From the NCBI GenBank assembly GCA_947500295.1, contig CANMRM010000001.1, forward strand, positions 372,001 to 436,000: 64,000 bases of DNA. The letters run 5' to 3'. This document shows positions 1 to 64,000 of the stretch, one piece after another (the first letter of the stretch is position 1; every line of letters starts with the position of its first letter). Made by a program: the position numbers and the translations under genes. A model generated the notes under the pieces. The model was not told where the DNA came from. It saw only the letters and a list, made by a program, of their open reading frames with translations, and did not search any database. Source of the stretch: an uncultured Kordiimonas sp. Its GTDB lineage: Bacteria; Pseudomonadota; Alphaproteobacteria; Sphingomonadales; Kordiimonadaceae.

Positions 1-627
1 GCCTAAGCTGTAATGCCAGGTGACCAACGAAGGCGCATAGTCAGGCTCAACGTGGTGCCGTGTATATTTCCTGTAGCCACCCTCGACATGCTCAATGTAG
101 CTCGGGCCGCGCTCCGCAGAATGAATTTGGAAGTCATAGTCTATTCTGTCAGTCAGGGGAGTGCCGTCACGGTCAGGAACACCAGCTTCCATCAACTGGA
201 ACACCATGGGCGATTCGCCCTCAAGAATTATGCCTTCTGATCGATAGTGATACTTATACCTCTCCGGTTCGTTGCTGGTATAGGCTAAGCCCAGCATTCC
301 ACCACCGAGCATCAACATAACAAGGCCTGCGATCAGCCAGCCCCGCATAAAACGGGCTTCCGATTGTTGACGTGTCAGCACAATATTGCGGACTTCTCCA
401 ATTTCCCGAAGCTTGTCCAGCTCCGCTGAAAAAATGTTTGAGGTCAGGTCTTTTGGGTCAATGCCGTATGCGGTCGTAATTCGTGTGAAAATCTCCTCGG
501 AAGGATAGGACTTGCCTGTCTCAAGCTTCGAGAGATAGGACTGTTCAATGCCTGCTTTCGCTGCCGCCTCGGGCTGGGTCCAGCCGTTTTTTTCGCGGAT
601 CTGCCGTAAATAATCGCCAAACTTCAT
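1..627 (-). CDS. XRE-family regulator with a membrane anchor (3' end beyond window)
   Basis: The frame runs without a stop from the ATG to the window edge, so 209 residues are visible and the C-terminus is missing. Residues 2-58 form a Cro/CI-type helix-turn-helix (GWTQPEAAAKAGIEQSYLSK, then LETGKSYPS). A hydrophobic segment at about 96-116 (WLIAGLVMLMLGGGMLGLAY) is followed by a polar region with no family I recognise. The architecture is a cytoplasmic DNA-binding domain, one membrane span and a presumably periplasmic sensor. AAGGAG lies seven bases before the ATG, which fixes the start. Targets are unknown; self-regulation is plausible because repeats overlap its ribosome-binding site. Confidence 0.85.
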   Translation of the reverse strand, partial: MKFGDYLRQIREKNGWTQPEAAAKAGIEQSYLSKLETGKSYPSEEIFTRITTAYGIDPKDLTSNIFSAELDKLREIGEVRNIVLTRQQSEARFMRGWLIAGLVMLMLGGGMLGLAYTSNEPERYKYHYRSEGIILEGESPMVFQLMEAGVPDRDGTPLTDRIDYDFQIHSAERGPSYIEHVEGGYRKYTRHHVEPDYAPSLVTWHYSLG

Positions 628-637
628 GTTGGTCTCC

Positions 638-656
638 TTGTGGCCTGTTTGTGGCC
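638..656 (-). promoter_or_regulatory. Direct repeat at the XRE gene ribosome-binding site
   Basis: The 8-mer TTGTGGCC occurs at 638-645 and 649-656, one helical turn (11 bp) apart; the first copy abuts the Shine-Dalgarno of the XRE gene. Two same-face sites here would suit autorepression. No binding evidence exists, and an 8-mer repeat could be chance. Confidence 0.25.
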
Positions 657-765
657 GCTTGCTGTTGGTTACGCAGCGAAGTCTTTGGAAGTCCGGCTGA
701 GAATACCAGTTGAATATAGGTGAATAATAGGGAAAAGCAGGAATAGGAATGGAAAATTGGTCGGG

Positions 766-1668
766 CTAATGCAGAGAAAGAGCTCTGGTTGCATCGCCAA
801 GCTTTTCCGGATTGCGATGTGCCAGAATGTGATTGATCTTGCCATCGTAGTTGCAACTGACCGTTATCAGGCTCACAAGGTTGCCGTCTTCCCCAAAAGT
901 CATAAGCGAGGGTGTGCCGTTAAAGGTTGCTAAAACCGTACGAGTCCCGTCGGAGAACTTTCTATGAACGCCCGATAGAAACGCTGCAACACGCGCCGGG
1001 CCGACAATAACATTACGTGCCGCGCGTGCCTTGCCTCCTGCATCGGTCCATAGCTCCACATCAGATGCAAGATGGTTCACAACACTGTCTATATCCCCTT
1101 CGGTCAGGGCGGCATACAAGCTGTCTCCCAGTTTTTGCAGCGCTTCCGGGGGGGCATCAAACCTGGTTTTGGACGCTTTCAGGTGCTTTCGGGCTCTCAC
1201 GGCTTGCTGTCGAACGGCTTGCTGGCTCTGGCCCAGCATCTCGCTTACCTCTGAAAAGGAAAAGCCAAACACGTCGTGCAACAGCAAACTTGCACGTTCG
1301 CTGGGTGTGAGTCGTTCGAGCAGCAGCAAATAAGCCTGCTGCAGGGACTCGGCAAGCTCCGCAGGTGATGTTGTCTCGGTTGAAAGCGCATGAGGGCGCT
1401 CGACCGGGTCCGGCAGCCAGGGCCCATCATACTGTGATCGTTCCCGTTTCAGCCGACGCAGGGTGTCCAGACATACATTGGTGCACACGCGTGTGAGCCA
1501 AGCTTTGGCATTTTCTGGCGCTTCCCGTTGGCTTTGCAGCCGAATCCATGTTTCCTGCACGGCGTCCTCGGCATCAACGCGGCTACCAAGGAGCCGATAG
1601 GCAAGACCCGTCAAATAGAGGCGCAGCGAATTGAATTCAGTTTGCAGGTCGTTCACTTGGATTCTCAC
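766..1668 (-). CDS. ECF41-type RNA polymerase sigma factor with fused SnoaL-like domain
   Basis: This 300-residue protein has sigma region 2 (about 8-78, AYRLLGSRVDAEDAVQETW), sigma region 4 (about 105-165) and a C-terminal NTF2/SnoaL-like domain (about 180-300). Two signatures identify the ECF41 group: the linker motif WLPDP (residues 84-88, family WLPEP) and NPEKL near residue 286 (family NPDKL). In this group the fused domain modulates the sigma factor and replaces a separate anti-sigma protein. The gene overlaps the 3' end of the carboxymuconolactone decarboxylase-like gene by 32 bases, implying co-translation. The start is GTG; a second in-frame GTG four codons later is possible. Confidence 0.92.
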   Translation of the reverse strand: MRIQVNDLQTEFNSLRLYLTGLAYRLLGSRVDAEDAVQETWIRLQSQREAPENAKAWLTRVCTNVCLDTLRRLKRERSQYDGPWLPDPVERPHALSTETTSPAELAESLQQAYLLLLERLTPSERASLLLHDVFGFSFSEVSEMLGQSQQAVRQQAVRARKHLKASKTRFDAPPEALQKLGDSLYAALTEGDIDSVVNHLASDVELWTDAGGKARAARNVIVGPARVAAFLSGVHRKFSDGTRTVLATFNGTPSLMTFGEDGNLVSLITVSCNYDGKINHILAHRNPEKLGDATRALSLH

Positions 1669-2176
1669 TCATGTCTTTCTGCGGGATTGCGCACATGTCA
1701 GCATAGCCAAGTCCACGCTTTAGGGCAGGATACAGGCGAACCAAGGCAGCTGAAACCGTCAATTCCACGACACCGTGCCTGCCGATAGCCGAATTCAGTG
1801 TGTTTTCCATATCTGCGGACAAGGGGTCACCTCCCGCAACATGGCGGCCGAGGAAATACGCTGCTCGTGCTGTTGATTCCACCGTGTCCGGATTTGTCAG
1901 GAGTTGATGCACGGTGGTTTCGGGAACACCGGTTGCCACCGCAAAGCTTTTCGATATCTCCAGGCAAGGTCCACATGCTTCCTGACGGGTGGCACCCAGC
2001 TGCGCTAATTGATGCAGTTCCGGCGCCACATGTTTGCGATGGGCCGCGATAAATGCGAGTGAAAGCTTGAAAAAGCCGGTTCTTGAGGCCGCCAGAATGT
2101 CTCGGAGATAGTCTGCAGGATAGCCTGTATCCCGCTCTGAACGGTTTATAGCCCGGTTGAATAGCCAGTTTATCAT
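1637..2176 (-). CDS. Carboxymuconolactone decarboxylase (AhpD-like) family protein
   Basis: The 179-residue protein carries the AhpD/CMD redox motif EACGPC (Cys68 and Cys71, followed by LE) inside a helical domain. Members of this family act as peroxidase-linked thiol oxidoreductases or decarboxylases. CMD genes are the 'C' of the COE genes (carboxymuconolactone decarboxylase, oxidoreductase, epimerase) that accompany ECF41 sigma genes and are their usual targets, which matches the arrangement here. The ATG overlaps the stop of the upstream membrane-protein gene (ATGA), and AGGAAG precedes it. The true substrate cannot be read from the sequence. Confidence 0.85.
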   Translation of the reverse strand: MINWLFNRAINRSERDTGYPADYLRDILAASRTGFFKLSLAFIAAHRKHVAPELHQLAQLGATRQEACGPCLEISKSFAVATGVPETTVHQLLTNPDTVESTARAAYFLGRHVAGGDPLSADMENTLNSAIGRHGVVELTVSAALVRLYPALKRGLGYADMCAIPQKDMSENPSERPAN

Positions 2177-2595
2177 AAGTGATCTTCCTTGTTGTGATTT
2201 GCCACCGCCAGGACAGCAATAAGCAGAGTCAGAAAGCCCGGGACGACCACTCCGAAAAAATCGACAATTGCGTTAACGTGAGTGTGACCGGTCAGCAAGC
2301 CGACTGCATGGATGCCGCCATGAATGCCCGGAAAGATGGCCCCAATTGGTGCGGCTATCCAAAAGGCGGGGTTTTTGTAATAGATCGCAAACGCGGCTCC
2401 CGACATCAGAAATGCCGCCCCAATATCCCGAACAAAATGAACATTTATCGGGCCGGTTGCCGCTACACCGGGAACGGAGCCGTACCAGTGCTCGGGAGCA
2501 AGCAGCATGTGCATAGCAATGGCGATATAGTATGCCGCAAGCAATCCGGTCAGCAGCTTTTGCCATACAGGGGAGGTTTGAGCAGACATTGTCAT
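2173..2595 (-). CDS. Small integral membrane protein, first gene of the ECF41 operon
   Basis: This 140-residue protein is almost entirely hydrophobic, with about four membrane segments (near 13-31, 51-70, 75-95 and 105-128) and several histidines (HMLLAPEHW, HGGIHAVGLLTGHTH). I do not recognise a named family; a DoxX- or DUF-type small membrane protein is possible. It is the promoter-proximal gene of a three-gene operon with the CMD protein and the sigma factor, and lies just downstream of the ECF41-type promoter, so it is likely a member of the regulon. Function is unknown. Confidence 0.75.
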   Translation of the reverse strand: MTMSAQTSPVWQKLLTGLLAAYYIAIAMHMLLAPEHWYGSVPGVAATGPINVHFVRDIGAAFLMSGAAFAIYYKNPAFWIAAPIGAIFPGIHGGIHAVGLLTGHTHVNAIVDFFGVVVPGFLTLLIAVLAVANHNKEDHL

Positions 2596-2637
2596 CTCCA
2601 GAAAGGGTCATCGCCCAGAAGGGGTTTCTGGAATTAA

Positions 2638-2664
2638 GACGACGGGCGCCTCCGGAATGTGACA
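2638..2664 (-). promoter_or_regulatory. ECF41-type promoter (autoregulatory)
   Basis: On the minus strand TGTCACA (2664-2658) is followed after exactly 16 bases by CGTC (2641-2638), about 40 bases before the membrane-protein ATG. As I remember it, the published ECF41 consensus is TGTCACA-N16-CGTC, and this is an exact match. A second overlapping CGTC sits three bases closer. The site implies that the sigma factor transcribes its own operon. Confidence 0.8.
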
Positions 2665-2672
2665 GTGCGCAT

Positions 2673-2700
2673 AAAAAAACCGGCCCTCAGAGGGCCGGTT
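2673..2700 (-). terminator. Rho-independent terminator of infC
   Basis: A 10-bp perfect stem (AACCGGCCCT / AGGGCCGGTT) with a 3-base loop is followed on the minus strand by a run of seven T residues, 28 bases after the infC stop codon. It separates infC from the ECF41 operon. Confidence 0.9.
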
Positions 2701-2727
2701 TCATAATTCTTCCTGGAATTATTTAGT

Positions 2728-3264
2728 CTATTTTGGTGCGATCACCATGATCATCTGACGGCCTTCCATTTTGGGCCGTGCTTCGATCTTAGCCGTTTCT
2801 TCCATCTCGTCTGCAACACGGTTCAGGACTTCCATGCCCAATTCCTGGTGCGCCATCTCGCGACCCCGGAAACGAATGGTCATTTTTACCTTGTCACCAT
2901 TGTCGATGAACTGATGGACCTTCTTCAGTTTGACATTGTAATCATGCACATCGATGCCGGGGCGCATCTTGATTTCTTTGACATCCTGGGTTTTCTGGTT
3001 TTTTCGCGCCAGGTTGGCTTTTTTCTGTTGCTCGTATTTGAACTTGCCGAAGTCCAGAACCTTACATACGGGGGGCTCTGCATTGGGGGAAATTTCTACT
3101 AGGTCCAGTCCGGATTCAGCCGCAATATCCATAGCAGCACTATGTGATACGACCCCGTGGTTTTCTCCCTCTGCACCGATCAGTCGCACTTCGCGAGCAG
3201 TGATCATGCCATTTACGCGCGGGCCTTCCTGTTTTGGCGGTCCCGCAAAATTGCCTCTACGTAT
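2728..3264 (-). CDS. infC: Translation initiation factor IF-3, probable AUA start codon
   Basis: IF-3 binds the 30S subunit, keeps it apart from 50S and rejects non-AUG or non-initiator complexes. The N domain ([36 protein letters not shown]) and C domain ([22 protein letters not shown]) are complete. The first ATG (3207) would remove the conserved basic leader [18 protein letters not shown]. Reading upstream gives a 178-residue protein of normal family length starting at ATA (3264), with AGGAGA six bases before it. Non-AUG infC starts (AUU in Escherichia coli) are a known autoregulatory device, because IF-3 itself discriminates against them. A CTG two codons upstream is the only alternative in phase. 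rpmI and rplT do not follow; a terminator does. Confidence 0.95.
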
Positions 3265-3284
3265 GTCCAGTCTCCTGTAGTTGT

Positions 3285-3338
3285 TGTCAAAAACAGCTGA
3301 GTCCGCGCCCCGAATTCTTATCGACAGGGCACAGACTC
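3285..3338 (-). terminator. Terminator-like hairpin between thrS and infC (thrS terminator or infC attenuator)
   Basis: On the minus strand GAGTCTGTGCCC (3338-3327) pairs with GGGCGCGGACTC (3310-3299), a 12-bp stem with two G-U pairs, followed by AGCTGTTTTTGA. It lies downstream of the thrS stop and also downstream of a good infC promoter, so it could end thrS transcripts or attenuate infC. A 17-codon reading frame (ATG at 3340-3338) covers the whole hairpin and stops in the T-tract, but has no convincing ribosome-binding site. Confidence 0.6.
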
Positions 3339-3350
3339 ATACTTTCAATT

Positions 3351-3378
3351 AGTATACTCTTTTGGCGCGCGCTTGCAA
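3351..3378 (-). promoter_or_regulatory. Candidate sigma-70 promoter for infC
   Basis: Minus strand: TTGCAA (3378-3373), 16-base spacer, TATACT (3356-3351), placed 20 bases after the thrS stop. Transcription would start near 3344, immediately before the hairpin, giving an infC leader of about 80 nucleotides. Confidence 0.6.
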
Positions 3379-3398
3379 AGCCATGAAACTCAAGCCTT

Positions 3399-5396
3399 TT
3401 AAGCACCGGTAGCGACGCCATCAGGCATGGTGCCCTCAGACACCAACGATTCAACGGCCTCGTCCAAATCCAGCACGGTTTGGTCCTTGCTGCCGAGGCG
3501 TCGGATGCTGACCTGGCCGTTTTCAGCCTCGCGCATGCCGACAACCAGAATTGCCGGCACCTTTGCGTGACTGTGCTCGCGGACCTTGTAATTGATCTTT
3601 TCGTTCCTGAGGTCGAGTTTTGCCCTCAACCCAGCTGCTTCCAGCTTGGCAAATACGTCTGTTGCATACCCATCTGCTTCTGATGTGATGGGTGCCACAA
3701 CAGCCTGCACTGGTGTAAGCCAGAGCGGCATACGACCTGCAAAATGCTCGATCATAATGCCGATAAAACGTTCCAGCGTACCCAGGATGGCCCGGTGCAA
3801 CATCACCGGCCTCTGTTTACTGCCATCTTCAGCAATATATGTCGCGTCCAGCCGTTCAGGCAGCACAAAATCTGATTGCAAGGTGCCGCATTGCCATGTT
3901 CTGCCAATGGCATCCGATAGGTGGAATTCCAGTTTCGGGCCGTAAAACGCCCCTTCGCCCGGCGCATACTCAAACGGAATACCGCGCGCCTTCAGGGCTG
4001 CTTCCAGGGCCGCTTCCGCCTTGTCCCAAATCTCGTCGGTGCCGGCGCGCACTTCAGGGCGTGTGGCCAGTTTCACCTGAAACTCCGGGAAGCCAAGGTC
4101 TTCATAAACACTCGCGAGCAGGTCACAGAAGGCGACGCTTTCTTCCGTTACCTGGTCTTCACGGCAGAAGATGTGGCCATCATCCTGTGTCATCTGGCGA
4201 ACCCGCATCAAGCCGTGCAGTGCACCGTGGGCTTCGTTCCGGTGGCAGCAGCCAAACTCGGCAAAGCGGATCGGCAGGTCACGGTAGCTTTTGATGCCCT
4301 GGCGGAACACCTGCACGTGCGCGGGACAGTTCATCGGCTTCAGGGCCATCAGCTTGGCGTCGCCAGACAGAACGGGCGCATCGTCTTCGATTGAAGGCAC
4401 TTCGTCCGGTACAACAAACATGTTTTCGCGGAACTTGGACCAATGACCTGATTTCTCCCAAAGCTTGCTGTCCAGAAGCTGCGGGGTTTTGATCTCGTCA
4501 TAGCCCGCACCTTTCAGGCGGGTACGGATGTATTTTTCTAGCTGCAGCCAAACCGTATAGCCCTTCGGGTGCCAGAAAACCGATCCCTGGGCCTCTTCCT
4601 GCAGGTGAAACAGATCCATTTCGCGTCCAAGTTTGCGGTGGTCGCGTTTGGCAGCTTCCTCAAGCCGGTGCAGGTAGGCTTTCAGCTCTTTTTTGTCACG
4701 CCAGCAAGTGCCGTAGATACGGGTAAGCATCTCGTTCCGGCTGTCTCCGCGCCAGTAGGCACCAGCCACCTTCATCAGTTTAAAAGCGTCGCCGAGCTTG
4801 CCGGTTGATGGCAGGTGCGGTCCGCGGCACAGGTCAAGCCAGTCGCCCTGCCGGTAGACGGTGATAGGTTCACCTTCAGGCAGGTCTTCGATAATCTCGG
4901 CTTTGTAAATCTCGCCGATTGACTTGAAGTGAGCGATGGCCTCATTGCGGTCCCAAACTTCCCGGATGATCTCTTCATCGCGCTTGACGATTTCGTGCAT
5001 GCGCTTCTCGATCACCTCGAGATCATCTTCAGTGAAGGGCTTGTCGCGGGCAAAGTCGTAAAAGAAGCCGTCCTCGATCACGGGCCCAATCGTAACCTGT
5101 GTGCCCGGAAACAGCTCCTGCACGGCCTCAGCCATGATATGCGCGCAGTCATGGCGCATCAACTCCAGGCCGTCTTCGTCTTTTTTGGTGACGATGGCGA
5201 CGTCCGCGTCTGCTTCAATGTCACGCGACAGGTCCCAGAGTTCGCCGCCCACCTTGATCGCCAGCGCTGCCTTGAGGAGGCCCGGGCCGATATCGCTTGC
5301 GAGGGTGGTGCCTGTCACCGGTCCGTCAAAGGTGCGCACGCTGCCGTCCGGCAGGCGCAGATTGACTTGGTGATTGGCACTTTTGTTCTCGCTCAT
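3399..5396 (-). CDS. thrS: Threonine-tRNA ligase
   Basis: ThrRS charges tRNA-Thr and edits mischarged serine. The 665 residues show the full bacterial architecture: TGS domain (about 8-70), editing domain with the [12 protein letters not shown] motif, class II catalytic core ([41 protein letters not shown]), motif 3 ([12 protein letters not shown]) and the C-terminal anticodon-binding domain. A longer frame beginning at 5465 exists, but AGGA lies before the ATG at 5396 and a promoter lies inside the longer frame. It is followed by infC in the common thrS-infC order, with 134 bases between. Confidence 0.97.
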
Positions 5397-5436
5397 GATA
5401 TCCTCGTTTTGGCGAATAAAATTAAAGGGAAAAGGC

Positions 5437-5465
5437 GGCGTAGCGGGCATAGGGAGCGAAGTCAA
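5437..5465 (-). promoter_or_regulatory. thrS: Candidate thrS promoter
   Basis: Minus strand TTGACT (5465-5460) and, after 17 bases, TACGCC (5442-5437), about 40 bases before the chosen thrS ATG. The -35 is good; the -10 is poor but tolerable for alphaproteobacterial sigma-70. No T-box or other leader structure is apparent. Confidence 0.45.
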
Positions 5466-5553
5466 GCAAACCTGTTGCTTTTCTGCGGTTGAGACACCGA
5501 TTCGGCCCTGCTAGGGTCACCGAAACATCACAAAATGCAGCTGGGGGCGCTTC

Positions 5554-6306
5554 ATGTCCAATCCGTCATTCCTGTCCACCGCCCATGGGACCAAAGTCGC
5601 CTATCACCGCTCACAGGGTACCAGTCCGGGGGTTGTATTCCTTGGTGGCTTCATGAGTGATATGGAAGGTGGCAAAGCACTCGAACTTGAGGCTTACTGC
5701 CGGCGCACAGGCCGGGCGTTTGTGCGCTTCGATTATCAAGGTCACGGGCAGTCTTCCGGTGTGTTTGCGGATGGCACCATCGGCTTGTGGCTCAAGGACG
5801 CGCTTTCAGTGATTGATGAGCTCACGCAAGGTCCACAAATCCTTGTCGGCAGTTCGATGGGCGGCTGGATCGCGCTCTTAGCCGCCAAAGCCCGGCGCGC
5901 ACGGGTAAAGGGCCTTGTCGGCATCGCCGCAGCACCCGACTTTACCGTCCGCCACTGGGCAGAGCTGTCAGACACTGACCGCGATACCATCCTCAAAACC
6001 GGCAAGCTGGAGGTATACTCCGACTATGGCCCTGACCCTTACATATTCACGCGGGCCTTGTTTGAAGATGGATGGGCCCACCGGGTGAACAACCGCCCCA
6101 TTCATCTGGATATCCCGGTGCGGCTCATACAGGGCACCTGTGACCCGGACGTGCCGTGGCAGACAGCCATGTCGATTGCTGATAACCTGACAGGCGATGA
6201 TACAGAGGTTATTCTGGTGCCCGGCGGAGATCACCGGCTCTCGGAACCCTACGACCTGAAGCGGCTCGTGCGTGTGGTCAACAATGTCGCAAAGGATATC
6301 AGCTGA
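5554..6306 (+). CDS. Alpha/beta hydrolase, ABHD10-like (acyl-protein or acyl-glucuronide thioesterase family)
   Basis: The 250-residue protein has the alpha/beta-hydrolase fold: oxyanion-loop region FLGGFMSDMEGGKA, nucleophile elbow GSSMGG (Ser101), an acid in GTCDPDVPW, and the catalytic histidine in GGDHRLS (near 227). The FLGGF...S.M.G signature and the length match the ABHD10 group, whose mitochondrial member removes S-acyl groups from proteins. It overlaps nth by one base (TGATG), so the two are co-translated. The substrate in bacteria is not established. Confidence 0.85.
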   Translation: MSNPSFLSTAHGTKVAYHRSQGTSPGVVFLGGFMSDMEGGKALELEAYCRRTGRAFVRFDYQGHGQSSGVFADGTIGLWLKDALSVIDELTQGPQILVGSSMGGWIALLAAKARRARVKGLVGIAAAPDFTVRHWAELSDTDRDTILKTGKLEVYSDYGPDPYIFTRALFEDGWAHRVNNRPIHLDIPVRLIQGTCDPDVPWQTAMSIADNLTGDDTEVILVPGGDHRLSEPYDLKRLVRVVNNVAKDIS

Positions 6307-6959
6307 TGGCGGGGAAATATTCAAAACTCAACCGGGCTGACATTTTTGAAATGTTCCAGCGCCTCGCTGAGGACAACCCCAACCCCGAGACCGAGCTTGA
6401 ATATATAAATGAGTTTACGCTGCTTGTAGCCGTTGTGCTGTCGGCGCAGGCGACAGATGTGGGTGTTAATAAAGCGACCAAAAACCTGTGGCCGGTCGCA
6501 GACACGCCTGAGAAAATGCTGGCGCTCGGTGAAGATGGTCTGAAGGAACACATCAAGACCATCGGGCTTTTCAACTCCAAAGCCACCAATGTCATCAAAT
6601 TGTGCAGGGACCTGATTGAAAAGCATGGCTCGAAGGTGCCTGAGACCCGCGAGGAACTGGAAGCACTGGCAGGCGTGGGGCGCAAGACCGCCAATGTGGT
6701 GCTGAATGTGGCATTTGGCCAACCCACCTGCGCGGTGGACACGCATATATTCCGGGTCTCCAACCGCACGGGCCTCGCCCCCGGCAAGGACGTATTGAAG
6801 GTGGAACTGGCGCTTGAAAAAGTGGTGCCGGAGCCTTTCCGAATGCATGCACACCACTGGCTGATTTTGCATGGCCGCTACATTTGCAAGGCGCGCAAGC
6901 CTGATTGCGCCAAATGCAAGATTATCGACCTGTGCAAATTCAAGGAGAAGACGGTTTGA
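6306..6959 (+). CDS. nth: Endonuclease III, DNA glycosylase/AP lyase
   Basis: Nth removes oxidised pyrimidines and cleaves the abasic site in base-excision repair. The 217-residue sequence has the helix-hairpin-helix with the catalytic lysine (GVGRKTANVVLN), the catalytic aspartate (VDTHIFRVSNR) and the C-terminal [4Fe-4S] ligands C-X6-C-X2-C-X5-C at Cys194, 201, 204 and 210. All key residues are present. Its start overlaps the stop of the hydrolase gene. After it comes a 266-base gap in which I see no convincing gene. Confidence 0.97.
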   Translation: MAGKYSKLNRADIFEMFQRLAEDNPNPETELEYINEFTLLVAVVLSAQATDVGVNKATKNLWPVADTPEKMLALGEDGLKEHIKTIGLFNSKATNVIKLCRDLIEKHGSKVPETREELEALAGVGRKTANVVLNVAFGQPTCAVDTHIFRVSNRTGLAPGKDVLKVELALEKVVPEPFRMHAHHWLILHGRYICKARKPDCAKCKIIDLCKFKEKTV

Positions 6960-7225
6960 TGTGCGATGTGCTCCCAACTGTTGCGCAAAAACCATAGCTT
7001 TCGTTTATCGGCCTGCCTTAATTTCCCCTGCCTTTTTCTTGGCCAAGTTTCGGCACATTGCGCCTCAACCCTAAGGCTGTCGGACGGGCGTCTTGTGCTC
7101 GAGAGGCGGCGTCCGGCTGGTGGGGTTGTTGAGGTCAACCTGCCAGCAACACTATGGCTAAGCAGCAAGCAACTCCGCTGTTTTGAACTTTGAACGAAGT
7201 TGTAATCCTAGTGGAGGACCAGACG

Positions 7226-7513
7226 ATGAAGACGAAAAAACTTGTACTTGTCAGCACCATGACCGCTCTTGCCCTTGGTATGGGTGGTTCCGTGACTGCG
7301 TTTCAGGATGAGGACGAGAAAAAGGACAAGATGCTTCTTGATCCCATGACACGTGCAGAAATGCAGTGCGCCCAGCTTCGGGCAGAAGCTGCAAACGGCA
7401 CTGAAGACGACAAAATAGTCGCTGAGAGAAAGTGCCGGCAGGCGATCGAATACGCCAAGGAAATGATCAAGAAACAGAAAAAGCCGAAACCTGATCAGGA
7501 CCCTGATCAGTAA
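7226..7513 (+). CDS. Small secreted charged protein, paralogue 1
   Basis: The ATG at 7226 follows GGAGGAC; the 95-residue product begins with a signal peptide (to about residue 26, ending VTAF). The mature part is short, Asp/Glu/Lys-rich and predicted helical. It shares with the next gene the pattern DPMxRAEMQC, EAAxGTxDDK and AExKCxxAxE, including two cysteines exactly 21 residues apart. The two can form one disulphide in the periplasm, joining two helices. I recognise no family. It has its own terminator, so it is a separate transcription unit. Confidence 0.8.
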   Translation: MKTKKLVLVSTMTALALGMGGSVTAFQDEDEKKDKMLLDPMTRAEMQCAQLRAEAANGTEDDKIVAERKCRQAIEYAKEMIKKQKKPKPDQDPDQ

Positions 7514-7552
7514 TACGCGAGCTGATTGCAGTACTATGGCAAACCATTCTGG

Positions 7553-7575
7553 AGGGGGCTACGGCCCCCTTTCTC
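7553..7575 (+). terminator. Terminator after secreted paralogue 1
   Basis: A 7-bp GC stem (AGGGGGC / GCCCCCT) with a TACG loop, followed by TTTCTC. Nearly the same hairpin follows the second paralogue, so the duplication included the terminator. Confidence 0.75.
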
Positions 7576-7653
7576 TTCAGAAATTGTATCATCGCTCATG
7601 GCTTGATACGATGTCCCTATGGGGGCCGAAAAAGTGATTAACAGGAGAGTTCC

Positions 7654-7959
7654 ATGAAAACACTTTTGAAAAGCGGTCTGGTTGCGATGATTGCGCTGAG
7701 TTTTAGCGCGGGCGCACTGGGGTTTGACCATCACGGCAAGAAAAAGAAAAACATGAAGGACCCAATGGCGCGGGCCGAGATGCAGTGTGAGAACGCTAAA
7801 AAAGAAGCGGCCGAGGGAACCGATGACGACAAAAAGTCAGCTGAGGAAAAATGCGCAAAGGCAATGGAAAAAGCCAAAGAAAAGGCTGAAAAAATGGCGA
7901 TGAAAGCTAAAGCCAAAAAAGATAAAAAAGAAAAGGACGATGACGACGGCAGCCGGTAA
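7654..7959 (+). CDS. Small secreted charged protein, paralogue 2
   Basis: This 101-residue protein has a signal peptide (about 1-23, ending GALGF) and a mature chain dominated by Lys, Glu and Ala (KKKKNMKD near the start, KKDKKEKDDDD at the end). The two cysteines are spaced exactly as in the preceding paralogue. AGGAGAG precedes the ATG. A highly charged, probably helical periplasmic protein could be a metal or polyanion binder or a chaperone, but that is only inference from composition. The pair is a tandem duplication that has diverged strongly outside the conserved pattern. Confidence 0.8.
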   Translation: MKTLLKSGLVAMIALSFSAGALGFDHHGKKKKNMKDPMARAEMQCENAKKEAAEGTDDDKKSAEEKCAKAMEKAKEKAEKMAMKAKAKKDKKEKDDDDGSR

Positions 7960-7984
7960 GGCAGATCGTTCATCCAGAGAAATC

Positions 7985-8008
7985 AGGGGGCTGCGGCCCC
8001 CTTTTTTT
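7985..8008 (+). terminator. Terminator after secreted paralogue 2
   Basis: Stem AGGGGGC / GCCCCCT with a TGCG loop, then a run of seven T residues. It also closes the convergent interval with egtD. Confidence 0.88.
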
Positions 8009-8022
8009 GATGGCGCACTTAA

Positions 8023-8991
8023 TTAGCCGAGTGCTTGGTCCATGAGCGCAACGGCGAAATATTTCTGGTCGTCGGTCCAGTGTTTCTTCATGCGCCACCC
8101 GGCCTGCTCTGCCAGCGCGGCAAAACCATCCATTTTGAACTTGCGGGAATTTTCAGTATGGATCGTCTCGCCCTTTTTGAAGGAAAACCGGTCACCGTTT
8201 ACCTTGACCGTTTGATCCTGCCCACTTACCAGATGCATTTCGATGCGCCCGTCTGCCTCATTCCAGCGTGCTTCGTGCGCAAAGGCATTCAGATTAAAGC
8301 TGCCATCAAGTTCACGGTTGATACGCTTCAAAAGATTGAGGTTAAAAGCGGCGGTTACCCCAGCCGCGTCATCATAGGCGGGCACCAGTATGTCGGCAGA
8401 TTTAACCAGATCAAAACCGATCAAGAACCGGCCCTCAGCGCCCAGCATTGTCCGAACTGCTGAGAGAAAAGTCACGATTTCGTCGTCGAGCAGGTTGCCG
8501 ATGGTTGAGCCCGGGAAAAAAGCCAGCCGGTTGCCGGTCGGCAAGTCTGTTTCAGCCAAACCAGAAGCGTTCATAAAGTCGCCGACAATGGGAATGACGT
8601 CAATTCCCGGATAGTCGCGAGCGAGCGCGGCCATGGAGGCCCTGAGAAAATCAGCCGAAATGTCGATGGCGATATAGCTCGCCGGTGTTTCAAGGGCGTC
8701 AAGGAGCAGGCGGGTCTTTGTGCCCGCACCTGCGCCGAACTCAACCAGCTGCGCGTTGGGGCCGATCGCCTCCGCCATTGCCGCCAGATGACTTTTGAAA
8801 ATGCCCACTTCTGTTCGGGTCGGGTAATATTCCGGAAGTTCGGTAATCGCCTCAAACAGCTCAGAGCCGTCCTGATCATACAACCATCTACACGGCAGGG
8901 TTTTCTGATCTTGCGACAGCCCTTCCTGAACATCGGCATGAAACTCAGCCAACTGATCTTGCTCGGTCTTTTCTTCTCCGTCGCCGCGCAT
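8023..8991 (-). CDS. egtD: L-histidine N-alpha-methyltransferase (ergothioneine synthesis)
   Basis: EgtD uses three S-adenosylmethionines to turn histidine into hercynine. The 322-residue protein shows LYDQDGSELFEAITELPEYY, the SAM-binding VEFGAGAGTKTRLLLDAL, and FFPGSTIGNL, all typical of the DUF2260/EgtD family. The ATG at 8991 overlaps the egtB stop (TAATG) and has AGGA before it; a longer frame starting at 9030 would lie inside egtB. It forms a two-gene operon with egtB. egtA, egtC and egtE are not in the window; many proteobacteria keep only egtB and egtD linked. Confidence 0.93.
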   Translation of the reverse strand: MRGDGEEKTEQDQLAEFHADVQEGLSQDQKTLPCRWLYDQDGSELFEAITELPEYYPTRTEVGIFKSHLAAMAEAIGPNAQLVEFGAGAGTKTRLLLDALETPASYIAIDISADFLRASMAALARDYPGIDVIPIVGDFMNASGLAETDLPTGNRLAFFPGSTIGNLLDDEIVTFLSAVRTMLGAEGRFLIGFDLVKSADILVPAYDDAAGVTAAFNLNLLKRINRELDGSFNLNAFAHEARWNEADGRIEMHLVSGQDQTVKVNGDRFSFKKGETIHTENSRKFKMDGFAALAEQAGWRMKKHWTDDQKYFAVALMDQALG

Positions 8992-10259
8992 TAAAGGTCC
9001 TCCGCAAGCCGAAGGCCGGAAAATTGCCATCGTTTGTCTGGCTGGAAAAAATTACGGTAGCTGGCTCGCACATGCGCATCCGGGCTCACGCACGACCCGC
9101 CCTTCAGAACCATTTGTCCACTCATAAATTTGCCGTTGTATTCGCCAACAGCCCCGTCAGTTGCCCTGAATCCGGGATAGGGCAGGAAGGCGCTCATGGT
9201 CCATTCCCATACATCACCGTATAGTCCAATCAGGCCTTTGCCGCGCTGTGGTCTGGGACGCAGCCTTCCGGAAGTCAGCAGGTTGCCACCGGTCGGCACA
9301 TTTGTGGCAGCGTGTTCCCATTCGGATTCTGTCGGCAGCCGCTTCCCAGCCCACGCCGCAAAAGCATCGGCTTCATAAAAGCTGATGTGCGTGACGGGGG
9401 CGTTCGGGTCCACAGGCTGGAATCCGCGCAGGGTCATTGACCACCAGGTTTCATCCCTTTTTTCCCAATAGAGCGGCGCTTTCCATCCAAGCTCGCGCAC
9501 CGTGGAAATGCCGTCCGACAACCACAATCTGGCGTCATCATAGCCGCCGTCCACGATGAAATTTATCCATTCCGCGTTGGTCACCGCCCGGTTCGCCAAC
9601 CGAAAGGGCGGCAGCAGGGCATCGTGTCGCGGGGTTTCACAATCAAAGGAAAACCCTTCACCGTCATGGCCGACTTTGTGGATACCACCCTCAAAATCTG
9701 TCCAGCCCAAGTCTTGGGGTTCCAGAGAATCGACGCCAAGCGGCTCACTTTCCCTGAAGGCAGGCTTCAAGGGGTTTTGAGCAAAAAGATGCAGGATGTC
9801 GGTGAGCAGCAGCTCCTGGTGCTGCTTCTCGTGCTGTAGTCCGAGCTCCACAAGCCCGAGTGTTTTGTTGTCGAGGTCCCGATCCAGAAATGCGGACATG
9901 GCGGTGTCCACATGTGCGCGGTAGTCAAAGACCGTTTCCAATGCTGGACGGGTCAACATGCCACGGCTTGGGCGCGGAAAACGATCGCCTACCTGTTCAT
10001 AGTAAGAATTGAAAAGATAGGCAAAATGGTTATCGAATGGCCGATACCCTTCTATGGTTGGTGACAGAAGGAAGGTCTCAAAAAACCAGCTGGTATGGGC
10101 GAGATGCCATTTTGCAGGGCTGGCATCTTCCATTGACTGTACGGTTGCATCGGCGTCAGAGAGGCCATTTGCCAGCAACAGGGTATCCTGCCGCACCTGC
10201 TGGTATGTTTCAGCGGGGGCCTGCGCGAACAAAAGACGTTCGTTTTTAGCAGTCTGCAT
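8991..10259 (-). CDS. egtB: Hercynine oxygenase / sulfoxide synthase EgtB
   Basis: EgtB is the non-haem iron enzyme that joins hercynine to a thiol with oxygen. The 422-residue protein has an N-terminal DinB-like domain with the iron-binding HX3HXE motif ([11 protein letters not shown]) and a C-terminal formylglycine-generating-enzyme-like domain ([48 protein letters not shown]). The start at 10259 is preceded by AGAGGA. An in-frame ATG at 10298 lacks a ribosome-binding site. Whether the thiol partner is gamma-glutamylcysteine or cysteine cannot be told from the visible motifs. Confidence 0.93.
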
Positions 10260-10403
10260 ACATTCCTCTGCTGCTACTATAGCTGTCAGTTGATGCAACC
10301 GTCCAGATGGTTGCCGATATTTGTTGCAGTCATATTAGGACAGCAGGGAGTTTAGAGCGCGGCTTGTTTTTGGGGAAGGCGTTCGGCGTTCCTGAACCGG
10401 TTT

Positions 10404-10426
10404 CTGCTGACACCTTATGTCAGCAG
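10404..10426. repeat. Perfect inverted repeat between amidohydrolase and egtB
   Basis: Nine-base arms CTGCTGACA and TGTCAGCAG with a 5-base spacer lie 7 bases after the amidohydrolase stop and 145 bases before the egtB start. There is no T-tract on the relevant strand, so it may be a transcript-end hairpin or an operator for egtBD. Confidence 0.6.
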
Positions 10427-10432
10427 CGGTCT

Positions 10433-11791
10433 TTAAAAAGCGCGTCCCAGTGTTTTCAGTGTATCGGTGGCATACTTGGGGTCGTACCAGACCTTGCCGT
10501 CTTTGATGGTGACTGCGACATAATCCAGCAAATTGATGTCCCGCAGGGGATTGCCGTCCACAATGATTATGTCGGCCAGCTTTCCTTCTTCAATGGTGCC
10601 AAGCTCACTGCCCCGCCCAATAATTTCGGCGCCGGTTTTGGTGGCGGCGGTTATGGCGCGCGCAGGTGTCATGCCACTGTCCACGAGGGCGGAGAGTTCA
10701 CGCCAGATGGCTTCTGTGTGGAAATTCATCGGACTGGCGGCGTCGGTGCCCACACCCATGTAGGCGTTGGCATCAATGAACTGCCTGGCATTCACTTTGG
10801 AAAAACGAATTTCGTCGGGCGTGTCGCGAAAATAGGACAGTGCCCGAAAGTTTTTAAAGCTGCGCTGCATTTCGGCATACACGTCAGCGCCCATATCCGC
10901 TTCAAGCTCAGGCGTATTCAGCCGGCCTGGGTTTGCCTCGGTTGCAGGGTAGACCCAGATGCGGTGGGCGATGGTTTGCACCACGGGAATTCGGTCCTCG
11001 GCTATTTTGCGCAGAAGGGCCTCTGGATACGGTGGCATCTTTGCGCTACCAACATGCTGCAGAACGTCAACGCCTGCGGCAATTGCATCTTCCATTGCGG
11101 GTACTTTGTATAGATGACTGTGCACCTTCACGCCTCGGCTATGAGCGGCCCTGACCACCGCTTTCAGGTCGTCTCTTGTTAACCCGAGCCAGGTCTTGAT
11201 GACGTCAGACCCGGCGTCTATCAGTTCGAGCGTTTTTTGGGCTGCCTCTTCCGGACTGCTGATCACAATCTGGTAACTATCGGGTACCCCATCGAGTTTA
11301 ATGCGCGTGATCCACGGGCCGGAAATAATGAGCCGCGGCCCGGGTATTTCACCGGACCGGATGCGTTCCCGAACCGCCAGAATATCGAACGGGCTGCCGA
11401 GGTCGACACCAGTGGTGACGCCGGCGCGCATCATATGTTTGGCAGCTATAGGCATGACTTCCGGCAGCCGTTCGGTTCCGCCCAAAAACTCATAATATCC
11501 GTCATAGTCACCGTGACCGATGAGGTCGAGATGGATGTGCAGGTCAATGAGGCCGGGCAGCACAGATTTGCCGCGCGCATCGATCACAGGAATTCCGAGG
11601 GGGATAGCCACGTCGTTTGCTGGCCCGGCCGCAACGATGCGGTTATTGGTGATTACAACGGTGGCATTGTGCACCGGTGGGGCTTCATACCCATCGATCA
11701 GCATTCCGCCCACGATAGCGAAAGAATCCTGAGCATTTGTGCTGAGGCTGAGCAGAACAGTCATTAAAGGGCCGATCAACAGTCTGAGCAT
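10433..11791 (-). CDS. Secreted amidohydrolase (imidazolonepropionase-like family)
   Basis: The 452-residue product begins with a signal peptide (LLIGPLMTVLLSLSTNAQ) and has the metal-dependent hydrolase barrel: LPGLIDLHIHLD (HxH metal site), a lysine in DVIKTWLG, histidines in KVHSHLY and DVLQHVG, and the aspartate in GVGTDAASP. It ends with the family's composite beta domain (EEGKLADIIIVDGNPLRDI). AAGGA lies before the ATG at 11791. Related enzymes hydrolyse Xaa-Pro dipeptides or related amides in the periplasm, but the substrate is unknown. It is one of three secreted amidohydrolases in the window and is the last gene of the run containing the three DUF6445-like genes. Confidence 0.87.
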   Translation of the reverse strand: MLRLLIGPLMTVLLSLSTNAQDSFAIVGGMLIDGYEAPPVHNATVVITNNRIVAAGPANDVAIPLGIPVIDARGKSVLPGLIDLHIHLDLIGHGDYDGYYEFLGGTERLPEVMPIAAKHMMRAGVTTGVDLGSPFDILAVRERIRSGEIPGPRLIISGPWITRIKLDGVPDSYQIVISSPEEAAQKTLELIDAGSDVIKTWLGLTRDDLKAVVRAAHSRGVKVHSHLYKVPAMEDAIAAGVDVLQHVGSAKMPPYPEALLRKIAEDRIPVVQTIAHRIWVYPATEANPGRLNTPELEADMGADVYAEMQRSFKNFRALSYFRDTPDEIRFSKVNARQFIDANAYMGVGTDAASPMNFHTEAIWRELSALVDSGMTPARAITAATKTGAEIIGRGSELGTIEEGKLADIIIVDGNPLRDINLLDYVAVTIKDGKVWYDPKYATDTLKTLGRAF

Positions 11792-11812
11792 TGGTAGTCC
11801 TTTGGGCATGAG

Positions 11813-12445
11813 TTATTCAGGGTAAGTCATTTTGGTGGCGTTTGGATAATTGTAAGCGCACACATATATGAGCCTGCCGTTTTCCGGACTGTCTCCGAAA
11901 CTGATGCCGGCATCATGATATTGCTGGGGCTTGATGATCAACAATCGGTTGAACCGCATGGGCACTGTCATGAGGTGTTCCCAGGCATCCGGGTCATTGG
12001 TGTTCTTGTTGATCACATCGTCCAGAAACTGCTGCTGGCTTGAAAACCCCATCTCTGAAAGCTCAGCGGAGTTGTAGGGTGCATGGTCGCTGCCTGTGGC
12101 TTTGTGCCGAAAAAGATGTGTTCCATCCTGGCAATGCTCGGGCAACGTCAGATAAAGGATCGTCGTCCAGTGCACATTGTCTATATGCACACTTTCGGTG
12201 CCTTTGTCGCCCTCTAGAGCGAGACGGAACTTGGCATGCGACGAGGTCTGAACCGGCACAACAGGTTCGCCGATGATCTCGGCAATTCTCTGGTCATATC
12301 CATTGATGACCTGCCTATATTTGCTGTCCCGACCCGGGTAAAACTGGGGTTCGTCAAGTTTAGGGAATTCCTGCGCGAGTGCGGCATCCCGTACCTTGTT
12401 GGGGTCCGGCAGAAAGTCGTCGACGATCATCACGGATCTTATCAC
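11813..12445 (-). CDS. DUF6445-like 2OG-Fe(II)-oxygenase-fold protein, copy 3
   Basis: With a GTG start at 12445 (GGGGAGGGG upstream) the product is 210 residues, the same length as the first copy of the array, and begins IRSVMIVDDFLPDP as they do. Conserved features are FYPGRDSKYRQVI, VHIDNVHW (His-x-Asp), LPEHCQDGTHLFRH, QQYHDAG (distal His) and NGRLIYV (Arg). His-x-Asp...His plus a following Arg is the iron and 2-oxoglutarate layout of prolyl-hydroxylase-like enzymes. I recall such proteins as DUF6445, often beside tryptophan halogenases, of which none is here. An ATG at 12502 in the same frame is less likely. Confidence 0.78.
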   Translation of the reverse strand: MIRSVMIVDDFLPDPNKVRDAALAQEFPKLDEPQFYPGRDSKYRQVINGYDQRIAEIIGEPVVPVQTSSHAKFRLALEGDKGTESVHIDNVHWTTILYLTLPEHCQDGTHLFRHKATGSDHAPYNSAELSEMGFSSQQQFLDDVINKNTNDPDAWEHLMTVPMRFNRLLIIKPQQYHDAGISFGDSPENGRLIYVCAYNYPNATKMTYPE

Positions 12446-12536
12446 TGGTTCTGCCCCTCCCCATGGTCTCATTAATTCAAGGGAGGAGTATGAAAGCGCC
12501 ATGGTGGGGCGTCAAGTCAGGGCCTTTACAACACCA

Positions 12537-13136
12537 TCAATAATAAGTGGATATGTAAACCAGTCGTCCGTTTTCAGCGCAATCACCGAAACTTCTGCCT
12601 GCGTCGTGATACTGTTGTGGCCTGAGGACTACCAACCGGTTATAGCGCATTGGAATTGTGGTCAGATGCTCCCATTTGGATGGGTCATTTGTGTCCCGGT
12701 CCAGCAGGTTTTCCATGAAGTCGTCTTCTGACTTAAAGCCCATTTCAGTGAGCTGCTGCGCATTGTAGGGCGCATGGTCGCTGCCGGTCTCAATGTGCCT
12801 GTACAGGTGGGTACCGTCCTGACAGTGTTCCGGCAGTGTTAAATACAGGAGCACAGTCCAGTTCACGGGGTCGATATGGACACTATCCGTACCTTTGTCG
12901 TCTTCGAGTGCCAGGCGAAAATGCCCGTGAGACGCAAGCAAGGCTGGCTCAACCCGGTGGCCAATAATCTCGGAAACCTTTTCATCAAAACCATTGATGA
13001 CCTGCCTGTGTTTGCTGTCGCTCCCAGGATAGGTCATCGGTGTTTCGGACCGGGGATATTCCTGTTTCAAAGCTGCTGCCCGCAACACATCAGGGTCGTC
13101 CAGAAAATTGTCGACGATAATCAGCGAGGAGTTCAT
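12537..13136 (-). CDS. DUF6445-like 2OG-Fe(II)-oxygenase-fold protein, copy 2
   Basis: The 199-residue product starts SSLIIVDNFLDDPDVLR. It keeps TYPGSDSKHRQVI, VHIDPVNW (His-x-Asp), LPEHCQDGTHLYRH, QQYHDAG and NGRLVYI, and lacks the C-terminal extension of the other two. Its ATG overlaps the stop of copy 1 (ATGA), so the two are translationally coupled. All three copies keep the presumed metal ligands, which argues against any being a decayed duplicate. The substrate could be a peptide, a lipid or a small molecule. Confidence 0.8.
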   Translation of the reverse strand: MNSSLIIVDNFLDDPDVLRAAALKQEYPRSETPMTYPGSDSKHRQVINGFDEKVSEIIGHRVEPALLASHGHFRLALEDDKGTDSVHIDPVNWTVLLYLTLPEHCQDGTHLYRHIETGSDHAPYNAQQLTEMGFKSEDDFMENLLDRDTNDPSKWEHLTTIPMRYNRLVVLRPQQYHDAGRSFGDCAENGRLVYISTYY

Positions 13137-13765
13137 TGTCCGGTGCCTGAGGGGCCGACGGAGGCGTGATTGAAAAAGCTGAGGTATACAAGTCTGCCAT
13201 TTTCCACACTGTTGCCGAAGCTCTTGCCTGCGTCATGCCAATGTTGGGGGCGCATGACAACCATGCGGTTAAATCGCATGGGAATTGTCATGATTTTTTC
13301 CCACTTTCCTGGGTCATTGGAGTCGCGGTTAACCGTCAGGTCCAGGAGTTCCTGCGCGTCCGTCGAGCCATATTTTTCATACTCGTGCCGAAAATAGGGC
13401 GCTCTGTCTGTATCGGTTGGGATGTGCCTGAAGAAATGCGTGCCGTCCTGGCAGTGCTCCGGCAAGGTCAGGTATAGAATAGCTGTCCAGTGTGCATTAT
13501 CGATGTGTACGCTGCTGGTGCCTTTGTCCCCTTCAAGCGCAATGCGGAATTTGGCATAGGAAGTGCCGTCGGTGGGGACAAGCGGTTCTCCAACAATATC
13601 CGATATTTTTTTATCCAGCCCGTTGATGACTTGACGATATTTGGAGTTCCGGCCTGGAAATTGTGGTGTTTCTTCATACTCCGGATATTCCTGGGCAAGC
13701 GCCAGTTTACGCAGCTGGTGCGGATCCTGCAGAAAATCATCGATGACATAAAAAGACTTGATCAT
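13133..13765 (-). CDS. DUF6445-like 2OG-Fe(II)-oxygenase-fold protein, copy 1
   Basis: The ATG at 13765 follows GGGAAAG; a TTG at 13792 in the same frame is less likely. The 210 residues include YVIDDFLQDPHQLR, QFPGRNSKYRQVI, VHIDNAHW, LPEHCQDGTHFFRH, MRFNRMVVMRP, QHWHDAG and NGRLVYL. This is the first gene of the tandem array, and upstream of it only a GNAT gene lies in the same direction. The three copies clearly share an origin but have diverged throughout, so the triplication is old and probably gave different substrate choices. Confidence 0.8.
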   Translation of the reverse strand: MIKSFYVIDDFLQDPHQLRKLALAQEYPEYEETPQFPGRNSKYRQVINGLDKKISDIVGEPLVPTDGTSYAKFRIALEGDKGTSSVHIDNAHWTAILYLTLPEHCQDGTHFFRHIPTDTDRAPYFRHEYEKYGSTDAQELLDLTVNRDSNDPGKWEKIMTIPMRFNRMVVMRPQHWHDAGKSFGNSVENGRLVYLSFFNHASVGPSGTGQ

Positions 13766-13833
13766 TGTGGCTTTCCCAATTGGCTGCAGCAATAAATCAC
13801 CTGCACCCGATTGCCAATCCCTTTGTGCCCCAA

Positions 13834-14289
13834 CTAAACGAAGGAAAGTTCCATTATCACGAGCGTGATGGAAGAGTCGCTTTTGAGGGGTTCGCGCCGA
13901 AGCTCCCTAAACCCAATCGATTTATAGACATGCCGTGCCCGTGTATTTTTTTCATAAACGTCCAGCCAGATCTTTCTGGTACCCGCTTTACGGAAGTAGT
14001 TGATGACGGCACGCATGAAGGCTGTTCCGGTGCCAGCGCCGGGCGTCTCTACAATGATACGCCGCCACTCAATCCGGCCTGGCCCGTCATCGAAAAGAAT
14101 GGCAAAGGCCAACCGTTCGCCCGATTGTCCCTCTGCAATCAAATAGTGACTGTGGGGGTCATCCATTTTTTCAAGGTGTGTAGCCCGCGTCCAGCTGTGC
14201 ACATAGGTGTTGCCCGGAACGGCTTCAAGCGCACAAATAAACTCGATATCATCGGGGGTCGCCTTGCGAAGTCGTAGAAAGCGGGACAT
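13834..14289 (-). CDS. GNAT-family N-acetyltransferase
   Basis: The 151-residue protein has the GNAT acetyl-CoA fold: FLRLRKATPDDIEFICALE at the N-terminus, RRIIVETPGAGTGTAFMRAV (motif A, with a degenerate pyrophosphate loop) and WLDVYEKNTRARHVYKSIGF (motif B). The last is the usual signature of Rim-type and general GNATs. It lies 36 bases from the divergent HIT gene and upstream of the DUF6445-like run, but with no overlap. The substrate is unknown. Confidence 0.85.
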   Translation of the reverse strand: MSRFLRLRKATPDDIEFICALEAVPGNTYVHSWTRATHLEKMDDPHSHYLIAEGQSGERLAFAILFDDGPGRIEWRRIIVETPGAGTGTAFMRAVINYFRKAGTRKIWLDVYEKNTRARHVYKSIGFRELRREPLKSDSSITLVIMELSFV

Positions 14290-14325
14290 AGTCTGGGTCA
14301 CCCTCAATTAAGCAGGTACGCCACT

Positions 14326-14736
14326 ATGTCCGACTTTCAGCTTCATCCTCAACTGGCGAGCGACACGATGCCCATCATCAGACTCGATTTGTGTCGTGTC
14401 TTGTTGATGAATGATCGCCAGTATCCCTGGCTCATCATGGTGCCGGAAGTGGCCGGGGTTCGGGAAATCCATGACTTGACGCCGGGTGACCAGCAAAGAC
14501 TGACAGCGGAAATCACACATGTATCACGCAGGCTGCAGCGGTATGCGAATGCTGACAAGATGAATGTGGCCGCGCTCGGCAATATGGTGCCGCAGCTCCA
14601 TGTGCATGTGATTGCCCGGTTTGAAAGTGATGCGGCCTGGCCTGGCCCTATTTGGGGCAAGGTGCCAGCCATGCCCTACGCGCAGGACATGGCAGAAACT
14701 TTTATCCGGGAGTTTGGGGCGACTTTAAAGCCCTAA
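14326..14736 (+). CDS. HIT-family nucleotide hydrolase
   Basis: The 136-residue protein has a histidine-triad-like motif, [11 protein letters not shown], in the expected C-terminal place, plus [19 protein letters not shown] typical of the HIT proteins annotated as diadenosine tetraphosphate hydrolase-like. The first histidine position of the usual HxHxH is Gln here (QLHVH), which is common in this subgroup. It overlaps the convergent purH stop by four bases. Confidence 0.88.
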
Positions 14737-16313
14737 TGGCGGAAATGGCGCATGCCGGTGAAGACCATAGCGAGGCCCGCTTCGTCCGCTGCCTCAATCA
14801 CCTCTTGGTCACGCATGCTGCCGCCCGGTTGGATTACTGCTGTTGCGCCCGCCTCCGCTGCCGCCAACAGACCATCTGCAAAAGGGAAGAATGCGTCGGA
14901 GGCGACCACGCTGCCTTGGGCAAGGCTGGCCTTGTCACCAGCCATCTCAGCAGCCTCTGCCGCCCGAATAGCGGCGATGCGGCTGCTGTCGCGCCTGTTC
15001 ATCTGTCCGGCACCGATGCCGACGGTCATGCCGTCCCGCACATAGACGATTGCATTTGATTTCACATGCTTGCCAACCTTGAAGGCAAACAGCATGTCAG
15101 CGATTTCCTGCTCGCTGGGCTGGCGTTTTGTGACCACTTTCAGATCATCGAGACAGACATGGCCGATATCCCGGTTTTGCACCAAATAACCACCTGCCAC
15201 GGTTTTGATCATCTTGGCGGGTTGTGCCGGGTCAGCCATACCGCCTGTAACCAAAAGGCGCAGGTTTTTCTTGGCCCCGATAATTGCTTTTGCATCATCG
15301 GTTACTTCGGGCGCGATGATAACTTCGGTGAACACTTTGATAATGGCGTCTGCCGTTGCGCCGTCCAGTGTGCCGTTGAGAGCGACAATACCGCCAAAGG
15401 CCGAAACCGGATCGCACTTGAGTGCTTTTTCATAAGCCTCCAAAAGGGTTGTGCCCGTTGCAACACCACACGGGTTAGCGTGCTTGATGATAGCAACGGC
15501 GGGTGTGTTGGCGTCAAACTCACTAACCAGTTCGAAGGCGGCGTCGGTGTCGTTGAGGTTATTGTATGACAGCTCCTTGCCTTGAAGCTGTGTTGCTGTG
15601 GCAATACCCGGGCGCCTCTCACTGTTTTTGTAAAACGCAGCTACCTGATGGGGGTTTTCACCGTAGCGGCATTCCTGCACCTTGGATCCAGCGAAAGGCA
15701 TCCGGTCCGGAAAGGCTTCGCCGTTCTGTTCGGCAAACCATGCTGCGATAGCAGCGTCGTAAGAGCCAGTACGGCTATAGGCCTTGGCAGCAAGACGCTT
15801 GCGTGTAGTGAGCGATGTGCCGCCAGCCTCTTTAATTTCGGCAATGATCGTCTGATAATCTGCAGGGTCGGTGACGATGGTGACAAAGCCGTGGTTCTTT
15901 GCAGCGGACCGCACCATCGCAGGGCCACCAATATCGATATTTTCAATGCAGGTTTCGAAATCTGCTCCGGAAGCGACAGTTGCTTCGAAAGGATACAGGT
16001 TGATTGCCACCAGATCGATCGCGCCGATGTCATGCTCTTTCATGGCCGCGCGGTGGCTGTCCTTGTCCCGAAGTGCCAGCAGGCCCCCATGAATTTTGGG
16101 ATGGAGTGTTTTGACACGGCCATCCATCATTTCTGGGAATCCAGTATGGTCGGCAACTTCTGTTACAGGAATGCCGGCGTCTCGCACCGCTTTTGCCGAA
16201 CCGCCCGTAGACAAGATCTCAGTGCCAGCCTGATGCAGGGCTTGAGCCAGGTCTATAAGCCCGGTTTTGTCGGAAACTGACAGGAGTGCGCGTTTGATCG
16301 GAACAATAGTCAT
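14733..16313 (-). CDS. purH: Bifunctional AICAR transformylase / IMP cyclohydrolase
   Basis: PurH performs the last two steps of IMP synthesis. At 526 residues it is full length, with the IMP cyclohydrolase domain ([48 protein letters not shown]) and the AICARFT domain ([50 protein letters not shown]). It is the last gene of the rsmB-rpe-heparinase-like-purH run, 55 bases after the previous gene; this order recurs in many alphaproteobacteria. Confidence 0.97.
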
Positions 16314-16368
16314 GGAAAGAAAAGCCTCAAAAAGTCATTGTTGGCGCCCGATCCATGATGCCATGCAC

Positions 16369-18111
16369 CTAGACGCTGATTTCACTGAATGACCAGGTCA
16401 GCAGCAAGGGCGAAGAGCCGTCAGCTTTGCTGGTCACGATAATTTGCTTGCTGGCAACAGGTTTGTCGCGCTGTGCAAGATAGAGGCTGTCCTCTACCTC
16501 CGCTTTCGCGCCTTCAATATCAAAAATCCAGGTCTTGCCGCCCCGGGTTTCCAGAGAGATGCGTCCGTCAGGCGCTTTGAAAGCCTGAACGCCCGGATGG
16601 AGGTGAAACCGGAGCGTGACAGTTTCACCTGTTAATTTCATGAGCTTGCGGCCAGAAAGGCGATCCTGCCCTTTCAGCCGCGATCCGGTGTTTTCCAACT
16701 CAAGTACACGTTCGTGCAAAACCCCGAACCGGCGTTCGTAGCCATTATGGATGACTTTTACCGAGACACTGTGGTCAAGTGTCTCTCGCGTGGTCTGTGT
16801 TTCGCTGACGCCTGCGCCTATGTTGCCATCATCCGTTAGCCGGCTACTGTTTGTGTCGCCCACCACCAGAGTAGAGTTTGCAGCTGTTGTTCTTGCCATC
16901 TGAGCCAGATCCGGCAGCGGACCTCTCGGGCTCGCGGGTCCCATGTTTACGACCAGTCGCTCCTGACCGATCGAGAATTCGAATGCACCGGTAGCAGCCG
17001 CAGCGTTGCCTGAAAGGAGGTAGGGTGGCGGCGTGCCCGCATCTACGATGAGGCAGCTGGCATTTGCTGCAATACGCTGCACGCCTGTGTGAATGGCGTT
17101 TTCTATGGCTTTGCCCTTAGCTTCGCTGGCAGCAAGAATTGCGTCTGTACCATGCCCGCCTTCCGCCGAAACACCACCAATATGGGCAAAGCTGCCATCG
17201 CCGTGCCGCAAAGCGCGCACGAAGGGAGCAATGCGGTCAAGCGTCACCTGTATCCAGGGTGGCAGGTCAGCGTTGACTTCGACATATGTGTTACGCACCA
17301 GGACCAGCATTTGCATGGTCCGAATGACGTCTGCTGCGTTGCGGCTCATTGGGCCACCGTCTGGCAAAACAAAAGATTTGGTCGTACGTTCCAGCAACCT
17401 CAGGCCTTTTGAAAGCCAGGCCGACCCGCCGGGCAATAACAGCCCTCCAAGCGTGAGCGCAGTGGCCACATAAACCTGTGGCAGGCCTTCATATGCATCT
17501 TGGTGGCAACGCGAGAGGTGGCGGAGCTGCCGGGCCATCGCGTGCAGCACTTTGGAGCGGTACACCAGATCGTTGCTGGAGAGGATGAGCGGCGCATGGG
17601 CGCACCAGTTGATAAAACGGCGGGCCAATGTAACAGCGCGCCAAACATCCCGGTCCCAGATGTCGCCGGTTTCGAGCCACCATCCCAATATTGTTTCTGC
17701 TGCGTCCCGGGCTTTTGTCTGGTCACCAACATGGGCGAGGTCCTGGAGCCAGTGGAATGAATGCGCGTACCGGCGAAAGGCTGGCGTGGCGTTGTTTTCA
17801 ATGCTGCGCCAAAACCCTTCGTGCAGCGGATGGCTTTCACCTTCGTACAGCATATCGCCGCCAAAAATGGCCGAGCCAAGTGTGGCATTGCCAGGTGCCG
17901 GATCGTCAGGGCTGCCCAGAAGCTGTAGTGGATGTCGTCCTTTCAGACGGAACTCATAGAGTTTAAGACTGTATCCCCATTCCCGCAGCACACGTGACGC
18001 TCTTTTGGCAGCTGACAAAATCAAATGGCGACTCTTGTCCCGCCGCAGTGTGGAACGCGACAAAGGTGCTGCCGAGACAAAACCTGCTATTTTGTCAATC
18101 GCCGCCGTCAT
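16369..18111 (-). CDS. Heparinase II/III-like family protein
   Basis: The 580-residue protein has an N-terminal alpha/alpha toroid region (about 60-320, with WRAVTLARRFINWC and MSRNAADVIRTMQML) and a C-terminal beta-rich heparinase II/III region (about 340-570, with SIGQERLVVNMGPASP and LHPGVQAF). Proteins of this type regularly sit between rpe and purH in alphaproteobacteria, which suggests an envelope role rather than heparin degradation. No signal peptide is visible. The start lies five bases after rpe, so the two are co-transcribed. Confidence 0.85.
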   Translation of the reverse strand: MTAAIDKIAGFVSAAPLSRSTLRRDKSRHLILSAAKRASRVLREWGYSLKLYEFRLKGRHPLQLLGSPDDPAPGNATLGSAIFGGDMLYEGESHPLHEGFWRSIENNATPAFRRYAHSFHWLQDLAHVGDQTKARDAAETILGWWLETGDIWDRDVWRAVTLARRFINWCAHAPLILSSNDLVYRSKVLHAMARQLRHLSRCHQDAYEGLPQVYVATALTLGGLLLPGGSAWLSKGLRLLERTTKSFVLPDGGPMSRNAADVIRTMQMLVLVRNTYVEVNADLPPWIQVTLDRIAPFVRALRHGDGSFAHIGGVSAEGGHGTDAILAASEAKGKAIENAIHTGVQRIAANASCLIVDAGTPPPYLLSGNAAAATGAFEFSIGQERLVVNMGPASPRGPLPDLAQMARTTAANSTLVVGDTNSSRLTDDGNIGAGVSETQTTRETLDHSVSVKVIHNGYERRFGVLHERVLELENTGSRLKGQDRLSGRKLMKLTGETVTLRFHLHPGVQAFKAPDGRISLETRGGKTWIFDIEGAKAEVEDSLYLAQRDKPVASKQIIVTSKADGSSPLLLTWSFSEISV

Positions 18112-18116
18112 GCGAT

Positions 18117-18776
18117 TTATCCCCTGAGGCGTTTGATGTTATCAGCATATGCCGATGGGCCGCCCTTAAAGGTGGCGCTACCAGCTACCAGCACGTCGGC
18201 ACCTGCCTCAATCACCTGTATGCAGGTCACGGGGTTTACACCGCCGTCGACTTCCAGGTCGATATCGAGCCCAAGCGAATCGATTCGTTTGCGAATTGCC
18301 TCTATTTTGCGCAACTGGCTTGCGATGAAGGACTGTCCACCAAAGCCGGGGTTAACCGACATCACGAGGATGAGGTCAAGTTCCTCATACAGATAATCAA
18401 TGCTGCTCTCAGGCGTTGCCGGATTGAGTGAAATGCCTGCCTTGGCACCTGCAGCGCGAATAGCCTGAAGTGTGCGGTGAGTATGTTGGCCTGCTTCCAC
18501 ATGCGCCGTGATGATGTCTGCCCCGGCGTCGGCGAATGCCTGAATATAGGGGTCCACCGGATCAATCATAAGGTGCACATCGAAGACCTTTTCGCTATGG
18601 GGCCTTAGGGCCTTCACCACGTCCGGGCCTATCGTGATATTGGGCACAAAATGTCCATCCATCACGTCTATGTGGATATAGTCGGCGCCAGCCTCATCGA
18701 CCGCGCGTACGTCCTCGCCCAACTTTGCAAAGTCGGCCGACAGGATGCTCGGAGCTATTCTGATAGGTTTTTGCAT
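18117..18776 (-). CDS. rpe: Ribulose-phosphate 3-epimerase
   Basis: Rpe interconverts ribulose-5-phosphate and xylulose-5-phosphate in the pentose phosphate pathway. The 219-residue TIM barrel shows [54 protein letters not shown] and [11 protein letters not shown], so all metal and phosphate sites are intact. It lies between rsmB (70 bases) and the heparinase-like gene (5 bases). Confidence 0.97.
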
Positions 18777-18846
18777 GGCGCTTCAATATCAGGTTGGCGG
18801 GGCTCGGGCAAGCAAGCGCATGCCTTATTCTGCTCAAAATTTTCGT

Positions 18847-20175
18847 CTATGTCCGCCTCCGAAGCCGGGCTGCATAAAAGCCATCCATGCCACCGCGGTC
18901 GGCCAACAGTGACGGCAGGCACAAAAGATCACCCTCCTGTGTCAAAAGTTCTTTCAGCCCTCCGACCTCTGAGGGAGTAATAGGCTGTCGCTCTGCCGAG
19001 TCGGTTTCTTGCAGAAATGCATCAATCTGGTCTGCGCCTTCGCCCTTTTCGAGCGAGCAGACACAGTAGATGAGCGTGCCGCCAACAGGTAACAAAGTGA
19101 ACGCATGTCGCAGGAGGCGCGACTGCAGATTGGCCAGTTTCTCCACATCACCGGGGCCTTTTGTCCAGATGACGTCGGGGTTGCGCCGCAAAGTTCCTGT
19201 CGCGCTGCATGGAGCATCAAGCAGAATATGATCAACCTGCGTCTCAGGTTTGAAGGCGGCCGCATCTGCCGCAATGACACTGGCTGATAACCTGGTGCGC
19301 GCCAGATTCGCTTCGAGTCTCTTCAACCGATTCTTGTTTCGGTCAACGGCAGTCACGGTTGCGCCGCGCGCGGCCAGTTGCAGTGTTTTGCCACCGGGGG
19401 CAGCGCACAGATCAAGCACATGTTTGCCGGTGATGTCGCCGAACAGCGTTGCCGGAATGGCGGCGGCCATGTCCTGTACCCACCAGGCGCCCGCTTCATA
19501 CCCCTCCAGCGATGACACGTCCGTCATCTGGCGCCTTAAGCTGCCAGTCGGCAGTGCAGTAGCAGCAAGTTTGGCCGACCAGCTGTCTGGATCCTCGTCC
19601 GGTTTCAGGCTGATATCCAGTGGCGGGTTTTGCGCAAGGGAGCGCGAGATATCGCGCATGCCTTCTTTGCCATACGCCGCTGACCAGCTTGACCTGAGCC
19701 AGTCGGGCAGATTGCGCTCGGGGAACGCTTCAGCGTCTGCAAGCAGCTTGTCACGCTGTCGAATGGCTTGTCGCAGTACGGCATTAACCAGGCCGGCAAA
19801 GCCGCGCTCCTTGCCGGAAAGGCCTTTTACGAGGGCAACTGTTTCGTTGACCGCCGCATGGTCTGCCGTGCGCAAATAGAGGATTTGTGCGAGGCCGGTG
19901 ATCAGGGCAGCTTCAGTCCATGTTGCGTTTCTGGGCAGGCCACGATCAAGCAGCCTGTTGAGAGTATGGCGCAGCATGCCGAGCTGTCGAAAGCTCAACA
20001 TGACGAGATTAAAAACAAAAGCCCGGTCCCGCGTGCTTAATGCAGCCTCGGCTGATATTTCCTCGAGCGTGATGTCGAACGGCCGCGCTTTCAGGGTCAC
20101 CGCCATGAGTGTTCTGATGGCAGCCAGTCTTGTGGCGGCGATTTCGGTGGCATTGTTTTGTGAGTTTGAGGCCAT
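18847..20175 (-). CDS. rsmB: 16S rRNA (cytosine-5) methyltransferase RsmB family
   Basis: RsmB methylates C967 of 16S rRNA. The 442-residue protein has an N-terminal NusB-like domain (AAIRTLMAVTLKARPF to about 150) and a C-terminal Rossmann methyltransferase with VLDLCAAPGGKTLQLAA (motif I), ILLDAPCSATGTLRRNPD (motif IV with a catalytic Cys) and LIYCVCSLEKGEG (motif VI with the second Cys). AAGGG precedes the ATG at 20175; a longer frame from 20238 lacks support. In alphaproteobacteria such proteins can also be of a related RsmB/RsmF branch. Confidence 0.9.
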   Translation of the reverse strand: MASNSQNNATEIAATRLAAIRTLMAVTLKARPFDITLEEISAEAALSTRDRAFVFNLVMLSFRQLGMLRHTLNRLLDRGLPRNATWTEAALITGLAQILYLRTADHAAVNETVALVKGLSGKERGFAGLVNAVLRQAIRQRDKLLADAEAFPERNLPDWLRSSWSAAYGKEGMRDISRSLAQNPPLDISLKPDEDPDSWSAKLAATALPTGSLRRQMTDVSSLEGYEAGAWWVQDMAAAIPATLFGDITGKHVLDLCAAPGGKTLQLAARGATVTAVDRNKNRLKRLEANLARTRLSASVIAADAAAFKPETQVDHILLDAPCSATGTLRRNPDVIWTKGPGDVEKLANLQSRLLRHAFTLLPVGGTLIYCVCSLEKGEGADQIDAFLQETDSAERQPITPSEVGGLKELLTQEGDLLCLPSLLADRGGMDGFYAARLRRRT

Positions 20176-20291
20176 AAGCGCCCTTTGACCATATTCAGCC
20201 GCACAAGGAAAGGGCAAAGCGCGTGCGCAGCCTTGCAATTGTTCGTCAGGCTCTTCTAGAGTTGCGGTCGACAGACAGCGGGGGAAGAATA

Positions 20292-21029
20292 ATGCAACAA
20301 TCCGTCATCATCGGCAGCCAGTTCAATGGGCCGCCAACCACAGCAAATGGTGGCTATGCAAGCGGTGTGCTTGCAGCCGGGCTTCAGGATGCGGGATACA
20401 GCGGTGCTGTTGAGGCATCCCTGCACGTGCCGCCGCCGCTCGACCGTAGAATGCATCTTGAAGCGTCGACAGATGCGGCCTTGTTGACGGACGGGGATGC
20501 GCGTGTCGGCTCCGCGAAGGCCAGCGACCTGCCCCTCCAGGTGCCTGAATTACCTTCGAACCCGACGTTCGGCGGCGCGCCCTTTGCTCCGGATGGAGCC
20601 TTCACACCGTTCGATCAGTGTTTTGTTTGCGGGAGGGCCCGGCATGCAGGAGACGGGCTGTGCCTGTTCGCCAAGCAGGTGGATGGTCATAAAGGGCTTG
20701 TGGGTGTGCCCTGGCACCTGCATCGCAACTTCGCCGGCGAAGACGGCACCATTGATCCGGTTTTCATCTGGTCGGCGCTCGATTGTCCCGGCTATTTCGC
20801 CTGCGCTTACGGTGAGGCCGCCCTCTTGGGGCGTTTGACTGCAGAGATTTTCAAGCCACTGAAGGCGGGAGGCGACGCCATGGTTTTTGGCTGGTCGCTT
20901 GATGACCCGAGTGCGACAAAAAGCCGAAAGAGGAGATGTGGCACCGCCGTTATCGACGCATCGGGTGATTTGGTCGCCAAGGCCGAGGGGCTCTGGATTA
21001 CCGTAGACCCCGCGAAGTTGGCGGGGTAA
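20292..21029 (+). CDS. Hotdog-fold thioesterase-like protein
   Basis: The 245-residue product starts at an ATG after GGGGAAG. It resembles uncharacterised two-hotdog acyl-CoA thioesterase-type proteins: FNGPPTTANGGYASGVLAAGL near the N-terminus, a CFVCGRARHAGDGLC segment (three cysteines, 'CFVCG...GDGL' type) and PVFIWSALDCPGYFA. The last matches the substrate-binding helix of such proteins. It is four bases before the AmpG-like gene, so the two are likely one transcript. The acyl substrate is unknown. Confidence 0.7.
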   Translation: MQQSVIIGSQFNGPPTTANGGYASGVLAAGLQDAGYSGAVEASLHVPPPLDRRMHLEASTDAALLTDGDARVGSAKASDLPLQVPELPSNPTFGGAPFAPDGAFTPFDQCFVCGRARHAGDGLCLFAKQVDGHKGLVGVPWHLHRNFAGEDGTIDPVFIWSALDCPGYFACAYGEAALLGRLTAEIFKPLKAGGDAMVFGWSLDDPSATKSRKRRCGTAVIDASGDLVAKAEGLWITVDPAKLAG

Positions 21030-21032
21030 ATC

Positions 21033-22352
21033 ATGTCAAAACTCAATGAAGCTCTGGTCGGCCTGAAGCCCTACGGCGACAAACGTATCGTCGGAACGTT
21101 CGGCCTTGGTATGGCAAGCGGGTTTCCACTCACTTTTGTGATTTCTCTGATGGGATTCTGGCTTTCCTACAATGGTGTCAGCAAAAGCGATGTTGGCCTC
21201 TTTGCGCTTATTACCACTTTTTATACCTGGAAGTTTTTATGGTCCCCGGCGATTGATCGATTGCCTCTCGGGCCGATTACTCGAGTTTTTGGTCAGCGTC
21301 GTGGCTGGCTGCTGCTTATTCAGGGGCTAATGGCGGCGCTGTTGCTTGTCATTGCGCAGTTGGAGCCGGCGACACAACTGTATGAAGTTGCCGTGTTTGC
21401 TGCTGCCATCGCATTTCTTTCCGCCAGTCAGGATATTGTAATCGACGCATACCGGATCGAGATTCTGGAGAACGCAGACCAGGGTCATAGTGCTGCATCC
21501 TACGTGTATGGCTATCGTACAGCCAATTACATTGCCGGTTTTGCAGTTCTGATGATTGCGGACAGCTACGGGTGGACCATCGCGATCAGCCTCCTGCCGA
21601 TTATGCTGCTGCCGGGTTTGCTTGCTGTTTTCTGGATTGGTGAGCCGAGCCGCGGCGATGAAGATGATGCTTTTTTGCAGGAAGAAGCGGAAAGGGCTCA
21701 TCTGTCGCCGGTGGTGAATCGCCTGAGGGAGGCGGTCTATCTCCCCTTCAAAGAATTTTCCCGGCGGGATAACTGGCTTCTGGTGCTTTTGTTCATCCTT
21801 CTGTTTAAAGCGGGAGATGCCGTTGCAGCAATTATGACCGCGCCGCTTATCCGGGAGATGAATTTTGACTTGGAGGTCGTCGCCTGGGCCAACAAGACGG
21901 TTGGCTTTGTCACGCTTATGGTGGGCGTAGGTTTGGGCGCGGTGCTTTACAAGCAAATCGGTATGTACAAGGCACTTTTGCTCACGGGCCTGCTCATGAT
22001 GCTTACGAACCTAGGTTTTGCCTGGCTATGGATTGGTGAAGCGGAAGGCTGGCGGCTCGCGGTTACGATAGGGCTTGAAAATTTTGCGACCGGCCTTGGC
22101 ACCACAGTCATTATCGCCTACATGGCGGGGCTTTGTAACGCTAACTTCACTGCAACGCAGTTTGCCCTATTGTCCTCGCTCGCGAACCAGGGGCGCACCC
22201 TTTTGGGTGCACCAAGCGGGTATGTCGCCGAGTATCTTGGCTGGTTCGAGTTTTTCATTGGCGCTACTTTGCTGGCTTTGCCGGGTCTTTTTGTGCTCTG
22301 GCTCCTTTGGCGCAAGGACGTTGCAAAGCTCAATGAGCAGCCTGTGGAGTGA
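21033..22352 (+). CDS. AmpG-like major facilitator permease
   Basis: The 439-residue protein has about 12 membrane spans and AmpG-type motifs: GMASGFPLTF, LFALITTFYTWKFLWSPAIDRLP and FGQRRGWLLLIQ in the first half and SASQDIVIDAYRIEIL in TM4-5. AmpG imports anhydromuropeptides for peptidoglycan recycling and beta-lactamase induction. Other AmpG-family permeases carry different cargo. No ampC or nagZ is nearby, so I give no symbol. Confidence 0.85.
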   Translation: MSKLNEALVGLKPYGDKRIVGTFGLGMASGFPLTFVISLMGFWLSYNGVSKSDVGLFALITTFYTWKFLWSPAIDRLPLGPITRVFGQRRGWLLLIQGLMAALLLVIAQLEPATQLYEVAVFAAAIAFLSASQDIVIDAYRIEILENADQGHSAASYVYGYRTANYIAGFAVLMIADSYGWTIAISLLPIMLLPGLLAVFWIGEPSRGDEDDAFLQEEAERAHLSPVVNRLREAVYLPFKEFSRRDNWLLVLLFILLFKAGDAVAAIMTAPLIREMNFDLEVVAWANKTVGFVTLMVGVGLGAVLYKQIGMYKALLLTGLLMMLTNLGFAWLWIGEAEGWRLAVTIGLENFATGLGTTVIIAYMAGLCNANFTATQFALLSSLANQGRTLLGAPSGYVAEYLGWFEFFIGATLLALPGLFVLWLLWRKDVAKLNEQPVE

Positions 22353-22361
22353 GGTTCTTAG

Positions 22362-22419
22362 TCATCACACCAAGCGAACCACTTTGTGATGTCACAAAGC
22401 GGTCATTCTGGTGTAATGA
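22362..22419. promoter_or_regulatory. Nested palindrome upstream of olsB
   Basis: An inner perfect palindrome (CTTTGTGA at 22382-22389, spacer TG, TCACAAAG at 22392-22399) is flanked at equal distances (9 bases) by outer arms TCATCACACCA (22362-22372) and TGGTGTAATGA (22409-22419), which match at 10 of 11 positions. Both share the centre 22390.5. The right half also contains TGTCACA and GGTCATT in 11-base phase, a weak PHO-box-like layout. Candidate dimeric or tetrameric operator; hairpin with no T-tract. Confidence 0.6.
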
Positions 22420-22453
22420 AACTGACGTGGAAGATATCTAAGAGGAGGGCGTC

Positions 22454-23347
22454 ATGAAAAAATATGCGCTCATAAGACCCAGAGTTGCGGCAGCTCAGGC
22501 GATGGCCGGAGCACCCTCCTACGTGCGCCAGGGCAGCATTGAGGTGCGCCTTGCGCGGTCTCTCAAGGAAATCAAAGCAGCGCAGAAACTGCGTTACCAG
22601 ATTTTTTATGAAGAGATGCACGCCAAACCGGATTGGCGCATGCGTATGACCCGGCGCGACATAGACCAGTATGATATTTTCTGCGATCACTTGCTGGTGC
22701 TGGACCACGACCGACCACGCGGCAAGCGCATCGTTGGCACCTACCGGCTCCTGAGGCAGGAAATCGCCCTGCAACATGACGGGTTTTACTCCTCGGGCGA
22801 ATATGATTTGTCAGCCCTGATGACAGAGAGCTTTGGTGCACAAATTGGTGAAGGCCGCCAGCTTCTGGAGCTTGGGCGCTCTTGTGTCCACAAAGATTAT
22901 CGAGCCAACTCCACAATCAATTTGCTGTGGAAGGGCATCGCCACTTATCTGAAAGATCACAACATCGCTTACATGTTCGGGTGCGCCAGCTTTGAAGGTA
23001 CGGATCCTGCAGCTTTCCGCGAGTCGATGGCATATCTGTATCACAACCACCTGGTGCCGGACGACTTCAAGGTGCGTGCTCTGGACGATCAGTTTGTTGA
23101 GATGAATACAATGGCGATGGATGAGATTGATGTCCGCATGGCCCGCCGTGCACTGCCGCCGCTGATCAAAGGGTACCTGAGGATTGGGTGCTTTATTGGT
23201 GACGGCGCAGTGGTAGACGAGCAATTTGGCACAACGGATGTGTTCATCCTGTTGCCGGTGGAAAAAATCGCCAAGCGCTATTCGAAAAAGTATGACCTCA
23301 AGGACGAGGCAAACGACAGCGATCCTGTGAGAACCGCTGTTCAGTAA
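22454..23347 (+). CDS. olsB: L-ornithine N-alpha-acyltransferase (ornithine lipid synthesis)
   Basis: OlsB transfers a 3-hydroxyacyl group from ACP to ornithine, giving lyso-ornithine lipid. The 297-residue protein shows the GNAT-type Acetyltransf_5 core: LRYQIFYEEM, DIDQYDIFCDHLLVLD, IVGTYRLL, ELGRSCVHKDYR and MFGCASFEGTDP. GAGGAGGG precedes the ATG. olsA is not in the window. Ornithine lipids often replace phospholipids under phosphate limitation, so a PhoB-controlled operator upstream would fit, but that is inference. Confidence 0.88.
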   Translation: MKKYALIRPRVAAAQAMAGAPSYVRQGSIEVRLARSLKEIKAAQKLRYQIFYEEMHAKPDWRMRMTRRDIDQYDIFCDHLLVLDHDRPRGKRIVGTYRLLRQEIALQHDGFYSSGEYDLSALMTESFGAQIGEGRQLLELGRSCVHKDYRANSTINLLWKGIATYLKDHNIAYMFGCASFEGTDPAAFRESMAYLYHNHLVPDDFKVRALDDQFVEMNTMAMDEIDVRMARRALPPLIKGYLRIGCFIGDGAVVDEQFGTTDVFILLPVEKIAKRYSKKYDLKDEANDSDPVRTAVQ

Positions 23348-24237
23348 CGTTGCCGCGTGTCGGCCGCGATTTTCAGTCTCGCCCGCAGCATCTCTATAAA
23401 AGTTTTCACCTTTCCGGGTGGATGCCTTCCGAATTCATGAACAGAAAAAACAGGCGCTGCTCCCATCGGCATGACAGCCTGCAGCGTGCCTCGCTGGTGC
23501 GCATCGCGCGCCACGATATCCGGCAGCAGGGCGATACCGGCACCAGCGATTGCGAGATAGTGGACATCAGGCAATGTATTGCAACGTATCCTCGGCTTTA
23601 CCTTGAGGCGTTCGCCCTTCGGTACATCATAGCTCACGGGATTACCTTGCCAGTCGTTGGCAATATGATCCCAACCGGCAAGGTCTGACAAATCACCGGT
23701 AAAAGGCGGTTGTTGCGCAATATAGCCGGGACTGGCGTACAGGCTTTCCGTGATGTTTCCGAGCCTGGATACGCGTGCGCCCTGTTGCTTCGGTTCGCCA
23801 ACCCGTACGGCCAGATCAATCCGGGCTTCGGCGAGATTCATGGCTGTATCGCTTGAGAACAGGCGTATCTGTACCTTTGGGAACTGCTGCGTGAAGTCGG
23901 TAATAACCGGTAGCATCAGCGGTGCGCTGAGGGCATGGGGTGCCGTAACCGTAAGCAGTCCATCACCCTCGGTGCCCGCATTGCGGGTGTCAGTGAGCGC
24001 TGTATCATACGTGTGTCGGAGTTCTCGGCAGTGGGCGTGGAACCGGGTGCCGGCCTCCGTCAGGGACAGAGTTCGCGTACTGCGGTACAGCAGCTTGCAG
24101 CCGAGATCATCTTCGAGCCGTGTCACTGTTTGGCTCACCGCCGATTTTGTGCGCCCAAGTCGATCTGCAGCTCCGGTAAACGACCGGGCCTCGACCACTT
24201 CCAGAAACACAAGCATATCGGCGGGATTGGGATTCAT
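23341..24237 (-). CDS. LysR-family transcriptional regulator
   Basis: The 298-residue protein has the N-terminal winged helix-turn-helix (DMLVFLEVVEARSFTGAADR, LGRTKSAVSQTVTRLEDDLG) and a C-terminal periplasmic-binding-like effector domain (about 90-290). It is divergent from the SnoaL-like gene, with an AT-rich palindrome right next to its start codon; the usual reading is that it regulates itself and that neighbour. Its 3' end overlaps the olsB stop by a few bases. The ligand is unknown. Confidence 0.92.
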   Translation of the reverse strand: MNPNPADMLVFLEVVEARSFTGAADRLGRTKSAVSQTVTRLEDDLGCKLLYRSTRTLSLTEAGTRFHAHCRELRHTYDTALTDTRNAGTEGDGLLTVTAPHALSAPLMLPVITDFTQQFPKVQIRLFSSDTAMNLAEARIDLAVRVGEPKQQGARVSRLGNITESLYASPGYIAQQPPFTGDLSDLAGWDHIANDWQGNPVSYDVPKGERLKVKPRIRCNTLPDVHYLAIAGAGIALLPDIVARDAHQRGTLQAVMPMGAAPVFSVHEFGRHPPGKVKTFIEMLRARLKIAADTRQRY

Positions 24238-24242
24238 TGTTT

Positions 24243-24261
24243 AATTATATTAAACATAATT
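24243..24261. promoter_or_regulatory. AT-rich LysR-type operator candidate
   Basis: Arms AATTAT (24243-24248) and ATAATT (24256-24261) flank a 7-base spacer, and T24246-N11-A24258 fits the LysR T-N11-A pattern. The site begins six bases from the LysR start codon, where binding would block its own expression. Confidence 0.5.
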
Positions 24262-24365
24262 ATTAAATAATAGAGGATTATCACCACCGAAAAATTCGTC
24301 CACATTTTATCTCGACCGTAACCACGGCCTGCGATGCAGCAGATCGTATGACTGGGAGAAGTAAA

Positions 24366-24728
24366 ATGAGCAATATTATTGAGGCTGTTCAACTTGCGAG
24401 TGAAAAATGGAAGGCTGCGTTTAACGCGGGTGATGCTGCGGGGTGTGCCGCCTGCTATGAAGTAGATGCGGTAATGGTTGCCAAGCCGTTCGGCGTTTTT
24501 CAGGGTCGAGCAGAAATTGAAGCCTTCTGGGCCAATCTGATTAAAGACGGATTTTCAGACGTCGAATATATCGCACCGGATCTTCGCGCCACCAGCGAAA
24601 CAACTGCGTGCCTGTCCGCAGGCTGGCGGATGAACAAGGCATCCGGGGTCATTACCAAAGAGATCTGGGTTATGCAGTCGACAGGAGAAGCGCTTCTGCT
24701 CGAAGATCATTTCGAGGCGACCGCATAA
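24366..24728 (+). CDS. SnoaL-like / DUF4440 NTF2-fold protein
   Basis: The 120-residue protein has the NTF2-like pattern of this group: WKAAFNAGDAAGCAACYEVDAVMV, FQGRAEIEAFW and LLLEDHFEA at the end. The family is mostly small-ligand enzymes or binding proteins; no catalytic residues can be picked. GGGAG precedes the ATG at 24366. It is divergent from the LysR gene and is its obvious target. Confidence 0.8.
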   Translation: MSNIIEAVQLASEKWKAAFNAGDAAGCAACYEVDAVMVAKPFGVFQGRAEIEAFWANLIKDGFSDVEYIAPDLRATSETTACLSAGWRMNKASGVITKEIWVMQSTGEALLLEDHFEATA

Positions 24729-24736
24729 AACCGCAG

Positions 24737-25390
24737 CTAGGTTTTCCTGAAAACCACAGACAGGTTGTTTGCGGGCATCTCTATAATGCTGGTTTTGATA
24801 AACCCGGCCGTTGAAGCCAGATCGGAGACCGCTTCGAGGTCACGCACACCCCAGCTTGTATCCCGGGATTTCAGGGACTGGTCAAAGCTTTCGTTCGAGG
24901 CAGCCGTGTGGGCTCCTCCTCTTTTGAACGGCCCGTATAAAAACAGCATTCCGTCCTGAGCCAATGCGTCGCCGGCTTTGGTAATCAGCGCCTCTGCGAC
25001 TGCCCACGGCGCGATGTGAATTAGGTTTGCGGCCATCACGACCTTCAGGGGAGCGGACACATTCAGGGATTGCATATCGTCTGTAAGAACATTGAAGCAA
25101 ATTGCCGGCAGCACTTGTTTCGTACCGCTCGCGGCCCGCCAGGCATTAATGCTTTCGATCTTATCGCCGTCAATGTCGCTTGGCTGCCAGAAAGCCTGTT
25201 CAAAATGATCTGCCATATGAACGGCGTGCTCTCCGGAGCCGCTGGCAATCTCCAGAAGCGTGCCCTCGCCGGGGTGACAGTCTCTCAAGACATCAAGAAT
25301 AACATCCCGGTTTCGGGCTGTTGCCGGTGCGTACAGGCGTTTGTCAGCTGTTGCGCTTTCAGCGCGCTTGGGATCAAAGAATTTACTCAC
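24737..25390 (-). CDS. DUF938 SAM-dependent methyltransferase-like protein
   Basis: The 217-residue protein has RLYAPATARNRDVILDVL, then LLEIASGSGEHAVHMADHF (a SAM-binding glycine loop) and FWQPSDIDGDKIESI, all hallmarks of the DUF938 methyltransferase-like family. ANLIHIAPW follows at the motif IV region. Its start overlaps the stop of the DUF6460-like gene by four bases, so they are translationally coupled. The substrate is unknown. Confidence 0.87.
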   Translation of the reverse strand: MSKFFDPKRAESATADKRLYAPATARNRDVILDVLRDCHPGEGTLLEIASGSGEHAVHMADHFEQAFWQPSDIDGDKIESINAWRAASGTKQVLPAICFNVLTDDMQSLNVSAPLKVVMAANLIHIAPWAVAEALITKAGDALAQDGMLFLYGPFKRGGAHTAASNESFDQSLKSRDTSWGVRDLEAVSDLASTAGFIKTSIIEMPANNLSVVFRKT

Positions 25391-25647
25391 TCCGAACGGT
25401 TTCCCCGGCTACGCATGCGGTCCCGCCAGCGCGAAAATAAAAACAGAGGCACAACAATGGTCGCACCCAAAAGCACATATTCCAGCCCGGACCCAGAGAA
25501 CCAGCCCCAAACATCCGCGACAGCGTTCGCGATCCAGCCAAGAATGTCCCCAGGGCTCCATTCGAGCGAATACATAATAAAGCCCACTATGAAGCTATAG
25601 ATCAGCAGTTTTAAAACCGTGCCGCCGGTGATCGCTTTGTTGCTCAT
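25387..25647 (-). CDS. DUF6460-like small membrane protein
   Basis: The 86-residue product has two membrane segments (LKLLIYSFIVGFIMYSL and YVLLGATIVVPLFLFSRW) separated by an amphipathic stretch. It resembles small alphaproteobacterial proteins called DUF6460, sometimes mislabelled integrase. The ATG at 25647 has AAAGG upstream, while the longer frame from 25680 would need TTG. Function unknown; coupled to the DUF938 gene. Confidence 0.7.
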   Translation of the reverse strand: MSNKAITGGTVLKLLIYSFIVGFIMYSLEWSPGDILGWIANAVADVWGWFSGSGLEYVLLGATIVVPLFLFSRWRDRMRSRGNRSE

Positions 25648-25700
25648 TCGCTGGTTGCCTTTGTAATCATACGCCCCCAATGCGCTTTGATGTCGAAATG

Positions 25701-26135
25701 CTACTGCTCAGCACTTGTTTGTTCAAGCCACTCACGGGTGCAGGCTTCCACATCTGTATCCTGGCCGTTTCGCAGGCGCGCATTTAGCCACTCAGCCCTG
25801 AAATGGTCGCCGTTTTCAGGCTCGTAAAAAACCACTTCGACGACGCAGTGGGGCGTCTCAAAAATCATCACCTGAACATTTTCGTCACGCCGTACAAGTG
25901 TTGGTGCCCCCATATAAGCGATGACGTCGGCGGGCGTTTGGTCCTGCATGCGCTCCAGGTTGACGATTAGCGGTTCTGCCTCAGGTTCCGGCGCTGGCTC
26001 AAGGGGTTGGCTTTGTTCGGGCTCTGTCACCGGCACGGGCTCGGGCGCAGGGGCTGTTTGTGTGGGTTCAGGCGCCGGCGCAGTTGTACAGGCAGCCAGC
26101 AACGATGCGAATATAATTGCAATTGCTGGCCGCAT
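25701..26135 (-). CDS. Pro/Glu-rich lipoprotein
   Basis: The 144-residue product has a lipobox (SLLAAC, Cys16), then a low-complexity region of PEP repeats (about 18-55: PAPEPTQTAPAPEPVPVTEP and so on), likely a spacer reaching from the membrane, and a small C-terminal domain (about 58-140, QTPADVIAYMGAPTLVRRDE). The latter resembles the SmpA/BamE-like fold seen in assembly lipoproteins, a tentative match. Its ATG is one base from the stop of the EI24 gene (TAATG). Confidence 0.75.
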   Translation of the reverse strand: MRPAIAIIFASLLAACTTAPAPEPTQTAPAPEPVPVTEPEQSQPLEPAPEPEAEPLIVNLERMQDQTPADVIAYMGAPTLVRRDENVQVMIFETPHCVVEVVFYEPENGDHFRAEWLNARLRNGQDTDVEACTREWLEQTSAEQ

Positions 26136-26866
26136 TAGACAGTGCCCCTGCTCGGCGTTGTGGGTCCGCTACGCTCTGGAACGCCGAGCTGATGCACGAT
26201 GTGGGTCATGATGGCTGCGCCAAGGATGGGAGCAAGAATATTCAGGAAGGGCACAAGAAACATTCCGGCAATAAGGGCTCCTACAACGAATATCTTGCCA
26301 CTATAGATTATTCGGGTCTCCTTTACTCTTCGACGGTCAATGTGGCGAATCGCAACCATCTCATAATATTCACGTCCAAGCAGATAGCCGTTGATTGCGA
26401 CAAAAAGAGCAAGGGCCCCTGTGCCTGCGGTAAAGAAAAAGAGCAGCAGGTAAGGGAAAAGGGCGAGCAGATTGATCAATATCATCATGAGCGTCAGTTT
26501 CGCAGCACTGATGATGATATCAGCGACAGGCACCTTTCGGGTACCGCGCCTGTTTGGATAATACTCGTCCTCGACAGCGCCCGCAATCTGGTCTGCGAGC
26601 ACCCCCATCACCATGGTCACGATACCAGGAAACAGCAGATAGGAGCCAACAGTCACCACAGCCCAGAAGCCTGCGCTCGCGATCCAGTCGCCAAATTCGT
26701 CAAGCCATTCCCAGCCGAAAACCATGCTTTCGGGCCAATAGGCATTAAGTGCAAATGTTAACAAGGCAAGTGTTGCTGCCGCCGCACTGATGGCTGTCAG
26801 GAAAACACTGCGAAATTTCGGATGCAGCAATTGTTGCCAGCTGCGATTGATCGATAATGCGATCAT
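26135..26866 (-). CDS. EI24/CysZ-family membrane protein
   Basis: The 243-residue protein has several membrane spans (about 24-42, 66-95, 130-170, 205-232) and the EI24 domain pattern: SWQQLLHPKFRSVF, LFPGIVTMVMGVLADQIAGAVE, NGYLLGREYYEMVAIRH and LVPFLNILAPILGAAIMTHI. EI24 covers sulfate-uptake CysZ and relatives of unknown role; no sulfur genes are near, so I do not use cysZ. It is coupled to the downstream lipoprotein. Confidence 0.85.
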   Translation of the reverse strand: MIALSINRSWQQLLHPKFRSVFLTAISAAAATLALLTFALNAYWPESMVFGWEWLDEFGDWIASAGFWAVVTVGSYLLFPGIVTMVMGVLADQIAGAVEDEYYPNRRGTRKVPVADIIISAAKLTLMMILINLLALFPYLLLFFFTAGTGALALFVAINGYLLGREYYEMVAIRHIDRRRVKETRIIYSGKIFVVGALIAGMFLVPFLNILAPILGAAIMTHIVHQLGVPERSGPTTPSRGTV

Positions 26867-27010
26867 GGGGTCCTCACTGTCATTGCGCTGATCTTGTTAA
26901 GCCAGCTTTTACTTTCTGCATAGATAAGTAAAGGTAAAGAGGCTTGCAATCCCCCGAACGCTTTCTATGGTGCCGGGCAGAGAGCTCTGGCGCAACAGGA
27001 AGGACGCTTT

Positions 27011-28000
27011 ATGGCCGACGGTGCAAAAGTAGTGTGCATGGGAAATGCGATTGTGGATATCATTGCTCGCGTGGATGATGCATTTCTGGAAAAGCATGAT
27101 CGAGAGAAAGGCGCGATGCTGTTGGTAGATGCAGACACGTCTGCCCGAATCTATGACGACATGCCGCCCGCCGTTGAGCGTTCGGGTGGGTCCGCGGGCA
27201 ATACAGCAGCGGGGATCGCGAATTTTGGCGGTAGTGCCGGATATATTGGAAAAGTGCATGATGATCAGCTGGGTACAGTATTCCGGCATGACATTCGCGC
27301 CGCAGGCGTGCAGTTCAATACTAAGGCCGCATCTGAAGGGGCGCCGACAGCAACCAGCATGATTCTCGTAACGCCTGATGCGCAGCGCACGATGAACACC
27401 TTTCTGGGTGCCTGCACAGAAATTTCCGAGGCAGATGTAGTCGAGGAAGAAATTGCGGCGGCAGAGATTTTGTATGTCGAAGGCTATCTGTGGGATACGC
27501 CGCCGATGAAGGCTGCGGTGCTGAAGGCAATGGATCTGGCAATTAAAAACGGCACAAAAGTGTCGCTCACTTTGTCAGACAGTTTTTGTGTGGATCGCTT
27601 CCGCGACGAGTTCCGCGACCTCGTGGAGAACAAGGTGGACATCCTGTTTGCCAATGAAGCCGAGATCGTTTCCCTGTATCAGGTGGACAGCTTTGAAGAA
27701 GCTGTTTTGCAGCTGAAGAAACACGTCCGGCTTGCCGCTTTGACCCGAAGCGAAAAAGGATCCCTCCTCATGACCACCGATCAGTCGGTTGCCGTGCAGG
27801 CGTTTCCATCGGATGTAGTGGATACAACAGGTGCTGGAGACCTGTATGCTGCGGGTGTTTTGTATGGTCTTACAAGCGGACATGGCCTTGAGGTGAGTGG
27901 CAAGCTCGGTAGTCTGGCAGCGGCGGAGGTGATCTCGCATTTGGGTGCCCGACCGGAAGTCAGCCTCGAGCAAATCGCCAGGGAAAAGCTCGGGCTTTAG
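27011..28000 (+). CDS. PfkB-family carbohydrate/nucleoside kinase (adenosine-kinase-like)
   Basis: The 329-residue protein begins VVCMGNAIVDIIARVDD and has GGSAGNTAAGIANFGG (substrate/lid region) and the ribokinase signature DTTGAGDLYAAGVLYG with the catalytic Asp. Alphaproteobacterial proteins of this type are annotated adenosine kinase, but ribose or fructose kinases share these motifs. Its start is unusually clear (AGGAAGGACGC before ATG). It is a single gene, convergent with htpX. Confidence 0.88.
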   Translation: MADGAKVVCMGNAIVDIIARVDDAFLEKHDREKGAMLLVDADTSARIYDDMPPAVERSGGSAGNTAAGIANFGGSAGYIGKVHDDQLGTVFRHDIRAAGVQFNTKAASEGAPTATSMILVTPDAQRTMNTFLGACTEISEADVVEEEIAAAEILYVEGYLWDTPPMKAAVLKAMDLAIKNGTKVSLTLSDSFCVDRFRDEFRDLVENKVDILFANEAEIVSLYQVDSFEEAVLQLKKHVRLAALTRSEKGSLLMTTDQSVAVQAFPSDVVDTTGAGDLYAAGVLYGLTSGHGLEVSGKLGSLAAAEVISHLGARPEVSLEQIAREKLGL

Positions 28001-28057
28001 GCGAGAGTTTGTCTCCAGCGGTTATCCCAAGGACTGTCCCGGTCACTATGCCAGTGG

Positions 28058-28990
28058 CTATCCCCAGGGCCCACGGCCAGATCGTGTGCGGCCGCTATGA
28101 GGTACGCTGGAGCGCCCTGTGCGGCCCGCACCAAGGTTCATGGCACCAGGCGGTGTGCCGCCAGCCATCTCGGAAAGCCGCCGAATGCGCTCTTCCACTC
28201 TGGGGTGAGTGGAAAACAGGCTGTCCAGTTTCAGCCCATGAAGCGGGTTGACGATAAAAAGATGTGCTGTGGCCGGATTGGCCTCTGCTTCCCGGTTGTC
28301 AATTGTGCTCGCGCCCTGTTGCAACTTGCCGAGAGCGCTTGCAAGTGCCATCGGGTTCCCGCAAATTTCTGCGCCGGTTTTATCTGCTGCATACTCGCGC
28401 GTGCGTGAGATTGCCATCTGCACCAGCATGGCAGCCAGCGGCGCCAAAATGATCAGCAGAATAGTACCCACAAGCCCTAACGCATTGTTGCGATTGCCGC
28501 CAAAAAACAGACCGAACTGCGCGAGCATGGAAATGGCACCCGCTAGTGTTGCCGTGATTGTCATGGTGAGCGTATCGCGGTTTTTTACATGCGCCAGCTC
28601 GTGAGCCATCACTGCTTCAATTTCTGCGCGGTTAAGCAGTTTCAGGAGACCGCTGGTTGCTGCCACGGCAGCATTTTGCGGGTTCCGCCCCGTGGCGAAC
28701 GCGTTTGGTTGCGGGTTATCGATAATGTAGACCTTTGGGTAGGGCAGGCCGGCGCGCACCGATAGTTGCTCAACGATGCTGACCAGTTGCGGGGCGCTCC
28801 TGGCGTCCACCTGTCGGGCGCCGTACATTTTCAGTACAACCTTGTCCGCGTTCCAGTAGGCAAACAGATTGGTGCAAAGCGCAAACAGAAGCGCAATCAT
28901 CATACCTGCTTCGCCGCCTATCAGTGCACCGACAGCCATAAAAAGGGCTGTCATTGAAGCCATCAGGAGCGCCGTTCTTAGAGAACTCAT
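28058..28990 (-). CDS. htpX: Membrane zinc metalloprotease HtpX
   Basis: HtpX degrades misfolded inner-membrane proteins with FtsH. The 310-residue M48 protein has two N-terminal spans (about 8-50), the zinc site [10 protein letters not shown] (HExxH), two further spans (about 150-200) and the glutamate ligand in [16 protein letters not shown]. The C-terminal tail is Gly/Arg-rich and probably disordered. Heat or envelope stress usually induces it; no sigma-32 promoter was sought in detail. Confidence 0.95.
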
Positions 28991-29151
28991 TGTTTGTTCC
29001 GGCTGTCTATGGGTTGATGTCGTTTCATCTCATTTTTCTTGCTACAGTAGATGGTGCTTTGGCAATCAGGGTTCAAGTTGCTCGCAAAAGCGACGAATGC
29101 TGAGTATGTAGAGTTGGGGCTGTGGGTGGCGCCCCTGTTAAGTGGATGGCA

Positions 29152-30081
29152 ATGACCGAAATACATCAAGATACAGAAGGGGCGGCTAATGAACCCGGCT
29201 CCCGGCAGGCAGGCTTGCTTGAGACGTTGCGTCCGGTCCTGGTTTTTGTTGCCCTGGCGGCTGTTCTGGCGGCGATTGCCTACTATTTTGTCATCGAGCA
29301 CGGGCTGCGGCGCTATTATGTCGCCTTCTTGATGTGGACACCCGGGCTGGCGGTTTTTGCGGGCGCGCGTCTCGGATTTATTAGCTTGAACACCCTTGGT
29401 TGGCGCTGGCCCGCGGGGCGCTGGATCATACTTGCATACCTGCTACCGGTCCTATACGGGCTGATCGCCTATGCCATCATCTGGGGTGGCGGATTTGGTG
29501 GTCTCCTGGATGCAAAGTTCATTCAGGAAGTCAGTTATTTCCTTGGGCTGGACGGGTGGTCAGAAGCCGCGACGATCGCGTTCGGGGTCGTGATGTTTGG
29601 TACGGTCGGCATGATCTGGCACATGGCGACCGCACTTGGAGAGGAGATTGGCTGGCGCGGATACCTGACGCCAACGCTCCTGAAGGTCTGGTCATTTCCT
29701 CTTGCATCCCTGGCAGTTGGCCTTCTTTGGGCCACATGGCATGTGCCGATCATCTTTTTCACCAGCTACAATGCAGGCCCGAGTGCACTTGAAGTTCAGA
29801 TGGTGAACTACACTGTGATGACGGTTGGGCTTTCCTTCATCATGACTTACCTGCGCCTTCGTTCCGAGAGTTTGTGGCCTGCGGTAGTTCTGCATGCGGC
29901 ACATAATATTTATGTGCTCACGATCATGCAGCCGATGACCATTCAGTACCGGGAAACCTGGCGCTATGCCAGCGAGTTCGGCTTTATCCTGCCGGTTGTC
30001 ATTTTGCTATTTGGCCTTATTTTCTGGCGCAAGGCAGTTCGTGAAGGCATCACGGGCAACAGTGGCATTACAAAGGCTTGA
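29152..30081 (+). CDS. CPBP-family intramembrane metalloprotease
   Basis: The product (309 residues from the ATG at 29152; an ATG at 29146 is also possible) has about eight membrane segments and the CPBP motifs: EEIGWRGYLTP (EExxxR), WATWHVPIIFF and HAAHN. This family includes type II CAAX proteases and bacteriocin self-immunity proteins. There is no bacteriocin locus here. It ends four bases before the SDHAF4 gene, so the two may be co-transcribed. Confidence 0.87.
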   Translation: MTEIHQDTEGAANEPGSRQAGLLETLRPVLVFVALAAVLAAIAYYFVIEHGLRRYYVAFLMWTPGLAVFAGARLGFISLNTLGWRWPAGRWIILAYLLPVLYGLIAYAIIWGGGFGGLLDAKFIQEVSYFLGLDGWSEAATIAFGVVMFGTVGMIWHMATALGEEIGWRGYLTPTLLKVWSFPLASLAVGLLWATWHVPIIFFTSYNAGPSALEVQMVNYTVMTVGLSFIMTYLRLRSESLWPAVVLHAAHNIYVLTIMQPMTIQYRETWRYASEFGFILPVVILLFGLIFWRKAVREGITGNSGITKA

Positions 30082-30084
30082 CCC

Positions 30085-30255
30085 ATGAGCGAACAGATCA
30101 ATCAAGGTGACGAGGCAGAGGTCGCCGACAAGGCTTCCGAGACACAATCGTCTGCCAACGATGAAAAAACGCCCAAGGAAATTGGTGGCCGCAAAGGCCC
30201 TGAACCGACACGCTATGGTGATTGGGAAAAGAACGGCCTGATTTCAGACTTCTAG
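30085..30255 (+). CDS. SDHAF4/DUF1674 family protein (succinate dehydrogenase assembly)
   Basis: This 56-codon gene falls below common length limits. The C-terminal half ([20 protein letters not shown], then GLISDF) is the DUF1674 signature, shared with mitochondrial SDH assembly factor 4, which binds flavinylated SdhA. The N-terminal half is acidic and disordered. It starts four bases after the CPBP protease stop. The sdh operon is not in the window. The role in bacteria is inferred from the mitochondrial homologue. Confidence 0.88.
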
Positions 30256-30341
30256 ACCCCTTTTTGCTTTGAAGCAGTAAACTACGCTGCAATTTTTTGT
30301 GTCGCGCGGTCCGCTTGCCCATTGGTCAACATGAATGGTCG

Positions 30342-32105
30342 TCAGGTTGTGAGCCCGTCTTCTGCTGGTGACGGTTCGTCCTGGTTTATTCCTGATTCAA
30401 GCTCGCTCTCATCATCGCCGTCCTGTGCGTGAATGGCTGCTTTTTCCAGGAGGTCACGGAAAGCCAGCAGTTCTGCCTCTGCCTGCTTTCTGCCCATACC
30501 TGTTATCAAGCCTTCGGTGAAACCCGGTTGGCGCATATAAACCCGGACATGCTGCTCTGCGGATTCCCGGCAACTGCCGGACGTAAAATACCCATCAGCC
30601 AGCATCAACAGGATCTTTCGTGATTTGTCCTGCAGGCTGATATCAAGTTGATGGATCTTCTTCAAAATCTGCGTGTTATCGAGGATGGTCTGGCAGAATT
30701 GGTCAAGCTTGCTGGCTATCTTGCGCTTGTACATTTCAGAGAGTTCTGCATTCAGAACGCGCTTCTGCAGCTGCACAAGGTCGGTCATGCGCTGGGTTGG
30801 ATTGCTGTCGAGCCCCATGAAGATCGATTCATATTCAGGCCGGGACAGAATAGGCAGGATGAAGTTCGCCACGACCCGTTTGTTGCTGTCACCAACGGTT
30901 ACGGCCTCCAGGTCCAGCAGGCTGTTCACCTGATCGACAGGATTTTGAAAGTTTGCCAGCATTTCCGCGATCGACTGGCTGTTGATCAGCCTGCCTGCCC
31001 GCGCGCGCAAGGCGTCCATCGCATGATCGAGGGTATGAAGGTCGGTGTGCAGGCCTTCCAGCGCCTGACCCAGAGCGGCCAGTGCTTTCAACTGAAGGGT
31101 CAACGACGTGCTGCCGATGGGCTTGGGCGCTTCAATCTCGTGCTTGAGGCGTTCCATCAAAACATACGCGCTGCGGGGCAAATGGTTTTCTGCAAGGAAT
31201 CCGTTCAGTCGCAACACCTCTTCACTGAACCGAGGCGACGTTTCATCTTCCCCCATCAGATTAAGTTCGCCTTTCTGGAAATAAGCGAGCTCCATCATGA
31301 ATGCACCGCGATCTTCTTTTTCTCCCATCAGCTGCACCAGCACCTGCTCATGCATCAGGAATTCGGAGATCAGCTGGTCCAGAATTTCCATTACCCACTG
31401 TGGACGGTCTGCCGTGAGAAAAATGATAATGCGCCCGATCTTGTCACTCAGCGTCACGGCCGGGCGCAAATATTCGACAATGGAGCAGGTCAGCAGAAAT
31501 TTTTTGTTGGGCTTGTCTTGGAGGTCAGTGATCAGAGGCGCCAGGCGTCCTGTTTCCAGTGAGGGGATGCTATCTTTGGTCGATTTCATGATGTCGATTG
31601 ACACATCAATGACCTTGTAGATTTTTCGCATGCGCTCCTGGATGGAGCCTTCCTCGGATTCAAAGGCAACAGCGGTGCGTTGCACGGCGTTCTGGAGACG
31701 CGTGCCGGCGTTATACAGCTTGTAATAATGATCGAGGGAATGCAGCAGTTCGGTTGGTGTGATCCGCCATTCCGCAAGGCTTGCGTGCATCAGGTCCCAG
31801 ATCGAGCGACGCCCATCGTGGCTATAGAGGTCATCGGGTGTCAGGCAGGGCGAAATGGTGCCCGTTTCGTCATACTTCGATTTCTTGCGATTGCTGCCTC
31901 TGGCATAAATCTCGACTGAGGTAATGTCATTCTCGGATTTGTCGAAACTTTCCTTAAGAACCCGCACCCCGGAATACTGACGCGTTTTCCAAAGGGTTTC
32001 AGCCATCTGCGTGGCGGATTCCCGATCTTTTTTGACGTCGAGAATGGTCCAGCCGCTGCCGCGCCGGCCTAAAATTTCATAATGAATATTTACACCGTAT
32101 GCCAA
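30342..32105 (-). CDS. Large helical cytoplasmic protein of unknown function
   Basis: With a TTG start at 32105 (GGGGG five bases upstream) the protein is 587 residues and opens AYGVNIHYEILGRRGSGWT, an opening I have seen in other alphaproteobacterial hypotheticals. A GTG at 32126 gives 594 residues. It is predicted helical throughout (many heptad-like runs between about 130 and 540), acidic at the end (QDGDDESELESG), with no signal peptide or membrane span. A cyclic-nucleotide or kinase domain is not evident. Monocistronic, function unknown. Confidence 0.75.
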   Translation of the reverse strand: MAYGVNIHYEILGRRGSGWTILDVKKDRESATQMAETLWKTRQYSGVRVLKESFDKSENDITSVEIYARGSNRKKSKYDETGTISPCLTPDDLYSHDGRRSIWDLMHASLAEWRITPTELLHSLDHYYKLYNAGTRLQNAVQRTAVAFESEEGSIQERMRKIYKVIDVSIDIMKSTKDSIPSLETGRLAPLITDLQDKPNKKFLLTCSIVEYLRPAVTLSDKIGRIIIFLTADRPQWVMEILDQLISEFLMHEQVLVQLMGEKEDRGAFMMELAYFQKGELNLMGEDETSPRFSEEVLRLNGFLAENHLPRSAYVLMERLKHEIEAPKPIGSTSLTLQLKALAALGQALEGLHTDLHTLDHAMDALRARAGRLINSQSIAEMLANFQNPVDQVNSLLDLEAVTVGDSNKRVVANFILPILSRPEYESIFMGLDSNPTQRMTDLVQLQKRVLNAELSEMYKRKIASKLDQFCQTILDNTQILKKIHQLDISLQDKSRKILLMLADGYFTSGSCRESAEQHVRVYMRQPGFTEGLITGMGRKQAEAELLAFRDLLEKAAIHAQDGDDESELESGINQDEPSPAEDGLTT

Positions 32106-32256
32106 CTTGACCCCCGTCCAAAGCACACTTGAAAATCGCCCGTAGCCATTCAGGCGACGGTCATCTTTTATGCTTTTCCACCAAAAGCGTTAAGAAACAG
32201 TGTTTTTTTATTAAAAATAGGCCTAAGGAAAGCGGTCTCACTGCCTGAGGACAGCA

Positions 32257-33492
32257 ATGAAATTCATTCTGCAAAATGGCCGCTTTCTGGGTTTTGGCGT
32301 TCTGCTCGCGTTTCTGTCGAGTTTTGGCCAGACCTATTTCATTGGTGTTTACAGGCCGCCCATTGCAGAAGAATTTGGCCTCAGCAACAGCGATTTTGGT
32401 TTTTATTATCTGATGGTTACGATTGTTAGCGCCATTGGACTAAACCGCCTTGGACACATAATAGATAGGGTCGCTCTGGTGCCCTATACCATGGTCTTGA
32501 TGGTAGCCACCGCGCTTGCCTGTGTCGCTGTTGGTTTTTCTCATGCCTTCGCCGCCGTGATTGTTGCCTTAATGGCGGTACGTCTGATGGGCCAGGGCAT
32601 GCTCACCCATGCCGCCATGACCAGCATGTCCCGCTACTATGACCGAAACCGCGGCCTCGCGGTTGCCATTGCCGGCCTTGGTTTTCCGCTTGGGCAGGCG
32701 ATTTTGCCTCCGCTTGCGGTGTGGCTCATGGGCTCTCATAGCTGGCGCACTGGCTGGCTTATGTTTTCCGTGGCCCTTATCATCATCGCATTGCCGCTGG
32801 TTTTGTGGCTTCTGAAAGGCCAGCAGACCCGCCATCAGGCCTGGCTGGCACAACAGGACGCCGACAAAAACGCAGCACCTGATTCCGATGGCCTGCATCA
32901 GCGGCGGCGCGATGTACTCCGGGATCAACGCTTCTATTTGATGTTGCCGGCATTGATCGCCGGTCCCTTCTGGATCACAGCCGCTTTCTTTTTTGCCGCG
33001 GAGTTCGGGGCGCACGCGGATATGTCGCTCTCCGACTATACCCGGTTCTATGGCTACTATGCTGCGGGATCAATCGCTGCGCCTTTTCTGGGTGGTCTGC
33101 TGGTAGACAGGTTCGGCGGTCGTCATCTGATGCCGCTTTACCCCCCCTTGTTTGGCCTTTCGCTGCTGGCAATTATGATTGCGCCACACGCATCAGGGGT
33201 GACAGCTTTCATGGTGCTTATGGGGCTGGGTGCGGGCATCACGCTGCCCATCAATAATGCGGTCTGGGCGGAGCTTTACGGCACACGCTTTTTGGGGGAA
33301 ATCAAGTCGCTCGCCACATCACTTGTGGTGGTTTCGACCGCGCTTGCACCTCTCCTGGTTGGCATATTGCTTGATGCTGGTGTCTCTCTGACGTCGGTGA
33401 TGCTTTACGGTGCGATATACTGCTTCCTGGCGACTCTGCTGGTAGCGCCGGTGGCGCTTCAATCCGGAATGTCGCCTTTTTCACGCAAGTAG
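32257..33492 (+). CDS. MFS transporter
   Basis: The 411-residue protein has 12 hydrophobic spans, the loop-2-3 region LNRLGHIIDRVALVPYTMV and RYYDRNRGLAVAIAGLGFPLGQAI in TM5, which resembles the oxalate/formate antiporter-type MFS. AGGACAGCA lies before the ATG. Its 3' end overlaps the convergent SDR gene by 34 bases. The substrate is unknown. Confidence 0.9.
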   Translation: MKFILQNGRFLGFGVLLAFLSSFGQTYFIGVYRPPIAEEFGLSNSDFGFYYLMVTIVSAIGLNRLGHIIDRVALVPYTMVLMVATALACVAVGFSHAFAAVIVALMAVRLMGQGMLTHAAMTSMSRYYDRNRGLAVAIAGLGFPLGQAILPPLAVWLMGSHSWRTGWLMFSVALIIIALPLVLWLLKGQQTRHQAWLAQQDADKNAAPDSDGLHQRRRDVLRDQRFYLMLPALIAGPFWITAAFFFAAEFGAHADMSLSDYTRFYGYYAAGSIAAPFLGGLLVDRFGGRHLMPLYPPLFGLSLLAIMIAPHASGVTAFMVLMGLGAGITLPINNAVWAELYGTRFLGEIKSLATSLVVVSTALAPLLVGILLDAGVSLTSVMLYGAIYCFLATLLVAPVALQSGMSPFSRK

Positions 33493-34442
33493 GCGATTGC
33501 CTCGTCGACAGACTGTTCCAGCGGCACATCCCGGTATCCGAGCTCTTTGATCGCCTTGTCATAATTAACAGTGTAGCTCTGGCAGGCAAAATAAGCTTCT
33601 TCAACTGTCACCTGCGGTCGCTTGCCGGTGATGCGGGAAATCAGGTGCATAACTCTGGCCAAAGCTTTCAGAAGCCAGGGCGCTATCGGCTTTTTAGGAG
33701 GGGATTTGCCGAGCCTGGCGGCCGCCAGGCTCAAAAACTCATGGAACGTCGCATAGGGGCCGCCAAGGATATAATTCTGGCCGGTTTTGCCGCGCTTGTA
33801 GGCGGCAAGTGCGCCCTCTGCTACCGCGCGGCCATTGGCAAAATTGCCATTGCCAGGCGGCACTGCGGGCAGGGTGCCGTCGGCAACCATTTGGATCATG
33901 CGCACCCAGTTCTGGTCGTCATAGCGCCCTACAACGTCGGTCGGGTTGACAATGACGGCGTCCAGGCCGCGATCAGTAGCTTCCTTGACCTTGCGTTCAG
34001 CATAAGCCTTGGTGTGCACATAGCTGACCCAGCTCATGGCACCTTGTCGAGGTGTGTCGTCGCTTATTGTTTCGTCATGTTCACCGTAAGCAACGATAGA
34101 CGACACATGCACCATGCGCCGAGCGCCTTTGTCCACCACCGCCTGCAGCAGTGTGGCGGTGCCCTCCACATTTGTCCGATATTGCCTGTCGTTATCCTTT
34201 GACCAGGTGCCGACGTCAGCCGCTACGTGAAAAACGCAATCGACACCTTCGGGCATGGCATCCCGCATAGACAGGGGTTCGGTCAGGTCCGCCTGGCGAA
34301 CCTCAACGTCGTCTGGGAGTAATTTCGTGGCCTTTTCCAGCGAACGGACGGCTGCAATGATATGCCAGCCATCTTCGCGCAAAACATCGACAAGATGTCG
34401 CCCAACAAACCCGGTTGCACCGGTGACAAACGCTGTTGGCAT
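33459..34442 (-). CDS. NAD(P)-dependent epimerase/reductase, extended SDR
   Basis: The 327-residue protein has the N-terminal GATGFVGRHLV (Gly-rich NAD(P) loop), FHVAADVGTW, the catalytic YVHTK (YxxxK) after HVSSIVAYG, and NPTDVVGRYD. The pattern is of the dihydroflavonol-4-reductase/hopanoid-associated HpnA branch. HpnA-type genes often lie in hopanoid clusters, but none of the others is here, so no symbol is given. Confidence 0.9.
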   Translation of the reverse strand: MPTAFVTGATGFVGRHLVDVLREDGWHIIAAVRSLEKATKLLPDDVEVRQADLTEPLSMRDAMPEGVDCVFHVAADVGTWSKDNDRQYRTNVEGTATLLQAVVDKGARRMVHVSSIVAYGEHDETISDDTPRQGAMSWVSYVHTKAYAERKVKEATDRGLDAVIVNPTDVVGRYDDQNWVRMIQMVADGTLPAVPPGNGNFANGRAVAEGALAAYKRGKTGQNYILGGPYATFHEFLSLAAARLGKSPPKKPIAPWLLKALARVMHLISRITGKRPQVTVEEAYFACQSYTVNYDKAIKELGYRDVPLEQSVDEAIAYLREKGDIPD

Positions 34443-34540
34443 AGGCCTCCTCTATTTTTTCCCTTGTCAGCCAATGGTTACACCGCTAGATGACAGGCCA
34501 ATTTATTGGGGGCCTGAAACCTTGCGGATTGGATGATATT

Positions 34541-35527
34541 ATGAGCAGGCAAAATTTGAAACATGTCAAGGCACTGGCTGCCTCGGCAATAGTGGCGAGT
34601 TGTATTTTTTCTCCTTCGGCGCTGGCGGATACGCCTGCGGGGCTTGAAGACATGCTGAAAACGGCGGTTGCAAACGGGGATGAAGCACTGTTTGACACGC
34701 TGGTGGGAACGGCCCTCAAAACTTGGCCAGCAAGCCGGCTGGACATTCTGCAGGCTGCTGCCGCTATCGAGCCAAACTGGATTGAGAGTGACTTTGCACA
34801 GGAAGTGGCTGACGCCAAAGCTGCGGCTGAAGAAGCAGAGCGCAAATCACGCGCGCGCGGCCTCCTCTATTTTCTTGATCCGTCGCTCTGGAACACGACA
34901 GCTCAGTTTGGTGCGGCAACCAGTACCGGTGATACCGACGAGCAGTCTGTTGCGCTGGGCATCGCAATGAGCCGTGATTTTGGTGACAAGTGGGAACATG
35001 ACTTTAATCTGGATTTCGACTTCGCCCGTAGCCAGGGTGCAACTACTCGCCGCCGGATCCTGACGCGGCTAAATACGACCTACAAGGCGTGGGACGACTT
35101 GTTTTTGTCGAACTATTTTGAAGCAGATTTCAATCGCTTCTCCGGTTTTGACTACAGGTTGCTCGACAGTGTGGCTCTCGGCGTGAGGCTGGTTGACACA
35201 GATCGCCAGAAACTGCGGCTTGAGGGCGGGCCGGGTGTTCGTCTCAACAAGTTTGAAGATGATGGTTCCACATCAACAGAGTTTCTGGGCCGCGTTTCAT
35301 CCACCTATGAGTTGAAGCTTACGGACAATATTGACTTCAAGGATCAGGCTTCGATGATTTTTGGTACGGGGTCGATCACGTTTGATAACCGTGCAACATT
35401 CGGCGCGCAGATCAACTCGAGCCTTGCTGCAAGGCTGTCGTTTCAGGTGCAGTATGATTCTGATACGCCGGTTGACGCGGCTGCATGGGATACGCTGACC
35501 CGGGCGACCCTTGTCTATAAGTTCTAG
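34541..35527 (+). CDS. DUF481 outer-membrane protein
   Basis: The 328-residue product has a signal peptide (1-30, ending SPSALAD), a helical linker (about 40-110, AKAAAEEAERKSR), and a beta-barrel-like domain in which alternating strands end with the terminal aromatic (...ATLVYKF). This is the DUF481/YdiY pattern. In gammaproteobacteria YdiY is acid-inducible; the role here is unknown. The ATG at 34541 gives a better signal peptide than the longer frame at 34490. It converges on the yjbQ remnant. Confidence 0.82.
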   Translation: MSRQNLKHVKALAASAIVASCIFSPSALADTPAGLEDMLKTAVANGDEALFDTLVGTALKTWPASRLDILQAAAAIEPNWIESDFAQEVADAKAAAEEAERKSRARGLLYFLDPSLWNTTAQFGAATSTGDTDEQSVALGIAMSRDFGDKWEHDFNLDFDFARSQGATTRRRILTRLNTTYKAWDDLFLSNYFEADFNRFSGFDYRLLDSVALGVRLVDTDRQKLRLEGGPGVRLNKFEDDGSTSTEFLGRVSSTYELKLTDNIDFKDQASMIFGTGSITFDNRATFGAQINSSLAARLSFQVQYDSDTPVDAAAWDTLTRATLVYKF

Positions 35528-35530
35528 GCG

Positions 35531-35563
35531 CTATTCACCGAGCATATGGCAGGCGATGCGGAC
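35531..35563 (-). pseudogene. Remnant of the 3' end of a yjbQ gene
   Basis: On the minus strand this reads RIACHMLGE followed by TAG, against RIACHLLGE and TGA at the end of the intact yjbQ (38358). Over the 24 bases 35538-35561 it matches 38365-38388 at 23 positions, and differences are synonymous or conservative in the same frame. No other part of yjbQ is present: upstream of these codons the amidohydrolase coding sequence begins. It is a displaced gene end, not a chance match. Confidence 0.8.
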
Positions 35564-35570
35564 ACGTCGA

Positions 35571-37106
35571 TCAATTTGGGGCGCCCAGTTTTTCCTGCCT
35601 TGCCGAAAGCTGGGCGCGGTCGATTATTTTGCCGCCGAGGATCACATGACTGACCGTGTTGTAGGCTTCAATGGACTCGAGCGGGTTCTTTCTTAGCAGA
35701 ATAAGATCTGCAGTCTTATCAGGTTCAATGGTCCCCAACTCTGCTTCCAGACCAAAAGCCGTGGCATTGTCGATTGTCATGGCGGCAAGTAGTGCGTTCA
35801 AAGGGATGCCTATACGTGCCCATGTTTGCATTTCCCAGTATCCTGCTAGTCCGGGAGGAGAGCCCCATCCGAAGCCACCAACTGCTGTGTCGGTGCCAAA
35901 AATCAACCTTGCCCCACTGTTATACAGTTGTGCTATCTGTGCTTCGTAGCGCGTGTTGAAGTCTTGCTGTAAAGACCTGATCGGTTTCCCGGAGGCTTGT
36001 TCGGTAATCACATCGGCAAACATCTTGATGAACATACCTTTCTGGGCCTGAGCGTCCGTTTTCAGATAGTGGTGATATGCTCTGGGAACGACATGTTGCC
36101 AGTCTTGGTCTTCCAGTAATTCGGGTGCAAACAGAGAGAACGTATTTCGCAATGTGTTGAAAGTCGGTTGCAATCTAACACGGCTTTTGGCGAGCGACAT
36201 CAGCAGCTCGTTATATTCGGGAAGAGGGGTCATGGCATCAAAGGGCTGAGAAGGCCATTCCCACATGCCGTGGGCCAGGATATCGACCCCGGAATCAAGG
36301 GCCATGCGCACGCCCTCAGGGGTTGTGGCGTGCAACAAAACAGGCATGGAGGCAACGTGGGCCTCTTGCACCATATCCTTGATTATCTGTGGGGATGGTA
36401 GTTTGAAATCCGGCTTTTGCGGGCCGGGCCACCACAAAGCTTCTTCGTAATATAGTTTGACGCACTTGCCGCCAGCTTTCTTGACATGGTCCACCGCAGA
36501 TCGGGGTGTATGGTCTTCAGGCTTGGCAGAACCGGGAATTTGCCCGGAACTGTGGTGGTCGATCAGATAGCCCGGATAGGCCTTTTCCAACGCGCCGTCT
36601 GGGATTTCAAGCGACATAAACCCGTCGGACAGAATAACACCCTGACCGCAATGGTACAGGCGAGGTGCGACTGCTGCCTGTTCGAAACGAGCGTTGGTTT
36701 CAAAATCAGCATTGAGTTCCACAACTGACGTAAAGCCAAAATAGAGATAGCTTCGCGGTTGTTGTTCCATGTAGGCAGCGTAAAGACGATCATAGTCCTT
36801 GGTCAGGTTTCTGCGCAGGCCTGTTGCATGGTAAAGGTGCACGTGACTGTCGATCAGGCCTGGTATCAGGAACCCACCTTTGCCATCCAACTGGATGCGG
36901 CTGGTTTTGGGAGGATCACCCTGGCCGACCGCGTCAATGCGCCCTTCGTGCAGTGTTACCCATGCGTTACGAAGTGGGGTGGGCCTTTCCGGGGAAATGA
37001 CAGTTACGTTAGAAATTACAGTTTTTTCGGAGCTTTGTTCTGCAAGGTTTTCGGTTGTGCCTGTTGATGCGAGTGCACATGCAATGCAAAGGGTCTTGGT
37101 GATCAT
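35571..37106 (-). CDS. Secreted amidohydrolase (imidazolonepropionase-like)
   Basis: The 511-residue product has a short signal-like N-terminus (TLCIACALASTGTTENLAEQ) and the metal-dependent hydrolase fold: LIPGLIDSHVHLY (HxH), GGKCVKLYYEE (lysine), PVLLHATTPEG, LAHGMWEW (His) and IFGTDTAVGG (Asp). The end ELGTIEPDKTADLILLRKNP is typical of the family. GGAGG is nine bases before the ATG. It forms a cassette with the membrane AraC regulator, the two separated by a 22-bp palindrome. Substrate unknown. Confidence 0.87.
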   Translation of the reverse strand: MITKTLCIACALASTGTTENLAEQSSEKTVISNVTVISPERPTPLRNAWVTLHEGRIDAVGQGDPPKTSRIQLDGKGGFLIPGLIDSHVHLYHATGLRRNLTKDYDRLYAAYMEQQPRSYLYFGFTSVVELNADFETNARFEQAAVAPRLYHCGQGVILSDGFMSLEIPDGALEKAYPGYLIDHHSSGQIPGSAKPEDHTPRSAVDHVKKAGGKCVKLYYEEALWWPGPQKPDFKLPSPQIIKDMVQEAHVASMPVLLHATTPEGVRMALDSGVDILAHGMWEWPSQPFDAMTPLPEYNELLMSLAKSRVRLQPTFNTLRNTFSLFAPELLEDQDWQHVVPRAYHHYLKTDAQAQKGMFIKMFADVITEQASGKPIRSLQQDFNTRYEAQIAQLYNSGARLIFGTDTAVGGFGWGSPPGLAGYWEMQTWARIGIPLNALLAAMTIDNATAFGLEAELGTIEPDKTADLILLRKNPLESIEAYNTVSHVILGGKIIDRAQLSARQEKLGAPN

Positions 37107-37178
37107 TCCTTGTTGCCTCCGGTTGACATATTTTTGTGCACCATAGGCAGTTCTCTGGAGAGCCAGAAGGCCGTGACA

Positions 37179-37200
37179 GTTCTGAAACGCGTTTCAGAAC
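37179..37200. promoter_or_regulatory. 22-bp perfect palindrome upstream of the amidohydrolase
   Basis: Arms GTTCTGAAACG (37179-37189) and CGTTTCAGAAC (37190-37200) form a perfect palindrome with no spacer, 36 bases after the AraC gene stop and 73 bases before the amidohydrolase start. The GAAACG.CGTTTC core is LacI-like. No LacI-family gene is in the window. Confidence 0.6.
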
Positions 37201-37235
37201 CCCTGCCGGCGATTAATCAGGGATGATTCTGGAAG

Positions 37236-38261
37236 TTATGTGTGTGACTTGCGATATTCTGTCGGTGTTTGACCGGTGATGCGGCGAAACTCTGAATTGA
37301 AAGCCGATTTACTGATAAAGCCTGAACTCAACATGACCTCCGAGATTTGCAAGTTGCCGGATTGCAGCAGGTCTTCGCTATGGCGAATGCGAAACTCGTT
37401 CAGGAAGCGTGAAAAATTATTACCAGTACATCTGTTGATCGCCTGAGATAGTACCTTTGCAGGAAGGCCGAGCCGACGCGCCAGTCGGGCAAGACTTATA
37501 TGTGGGTCCGTGTATAACTGCTGCTCGGAGATGACTTCCCTGGCACGGTTCACCAGGTCGTGATCTTGCTGGTTCGGTGGATGCGCCTTGTATGCATTTT
37601 GGTGTCCGCGTTCCCTGTTTGCCATAAACACAGGTGCCCCAATGAGAGCTGCAACGATGGAAGCTGCTACCAGAATGCCGGTGGCCCCGGTTAAAAACCG
37701 GGTCGCCATTGCCTCCCCGCCAACAAAGTCCGCTAAAAGTATGGCTATGTCAGCCTGCAGGATTAGGCCGAGAAAGAAAACTGCTCCAATCAAACATAAC
37801 TTTACTCGAAAATACCCTTCCACAGGTATCTGAACGAAAGCATCCTCTTCCAGGTGAATGCGGGAAGCCAGCAACACCAGATAAATGCCGTTCGCAGCGG
37901 TCAACACAATTTCCGTTGACCAGCCGACGGGCAAGGCGATGCCTATTTGCACCAGAAGTGCCACGATGCCATGCAGGTAAACCTCGCGGGGTTCTGGCCA
38001 TCCCGTTTGGGTCATCAGGGAACGAAATCCCAGCCAAAGTCCCGGCGCAATCAGGGCACCGAGATGAGGCTGTGCAATCTTGGCGAATGCATAACCGTAC
38101 TCCAGTCGACTGCCTACCAGTATGCCCACCAGAGCAGTCGCCATGAGAGAAAGACTGAAAAAAGCACGCGCTCCCGGTGTTTGGTGCGTTCGTACTGCAA
38201 CTGTCGTCCCGAGAATGACAGCAAAGATCGATAAGACCCAGGGGATCGGAATGGTTGTCAT
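37236..38261 (-). CDS. Membrane-bound AraC-family regulator
   Basis: The 341-residue product (from the ATG at 38261, TGAGG upstream) has about six or seven N-terminal membrane spans (to about residue 215) and a C-terminal AraC HTH_18 domain (ISLARLARRLGLPAKVLSQA to FNSEFRRITGQTPTEYRKSH). Such proteins sense a ligand in or across the membrane. The neighbouring amidohydrolase is its likely target. An in-frame start at 38294 is possible. Confidence 0.88.
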   Translation of the reverse strand: MTTIPIPWVLSIFAVILGTTVAVRTHQTPGARAFFSLSLMATALVGILVGSRLEYGYAFAKIAQPHLGALIAPGLWLGFRSLMTQTGWPEPREVYLHGIVALLVQIGIALPVGWSTEIVLTAANGIYLVLLASRIHLEEDAFVQIPVEGYFRVKLCLIGAVFFLGLILQADIAILLADFVGGEAMATRFLTGATGILVAASIVAALIGAPVFMANRERGHQNAYKAHPPNQQDHDLVNRAREVISEQQLYTDPHISLARLARRLGLPAKVLSQAINRCTGNNFSRFLNEFRIRHSEDLLQSGNLQISEVMLSSGFISKSAFNSEFRRITGQTPTEYRKSHT

Positions 38262-38357
38262 GTTGAATGCCTCAGTCAGTAGCTGGACTCTCAAAGATGC
38301 TGCCGTTGATCTGAATAGTCATATGGTCAAGTGAGCTTCTGCCAGGAATTCTGGCCA

Positions 38358-38780
38358 TCACTCGCCGAGCAAATGGCAGGCGATGCGGCGATGGTGGCCG
38401 CGCCGCCTGTGTTCCAATAAATAAACGCCCTGCCACGTGCCGAGCCGAAGGGCGCCATCGAGAATTGGTATCGCAAGCGTAGTGCTTGTTAGCGCCGATT
38501 TGACGTGCGCGGGCATGTCATCCGGCCCTTCTGCGCTGTGGCGGTAGAGACCGGGCCCTTCAGGTGCCAGTTGGTCCAGAGCATCCAGCAAGTCATCCTG
38601 TACATCGGGATCAGCGTTTTCCTGAATGGTCAGAGAGGCTGATGTATGCTGAACCAGCAGATTGACCAGTCCTGTTGTCATGCCACATTGACGGACAAAC
38701 CCGGCAACATCGCCGGTGAATTCATGGGCACCGCGACCGCGGGTCACAACCTCGAAGGTGGTTTCATATTGCACAAGCAA
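38358..38780 (-). CDS. yjbQ: YjbQ family protein (UPF0047)
   Basis: YjbQ proteins have a conserved fold and reported thiamine-phosphate-synthase-like side activity; the true role is unsettled. The motifs are RGRGAHEFT, LVQHTSASLTIQENADPDV, GPDDMPAHVKSALT and LGTWQGVYLLEHR. The family length is about 130-140 residues; TTG at 38780 (140 codons) has GAGG eight bases upstream, while GTG at 38774 is an alternative. The longer frame to 38960 lies over hsp20 and is spurious. Its last nine codons recur at 35531. Confidence 0.88.
   Translation of the reverse strand: MLVQYETTFEVVTRGRGAHEFTGDVAGFVRQCGMTTGLVNLLVQHTSASLTIQENADPDVQDDLLDALDQLAPEGPGLYRHSAEGPDDMPAHVKSALTSTTLAIPILDGALRLGTWQGVYLLEHRRRGHHRRIACHLLGE
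38365..38388. repeat. Direct repeat: yjbQ 3' end, matching 35538-35561
   Basis: Twenty-three of 24 bases match the copy at 35538-35561 in the same orientation, 2827 bases apart. The repeats bracket the amidohydrolase/AraC cassette, as attachment-site or target-site repeats would. Confidence 0.8.
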
Positions 38781-38784
38781 GTGG

Positions 38785-39195
38785 CTAGCCTCGGATGGGG
38801 ATTGTTTTGATGGCAGGCTCCAGTTGAGGCCGGTGCAGGTCAATGTGCAACAAACCATTTTCCATGAAGGCGTCAGTGACTTCCATACCATCAGCAAGCA
38901 CGAATTTGCGCAGGAACTGCCGGGCCGCGATGCCGCGATGCAAAAATTCCTTCGACCCATTGTCGTCTTGCTGTTTGCCTCTGATGATTAGCTGATTGGC
39001 CTCCAGCGATATCGCCACATCGTCCCGTGTAAATCCGGCCACGGCCAGAGAAATCCGAATATCTTCCTCACCCATATGCTCGATATTGTAGGGTGGGTAT
39101 CCTTCACCGGCATTTTTGGCGACGCTATCAAGAACATCCTCGAGCTGATCGAAGCCCAGGAGAAACGGGCTGTTGAAAACCGACATTCGCGACAT
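38785..39195 (-). CDS. Small heat-shock protein (Hsp20/alpha-crystallin)
   Basis: The 136-residue protein opens SVFNSPFLLGFDQLEDVLD and has the alpha-crystallin domain YPPYNIEHMGEEDIRISLAV, then GFTRDDVAISLEANQLIIRG, and a C-terminal IxI-type motif (KTIPI). GGAGG lies before the ATG at 39195. It acts as an ATP-independent holdase. CTTGAT occurs about 100 bases upstream as a possible sigma-32 -35 box, but no clear -10 accompanies it, and no ROSE-type leader is convincing. yjbQ starts five bases after it. Confidence 0.9.
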   Translation of the reverse strand: MSRMSVFNSPFLLGFDQLEDVLDSVAKNAGEGYPPYNIEHMGEEDIRISLAVAGFTRDDVAISLEANQLIIRGKQQDDNGSKEFLHRGIAARQFLRKFVLADGMEVTDAFMENGLLHIDLHRPQLEPAIKTIPIRG

Positions 39196-39333
39196 TGGCA
39201 CACCTCCATCATGAGCATGAGCGAGCAGAAACAGGTCACCCGCCCCATAGTGGGCGCAGGTGTCAGTGCCATATTTTGCGCGCTCAATTGGCCTTCATCA
39301 AGAGATTTTGACAAGAGGCCGACCGATGATGGG

Positions 39334-40665
39334 TTACCGGCTGGATTCAGCGCTGTCGTTGGAGGCGACTGCGGCTGTTTGTGGCAACTTGCCTTCACTG
39401 ACTTCTGGTGGCCGAATCCAGCAGCGCGTGCCCCTGGCTTTCAGTTCGTCACACAGGGTGCGGGCCTCAGCCAATGTCTTGAGAGGGCCGGCGTTGAGCC
39501 TGTAATAAAAGCCGGAAGGTCCTTCCTCGCGTGTGCCAAAATCCATTTCCGACCGGCGTGGCGGGATGTCCGCCAGAATGTCGATGTTGCGTTCATAGAG
39601 GATGTTCCAACCCTTCATCAGCCGGTCAATCGAACGGTAAGCCCCGATTTGCAGTGCCCAGCCCTCGGGCTCTAACAGCGGAGGCACATCGCCGTGCTCA
39701 TAGTTGTCTGGCGTAACTTCTTTAACGGGTATTGGCTCTGGTGTTGGCGCCTGGGCAATTTGTTTCGGCTTTGCAACAAAGCGCTGTGCCGCGAGTGCTC
39801 GGCCCTTTGTGTTTTCCAGCGTCAGGTTTGCGGATTCACGCCGGCTCCACGCTGGGTCGATCGTGCCGGTCACAAGCGCCTGCATGCGCTCTGCCTGTCC
39901 AAGGCTGGTTAGAGAGCGATAAAAAGTGAAGGTGGCGTCCACGCTTGCAGCATCAAGATCCAGCCGGGCGACCTGATAGGCTTTGTCCTCCCGCCCAGCG
40001 AGCAGATAGGCCATGGCGAGGTTTTGCCGGTCCCGGGCTTCTGCGCTGCCGGCAGTCAGCAGGGGTTCCAGAATTTCTATGGCAGTTTCAGGGCTGCCGC
40101 TTGCTGCCAGCACCAGGGCTTTGTTGGAGAGACTGGAGGTGTCGCTTAAGTCGTTGAGCACCAATAGCGCCTGGAAAGTTTGCCCTGTGGCGGCCAGGGC
40201 AATCGCTTTACCGGAGCGGGGTTTTGGGTTGTCGGGCATCAGCGCCGCGGCTTCGTTGAAACCCGACAGGGCTGTATCGAATTCACCTAGAGCAAGAGCG
40301 GCCTTGCCATAACTATAGTATGTTTCACCGGGCAACGGGGATGAGCGGTCTCTCACCAGTGCCTGCAGCATACCGTAGGCGGCTTCAAGGTTGCCCATTG
40401 CCATTTGGCTGTTGGCAAGCCCTGTAATGGCTTCCGGTCTGCGGGTTGTGACGGCGAGGTGCCGAAACAGCGGGATTGCACCTTCATGGTCGTTCTTGGC
40501 CGCCATTTCCGTGGCGATTGCCATCAGACCGCCGTTTTCCTGCGCCATCGGTACGCTATGGGCCGCGCTGACTTGCGGTGACGTGCCCGAGCCGTAGGCG
40601 CAAGCGGTGAGTGCCAGAGCGCAGCCGCCTGCTATCATTGGTTTTATGAAACGTTTGTTTGCCAT
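39334..40665 (-). CDS. TPR lipoprotein with SPOR domain
   Basis: The 443-residue product has a lipobox-like signal sequence (CALALTACAYG, Cys22), tetratricopeptide repeats (about 45-260, for example AITGLANSQMAMGNLEAAYG) and a C-terminal SPOR domain (about 345-420, GWALQIGAYRSIDRLMKGWN, then FYYRLNAGPLKTLAEA and TRCWIRPP). The TPR region resembles TadD-type Flp-pilus lipoproteins. SPOR domains bind denuded septal peptidoglycan. It is divergent from another SPOR protein. Confidence 0.85.
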   Translation of the reverse strand: MANKRFIKPMIAGGCALALTACAYGSGTSPQVSAAHSVPMAQENGGLMAIATEMAAKNDHEGAIPLFRHLAVTTRRPEAITGLANSQMAMGNLEAAYGMLQALVRDRSSPLPGETYYSYGKAALALGEFDTALSGFNEAAALMPDNPKPRSGKAIALAATGQTFQALLVLNDLSDTSSLSNKALVLAASGSPETAIEILEPLLTAGSAEARDRQNLAMAYLLAGREDKAYQVARLDLDAASVDATFTFYRSLTSLGQAERMQALVTGTIDPAWSRRESANLTLENTKGRALAAQRFVAKPKQIAQAPTPEPIPVKEVTPDNYEHGDVPPLLEPEGWALQIGAYRSIDRLMKGWNILYERNIDILADIPPRRSEMDFGTREEGPSGFYYRLNAGPLKTLAEARTLCDELKARGTRCWIRPPEVSEGKLPQTAAVASNDSAESSR

Positions 40666-40824
40666 GATTTTGCCTGAGTACTATTTGAACCGGAGTTCAT
40701 TTGCCTAATGTCCTTTGGAAGGCTAATCTTTGAGGCATGAAATAACATTTAAGGAAACGATGCGCTTTTAAGCGTGTTTGTTTCAATTTTTAGCAATTTC
40801 GGTGCTTTTTTGACGTATCTGACC

Positions 40825-41808
40825 ATGAAAAGACGCTCAAATCTGACTTTTTTTGTGATTCTAACCGTCATATTGGCGGGGGTGGTGGGTAACAGTCATC
40901 TGCTAAATGCGCAGGACAGCGGTTCAGACGCTGACCAGCAGTCCATTGAAGATGCGCTGGATGCTATCCGGGCCAGCGACTATCAGACGGGACGGGCAAT
41001 CCTGGAAGCACTTTCCCAGCAGGGCAACTCTGATGCCTTTTATCATTTGGCGGAAATGTCGCGGCTTGGTATTGGCGGTGAGGCATCGATGTCGATTGCC
41101 ATTATGTACTACCGCCTTGCTGGCAAACTCGGGAGCGAAAAGGCGGCGATGAAACTCGCCAATATCCTGTATTTTGACGGCGAAAAAACCGATGCAGAAA
41201 TCGCTGAAGCCTTTGCCACGTGGCAAACATACGCTCTCACCGGCAACGCTGAAGCGGCCTATCTACTGGGCATCATATACTGGAACGGCGAAAACGGGCG
41301 CGCGCCGGACCCTGTCAGAGGATACGGTCTGGTGTGGAAAGCGGCCCAGGCGGGCTATGAGCTCGCCGTTAATGCAGAGCTTGAAATGCGCAGTCTTTTG
41401 CCAGGGGACGCTCGTACTGCCGGTCGGGCATATGGCCAGCAACTGGCAGAGTTGGGGTTTTCGGATGACCATTTGAACATCGAGCTTCTTGTCGAGGGCT
41501 GGACGCCGGACGAAAAAGAAGACGAAGTTGCGGAAAAACCCGAAGACTGGTCAGCGGTTTGGCATCTGGAAGTAGGTTTTGCCATGCGAGAAGCTGACGC
41601 GGCGGCAATGCTGGAGGAAATCCAGAGGGACTATGCTGACCTGGTAAAAGGCCTTCACACAGAAATGGTCGAGTCGGCCAACCGGGTTGGCCGATACAAA
41701 TTGGTGTTTGGCCCGATGGATGGGATGCATTCTGCTGTTCGGATGTGCGTTGACATGAAGCGGGCTGGCTATGACTGTTTTGCCAAACCGCCCGGGGGTG
41801 GAAACTGA
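40825..41808 (+). CDS. Sel1-repeat protein with SPOR-like C-terminus
   Basis: From the ATG at 40825 (weak ribosome-binding site; the alternative at 40774 adds 17 residues) the 327-residue protein has a signal anchor (LTFFVILTVILAGVVGN), Sel1/TPR-like repeats (about 55-200, for example DAFYHLAEMSRLGIGGEA, AAYLLGIIYWNGENGRAP) and a SPOR-like domain (about 245-320, VWHLEVGFAMREADAAAML to GRYKLVFGPMDGMHSAVRMC). The repeat class differs from that of its divergent partner, yet the C-terminal domain is of the same kind. It is likely a septal envelope protein. Confidence 0.8.
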   Translation: MKRRSNLTFFVILTVILAGVVGNSHLLNAQDSGSDADQQSIEDALDAIRASDYQTGRAILEALSQQGNSDAFYHLAEMSRLGIGGEASMSIAIMYYRLAGKLGSEKAAMKLANILYFDGEKTDAEIAEAFATWQTYALTGNAEAAYLLGIIYWNGENGRAPDPVRGYGLVWKAAQAGYELAVNAELEMRSLLPGDARTAGRAYGQQLAELGFSDDHLNIELLVEGWTPDEKEDEVAEKPEDWSAVWHLEVGFAMREADAAAMLEEIQRDYADLVKGLHTEMVESANRVGRYKLVFGPMDGMHSAVRMCVDMKRAGYDCFAKPPGGGN

Positions 41809-41833
41809 TCTCGGGAAAGGGCTGTCGCTGCAT

Positions 41834-41868
41834 GCGCGGGAGCCGACCGAGCTTTTCAGCTCCCGCGC
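41834..41868. terminator. GC-rich hairpin between convergent genes
   Basis: A 10-bp perfect stem (GCGCGGGAGC / GCTCCCGCGC) with a 15-base loop lies between the ends of the Sel1-SPOR gene and the RHH gene. Neither strand has a proper T-tract, so bidirectional termination is uncertain. Confidence 0.45.
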
Positions 41869-41969
41869 AAACGAAGCTGCACCATCGTCAGATCGTATCA
41901 TCATTTGACACAAGCAATAGGCAGCCTCGCCCCAGGCAGAGGCCCGATAAATCTAGTGAATTTTTGGTT

Positions 41970-42275
41970 TTATTGCCGCCGGCATATGCATTCCCCGGCC
42001 TCCAGCATGCTGGCCAGATACTCTGACACCGCCCGTTCCATGAGGGACTGCTGACTTTCGCCGTTTCGGGCAGCCAGCAGCCTGAGGTCTCTGTCTGTGG
42101 TTGTGTCGAGGCGAAGGTGTTTTTTCTTGGTCTTTTTTTCGCTGGATTTGCGAGCTTGCTTTCTGGCGGCGCCCACACTCGTTGGTACGCTCGCCAGAAA
42201 GCGTGGTGTGCTCGGAGTTGGCTGCGCTGCTCCCTTGCGGGCGAGCAATGATGCATTTAGCGAGGCCATGGTCAT
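41970..42275 (-). CDS. Ribbon-helix-helix protein, ParA partner
   Basis: The 101-residue protein has a basic disordered N-terminus (LARKGAAQPTPSTPRF) and a C-terminal RHH domain (HLRLDTTTDRDLRLLAARNG, then ESQQSLMERAVSEYLA) preceded by KKTKKK. AGGAG precedes the ATG at 42275. It follows the ParA gene by 70 bases. RHH plus ParA is the layout of type Ib plasmid partition and of orphan chromosomal ParA systems that place protein cargoes. It may bind DNA, and the basic tail may stimulate the ATPase. Confidence 0.72.
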   Translation of the reverse strand: MTMASLNASLLARKGAAQPTPSTPRFLASVPTSVGAARKQARKSSEKKTKKKHLRLDTTTDRDLRLLAARNGESQQSLMERAVSEYLASMLEAGECICRRQ

Positions 42276-42345
42276 GACTGGTCTCTCCTGATTGGTTCGT
42301 GTTTTGAAAATCGGGCAGGCTGGGACCTGCCTTTGTTTGTTGGTG

Positions 42346-43062
42346 TCAGCACGCGGACGGATGTGTTGTTGTGGTAATCTGAGGGCGGTTGCCGAAGCCC
42401 ACGCGCGGTGCACTCACGCTCTTGAACTGGGCTTTAACGGGCAGCCGTTTTATCCGCTCATTAACATAGGCCCAGAGAAGCTCGATTTCCTGGGCTGATT
42501 TGCCGCCTCCGTTTGCCTCCATAACGGTTCTGCCATCGATCATGCTGGCCGCAAAGTCCTGGCGGTTGTGGAGAATGGTAGGAGCTACCGTTCCATGTTG
42601 CGACAAAGCGATCGCAGCTTCACCGGTCAAACGCGCTCTCGCCGTGGCGCCATTGACAACAAAAACAAGCGGCTTGCCCGCGCGTTCCACCAGCTCGACA
42701 GTTTTGCCTGCTGCCCGCAGGTCATGGGGGCTTGGTCGAGTTGGTATGATTACCAGGTCGGACCGGGATACCACCGACTGGATCGCACCGGTGATGGCGG
42801 GCGGTGTATCAATGAAGACAAGCCGGATACCTTCTTCTTTTAGCGCTGACAGGTCCGTATCTAGGGTCGCGAGCGTAGCCTGGGCAAAAACGGGTTCGTC
42901 CGCCTGCCGCTCGTTCCACCAGTCGGAAAGGCTGCCCTGGGGGTCTGTGTCAATGATCGCGACGGAATCGCCACTTGCCCTTGCGGCTTCAACAGCCAGA
43001 TGCCCGGTTATCGTTGTTTTTCCTGAGCCGCCTTTTTGCGACGTAACCGCGATGATTCGCAT
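42346..43062 (-). CDS. ParA-family ATPase
   Basis: The 238-residue protein starts RIIAVTSQKGGSGKTTITGH with the deviant Walker A (KGGSGKTT), has IIDTDPQGSL (Walker A') and FIDTPPAI (Walker B), so it is an active member of the family. It ends in a basic tail. The ATG at 43062 is clear; a longer frame to 43155 adds unrelated sequence. No canonical parS sequence (TGTTTCACGTGAAACA) is present in the window, and this is not the chromosomal parAB by its neighbourhood. It may position a cytoplasmic cargo. Confidence 0.9.
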   Translation of the reverse strand: MRIIAVTSQKGGSGKTTITGHLAVEAARASGDSVAIIDTDPQGSLSDWWNERQADEPVFAQATLATLDTDLSALKEEGIRLVFIDTPPAITGAIQSVVSRSDLVIIPTRPSPHDLRAAGKTVELVERAGKPLVFVVNGATARARLTGEAAIALSQHGTVAPTILHNRQDFAASMIDGRTVMEANGGGKSAQEIELLWAYVNERIKRLPVKAQFKSVSAPRVGFGNRPQITTTTHPSAC

Positions 43063-43286
43063 GCCTGATCTCCGTGGCTCCGGTATATGAGGCCGGAGCT
43101 GTTGGGGCGCGCGGCCGAAGCGCACCCTGGTTGCCTGATCAGAGAAACCTGCCACGCGCCCGTGAATATCTGTTTAAAGAATATCGTCATTTTTCGCCTA
43201 ACACGCGGAAAATAAACAGAAAAAATAAATACAATCTTACTAAAAACCCCATAGACTTTGCCGTTTTCAAAACCTAAGCTGCCATC

Positions 43287-44486
43287 ATGAAATACCTGTT
43301 TGTCCATGATGCTTTTCCGGGTCAGTTCGTGCATCTGTTGCGGCATCTGCACCGTGTGCCCGGCGTGGAAATCGTCGCAGCTAGCCGAAAGGGCTCAACG
43401 CTCGATTTGCCGATCAGGCAGGTCGTGTACGAAGTGCCCGAAGCGCTGGGCCCGCAAGTGGAAAACACAGGACCTGCCATGGAAGCCGCGGCTCTCGGCT
43501 ACGATCTGTCGGAAAAAATCAAACCCCTGATCAGTGAGGGATGGGCACCTGATTATATCGTTACGCACGCCTCCCGTGGTGCATCCTACTTCCTGCGTGA
43601 TTTGTTCCCGGACGCCCGGATCACCGCTTTTCTTGAGTGGTATTACCGTGACCCTGACGTCACAAGTGCCGGCAATAACTCGTTGGCGTTTTGCCGCCAG
43701 TGCGCCGCCAACAATGCCCGCAACAGCGTGATCGCTCGCGATTTTGATCTGGCGGATATTGCCTACGCTCCAACTGGTTTTCAGCGAGAGCAGTTTCCTG
43801 CGCGCTGGCAGGCGCAGATAGAGGTCTGTCATGAGGGCATCGACACCGTGCTGTATTCACCAGATGAGCTTGTGTCTGTAAATATTGGTGACAAAACGTT
43901 TAGCCGCGACATGGAAATCATCACCTATGCCGCGCGGGGCATGGAAAAAAGCCGGGGTTTTCCCGCCTTCATGAAGGCAATAGCATTACTGCAAAAGCAA
44001 CGGCCCGAGACACATGTTATGATCGCTGCAGCAGATCGTGTTTGTTACGACTCTGGGCCGCGTGACAAGGGCTTGAAATCCTGGGCGGACAAAGAGGTTG
44101 CCTATGATCCCGAGCGCACGCATTTTGTCGGGCTGCTTCCAGAGCGGCAGTTTGTTAAGATGCTGCAGCTTTCCAGTGTGCATGCTTATCTTTCAATTCC
44201 TTTTGTCCTGTCCTGGTCCTGTCTCAATGCCATGAGCGTCGGCGTACCCGTTGTTGCAAGCAACAATGCATCCGTGCGCGAAGTCGTGGCACATAACAAA
44301 AGCGGTGTACTGGTGAACCCGGAAGACCCTGAAGCGATAGCCGCCGAAATGATGGCGCTATTGGATGACAAACAGCGCCGCACGACGCTAGGGCAGCAGG
44401 CTCGGTCAACCATTCTGGAGCAATACGATCTGAATGCCTGCCTTGCTCGCCAGTTAGAGCTCATTACCGGGAAAACGGGTACCTAA
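43287..44486 (+). CDS. Glycosyltransferase family 4 (GT-B)
   Basis: The 399-residue protein starts KYLFVHDAFPGQFVHLLRHL (N-terminal Rossmann of the GT4 type), has YAARGMEKSRGFPAFMKAIALL (C-terminal Rossmann) and the EX7E-like region VPVVASNNASVREVVAHNKS followed by GVLVNPEDPEAIA. It probably builds a surface polysaccharide. It is a single gene with no saccharide cluster around it, so the acceptor is unknown. Confidence 0.88.
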   Translation: MKYLFVHDAFPGQFVHLLRHLHRVPGVEIVAASRKGSTLDLPIRQVVYEVPEALGPQVENTGPAMEAAALGYDLSEKIKPLISEGWAPDYIVTHASRGASYFLRDLFPDARITAFLEWYYRDPDVTSAGNNSLAFCRQCAANNARNSVIARDFDLADIAYAPTGFQREQFPARWQAQIEVCHEGIDTVLYSPDELVSVNIGDKTFSRDMEIITYAARGMEKSRGFPAFMKAIALLQKQRPETHVMIAAADRVCYDSGPRDKGLKSWADKEVAYDPERTHFVGLLPERQFVKMLQLSSVHAYLSIPFVLSWSCLNAMSVGVPVVASNNASVREVVAHNKSGVLVNPEDPEAIAAEMMALLDDKQRRTTLGQQARSTILEQYDLNACLARQLELITGKTGT

Positions 44487-44529
44487 GCCAAACTTGGATT
44501 CGGTTTTGCCTGAGATGCCTTGGTTCTCC

Positions 44530-47500
44530 TTAGTGGCGGCTTTCGTCCCACCACCAGAACGGTTCCATTTCCTTCCGGACAGGCCAGACCTGCGTCAGGG
44601 TGTCTCCCTCGTAGAGTTCACCGTTTTTCATCACCCAGCGAACACTGTTCGTGTTTTTGATGTCTGCCAGCGGGTTGGCATCCAGAATAACAAGGTCTGC
44701 AAGCTTCCCTGCTTCAAGCGACCCGAGATCCTGATCGATCCCGATGATGCGGGCACCATCAATTGTTGCAGCACGCATGACCTCCGCTGGCGTCATGCCG
44801 CCCATTGCCAATGCCCACATTTCCCAGTGGTAGCCAAGGCCCTGCAATTCTCCGTGTCCGCCAACACCAACCAGTCCACCGGCACGCTGCAACGCTGCGG
44901 CTGAAGCGGCAATTTCATCAACCGAAAACTCGTCGTCCCGCGCCCAGCTGCCGCGACGACGTGTGAGTTCATCCAGACGGTTGTGCGGATAAAAGCGATT
45001 GAGCTTTGGGTCATCGTGGACTTCGGTACGGGTGAAGAAATAATGCACCAGACTGATGCCATTGTATTGAACCACAAGTGTCGGTGTGTAGGCCGTCTTC
45101 GTTTTGGCGTAAAGCTCCAGCACATCCTTGTACATCGGCGCGATCGTCAGCGTGTGCTCATTGCCGTGCATGCCATCAATTGCATGCGTGATGTCAAGCC
45201 GCATGTCACCGCCGCCCTCGGTTGTTGGCATCAGGCCGAGTTCCTTGGAGGCTTTCACAACCCATTGCCGCTGCTTGCGATTTCCAGTGAGGTAGGCCTT
45301 GATGTTTTTTGTGCGGTAGTGGTCCGTGTAGCGCTTTAGATAGGCATACGTAGCATCATAACTCTGGAAATCCGTGTTGCCGAATACGCCGGGACCGGTC
45401 ATGAAGGCCCGCTGACCGAGAGATTGTCCTGTTTCAACCATGTCACGGTATGTGAAATAGTCGTAGTAGGCCGTCTGCACATCAAGCCCAGCGGTGACGC
45501 CGTACGCAAGATTGGCCACAAGGCTCCAATTCTGAGGCTCCAGCACGTCGCCAGTGCGGAATTCCCAGTGCGCGTGTGTGTCCACAAATCCAGGCGCTAT
45601 GAACTTGCCACTTACATCCTGTGTGGTGGTGCCGGCAGGCACAGTGATCGCCCCTCGGGGTGCAATGGCTACAATCCGGTTGTCGGTCACGAGCACGTCA
45701 TGGTTTTCAAGCACAGCGTTCATGTCAGCTGTTGTTTCACCCGACATGGTGATTACGTGACCACCAGTAAGAAGAATTGTGCCGGACGGTGTCTTGCGGG
45801 GCGCTTCCACGAGGAAAGTGCGTTTGCTGACCGATTCGTTATCTTCGATGATTTCCGGCGCTTTTTCAGTTTCCTCTTTTTTGTCTTCGGTGGCTGCACT
45901 GGTGTCGCCGTCGCCATCTTCAGTATCTGCTTCTGAAGAGCCAGCGTCGTCCTTTTTCTCTTCCTTTTCTTCTTTGCGGAATTTCACACTGTCGAGCGGT
46001 TGGCTATAGAGCGTGTCGCCAATTGCCCAGCGGATGGAAGCACCGTCGTCAGCCCAGCCGAAGAAGTCAGCGCCTGTACTGGTGAGCTGTTTGGCTGGCA
46101 CTGATGGTCCGCGGATCGACACAGTGGGTGTTTTGCCACCTAACTGCGGCACCGGCATGACCCAAACCTGTTTTTGTGCAAAAGCAAGGGCGTGCCGACC
46201 GTCAGGGCTGATACGCACACTTTCGGCTTTGGGTGTTTCACGGGCGAAGAGCTGGTTACCCCGTGGAACTTCTACAATCAGATGTTCGCGTTTGTCAGTA
46301 CCGTCAAATTTGAGCGAATAGAGGGCCGTACCTGAATAAAGATATACGCGATCTCCCTCAGGACCGAAATGCGGAGACCGGGCGCCCTTCGCCCTTGCGA
46401 CCAGTGTCGTCTCACCGCCATCTGACGGCAGCCAGACCAGATCCAGAGGTATGTTGAGGCCAAAAAATTCGCTGAACAGTTGTCGGCGTTGATATTCGTT
46501 GCCGCGCATGGCGACGATGCGCTCGCCGTCCGGGCTGAAGGCCAGGTCGGTGTAGAAAGCCGCATGGTCTGTCAGCTGCTGTGGTCGACCGCGACCATTG
46601 CTGCGCATCTTCCATATATGACCACCGTCAACCGCCGACCAGGTGACATACGCAATCCACCGACCATCTGGTGACCAGACCGGTTTGAACTCCCAGGCAT
46701 CGCTTTCGGTCAGCCGTTCAGGAGTGGCACCGTCTTCGTTGTCCATAAGATAGATTTTGGTCAGGACCGATGCGGCGATCCGCTCCCCGTCAGGGGATAC
46801 GGACGGGTCATGAACGATTGTGGCTTTCACTAGCCCCTGTGGCACGCGGTATGCGGACGTGAGGTCAGGACCGATATCCAGGTCCACCGCTGCGGAGAAG
46901 TTAATTTGCTGACGGGTACCGTCCGCGACGTTGATGCGCTCGAAAGTGCCGCCCGTGTTAAGGATGATGGCGCTGCTGTCTGCAGTGAACGCATAACTGG
47001 GGTAATAGTCCCGGCTTGGCAGGCGGCCTGCCTCTTGTGAATCGCGCTGGATGGGCCATGCAATCATGCGATCTGTGCCGTTGATAAGGTCGCGCACACG
47101 AATGCCGGTTTCGGCTTCACGGCGCGAAAGGTAGACGAGCAATCTGCCATCTGGCGAAAGGGCTGGGCGCACACCACCGCCTTCGCCCTGTGTCAGGCTG
47201 TCAATTTCACCGCTGTGGCGGTCAAAGCGCGCAATCTGACCAGCGGGGAAACCATTTCCACCTGCGCGCTGTGTGAAATAAATATAACGGCCATCAGGCG
47301 AAAAAACAGCGCCGACACCTTCCAGGGGTTTCTTGCCGTCATCAATCGTAAGGGTAACGCCGCTACCCCCATTAATGTGGTACATGCCGATACTGGTTTC
47401 GCGACCACCTTTGGTCATGACCACATACTGGCTGTCTGGTGACCAGGCCGGGGAAACAAGACGTGTGTGCTTTTCCCCCGATAGTTTCCGGGGTTTGCTG

Positions 47501-47871
47501 CCGTCCCGGTTTGCTACCCAGAGATTGTCATCACCATCGCGGTCGCTGATAAAGGCAATAAACTGCCCGTCAGGCGATACGCGCGGCATACTGTCATAGC
47601 CGAGGCCGGATGTGAGCCGTGTTGCCTCGCCGCCTGCAGCAGGCAATTCATAAAGGTCCCCCAACAGCTCAAAAACGATGTGTTCGCCGTCCGGGGTGAC
47701 ATCAAGAGACATCCATGTCCCTTGGTCTGTATCGAAGGTCAGTTTTGTGGTCGAGCCCTCAAGCGGCAGGTCCGGTTTCTTTTTCTTGTCGTCTGCTGCT
47801 TCAATTGCTGGTGTTGCCAAGAGCAAGGATGCCGCGAAAAGCATACTGAAATGCCGGAGATTGAACCGCAT
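44530..47871 (-). CDS. Secreted TolB-like beta-propeller/amidohydrolase fusion
   Basis: The 1113-residue product has a signal peptide (SMLFAASLLLATPAIEA, start at 47871 after GGGGGAC). Residues about 35-640 hold many PD40/WD40-like blades (DVTPDGEHIVFELLGDLYEL, RVSPDGQFIAFISDRDG, SPAWSPDSQYVV). There follows a Glu/Asp/Lys-rich linker (about 650-710) and a C-terminal amidohydrolase barrel (about 730-1090; DTHAHWEF HxH, LEAGKLADLVILDANPLAD). Such fusions scavenge peptides or amides at the periplasm. It has no partner gene adjacent; DUF427 is divergent. Confidence 0.9.
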   Translation of the reverse strand: MRFNLRHFSMLFAASLLLATPAIEAADDKKKKPDLPLEGSTTKLTFDTDQGTWMSLDVTPDGEHIVFELLGDLYELPAAGGEATRLTSGLGYDSMPRVSPDGQFIAFISDRDGDDNLWVANRDGSKPRKLSGEKHTRLVSPAWSPDSQYVVMTKGGRETSIGMYHINGGSGVTLTIDDGKKPLEGVGAVFSPDGRYIYFTQRAGGNGFPAGQIARFDRHSGEIDSLTQGEGGGVRPALSPDGRLLVYLSRREAETGIRVRDLINGTDRMIAWPIQRDSQEAGRLPSRDYYPSYAFTADSSAIILNTGGTFERINVADGTRQQINFSAAVDLDIGPDLTSAYRVPQGLVKATIVHDPSVSPDGERIAASVLTKIYLMDNEDGATPERLTESDAWEFKPVWSPDGRWIAYVTWSAVDGGHIWKMRSNGRGRPQQLTDHAAFYTDLAFSPDGERIVAMRGNEYQRRQLFSEFFGLNIPLDLVWLPSDGGETTLVARAKGARSPHFGPEGDRVYLYSGTALYSLKFDGTDKREHLIVEVPRGNQLFARETPKAESVRISPDGRHALAFAQKQVWVMPVPQLGGKTPTVSIRGPSVPAKQLTSTGADFFGWADDGASIRWAIGDTLYSQPLDSVKFRKEEKEEKKDDAGSSEADTEDGDGDTSAATEDKKEETEKAPEIIEDNESVSKRTFLVEAPRKTPSGTILLTGGHVITMSGETTADMNAVLENHDVLVTDNRIVAIAPRGAITVPAGTTTQDVSGKFIAPGFVDTHAHWEFRTGDVLEPQNWSLVANLAYGVTAGLDVQTAYYDYFTYRDMVETGQSLGQRAFMTGPGVFGNTDFQSYDATYAYLKRYTDHYRTKNIKAYLTGNRKQRQWVVKASKELGLMPTTEGGGDMRLDITHAIDGMHGNEHTLTIAPMYKDVLELYAKTKTAYTPTLVVQYNGISLVHYFFTRTEVHDDPKLNRFYPHNRLDELTRRRGSWARDDEFSVDEIAASAAALQRAGGLVGVGGHGELQGLGYHWEMWALAMGGMTPAEVMRAATIDGARIIGIDQDLGSLEAGKLADLVILDANPLADIKNTNSVRWVMKNGELYEGDTLTQVWPVRKEMEPFWWWDESRH

Positions 47872-48027
47872 GATAAGTCCCCCTGTGTCGTGATGTCTCT
47901 TTGTCCGTTTCCTGGTTATTAAACGGCAATTGGCCCAAGGATGCAATTCGAACCCGCAAATTCGAGCCCTTACCTGTTCGTCCTTGATCGTCTATTTAGA
48001 CAGGCGGAGAAAATACGGAGCTGTGCC

Positions 48028-48414
48028 ATGAGCGAATCTATCAACCCGGGTCCCGGGTACCGCGACTACCCTGATCACAAGGTCACATTGAAACCACTGG
48101 AGGGTGTGGTGAAGGTGACAGCGCTCTCGCGCATTGTTGTCCAGACCGCGGACGCGCTTCGGCTGGAGGAAAGCCGGTACAGCCCCGTAATTTATGTGCC
48201 ACGCTCGGATGTCGACTTTTCCGTTTTGCAGGAAAATGACCAGCAGACCTATTGTCCGTTCAAGGGCAATGCGCGTTACTGGGACATCCGCGTAGGCGAC
48301 GATCATATTGGCAGCGCCGTCTGGGGGTATGACACGCCCTACGATGAAGTTGGCGTGCTCAAGGACTATGTCGCTTTTTATGCTGATCGGGTTGACGACA
48401 TCACAGTCGGATGA
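48028..48414 (+). CDS. DUF427 domain protein
   Basis: The 128-residue protein has the DUF427 pattern (VVKVTALSRIVVQTADALRL, then SRYSPVIYVPRSDVDF, CPFKGNARYWDI, AVWGYDTPYDEV). The family is small, soluble and common, and has no settled function. GGAG precedes the ATG at 48028, whereas the frame continues back to 47941. Confidence 0.88.
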   Translation: MSESINPGPGYRDYPDHKVTLKPLEGVVKVTALSRIVVQTADALRLEESRYSPVIYVPRSDVDFSVLQENDQQTYCPFKGNARYWDIRVGDDHIGSAVWGYDTPYDEVGVLKDYVAFYADRVDDITVG

Positions 48415-48452
48415 ATGCGCCGCCACAGAAGACTGGCAGCGGCGCATAACCT

Positions 48453-49652
48453 CTAGAAATAGCGTGTGAGCCGCAGCGTGAAGTGGCTGTCCCGGCGGAA
48501 AACAGACAACAAATTACCGCTGTCTGCATTGGCAAAAAACCGGCTTTCGACCTCCAGCACCCAGTTGTCACCAAAGCGCCGTGATGCTTCAACCAGGCCC
48601 GAGATAGAGCCGTCTTCCATGTCGGTGACAAAGCCGCCCAGAAAATCGGTGTCTTCCGCGTCATTCAGCGCCAGCCGCGCGCCGACAAAAAGATCATTGT
48701 TGGCAATTGTGGGGGCAGCTTCGAGGAAGTCGTCCGAGCGGCCATCATATTGGTATTCCATCAGAACCCCCAGGTCTGCACCTGTGTCCGTCACGCCGTA
48801 AAAGGTGTATTCAAAACCACCAACCGCAGCCTCGAACGTTTCAAAAGGGGTGTCCCTGATAATGCCTTCAAATTTCCAGAGCCAGGCATCCTTGGTGTAT
48901 TGGAGGTCGAGGCCAACCTGCGTGATGTCGTCGTAAAAGGGCACAAAGACATCAGGTGTTGAACCGGGCAATAGACGTGGTTCGCGGCTGGCACCATGAA
49001 AAAAGGAAAGTCCGACATCCCAGTCGCCGATATAGTGACTGTAGCGCAGTGCAAAGTCGACATCCTGACCGTCGTCGGCACCTTCGTCAAAGCGGGCAAG
49101 GTCATTATCAACTCGACCGGGAAACCGCAGCCGTCCATCCAGGCCCGGGAACGTACGCTTGCGAAAAAACGGCATCACGTAACCGGTAATCTGTCCCCAG
49201 TTCTGGATGGTCGACACCTCGAGCATGGGCTGGCCAAGCTTGTCCTCTTCATCGATGTCTTCAACAGCATCATACTGGTTGATGATATCCACCAGGTGCC
49301 GGCTTTCCGCCACACCCCAGAAAACCTTGGCGAGGCCCGCGCGCACCGTCCATGCATCACCCGACCATCGGAGGTAGGCCTCTCGCATGTCGAAATGACT
49401 GCGTCGGTCATCCTGTCCGTCGATACGGGCGTAGGGCACAATCACCATATCCCAGGCACCGCTGTCGCTTTGCCAGCGCACATCACCTTCAAGTTGCAGG
49501 GATGGCTGGAAAGTGTCGAACTGTCCCGGGAACGCCCCGTCTTCGAAGAAGGTGCGCACTTCTGTGCCGATCGACGCACCAACGTCAAAATCACCCCCCA
49601 TGGCAGGTACGCTTGCCATGAGGAGTACGCTTGTCGCTATATGTTTGTGCAT
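48453..49652 (-). CDS. Outer-membrane beta-barrel protein of the RND operon
   Basis: The 399-residue protein has a signal peptide (ATSVLLMASVPAMGG) and an amphipathic strand pattern throughout, ending in an aromatic (LRLTRYF), as outer-membrane barrels do. It is the third gene of the RND/LolA-like operon and resembles the DUF1302-type barrels found with such exporters. It is probably the outer-membrane exit or receptor for the same cargo. Specific family unclear. Confidence 0.78.
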   Translation of the reverse strand: MHKHIATSVLLMASVPAMGGDFDVGASIGTEVRTFFEDGAFPGQFDTFQPSLQLEGDVRWQSDSGAWDMVIVPYARIDGQDDRRSHFDMREAYLRWSGDAWTVRAGLAKVFWGVAESRHLVDIINQYDAVEDIDEEDKLGQPMLEVSTIQNWGQITGYVMPFFRKRTFPGLDGRLRFPGRVDNDLARFDEGADDGQDVDFALRYSHYIGDWDVGLSFFHGASREPRLLPGSTPDVFVPFYDDITQVGLDLQYTKDAWLWKFEGIIRDTPFETFEAAVGGFEYTFYGVTDTGADLGVLMEYQYDGRSDDFLEAAPTIANNDLFVGARLALNDAEDTDFLGGFVTDMEDGSISGLVEASRRFGDNWVLEVESRFFANADSGNLLSVFRRDSHFTLRLTRYF

Positions 49653-49662
49653 GGCAGTCTTT

Positions 49663-50496
49663 CTAGCGGATGCGCCTTAGAACACCTTTGACAAAATCAT
49701 TGTCGGCGAGGCCCGTTTTGAACTTGTAGTCACTGTAGGCGATGCTCGTTGATTTGCCGGTTTGGTGGTTTTCCATAGTCAGCAGGTGAGCGCGCCAAAT
49801 GCCGCCCTCGTATTCCCGATAGTCGGAGAGAGTGAGCGTCTTCAACAGGCTGTTCTTTCGGTCGTAAAAGTCAATTTTGCGGACCTGAAAGATGTCTTGA
49901 TCAACAACTGAAACCTGACGCGTGTAGCCCGAGTTTTCGTAACGGGGAAAGCGTTCCACTACATCAACCGTCATGCCGTCAAATGTGTCTTCGCCGATAT
50001 AGTTGTAGCCATATTTGTTGAGTTCGGTAGAGGTGAAATCCTCAAATGCAAACTCGGACCCGACAAAGGGACCAGACTTGTTGGCGCTTGAAATCCTTTT
50101 TACCCGCTTGAGCGCTGGCAGGTACAGCCACTGATCATCTGCCTCCAGAATTTTGGCATGACTGAGCAGCGCTGTACCTTGCACGTCGCGGGGGGTTTCG
50201 AACACAGTGAGGGACTTGTCGCCAACGTCCTCGTTTTCTCGTTCGAGCGTTTTGAAGTAGAGCTCTCGTGTCGATGTGCGACCTGCTGAGTTGGTCAGCG
50301 TCATCACGGCGTTTACCTCTGAGCTTTCAAAGCCTGTGTCAGACCGGTCTGAGCGAGCGGCGATCTGGAAGCCTTTCTCCTCCGCGGCTGAATTTTGTGC
50401 TGACGCTGGTTCAAACGCCAGCCCGGCCAGCAGTCCGATAAGCAGACCTGCAGCTATTGCAGTTCGCGATGTGGTGTTATGCTGTTTGGTCAACAT
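49663..50496 (-). CDS. Outer-membrane lipoprotein-sorting-like (LolA-fold) periplasmic protein
   Basis: The 277-residue product (start at 50496 after GGAGG) has a signal peptide (IAAGLLIGLLAGLAFEPASA) and the 'outer membrane lipoprotein-sorting' pattern, with LEADDQWLYLPALKRVKRIS and SEFAFEDFTS. LolA-like carriers with this pattern accompany MMPL-type RND exporters and carry lipids across the periplasm. Its start overlaps the RND stop by 20 bases, so they are coupled. The 3' neighbour follows after ten bases. Confidence 0.85.
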   Translation of the reverse strand: MLTKQHNTTSRTAIAAGLLIGLLAGLAFEPASAQNSAAEEKGFQIAARSDRSDTGFESSEVNAVMTLTNSAGRTSTRELYFKTLERENEDVGDKSLTVFETPRDVQGTALLSHAKILEADDQWLYLPALKRVKRISSANKSGPFVGSEFAFEDFTSTELNKYGYNYIGEDTFDGMTVDVVERFPRYENSGYTRQVSVVDQDIFQVRKIDFYDRKNSLLKTLTLSDYREYEGGIWRAHLLTMENHQTGKSTSIAYSDYKFKTGLADNDFVKGVLRRIR

Positions 50497-52843
50497 TGTC
50501 GGTGCCTCCTTCAAGGGTTTTACCGGTAAAGAGTTTGTCTGCACCCATCAACATGAGAGCTGGCAGGAACAGGAAGTCGAACAGGAGCGCGAGACCAATG
50601 GCAAGGGCAGTCAGGAGACCAAGGTCCGCGTTGATTTTAAAGTGGGACGTGGCGAGATAGGCAAAGCCAATCACCAGAACAACCGTGTTCACGATGAGCG
50701 CCATGCCAACCATCTCGAAAGCGTATTTGATGGCACCTGCTGCATCATACCCTTTTTCCCGGATGCCACGCACAAACTTCGACAGGAAGTGAACGGTGTC
50801 ATCAACCACGATGCCGAGTGATACACTCGCGACGGCAGCCACCGAAAAGCCAACAGTGCCAACCATCAGTGCCCAGGCGCCAAAGGCGGCCAAGATCGGC
50901 AGGCCGTTTGGCACAATCGAGAGCAGACCAAGGCGCGCAGATTTGAGCGCCACCATCATCACCAGTGCAATTGCAATAATAGCGATAACATTGCCGGTGA
51001 TCATGCTGCTGACGTTGCGTTCCGCAACATATGTAAACATCACCTGCGCGCTGGTGGGTACGGTCGTTTGCATATACTCAGGAGCGTTTTCAGCAATCCA
51101 GCCCCGTGCGGCATCAAGAAACACCTTGGTGGCGATAGTGGAGGTGTTGGTAAGCGTTGCCGTTACGCGCGTCGCCGATTTGTCGATATTCACCCGGTCG
51201 TTGAGATCAAGGCCATATGGCAACGACAATTCGTATAACAGCAGATACTGGGCGGAAAGCTCGCGTTCGTCCGGCAGGCGGTACCATTCATTGTCGTCGC
51301 TATGCAGGTTGCGGTTCAGCCGCTTCATAATGTCGCTCAGGGAATAAACGTGCGTCACATTTGGCTGGGCGCGGAGAAATTCAGTGAATTCGTCCATTTT
51401 TTGCAGAAACTCGGGGTCGCTTACACCGCCTTCTCCGTTTGCCTGCACAGAAAACTCGATTGGGTAAAAGCCAAAGAACTGTGTCGAGTAATCCGAGTCG
51501 CGGCGAAACTCGATGCTTTCGTCGAAATACTCTGTCCATTGGTCGTTAAACTCGATGCGTGGCACTGCAGCAACCAGAATCACGCCAATAGCCCCAATGC
51601 CGTAAAAGAGCTTTTTATGATGGCCCACCACAAAATCTGCCAGTTTGGCCATGGCGCTTTGGCCATTTGCCTTGGCAGGCTTTGGTGCCCGCACCGGCAT
51701 CCAGCTCATCATCGCCGGCAGGAAGGTGACAGACAGTATCCAGGCCATGACAATGCCGATTGCCGACACATTGCCCAGGTGCCAGAAGGGTGGGGCATCA
51801 GAAAAATTCAACGCCAGGAAGCCGATCGCGGTCGTCAGGGACGTGACCATGACGGCGAGGAAGTTGACACGGACTGCTTCCACAATGGCATCACGTTTGG
51901 TCATGCCGTCTTTCATGCTGTTGCGCATGGTGATCAGGATATGGACTGAGTCGGCAATAGCGAGTGTCATGATGATCGTGGGCGCCGAGAGTACCATCGG
52001 GTCCATCGGCGTTCCCGAAAACCCGAGCACGCCCATACCGATCGCAGAGGCAAAGCCAATCATCAATACAGTGACAGTCGTGCCAGAGACCGTGCGTACT
52101 GTTACCGCCATTAGTACAAGCAGCAGCACATACATGATGGGTATCAGTGTCATCGAGTCAGCCATGGCTGCTTCCTGAAAAGCATTATTCAGCATGGAAA
52201 CCCCGATCATCCGGATTTCATGATTGGGATATTTTGCTTTCATTTCGTCCCGAAGGTTTCGGGCGAAAGTTACGGCTTCAGGCACTTCATCCAGGGATTT
52301 TTCTGGATATTGCACGACAACATTCACAGCTGTTGCACGGCTGTCTGATGAGATGATCTGGTTGCGCAGCAATGGTTCTGAGAGGGCAATCGATTTGACC
52401 CTGGCTAGTTGCTCTGTTGAGAGGCTATCTGCGCCGTTCACCAGATTTTCGACGATCAGGTCATCTTCTTCTGCTTCCGTGTGCTGGAAGTTTGTCAGTG
52501 AGTCCACCCGGATCGAATAGGGGATTTGCCAGGCCTGTTCTGTGAGTTCTTCGACCAGACTGAGGGTCTCATTGGTGATGACCTCGCCGTCTGGGGGTAC
52601 GATTGTGAAAAAAATGTTGTCATTTTTTGTATAGGTGCTTTGCAGGTCTTCAAAAGCTCGTAGTTCAGGGTTGGCTTCCGAGAAGAAATCTCGGTAATTA
52701 TTGGAAAACTTGAGGTGTTGCGTGCCACTTGCCACCAGAAAGGTGACGAGCAGTGTGGCAATAATCACGAGCCAGCGATGCTGGATTACGGTGTTGGCGA
52801 GTTTGACAGCAAACTCATCCATCGCAGTCATTGTTTTGGGCAC
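50477..52843 (-). CDS. RND/MMPL-family exporter
   Basis: The 788-residue protein has two six-span halves (first span about 24-44) with large periplasmic loops, and the TM4-type motif TIIMTLAIADSVHILI and SVSLGIVVDDTVHFLSKF. This is the lipid-exporting HpnN/MmpL-like branch of RND, not the three-part drug pump. The GTG at 52843 has GGGAG eight bases before it. It begins an operon with a LolA-like carrier and an outer-membrane barrel. A divergent LysR regulator sits upstream with a palindrome in the gap. Confidence 0.88.
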   Translation of the reverse strand: MPKTMTAMDEFAVKLANTVIQHRWLVIIATLLVTFLVASGTQHLKFSNNYRDFFSEANPELRAFEDLQSTYTKNDNIFFTIVPPDGEVITNETLSLVEELTEQAWQIPYSIRVDSLTNFQHTEAEEDDLIVENLVNGADSLSTEQLARVKSIALSEPLLRNQIISSDSRATAVNVVVQYPEKSLDEVPEAVTFARNLRDEMKAKYPNHEIRMIGVSMLNNAFQEAAMADSMTLIPIMYVLLLVLMAVTVRTVSGTTVTVLMIGFASAIGMGVLGFSGTPMDPMVLSAPTIIMTLAIADSVHILITMRNSMKDGMTKRDAIVEAVRVNFLAVMVTSLTTAIGFLALNFSDAPPFWHLGNVSAIGIVMAWILSVTFLPAMMSWMPVRAPKPAKANGQSAMAKLADFVVGHHKKLFYGIGAIGVILVAAVPRIEFNDQWTEYFDESIEFRRDSDYSTQFFGFYPIEFSVQANGEGGVSDPEFLQKMDEFTEFLRAQPNVTHVYSLSDIMKRLNRNLHSDDNEWYRLPDERELSAQYLLLYELSLPYGLDLNDRVNIDKSATRVTATLTNTSTIATKVFLDAARGWIAENAPEYMQTTVPTSAQVMFTYVAERNVSSMITGNVIAIIAIALVMMVALKSARLGLLSIVPNGLPILAAFGAWALMVGTVGFSVAAVASVSLGIVVDDTVHFLSKFVRGIREKGYDAAGAIKYAFEMVGMALIVNTVVLVIGFAYLATSHFKINADLGLLTALAIGLALLFDFLFLPALMLMGADKLFTGKTLEGGTDNVDQTA

Positions 52844-52912
52844 GTTGATGCTCCCTAGTTATTCATTCTTATTCAACGCTCTGGCGCAGAAACAGGTTCG
52901 CGGCCTTTTATC

Positions 52913-52938
52913 ACCTGTACCTGACAGGTAATGTCAGG
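52913..52938. promoter_or_regulatory. Overlapping inverted repeats in the RND/LysR divergent promoter
   Basis: CCTGACA (52920-52926) and TGTCAGG (52932-52938) flank a 5-base spacer; overlapping it ACCTGT (52913-52918) and ACAGGT (52924-52929) flank another 5 bases. They lie about 70-95 bases from the RND start and 100-130 from the LysR start. Two shifted half-site sets fit the sliding-dimer mode of LysR regulators. Confidence 0.6.
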
Positions 52939-53039
52939 AGGGATAGTGTCGCAGGGGCGCGATATTCTGTACTTGCGTCTATATGGATGCGACCATACCA
53001 TTTATGAAATTGATATTTATTACTTCGGATATTCATTTC

Positions 53040-53987
53040 ATGAATTTAGCGGGCCTGGATTTAAACCTCCTTCTGGTATTTGATGCCGTGATGAACGAGC
53101 GCAATGCAACGCGCGCCGGCGAGAAGATCGGTATGTCGCAACCAGCTGTTTCCAATGCGCTTAATCGCTTGCGATATGTGATGCGGGACGAATTATTCCT
53201 GCGGGGCCCAGACGGGATGAGACCAACAGCGCGGGCGCTCGAACTGGAGGTGCCGGTACGGCGCGCGCTCAGCGAAATCGAGCAGGCACTTGATCCCGTT
53301 GTTTTTGACCCGGTGACAGCAAGTCGCACCTTCACGGTCGCGACGACCGATTATGCGTCCCTGACCCTGCTTCCTTATGTCGCGAAATATCTGATGGAAG
53401 AGGCGCCTGGCGTCAATCTGCACACAATTCCAATTGAAGGCAGGCTCTATGAAAAGCTTGATGCCCAGGAAGCGCACTATGGATTGACGGCACTTGGTGA
53501 GGTTCCGGGCCGGTTCGGCAGAGAGGATATCGGTACCGATCATTTTGTTTGCCTGATGCGCAACAGTCATCCGTTAGCGAACTATTCCGAGATTCCGATT
53601 GATGAGTTTGCGGCAGCCCGCCACCTGCTTGTCACCCCTCGCGGTGATGCCAATGGGTTTGTCGATGACTATTTGAGGAGCGAAGGTCTGTCGCGGCAAA
53701 TTGCCATGACCGTAAACGGATTTGGCTCTGTGCCGATGATCATTGAGGCCAGTGACCTGATTGTTTCCATTCCCAGCACCATGGCTGAAAAATGCTGCGA
53801 GTTCTTCGATCTGAAGGTTCTGCCGTGTCCCGTTCCAAATCCTGAAGGGGTTGTGGGCGAGGTGTTGATCTGGCACCAGAGGTTAACGGATAACCCTGCT
53901 CACTCCTGGTTCAGGGATATAGTAAAACGGGCGGGAACTGATCTCAACATGAAGGGGATCAGCTGGCCGGCACAACCCATGTCTTGA
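53040..53987 (+). CDS. LysR-family regulator (NodD/PbcR-like)
   Basis: From the ATG at 53040 the 315-residue protein starts NLAGLDLNLLLVFDAVMNER with the helix-turn-helix GEKIGMSQPAVSNALNRLRY and a periplasmic-binding-like domain (about 95-290). It resembles the NodD branch. An earlier frame from 52983 adds 19 unrelated residues. It is divergent from the RND exporter operon and likely controls it through the palindrome between the two. Confidence 0.88.
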   Translation: MNLAGLDLNLLLVFDAVMNERNATRAGEKIGMSQPAVSNALNRLRYVMRDELFLRGPDGMRPTARALELEVPVRRALSEIEQALDPVVFDPVTASRTFTVATTDYASLTLLPYVAKYLMEEAPGVNLHTIPIEGRLYEKLDAQEAHYGLTALGEVPGRFGREDIGTDHFVCLMRNSHPLANYSEIPIDEFAAARHLLVTPRGDANGFVDDYLRSEGLSRQIAMTVNGFGSVPMIIEASDLIVSIPSTMAEKCCEFFDLKVLPCPVPNPEGVVGEVLIWHQRLTDNPAHSWFRDIVKRAGTDLNMKGISWPAQPMS

Positions 53988-54045
53988 AAGCAATATTGTT
54001 GCTGTCAAAGTCGAGCGGCTACGAAACAAGGTTTTGGACAATCGG

Positions 54046-54702
54046 ATGTTAACAGAAATTATTCGTGCTGCTGTGTTGGGTGCCACGCCAGTTGCTGCTT
54101 TCACGTTTCTAGTGCTGCAATGGTCTGTTGCTGCCGGCAAGCTTGCGCCTTTTAGCGACGGCAAGAGCCTTGAGAAGCAATACAAAGACCAGAAGAAAGC
54201 CAGAAAGGCCGAAAAAAAGGCTGCCAAATCTGCCAAACAAGAAAGTGGGGACGCTGAAGAAAAGCCCAGAAAGCCCCTGTTCGACAAAAACACTCGCGAT
54301 GACTTTTTTCACAACAAAGCGATGTTTTTTGGGGGCGGCTTCTACGGGACGATGGCGCTTTTCACCTATGTGATTATTGAAATTGACGAAATCTGGCAGT
54401 TCCTGGGGGTTGTTTTCACGCCCGGAGCATGGTTTCAGAATTTGGGTTTCGATTTGATCATCAACTTCTTCATCAATTCCATCATGAACATCGTCAATGC
54501 ATTTATCTGGTTCAAAACGCTGGATGACTATGTGCGTATTGGCAATGGCTGGATTTGGCTGGGTGCAGCCTATCTGGGATATATGGCGGGTGTTCGGTTG
54601 GTGGCCGAGGCCGGTGACGAGGTTTGGGCATGGCTTGTCGCCACGCGGAAAAAAAGTACCGGCAAGCTCAGCGCCCTTCTGACCCGTATATCGGAAAAGT
54701 AG
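54046..54702 (+). CDS. Membrane protein with Lys/Glu-rich cytoplasmic region
   Basis: From the ATG at 54046 (a TTG at 54034 is possible) the 218-residue protein has one N-terminal span (about 8-26), a highly charged segment (about 40-82, KKARKAEKKAAKSAKQ), and two or more C-terminal spans (about 100-130, 150-195). I recognise no family. It may be an integral protein anchored by a helical arm. It lies between LysR and the tRNA gene with no operon partners. Confidence 0.6.
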   Translation: MLTEIIRAAVLGATPVAAFTFLVLQWSVAAGKLAPFSDGKSLEKQYKDQKKARKAEKKAAKSAKQESGDAEEKPRKPLFDKNTRDDFFHNKAMFFGGGFYGTMALFTYVIIEIDEIWQFLGVVFTPGAWFQNLGFDLIINFFINSIMNIVNAFIWFKTLDDYVRIGNGWIWLGAAYLGYMAGVRLVAEAGDEVWAWLVATRKKSTGKLSALLTRISEK

Positions 54703-54846
54703 TAAACCGTATCAGGTGGGCCTCAATGTCCGAGCGGGCAAACCGGTCTTTCTCGAGGAGGGCAAGCTGTTTTGCGCGAAACGGCTGGATGGCCAATAGG
54801 CCGGAGACCGGCAAGGCCAATACAATGAGTTCATTATCTGAGGAGA

Positions 54847-54922
54847 TGGTGGAGCCGATCGGGATCGAACCGACGACCTCTACACTGCCAGTGTAGCGCT
54901 CTCCCAGCTGAGCTACGGCCCC
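54847..54922 (-). tRNA. tRNA-Ala (anticodon GGC)
   Basis: Seventy-six nucleotides fold into a full cloverleaf: acceptor stem GGGGCCG/CGGCTCC with a G3-U70 pair (the alanine identity element), D arm GCTC/GAGC, anticodon stem CTACA/TGTAG with loop CTGGCAG, and T arm loop TTCGATC. A73 and CCA are encoded. The gene reads GCC and GCU codons. Confidence 0.96.
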
Positions 54923-54947
54923 ATGCCTCTGGGTCAATCGAGCGCGG

Positions 54948-54976
54948 ACTATATGGCCCGCGCCTGTCTGCTGCAA
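54948..54976 (-). promoter_or_regulatory. Promoter of the tRNA-Ala gene
   Basis: Minus strand TTGCAG (54976-54971), 17-base spacer, TATAGT (54953-54948), 25 bases before the tRNA 5' end. The match to sigma-70 is good. Confidence 0.7.
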
Positions 54977-55038
54977 GTGAAAATATCGACTTCCACTTGC
55001 CAGCGGTTCGCCGCGATATGCGCGGCAAACCGAGAGCT

Positions 55039-55344
55039 TTAGTCTTCGTTGTCCGTCAGCGATGTATCAACCATCGCAGTGACTTCATCATCGTCATCAT
55101 CGTCGAGGCTGACGTTGTCGAGATCTTCGTCATCCAGATCGATATCCTCGTCATCGTTGGATTCTGTCTCTTCTTCTTTTTCTTTTTCGACAACGACGAT
55201 TGGTTGTTTGGTTTTCAGAATCGGTTCCGGTGTCCATACTTCGCCGCACGCGATGCAGGTTACCGGGTCTTCTTTTCCGAGGTCGTAAAAGCGTTCTCCG
55301 CACTTTGGACAGGTACGCTTTGTGCCCCACTCAGTTTTTGCCAC
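55039..55344 (-). CDS. FYDLN-type zinc-ribbon acidic protein (TIGR02300)
   Basis: The 101-residue protein begins AKTEWGTKRTCPKCGERFYD after a GTG start (55344, GGAGAG upstream); CPKC and CIAC form a zinc ribbon, and FYDLGKEDPVTC is the family signature. The C-terminal half is almost all Asp and Glu. TIGR02300 proteins sit next to aroA throughout alphaproteobacteria, in this divergent arrangement. Function unknown. The longer frame to 55410 is spurious. Confidence 0.9.
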   Translation of the reverse strand: MAKTEWGTKRTCPKCGERFYDLGKEDPVTCIACGEVWTPEPILKTKQPIVVVEKEKEEETESNDDEDIDLDDEDLDNVSLDDDDDDEVTAMVDTSLTDNED

Positions 55345-55464
55345 GTTTCTCTCCTTGCTATTTAACGCGGTTTGCAGCAAAGAATTCGGCGCATCCCTTG
55401 CCATGATCAAACGCGCCTGTCAAAGCTTAACTGATGACAAGGCCCAGGAACCGGAACCAGAAGT

Positions 55465-56790
55465 GTGCCCAAACTCCTTGCAACATCCAGAAAGGCACTT
55501 GCCGGCACGGTTCGTGTGCCCGGTGACAAGTCGATTTCGCATCGCGCCCTGATGTTGTCCACGCTGGCCGTTGGCCGGTCGGAGGTCACCGGGCTGCTTG
55601 AGGGCGAAGATGTGCTTGCAACCGCCGCTGCAATGCGTGCGATGGGGGCAAAAATCAATCGACTCGGCGAGGGCCATTATGAAGTGTTCGGCGTTGGTGT
55701 GGGCGGACTGCTGGAACCAGATGACGTCATCGATATGGGAAACTCTGGCACGTCAACCCGGCTGCTGATGGGCCTTGTCGCCAGCCATGACATCACTGTC
55801 ATGATGACAGGCGATGCTTCCCTTCGGGGTCGGCCGATGGGCCGCGTGATAACGCCGCTTTCCAGCATTGGTGCAGAAATAACCGCCCGTGATGGACGTT
55901 TTTTGCCACTTGCCGTCCAGGGAACGGACGAAGCCCTGCCTGTTGACTATACACCGCCTGTGGCGAGTGCGCAGGTTAAGTCCGCCGTTTTGCTTGCAGG
56001 GTTGAACACCCTTGGGCGCACTGTTGTGCGTGAGAAAACAGCCACCCGTGACCATACCGAGCGCATGCTGACGGCAATGGGTGCCGATGTTCGGGTCACC
56101 GAACAGGCTGGCGGCCGCGTGGTCAGCATTGAGGGCCTGCCCGAACTGACGCCGGTCAGTTTCTCTGTGCCGGGCGATATTTCGTCGGCGGCGTTTGTGC
56201 TTGTGGCGGCATCTATCGTGCCGGGATCAGATGTCACGCTTGAAGGTGTTGGGCTTAACCCTCTGAGAACCGGCATCCTCCCGGCTCTGCGTTCGATGGG
56301 CGCGGATATTGAGATTGTGAACGAATCGACGCTTGGCGGAGAACCGGTGGGTGACATCCGTGTGCGGGCTGCCCGGCTTAAAGCAACCAGCGACGTCGGT
56401 GTAGACCCTTCGACAATGATCGATGAGTTTCCGGTCCTGTTTTGTGCTGCTGCCGTAGCGGAGGGCACAAGCCGCTTTATGGGACTCGAGGAATTACGCG
56501 TAAAGGAATCGGACCGACTCGCCGCGATGGCTGCCGGACTCGCCGCAAACGGGGTAAAGGTTGAAGAAACGCCGGATGGTCTCATTGTCCATGGTATGGG
56601 CGGTAAGGTGCCCGGTGGGGGAGCGGTCCAGACGCATCTGGACCATCGTATCGCCATGAGTTTTGCCGTACTGGGTCAGATGGCAAAATCCCCGGTGACT
56701 ATCGATGACGCTGCGCCCATCCAGACCAGCTTCCCGAGCTTCATCGACTTGATGGCCGACCTCGGTGCCGGGCTTTCGCTTGACGGCTGA
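55465..56790 (+). CDS. aroA: 3-phosphoshikimate 1-carboxyvinyltransferase (EPSP synthase)
   Basis: AroA makes EPSP from shikimate-3-phosphate and PEP in aromatic amino acid synthesis. The 441 residues show the alphaproteobacterial (class II-like) pattern: VPGDKSISHRALM, LLEGEDVLAT, VASAQVKSAVLLAGLNT, TRDHTERML, ELRVKESDRLA and THLDHRIAMSF. The PEP-site motif is GNSGTSTRLL; where the glyphosate-tolerant CP4 enzyme has Ala after GNA, this has Gly, so no tolerance is implied. The start is GTG. It begins the core cluster and is followed directly by the antisense VOC gene. Confidence 0.96.
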   Translation: MPKLLATSRKALAGTVRVPGDKSISHRALMLSTLAVGRSEVTGLLEGEDVLATAAAMRAMGAKINRLGEGHYEVFGVGVGGLLEPDDVIDMGNSGTSTRLLMGLVASHDITVMMTGDASLRGRPMGRVITPLSSIGAEITARDGRFLPLAVQGTDEALPVDYTPPVASAQVKSAVLLAGLNTLGRTVVREKTATRDHTERMLTAMGADVRVTEQAGGRVVSIEGLPELTPVSFSVPGDISSAAFVLVAASIVPGSDVTLEGVGLNPLRTGILPALRSMGADIEIVNESTLGGEPVGDIRVRAARLKATSDVGVDPSTMIDEFPVLFCAAAVAEGTSRFMGLEELRVKESDRLAAMAAGLAANGVKVEETPDGLIVHGMGGKVPGGGAVQTHLDHRIAMSFAVLGQMAKSPVTIDDAAPIQTSFPSFIDLMADLGAGLSLDG

Positions 56791-57189
56791 TCAGGCGTCT
56801 TTGGCATCTTCGCCAAACTCGGCAAAAGTCACAACATGGCCCGCAGGCTCCAGAAACGAGATTTCCTTTGCGCCGTAAAAGGTGTCGCGCATCTTCATCA
56901 CGACTTCATGACCCTCAAGTTTGGCGGCAACGCCTTCCACGTCCGACACGGTAATAAACAGCAGCGACGGCCCTTTTGATTCCGCAGCGGGTATAAACGC
57001 CTCCGCGTCTTCCCGCAGGCTTTGGCGGGTTTGATACATGATCTGGTTGCTGCCGTTTACCAGAATGGCAAAACCGATGTGGTCATCCTCCGGCACCTGC
57101 ACATCGAGTGTGAAGCCGACCTTTTCAAAAAACTCAATCGACGGCTCGATACGGTCCGCCACCAGGTTTGGTGTCACTTGTATAATCAT
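56791..57189 (-). CDS. VOC-family (glyoxalase/bleomycin resistance-like) protein
   Basis: The 132-residue protein from the ATG at 57189 has the vicinal oxygen chelate layout: IEFFEKVGFTLDVQVPEDD, NQIMYQTRQSL, VEGVAAKLEGHEVV and KEISFLEPAGHVVTFAEF. It lies in antisense between aroA and cmk, its stop abutting that of aroA with no gap. In relatives aroA and cmk are usually neighbours, so this gene is probably an insertion. The frame to 57363 is not real. Substrate unknown. Confidence 0.83.
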   Translation of the reverse strand: MIIQVTPNLVADRIEPSIEFFEKVGFTLDVQVPEDDHIGFAILVNGSNQIMYQTRQSLREDAEAFIPAAESKGPSLLFITVSDVEGVAAKLEGHEVVMKMRDTFYGAKEISFLEPAGHVVTFAEFGEDAKDA

Positions 57190-57325
57190 CCCTCGTCCCT
57201 TTCTATTTGTTCGTGTTTTGTTCTTTTTATGCCAATTGTAAATTAGAGTCGAGTCATATCTCTGCTGGCGCTCCATCATTGCCTTTTCTATAACAACCAT
57301 CGGTTCACAACAGGGGTGATTCGCT

Positions 57326-57967
57326 TTGATTATTGCGATTGACGGGCCAGCGGCTGCCGGCAAAGGAACTCTAGCGCGAAGGCTGGCGGAGCATTTTGGT
57401 TTCGCCTATCTGGACACAGGCAGCCTTTACCGTGCCGTGGGGCTCGCTGTGCTGCGTGCCGGGAAATCGCCCACCGATGTCGTTGCAGCCACCGAGATAT
57501 CCGTGGACCTCGACAGACGCTTGTTTTCAGACCCTGACCTGCGGGCGGAACGAACCGGCAACGCTGCGTCGGCGGTTGCGGCAATTCCTGAGGTTAGGTA
57601 TAACCTATTGGAATTTCAGAGAAAATTTGCTCGCACGCCTCCCGACGATAAAAAAGGTGCGGTTTTGGATGGTCGTGACGTTGGCACTGTTGTGTGTCCA
57701 GACGCGGACCTGAAACTGTTTGTAACCGCCGGGCCGCACGTGCGGGCCCGGCGTCGGTTCCTTGAAATTGAAGGCCGCGGGGAAGCTGCAGATTTTGAAG
57801 AAATTCTCACAGATGTGCGCGCGCGGGACGAGCGGGATATGAACCGCGCGGACGCCCCTTTGAAGCCTGCTGAAGATGCCCTCTTGCTAGACACCTCCGA
57901 ATTGGATATAGACGCCGTGTTTTTACGGGCGGTCGCTCTTGTAGAGGAGCGGCTTAAGCCCCAATAA
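57326..57967 (+). CDS. cmk: Cytidylate kinase
   Basis: Cmk phosphorylates CMP and dCMP. The 213-residue protein has the P-loop IAIDGPAAAGKGTLARRLA, the YLDTGSLYRAVG substrate site, DGRDVGTVVCPDADLKLFVTA and RARRRFLEIEGRG. All expected motifs are present. The start is TTG, with AGGGG nine bases upstream. It is followed by rpsA after 201 bases. Confidence 0.95.
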   Translation: MIIAIDGPAAAGKGTLARRLAEHFGFAYLDTGSLYRAVGLAVLRAGKSPTDVVAATEISVDLDRRLFSDPDLRAERTGNAASAVAAIPEVRYNLLEFQRKFARTPPDDKKGAVLDGRDVGTVVCPDADLKLFVTAGPHVRARRRFLEIEGRGEAADFEEILTDVRARDERDMNRADAPLKPAEDALLLDTSELDIDAVFLRAVALVEERLKPQ

Positions 57968-58058
57968 CCGAAGACGCCGCATATAGCGGGCCGCATGCAT
58001 TTGATTTACTCAATCAGTAGATCAGAGGCGTGGTGGCTTTTTAGTGTTGTGTTAGAGG

Positions 58059-58133
58059 CTTCCGGACCACGGAAAAGCACGGGATGGTCCTGTGTTTGAG
58101 AAACCCGGAAGAAGACCGTCGGAGCCAACCGAC
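58059..58133 (+). promoter_or_regulatory. rpsA: Structured leader upstream of rpsA
   Basis: The leader can fold into stacked helices: CTTCC (58059-58063) with GGAAG (58107-58111) around GGACCA (58064-58069) with TGGTCC (58085-58090), then a second hairpin GTCGG (58118-58122) with CCGAC (58129-58133), ending 35 bases before rpsA. S1 in other bacteria represses its own translation through its leader. This one is a candidate only. Confidence 0.45.
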
Positions 58134-58168
58134 CGGCACATGAATATGAGTATTTGAAAGGACACTGC

Positions 58169-59869
58169 ATGTCTGAAATGACTGCAACGCCAAGCACCTC
58201 CGATTTTGAGGCGCTTTTGAATGAAACCATGCCTTCCGATTCCGGTTTTGAAGGTCAGGTTGTAAAAGGCACGGTTGTTGCCATCGAAAATGATTTCGCG
58301 ATTATCGATATTGGCCTGAAGGCCGAAGGTCGCGTGCCCCTTAAAGAATTCACTGCTCCGGGCCAGGATGCAGAACTGACGTCAGGCGACGAAGTCGAGG
58401 TATTTGTTGACCGCGTTGAGAACGCCCTCGGCGAAGCCATTCTGTCACGCGACAAAGCACGCCGTGAAGAAGCCTGGACTGAGCTTGAAAAGGCCTTTGA
58501 AGGCGACGCCCGTGTTGAAGGCGTTATCTTCGGTCGTGTTAAAGGCGGCTTTACCGTTGATCTCAACGGTGCAGTAGCCTTCCTGCCTGGCTCACAAGTA
58601 GACATCCGTCCGATCCGCGACGTGACCCCGCTGATGAACATCAAGCAACCATTCCAGGTGCTGAAGATGGATCGCCGCCGCGGTAACATCGTTGTTTCGC
58701 GCCGTGCCATCCTCGAAGAGGATCGTGCAGGTCAGCGTGCTGAACTGATGGGTCAGATCAAAGAAGGTGATGCGGTTGATGGTGTTGTTAAAAACATCAC
58801 AGACTACGGTGCCTTTGTTGACCTTGGTGGCATTGACGGCCTCCTGCACGTTACGGACATTTCCTGGCGCCGGGTTAACCACCCAAGCGAGGTTCTGTCC
58901 ATTGGCGAAACCGTTAAAGTTCAGATCGTTCGCATCAACCCGGAAACCCAGCGCATCAGCCTCGGCATGAAGCAGCTGGCCGACGATCCATGGGATGCGA
59001 TTGAGACCAAGTACCCAATCAGCGCCAAGTTCCAGGGCCGCGTAACCAACATCACCGACTATGGTGCGTTTGTTGAGCTCGAGAACGGTGTTGAAGGTCT
59101 GGTTCACGTTTCCGAAATGAGCTGGGTGAAGAAAAACGTACACCCTGGCAAAATCGTTTCCACGAGCCAGGACGTTGAGGTGATGATCCTTGAAGTTGAT
59201 CCAGCGAAACGCCGGATTTCCCTCGGCCTCAAGCAGTGCGGCGACAATCCTTGGGAAGCATTTGCTGCCAAGTACCCGCAAGGCACGGAGATCGAAGGCG
59301 AAGTCAAGAACGTTACCGAATTCGGTCTCTTCATTGGCCTCGAAGGCGATGTCGACGGCATGGTGCATTTGTCCGATCTCGATTGGGATCGTTCAGGCGA
59401 AGATGCCATTCAGGACTACAACAAGGGCGACGTTGTGAAAGCTGTTGTTCTTGATGTGGACATGAAGAAAGAGCGCATCAGCCTTGGCATCAAGCAGCTG
59501 TCTGGCGATCCGTTCCAGGATGTTTCTTCCAAGAAACGCGGCGAGACGATTACTTGCACCGTTAAAGTTGTTAACGACAACGGCATCGAAGTTGAAGTTG
59601 GCGATACGGGTGCATCAGCCTTTATCCGCCGCAGTGACCTGTCCCGCGATCGTGGCGATCAACGCCCAGAGCGTTTTGCTGTTGGCGACAAGGTTGACGC
59701 AATGGTTACTGGCGTCGACAAATCGAGCCGCAAGCTCAACCTGTCGATCAAGGCGCTGGAAGTTGCCGAAGAAAAAGCTGCTGTCGAGCAATATGGTTCG
59801 ACCGATTCGGGCGCGAGCCTTGGCGACATCCTCGGTGCCGCTCTCGAGAAAGCCAAAGAAGACAAATAA
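58169..59869 (+). CDS. rpsA: 30S ribosomal protein S1
   Basis: S1 brings mRNA to the 30S subunit and unwinds it. The 566-residue product from the ATG at 58169 (AAAGGAC before it; an ATG at 58154 is also in frame) has six S1 domains, of which four are near-repeats (GVVKNITDYGAFVDLGGIDG, GRVTNITDYGAFVELENG, GEVKNVTEFGLFIGLEGDVD). The order cmk-rpsA-ihfB is typical. A terminator follows. Confidence 0.97.
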   Translation: MSEMTATPSTSDFEALLNETMPSDSGFEGQVVKGTVVAIENDFAIIDIGLKAEGRVPLKEFTAPGQDAELTSGDEVEVFVDRVENALGEAILSRDKARREEAWTELEKAFEGDARVEGVIFGRVKGGFTVDLNGAVAFLPGSQVDIRPIRDVTPLMNIKQPFQVLKMDRRRGNIVVSRRAILEEDRAGQRAELMGQIKEGDAVDGVVKNITDYGAFVDLGGIDGLLHVTDISWRRVNHPSEVLSIGETVKVQIVRINPETQRISLGMKQLADDPWDAIETKYPISAKFQGRVTNITDYGAFVELENGVEGLVHVSEMSWVKKNVHPGKIVSTSQDVEVMILEVDPAKRRISLGLKQCGDNPWEAFAAKYPQGTEIEGEVKNVTEFGLFIGLEGDVDGMVHLSDLDWDRSGEDAIQDYNKGDVVKAVVLDVDMKKERISLGIKQLSGDPFQDVSSKKRGETITCTVKVVNDNGIEVEVGDTGASAFIRRSDLSRDRGDQRPERFAVGDKVDAMVTGVDKSSRKLNLSIKALEVAEEKAAVEQYGSTDSGASLGDILGAALEKAKEDK

Positions 59870-59888
59870 ATTTGTCATCAAAAATGCT

Positions 59889-59920
59889 AAAGGCCGCTCA
59901 TCCGGGCGGCCTTTTTTTTT
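59889..59920 (+). terminator. rpsA: Terminator of rpsA
   Basis: Nine-bp stem AAAGGCCGC / GCGGCCTTT with an 8-base loop, then a run of nine or more T residues, 20 bases after the rpsA stop. Confidence 0.92.
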
Positions 59921-60233
59921 GGCGGGGTTCCTGCTCGCAGGGATTAACCATACTTAGCCGCAGAGAATCACCTGTTTGAGCGCTGCCGGGGGGCCACTGA
60001 CATTGAGCCAAAAGCAAGCCAGTCAGTGCCGTTTTTTGGCCAAAATGGATACAAAATCGAACAAGTTTGGTGGTGAATCGCTGTTCTGACCCAGAAAATT
60101 GCACCAAAACCCCTTTTCTTTGAAAGGCTTATCTTGACGGACGCGAAATCAAGTGGCACGCTTCCTTCAATTGAAAAGGCTGCCCTTGTGTTGAGTGGGG
60201 AAAGATAAAGGGCATGCGTGCGGGAGGACATTT
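59921..60233 (+). other. Noncoding interval rpsA to ihfB
   Basis: No convincing gene in 313 bases. It contains a palindrome TTTTGGCCAAAA (60034-60045), another TTCAATTGAA (60166-60175), and TTGACG (60134-60139) as a possible -35 box for ihfB without a clear -10 partner. ihfB begins with GGGAGGAC at the end of the interval. Confidence 0.6.
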
Positions 60234-60512
60234 ATGATCAAGTCCGAGTTGATTGCCAAAATCGCGGAGGCCAATCCGCACCTCTATTACCGCGATGTGG
60301 AACGCATTGTTTCTAAAATATTTGACGAAATAACAGCTGCCCTTTCTCGGGGGGACCGCGTAGAGTTGCGCGGGTTTGGCGCATTTTCGGTGAAGGATCG
60401 CCCGGCACGGGTTGGCCGGAACCCACGCACTGGCGAAAAAGTGGAAGTTGCCGACAAGCGGGTACCATATTTTAAGACCGGGAAGGATTTGCGCGAACGG
60501 TTGAACAACTAG
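60234..60512 (+). CDS. ihfB: Integration host factor beta subunit
   Basis: IHF-beta pairs with IHF-alpha and bends DNA sharply. The 92-residue protein has [40 protein letters not shown] and the DNA-arm region [17 protein letters not shown], all intact. GGGAGGAC precedes the ATG at 60234; the earlier in-frame ATG at 60195 adds sequence absent from the family. Confidence 0.95.
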
Positions 60513-60536
60513 ATCGCGTTGATTGCTCCGGAAAAA

Positions 60537-60565
60537 AAGCCTCCGACTAGCTCGGGGGCTTTGTT
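60537..60565 (+). terminator. ihfB: Terminator of ihfB
   Basis: Ten-bp stem AAGCCTCCGA / TCGGGGGCTT (one T-G pair) with a 5-base loop, then TTGTTG. The tail is short, so termination is likely but not certain. Confidence 0.65.
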
Positions 60566-60622
60566 GATTCTGGCCTCCTGCCTATATATGCAGGACACGC
60601 TGACGCACACGAGGGTCGCCCC

Positions 60623-60985
60623 ATGTTGATAAATGTCTGGAAATTTTTGCGCCGCCTGGCCTGGTTCGCATTTGCGGTGCTCATTGTTGTCTTTTCTATA
60701 TTTAACCGGGGTGGTGTTGATCTGTCTCTGGGGCCAATTGGCTCGATTGCCGGGTTTCCGGTGTATCTCGTTTTTTTTCTCGGCATTTTTGTCGGCCTTG
60801 TCACGGCAGCCGCCGTTAGCGGCTGGCTCAGGCTGCAGGGCTTTGCAGAACGTCGCAAGGCAGAGCGGCGATCACGCTACCTTGAAGGACAGGTATCTGC
60901 GCTTTCGGAGGATGCTCACAAGCAGCGTGCCCGCCGCGCCCACGAAACCGCCAGCGATGACAAAGCAGTTGCGGTGCCGGACTGA
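60623..60985 (+). CDS. LapA-domain membrane protein
   Basis: The 120-residue protein has two spans (about 10-28, 45-68) and the LapA/DUF1049 pattern (FSIFNRGGVDLSLGPIG, FLGIFVGLVTAAAVSGWLRL) followed by a charged, helical C-terminal tail (about 75-110). Escherichia coli LapA assists lipopolysaccharide assembly control with LapB. In alphaproteobacteria a gene like this regularly lies between ihfB and pyrF, as it does here. Confidence 0.85.
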   Translation: MLINVWKFLRRLAWFAFAVLIVVFSIFNRGGVDLSLGPIGSIAGFPVYLVFFLGIFVGLVTAAAVSGWLRLQGFAERRKAERRSRYLEGQVSALSEDAHKQRARRAHETASDDKAVAVPD

Positions 60986-61063
60986 ATTCGCCCTGTTCCG
61001 GCTTGCGTGGTTTCCAAATTGACGCTACGACGCGAGGAAACTTGCATTACAGGGAATTAGCGC

Positions 61064-61786
61064 ATGCTCCAGGATTTTGCCCAGCCGAGTGAACGCATTT
61101 TTTGCGCGCTCGACACCACTGAAACCAGCCGGGCGGTAGAGCTGGCCAAATCACTGAAGGGATACGTCGGTGGCCTGAAACTGGGGCTTGAGTTTTATTG
61201 CGCCAATGGTGCGGACGGCTTCAAGGCCGTTGCAGACACCGGCATGCCGATCTTCCTTGACCTCAAATTCCACGATATCCCGAATACTGTAGCCGGTGCG
61301 ATGCGGGCGGTCATGCCTCTTGCTCCAAAAATCCTGACGATCCACACACAGGGCGGCCAAGAGATGATGCGCCGTGCCGCCGAGGAGGCTGCCGGGCAGG
61401 CCGATAAGCTGGATGTTGAAAAGCCCTGGGTCGTAGGCGTTACCCTGCTTACCAGTCTTGATGACAAGGATCTCGCTGGCATGTCCGTAGAGGGCACGAC
61501 CGAAACAGTTGTGCCGACTTTGGCGCGGCTGGCTGAGCGCTCGGGACTTGACGGCGTGGTGTGCAGCCCAAAGGAAATTGAGTTGGTCCGTTCTCAGACA
61601 GGGCCTGATTTCAAGCTCGTTGTGCCGGGTATCCGGCCTGCCGGTAGTGACGCAGGGGACCAAAAACGGGTGATGACGCCAGCGGACGCTGTATCAGCAG
61701 GTGCAAGCATTCTGGTGATTGGTCGCCCGATAACCCAGGCTTCAGACCCTGTGGAGGCTGCGCAGGCTATCGCCGCCAGCTTGTAA
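61064..61786 (+). CDS. pyrF: Orotidine 5'-phosphate decarboxylase
   Basis: PyrF makes UMP from OMP. The 240-residue barrel has FCALDTTETSRAVELAKSL, GGLKLGLEFYCANG, the catalytic FLDLKFHDIPNTVAGAM (Lys-x-x-Asp) and VVPGIRPAG. It ends the core cluster and faces the TetR gene on the opposite strand, two bases after. Confidence 0.97.
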   Translation: MLQDFAQPSERIFCALDTTETSRAVELAKSLKGYVGGLKLGLEFYCANGADGFKAVADTGMPIFLDLKFHDIPNTVAGAMRAVMPLAPKILTIHTQGGQEMMRRAAEEAAGQADKLDVEKPWVVGVTLLTSLDDKDLAGMSVEGTTETVVPTLARLAERSGLDGVVCSPKEIELVRSQTGPDFKLVVPGIRPAGSDAGDQKRVMTPADAVSAGASILVIGRPITQASDPVEAAQAIAASL

Positions 61787-61787
61787 T

Positions 61788-62360
61788 TTAGCCAGCGACC
61801 TGGGCGTCAACACAGTCCTTCAGCAACGACCGTGTATTTTCCAAGTGTGATTCGTCATCTGTAGCGACGGCCAGCACCATGGCACCTTGCAGCGCGCTTA
61901 TGATGTGCGCAGCAAGCTTGTCGGCCTTGCTGGCTGACAGGGAAGATGAAAGCGCGGAAGCAGTCCATCCGACAACATTCTTGAAGAAACGCTCTACTTC
62001 AGCTGCGACGTCCTCGGGCAGGTCACGTGCTTCTGCGCCCAGCTGGCAACACAGGCAAACACTGTCGCCGTCTTTTAGTGCGGCTGCATAGGTGTCGAAC
62101 AGCAACTGCAGCTTGGAAGCCATTGAACGCTGGTCCTTTGGGTCGCCGAGTGCGTCCATGATTCGCTCCCGGTACCGGGCAACTACGGCCTGACCCAGGT
62201 CAGCTTTGGCAGGAAAGTGGTAGTGGACGCTGGCGCTTTTTACGCCAACAGCTGTTGCAAGATCACGGAAGCTGATCGCGTCGAAACCACCCTTGCGCAT
62301 ATGGTTTTCCGCCACATCCAGTATTTGTGATGCCTTTGGCGAATAGCTGTTTTTGTTCAT
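61788..62360 (-). CDS. TetR/AcrR-family repressor
   Basis: The 190-residue protein has the N-terminal helix-turn-helix (QILDVAENHMRKGGFDAISF, then RDLATAVGVKSASVHYHFPA) and a helical ligand domain. It has a Cys-rich turn (SVCLCCQLGAEA) in the position often seen in electrophile-sensing members of the YxaF/LmrA group. The ATG at 62360 is chosen. It is divergent from the glutathione transferase, with operators overlapping both promoters. Confidence 0.92.
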   Translation of the reverse strand: MNKNSYSPKASQILDVAENHMRKGGFDAISFRDLATAVGVKSASVHYHFPAKADLGQAVVARYRERIMDALGDPKDQRSMASKLQLLFDTYAAALKDGDSVCLCCQLGAEARDLPEDVAAEVERFFKNVVGWTASALSSSLSASKADKLAAHIISALQGAMVLAVATDDESHLENTRSLLKDCVDAQVAG

Positions 62361-62388
62361 TTCCAAACCTTCTGCGACCTCGGGTCGA

Positions 62389-62457
62389 CTATCTATCGAA
62401 AGATAGGTGTTGACAAGAGGAAATCGTTCTGCCAGTTGTCTACCTATCGATAGATAG
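62389..62457. promoter_or_regulatory. Divergent promoter with two 18-bp TetR operator candidates
   Basis: Two 18-mers of form CTAxCT-N6-AGATAG match at 16 of 18 positions: 62389-62406 and 62440-62457. The first overlaps a -10-like GATAGT of the tetR-side promoter (-35 TTGTCA), the second lies between TTGTCT (62436) and TATTTA (62458) of the GST-side promoter. This is the standard layout of a self-repressing TetR and its target. Confidence 0.8.
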
Positions 62458-62494
62458 TATTTAACAACAGTTATTCAAGAACAAGGACTCAGAG

Positions 62495-63121
62495 ATGAAA
62501 ATTTATGACATGAAAGGCCTCCCCAACCCGACTCGCGTTCGCTTGGCCCTTGCTGAAAAAGGCTTGCAGGACAGGGTGGAGTTCGTCCCGGTGAATATTA
62601 TGGTAGGCGAGCACCGCACGCCGGAGTTCCTGAAGATAAACCCGTCGGCCGCCGTTCCCGTGCTCGAGCTGGAAGATGGCACGATACTGTCAGAATGCAG
62701 CGCAATCACCGAATATTTGGACCATGTGGCAGGTGAGCCTGAGTTGACGGGGAAGGACGCAAGGGAGCGCGGCATCATCCATATGACCCAACGCAAGGTG
62801 GAAGACGGTTTGCTCGATGCAGTTGGCAACTATTTCCACTATGCAACCGAAGGGCTTGGTCCTGACCTCGAAGAGTATCAGAACAAAGACTTTGGTGATC
62901 GCCGTAAGGCCATTGCTCTGAAGACCATGGCCTGGATGGACGCGAGGCTCGCTGACAAGCCGTTTCTCACTGGCGATCGGTTGACAGTTGCGGACATCAC
63001 AGCGTTTGCTGGATTTGCATTTGCTGACTTTGCTGGCATTGAAACGCCGACGCATCTAAAAAATGTCGCAGCCTGGAAGACCCGGATGGGCGAACGCCCC
63101 AGTGTCGCTGCGCTCAACTGA
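62495..63121 (+). CDS. Glutathione S-transferase
   Basis: The 208-residue protein has the thioredoxin-like N-terminal domain (KIYDMKGLPNPTRVRLALAE with the usual Ser/Asn replaced by Asn-Pro region, NPSAAVPVLELEDG, LSECSAITEYLD) and an all-helical C-terminal domain. It belongs to the bacterial general GST group. AAGGACTCAGAG precedes the ATG. It is under the divergent TetR, so it may act in the removal of the same electrophile that the repressor senses. Confidence 0.9.
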   Translation: MKIYDMKGLPNPTRVRLALAEKGLQDRVEFVPVNIMVGEHRTPEFLKINPSAAVPVLELEDGTILSECSAITEYLDHVAGEPELTGKDARERGIIHMTQRKVEDGLLDAVGNYFHYATEGLGPDLEEYQNKDFGDRRKAIALKTMAWMDARLADKPFLTGDRLTVADITAFAGFAFADFAGIETPTHLKNVAAWKTRMGERPSVAALN

Positions 63122-63150
63122 GGAATTCGCAATGATTGCGCTAGGTTACT

Positions 63151-63170
63151 GGTGGGCCGTCGGGCCCACC
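63151..63170 (+). repeat. Hairpin between the GST and cupin genes
   Basis: Eight-bp stem GGTGGGCC / GGCCCACC with a GTCG loop, and no T-tract; the cupin ribosome-binding site (AAAGGAGGG) begins three bases later. It could be a transcript-processing or translation-tuning element rather than a terminator. Confidence 0.55.
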
Positions 63171-63186
63171 CCCAAAGGAGGGTGAA

Positions 63187-63861
63187 ATGGAAATCAACGC
63201 TGACTTTGACGCTCGCGCTGTCGTACACAGCGAGCAATTGGAATGGGTCAACTCGCCAATGAAAGGCGTGAGCCGCCGCATGTTGGACCGCATCGGGGAT
63301 GAAGTCGCTCGGGCAACCACTATTGTTCGCTATGACCCCGGCAGTCATTTCTCGGCCCACACCCATACGGGCGGTGAGGAATTTGTTGTGCTTGAAGGTG
63401 TGTTCCAGGACGAGCACGGTGATTTTCCGGCAGGCAGTTATGTGCGCAACCCGCCGACATCCAGCCACACACCCCGTTCCGAACCCGGCGCGGAGATTTT
63501 TGTCAAGCTCTGGCAATTTGATATGGCTGATCGCACCCACGTCAACATCAGGATGGACGACGGTGAGTTTGTCGCCGCCGGTGACAGGAACGGCGTTGAG
63601 GTCAAGCCGCTGTATAGCGACAACCGCGAAAATGTCCGTCTCGAACGCTGGGCTGCCGGTGCCACAGTAACCATCGATACAGAAGGCGGTGCCGAGTTTC
63701 TTGTTCTTGACGGAAATTTTGTGGAATCGGGTGAAACCTTCTCAAAACATAGTTGGCTTCGAGTGCCCAAAGGCTACGACCTGTCAATTACCAGCGATGA
63801 CGGGGCCCTGGTCTGGATAAAAACCGGCCACCTCCGTTATGTGACCAAACCGACTGCATGA
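63187..63861 (+). CDS. ChrR-type double cupin protein without anti-sigma domain
   Basis: The 224-residue protein has two cupin halves; the first contains the metal site HFSAHTHTGGEEFVVLEGVF (HxHxxGxEE) and YVRNPPTSSHTPRSEPG, typical of the C-terminal cupin of ChrR anti-sigma factors. The ZAD zinc domain of ChrR, which binds the sigma factor, is absent. The second half (about 115-224) lacks the histidine motif. It may be a dioxygenase-like enzyme or a stress sensor; it shares an operon with GST. Confidence 0.85.
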   Translation: MEINADFDARAVVHSEQLEWVNSPMKGVSRRMLDRIGDEVARATTIVRYDPGSHFSAHTHTGGEEFVVLEGVFQDEHGDFPAGSYVRNPPTSSHTPRSEPGAEIFVKLWQFDMADRTHVNIRMDDGEFVAAGDRNGVEVKPLYSDNRENVRLERWAAGATVTIDTEGGAEFLVLDGNFVESGETFSKHSWLRVPKGYDLSITSDDGALVWIKTGHLRYVTKPTA

Positions 63862-63887
63862 AGTGTGGGCGGTGCGCGCACCTGCAG

Positions 63888-64000
63888 CTAACCGCTGGCT
63901 TCGCACCATTTGACGCACAAAGCCTTGTCCTTGAACGGGTGAACGGAAAAGCTGCAAATCAGGTACGGTGAGGTTGGTGTGTCGTCATGATTGAATATAC
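63888..64000 (-). CDS. Possible C-terminus of a gene continuing beyond the window
   Basis: An open frame on the minus strand from the window edge to TAG reads 36 residues ending YLICSFSVHPFKDKALCVKW, then CEASG. It has a plausible composition but is too short to classify, and the other frames have stops here. It may be noise. Confidence 0.35.
   Translation of the reverse strand, partial: IFNHDDTPTSPYLICSFSVHPFKDKALCVKWCEASG

Follow-up and report, generated by a model that had tools for sequence, protein, structure and literature searches.

Introduction

Decayed integrative elements residing at gene 3' ends, the CIMEs, are a known class, and both they and their gene-end targets have been described (PMC5704250). 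The locus analyzed here lies in a 64,000-nucleotide stretch of DNA from an uncultured Kordiimonas sp. (the window) and shares with them a direct repeat of a gene end, a gene that remained whole and an insert in which no mobility genes were seen. It differs in that no related integrase-bearing element was seen for its target, the yjbQ site, while the remnants found in relatives differ in length and one relative has interleaved repeats of the ends of two genes. A limited literature search found no report of yjbQ as an integration site of genomic islands, with no yjbQ among the matches listed.

Another comparison is offered by homology-facilitated illegitimate recombination (HFIR), known from natural transformation of three competent species (PMC3240628). 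The locus would share with it a homologous join on one side and an illegitimate join on the other, foreign DNA being acquired while a part of the resident gene is lost or stays behind; in contrast to the transformation results, we infer the route here from end products alone, because no donor junction was found. Finally, bidirectional or shared terminators of convergent genes resemble the locus in having a convergent pair with a junction hairpin that would be able to stop transcription, but here the coding sequence of one partner contains the hairpin, which has a synonymous-codon signal, and a relative that lost the gene may rely on the left-behind piece alone.

Organization of the locus

The following features were recognized in and around the insert:

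34490..35527, plus strand: DUF481 gene (Pfam PF04338, E 1.1e-41; synteny), converging on the yjbQ end that was left behind, while in relatives it converges on yjbQ itself
35531..35561, minus strand: displaced native yjbQ end, nine codons, stop TAG; past the stop, its sequence can be aligned with the DUF481-side bases at empty sites, e.g., in G013
35571..37106, minus strand: amidohydrolase, insert gene, apparently secreted (PF01979, Amidohydro_1, E 1.5e-20; signal peptide by eye)
35576..35593, plus strand: small, weak hairpin with TTTTT, resembling a terminator in the DUF481 direction and lying just within the insert (consensus scan)
37179..37200, no strand: perfect 22-bp palindrome GTTCTGAAACGCGTTTCAGAAC between both insert genes (read from the sequence)
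37236..38294, minus strand: AraC-type regulator, insert gene, with hydrophobic N-terminal half by eye (PF12833, HTH_18, E 4.6e-18)
38358..38783, minus strand: intact yjbQ (UPF0047; PF01894, E 3.7e-38), whose end holds the second 24-mer copy
38376..38410, plus strand: hairpin of the yjbQ coding tail on the DUF481 strand (fold of 38358-38420), the presumed DUF481 terminator in empty-site relatives
38785..39201, minus strand: hsp20 gene directly upstream of yjbQ (PF00011, E 1.8e-16), its own end duplicated in G015

The preliminary description had placed a secreted amidohydrolase, an AraC regulator and a 22-bp palindrome between two copies of the yjbQ end, which agrees with the Pfam matches and with the palindrome as read, while the comparison of composition that it proposed showed the insert to be slightly lower in G+C (51–54% versus 53–59%). 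Relatives of the amidohydrolase in other taxa were 44–57% identical. The palindrome may be operator-like; with two mismatches or fewer allowed, a single occurrence of its 14-base core was found in the window. The consensus scan for terminator-like sites found 10 in the stretch versus 4.8 (sd 2.2) in its shuffles.

The duplicated yjbQ end

The near copy of the 24-mer (38365-38388) lies within the ten terminal codons of intact yjbQ, whose stop is at 38358-38360, while the far copy (35538-35561) is in frame with a TAG stop (35531-35533). The claimed repeat of the gene end with an in-frame stop was thus borne out, the two copies being identical in 23 of 24 bases at a spacing of 2827 bp. Allowing up to three mismatches, the 24-mer was present in the whole window only twice, at 35538 and 38365, against a mean of 0.00 copies in 100 dinucleotide shuffles, and its 23-base version found the same two copies and no others in the whole genome. 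Chance similarity of the yjbQ ends was ruled out by the shuffles and by the absence of further genome copies. A near-copy of the core at 55818, on the opposite strand inside a gene which we take to be aroA-like, was considered a chance match.

Over the last nine codons and the stop, intact yjbQ and the displaced end were identical at 25 of 30 positions, the five differences comprising one Leu to Met replacement, two silent changes and two that swap the stop codons. The same 5/30 difference separates the intact end from that of G013 and the displaced end from that of G003. The divergence between the two ends is of the size found between orthologues from different species, and their high identity is not a mark of a recent event.

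A looser scan (27 bases, up to five mismatches) gave one tail match in the window, while internal segments gave 0.8 per 157 ORFs; the significance of the repeat therefore rests on the 24-mer and on the relatives. A genus-wide habit of gene-end duplication was rejected by scanning ORF tails in six genomes (64–80 kb each), which gave 1, 0, 0, 0, 2 and 0 matches and thus did not exceed the internal-segment rate at this loose threshold (0.8–1.0 each). One of the three matches was the yjbQ end of G000, and the other two, in G015, were the ends of yjbQ and hsp20.

The junction in relatives

Among the 15 yjbQ-bearing genomes of the genus, the window's own included, yjbQ converges directly on the DUF481 gene in 12, and the insert-free genomes have a single copy of the end, as the preliminary description had anticipated for relatives without the cassette. 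Past the far copy in the window comes native sequence of the DUF481 side, whereas the sequence before it is foreign; this copy is, therefore, the displaced native end, in accord with the claim that the old gene end was left at the far border. Nine foreign bases separate the amidohydrolase stop from the remnant, and no colinear yjbQ match precedes the latter; one of five gapped comparisons of the preceding sequence, against the window's own yjbQ, reached p 0.018 but needed three gaps and fell inside the amidohydrolase gene, and was discounted.

A search for other cassettes at yjbQ ends identified one in the congener G015, where a different insert of 4.84 kb occupies the same position with an end repeat of 35/36; it encodes one small protein with a weak Phage_base_V match (26.0 bits versus a cut-off of 23.8). 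A 53-nt repeat of the hsp20 end (47/53) directly follows the yjbQ stop in this genome, so that its order is interleaved: H1-A-yjbQ-Y1 and then H2-B-Y2, where H are hsp20 ends and Y are yjbQ ends. The congener G014 had no yjbQ match, yet part of the yjbQ end remains beside DUF481; with yjbQ lost and the region rearranged, it was not counted as a clean third integration. In G009 and G007 yjbQ was missing and no remnant of its end was found by pattern or by eye. Outside the genus, no tail copy was found downstream of yjbQ at 13 loci of other genera (11 from other families and two from the same family), the best downstream match having 9–10 mismatches of 27 in most and 11 in the rest. DUF481 was directly beside yjbQ in two of these loci (G039 and G020), about 1.4 kb off in two (G046 and G055) and not found within the examined stretch in the remaining nine. 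G046 and G055, which belong to another family, have a gene or a gap in the yjbQ/DUF481 junction and no left-behind end, and, together with G009 and G007, they indicate that such debris is not always kept.

Site-specific integration and tandem duplication as possible alternatives

The geometry is exactly that of integration into a gene end, with the element restoring the gene and the displaced end marking the far border. This arrangement could have been produced by a site-specific element, such as an ICE/IME or a prophage derivative, that entered the yjbQ 3' end by means of a tyrosine recombinase and became CIME-like, the integrase having been lost later or having acted in trans and the repeats representing attL and attR. 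The precedents cited above and the second, unrelated insert at the same yjbQ end in G015 also speak for this reading, which we nevertheless consider rather unlikely. Neither recombinase nor relaxase was present among the Pfam matches of the inserts in the window and G015. On the contig, the closest integrase match (PF00589) is at a distance of about 550 kb, and six more PF00589 matches are on other contigs of the genome. A single integration does not give the interleaved hsp20 and yjbQ end repeats of G015. The window remnant begins at a CCGCATC core, while that of G014 appears to extend 23 bases further into yjbQ (18/23, p 0.006) and that of G015 probably about 21 bases further with a small insertion (13/14 to G003, 0/500 shuffles; 11/11 to its own yjbQ, p 0.038); as both seem longer than the window's, the start bases appear to differ. 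Only one contig with yjbQ was found in IMG/VR, its integrase-like gene (by eye) being 1.6 kb off behind another gene; eight phage records carry a distant yjbQ. The proposal of integration into the gene end by a since decayed integrase thus stands as far as the whole gene and the old end at the far border are concerned, but its site-specific element gains no support, given the lack of a near integrase, the apparently differing remnant starts and the interleaved repeats of G015.

The G015 order (hsp20 end, yjbQ and its end, then hsp20 end, insert and yjbQ end, with the stop abutting the second hsp20 end) is what would be expected of a tandem duplication that starts at the hsp20 end and runs through the yjbQ stop. 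If yjbQ had first been duplicated in this way, the body of the downstream copy might then have been replaced or deleted by the insert and only its tail left. This appears improbable for the window: it lacks a second hsp20 end, the displaced end is not preceded by a colinear yjbQ body, and the two yjbQ ends differ like orthologues of different species. In addition, two events would be needed per genome.

The yjbQ tail as a possible terminator

In relatives, the yjbQ coding tail forms on the DUF481 strand a hairpin more stable than in synonymous shuffles. The mean z (25 codons) was -1.40 for 21 yjbQ tails beside DUF481, G039 counted among them, -0.21 for 13 tails not beside it and -0.14 for 102 internal segments, the former differing from the two latter with p 0.0048 and 1e-5, respectively, for sequences that are related and not independent. 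Convergent genes in general had no such signal (114 with a gap under 50, z -0.21). The intact yjbQ tail of the window (38358-38420) folded with -27.0 kcal/mol (z -1.42), the G014 remnant reached z -3.48 and ends in TTTTTT, and the G015 remnant had a middling fold (z -1.55), while the displaced end in the window kept one hairpin arm and folded no better than chance (z -0.61). A T-run after the hairpin was clear in G011 and the G014 remnant and weak in G003, G013 and G018. From these folds, the tail hairpin is predicted to be the DUF481 transcription terminator in empty-site relatives, and the left-behind end may persist as the terminator of this neighbor, although the window retains only half of it.

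Retention by selection as the DUF481 3' untranslated region or terminator might also account for the far copy entirely, the genes having come by ordinary insertion. We give this very little credence: the synonymous-shuffle result in relatives is in line with it, as is G014, where the codons between hairpin and DUF481 decayed while hairpin and T-run were kept, but selection alone leaves the double yjbQ end unexplained and the hairpin in the window is not intact.

Proposed route of acquisition

The empty site, the insert, the native far copy and the different insert in the G015 junction are fitted better, in our judgment, by homology-anchored recombination with an illegitimate far junction than by a decayed integrase element. 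The incoming DNA would have brought the araC/amidohydrolase pair together with a yjbQ end of its own or perhaps an entire yjbQ. Recombination would have been homologous at the hsp20/yjbQ border, and the opposite end of the incoming DNA would have been attached by an illegitimate join within the last ten codons of the resident yjbQ. This would have kept yjbQ whole and left the resident end as debris beside DUF481, which may have lasted because the yjbQ coding tail doubles as the DUF481 terminator hairpin, as the relatives and the G014 remnant suggest. The far side of the insert is a junction with little homology, as expected of the illegitimate join in HFIR. The similarity of yjbQ to relatives had no clear jump, and neither yjbQ nor hsp20, both typical of the genus, had a breakpoint that could be seen, so that the import of a foreign yjbQ gets no support. 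The order seen in G015 could likewise result from DNA pieces that found homology in hsp20 or yjbQ and underwent illegitimate joining at gene ends. A gene transfer agent as the carrier was rejected, its marker PF13547 being matched in none of 19 genomes. Taken as a whole, horizontal acquisition of the araC/amidohydrolase pair into the convergent yjbQ/DUF481 junction, including the recombination route and the retention as terminator, seems to us to have about an even chance of being correct.

Implications

When a gene end is repeated on both sides of an insert, the repeats are usually interpreted as the attachment sites that an integrase element uses, while the relatives compared here suggest recombination and a retained piece that possibly serves the neighbor. 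What is new is the hairpin that the yjbQ coding tail forms on the DUF481 strand in relatives beyond the synonymous-shuffle expectation. It is possible, and we propose it tentatively and well short of even confidence, that the yjbQ coding end is a shared part in this genus, at once protein end and opposite-strand DUF481 terminator, which would limit foreign DNA to inserts that supply a yjbQ end themselves or keep the old one in place, while the debris could persist as a stand-alone terminator, as in G014, and the junction would keep taking inserts. If true, this would offer an explanation, open to test, for the repeated acquisition of inserts at some convergent junctions and for the persistence of gene-end scars.

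Repeated yjbQ end and the occupied junction

The order of features at this locus of the window is DUF481, a displaced yjbQ end, an amidohydrolase gene, the gene of an AraC-type regulator, the intact yjbQ and hsp20. The repeat of the yjbQ end claimed in the preliminary description is real: two copies on the same strand, spaced by 2827 bp, are identical at 23 of 24 bases, and each is in frame with a stop codon. Allowing up to 3 mismatches, the window holds no further copy, and a search with 23 bases and the same limit found none elsewhere in the 4.27-Mb genome. Read on the yjbQ strand, the left copy continues into TAG and then into bases aligning with the DUF481 side of empty sites, i.e., junctions where yjbQ converges on DUF481 with no insert between (for example in the congener G013), and the sequence upstream of its core (the start of the remnant, containing CCGCATC) is foreign. 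The left copy is therefore the resident, displaced end, and the present end of yjbQ has foreign DNA behind it. The gap between the amidohydrolase stop and the remnant is nine bases, and no colinear yjbQ sequence was found before the remnant's core. A gapped match in this position, obtained in one of five comparisons (p 0.018), with three gaps and inside the amidohydrolase gene, was discounted.

A yjbQ match was present in 15 of the 19 genus genomes compared, the window's own included. The aligned ends of the convergent yjbQ and DUF481 are no more than 16 nt apart in 11 of them (G001, G003, G005, G006, G008, G011, G012, G013, G016, G017 and G018) and about 60 nt apart in G010; no DUF481 gene was found beside yjbQ in G002, and the junction is interrupted by an insert in the window genome (G000) and in G015. 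Nothing lies between the two genes in these 12 empty sites. Relatives with direct convergence and a single copy of the end had been predicted, and they exist.

The insert of the window, encoding the amidohydrolase and the AraC-type regulator, has a G+C content of 51–54% vs 53–59% in its surroundings. Among the matches listed, the amidohydrolase family occurred in 57 of 59 genomes searched (own included), nearly all matches being weak, and the best others had 44% identity (G027) and 47% (G015, with a continuation at 58% on a second contig piece). Public genomes, when scanned, gave 12 loci encoding relatives with 44–57% identity, among them Gammaproteobacteria, Maricaulis, Hyphomonas, Parvularcula and Acidobacteria; a divergent AraC-like gene was located upstream in three of the 12, and for some of the other loci the available upstream sequence is short. 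Amidohydrolase/AraC pairs found elsewhere in G015, G020 and G003 (stretches L055, L057 and L058) are divergent, the window pair being tandem. A perfect, operator-like 22-bp palindrome is situated between araC and the amidohydrolase gene (37179–37200), its core occurring once in the window. Taken together, these observations support the acquisition of two genes as an insert between yjbQ and DUF481, which left the resident end of yjbQ behind.

Although 23 identical bases of 24 point to a recent event, the segment of yjbQ concerned is conserved across species. Over the last nine codons and stop the two ends match at 25 of 30 positions, which was also the value for the intact end vs G013 and for the displaced end vs G003 or G015; third codon positions of neighbouring orthologues were mostly 33–51% identical between the species compared. 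Being no closer than the orthologous ends of other species, the two ends therefore have separate histories, i.e., the event is old or one end was imported.

Other junction variants and route of insertion

Whether other cassettes use yjbQ ends had been raised as a check, and one was found in G015, where a different insert of 4.84 kb lies between yjbQ and DUF481. Of the four proteins that it encodes, one has a von Willebrand A domain and another matches Phage_base_V weakly. The two copies of the yjbQ end agree there at 35 of 36 bases, and the displaced copy adjoins DUF481, as in the window. The hsp20 end is repeated as well, over 53 nt (47/53; L045 7166–7218 and 10326–10378), immediately 3' of the yjbQ stop, and an additional insert with a DUF488 gene is present between hsp20 and yjbQ, giving the order hsp20 end, insert A, yjbQ, yjbQ end, hsp20 end, insert B, yjbQ end, DUF481. 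A single integration into an attachment site does not leave repeats interleaved in this way. Two readings fit: a tandem duplication with later replacement, or pieces that were anchored by homology to hsp20 or yjbQ and joined illegitimately at the end of a resident gene. The displaced end probably extends past its 36-base repeat, judging from 13 of 14 further bases matching G003 (0 of 500 shuffles) and from 11/11 matching the yjbQ of G015 itself (p 0.038), a small insertion causing an offset.

In G014 the search of genus genomes found no yjbQ match, and beside DUF481 there is a core of 15 bases, all shared with the core of G018, preceded by 23 colinear bases, 18 of which match G003 (p 0.006 vs shuffles). 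The remnant is followed by foreign genes (LysR, alcohol dehydrogenase, cytochrome b561) and then by a LysR/MMPL/LolA cluster, which in the window is about 10–15 kb away from yjbQ. In G009, a near relative of G014, the cluster adjoins DUF481 without the extra genes and without a yjbQ remnant. The cluster spans L161 4639–10246, next to DUF481 in G014 and G009, and 48456–53987 in the window. This placement is consistent with an inversion having a border at the yjbQ/DUF481 junction. In G007 (L165 1270–1402) yjbQ is missing and hsp20 adjoins DUF481; a remnant was looked for there and none was found.

In G046 and G055, of one genus in another family, about 1.4 kb separates yjbQ from DUF481, occupied in G046 by a 423-codon ORF (L151 870–2141; G055 is L155), class V aminotransferase-like by eye. 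No yjbQ-end copy was found at either junction, which speaks against a fixed rule of left-behind ends. Directly 3' of the yjbQ stop in G024 (L009), a short GCGAATGACCT-like unit is present three times, a small-scale duplication of the gene's last bases.

The favoured route, as read from sequence comparison, is a homology-anchored recombination, in which incoming DNA would recombine at the homologous side and the far junction would form illegitimately. It is preferred because it works without a recombinase, is compatible with remnants of unequal length and can account for G015; homology-facilitated illegitimate recombination has been described in Streptococcus pneumoniae, Acinetobacter baylyi and Pseudomonas stutzeri (PMC3240628). 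Less likely, but possible, is a CIME-type integrative element (PMC5704250) that decayed at the yjbQ end, since a recombinase could act in trans; the genome has seven integrase-family matches, a single one being on the same contig, about 550 kb from the locus. The cassette proposed in the preliminary description stands as an acquired insert with the old end left; for its origin, the homology route is preferred to an integrase.

The yjbQ tail as a hairpin on the DUF481 strand

In several empty-site relatives the yjbQ tail, taken on the DUF481 strand, folds into a strong hairpin, such as in G003 (−26.1 kcal/mol) or in G011, with a 15-pair stem leading into TTTTTC. To ask whether the hairpin exceeds the demand of the protein, the tails were compared with versions in which the synonymous codons of the same gene had been shuffled, negative z meaning higher stability. 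A first grouping, with the window yjbQ and a near-identical pair included, gave a mean z of −1.39 for 22 tails neighbouring DUF481, −0.40 for 14 other tails and −0.15 for 261 internal segments. The final grouping, with G039 placed correctly and the inclusion of the window's own yjbQ and the near-identical pair also corrected, gave −0.14 for 102 internal segments and the values below.

Mean z of yjbQ tails in the final grouping; the p values (adjacent vs non-adjacent) are optimistic because the compared species are related
Codons; 21 DUF481-adjacent tails; 13 non-adjacent tails; p; ten congeners alone
18; −1.82; −0.75; 0.012; −2.10
22; −1.76; −0.69; 0.018; −2.02
25; −1.40; −0.21; 0.005; −1.68
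30; −0.94; −0.20; 0.041; −1.11

Convergent genes in general had no hairpin signal (−0.21 for 114 greedily called ORFs with a neighbour within 50 bp vs −0.23 mid-gene), and none was seen in the intact yjbQ tail of G015, which no longer touches DUF481 (z 0.21). The G014 remnant had a z of −3.48 and is followed by TTTTTT, the codons from the hairpin to DUF481 being decayed, and the G015 remnant had −1.55. The window remnant retains only one hairpin arm, and its folding does not exceed that of shuffles (z −0.61). A short site within the insert, close to the border, matches the terminator consensus weakly and may stand in for the lost hairpin. Bidirectional terminators are known (PMC12207403), and a role of the yjbQ tail as the putative terminator of DUF481, which goes beyond the finding of the insert, is supported in the relatives and only partly in the window.
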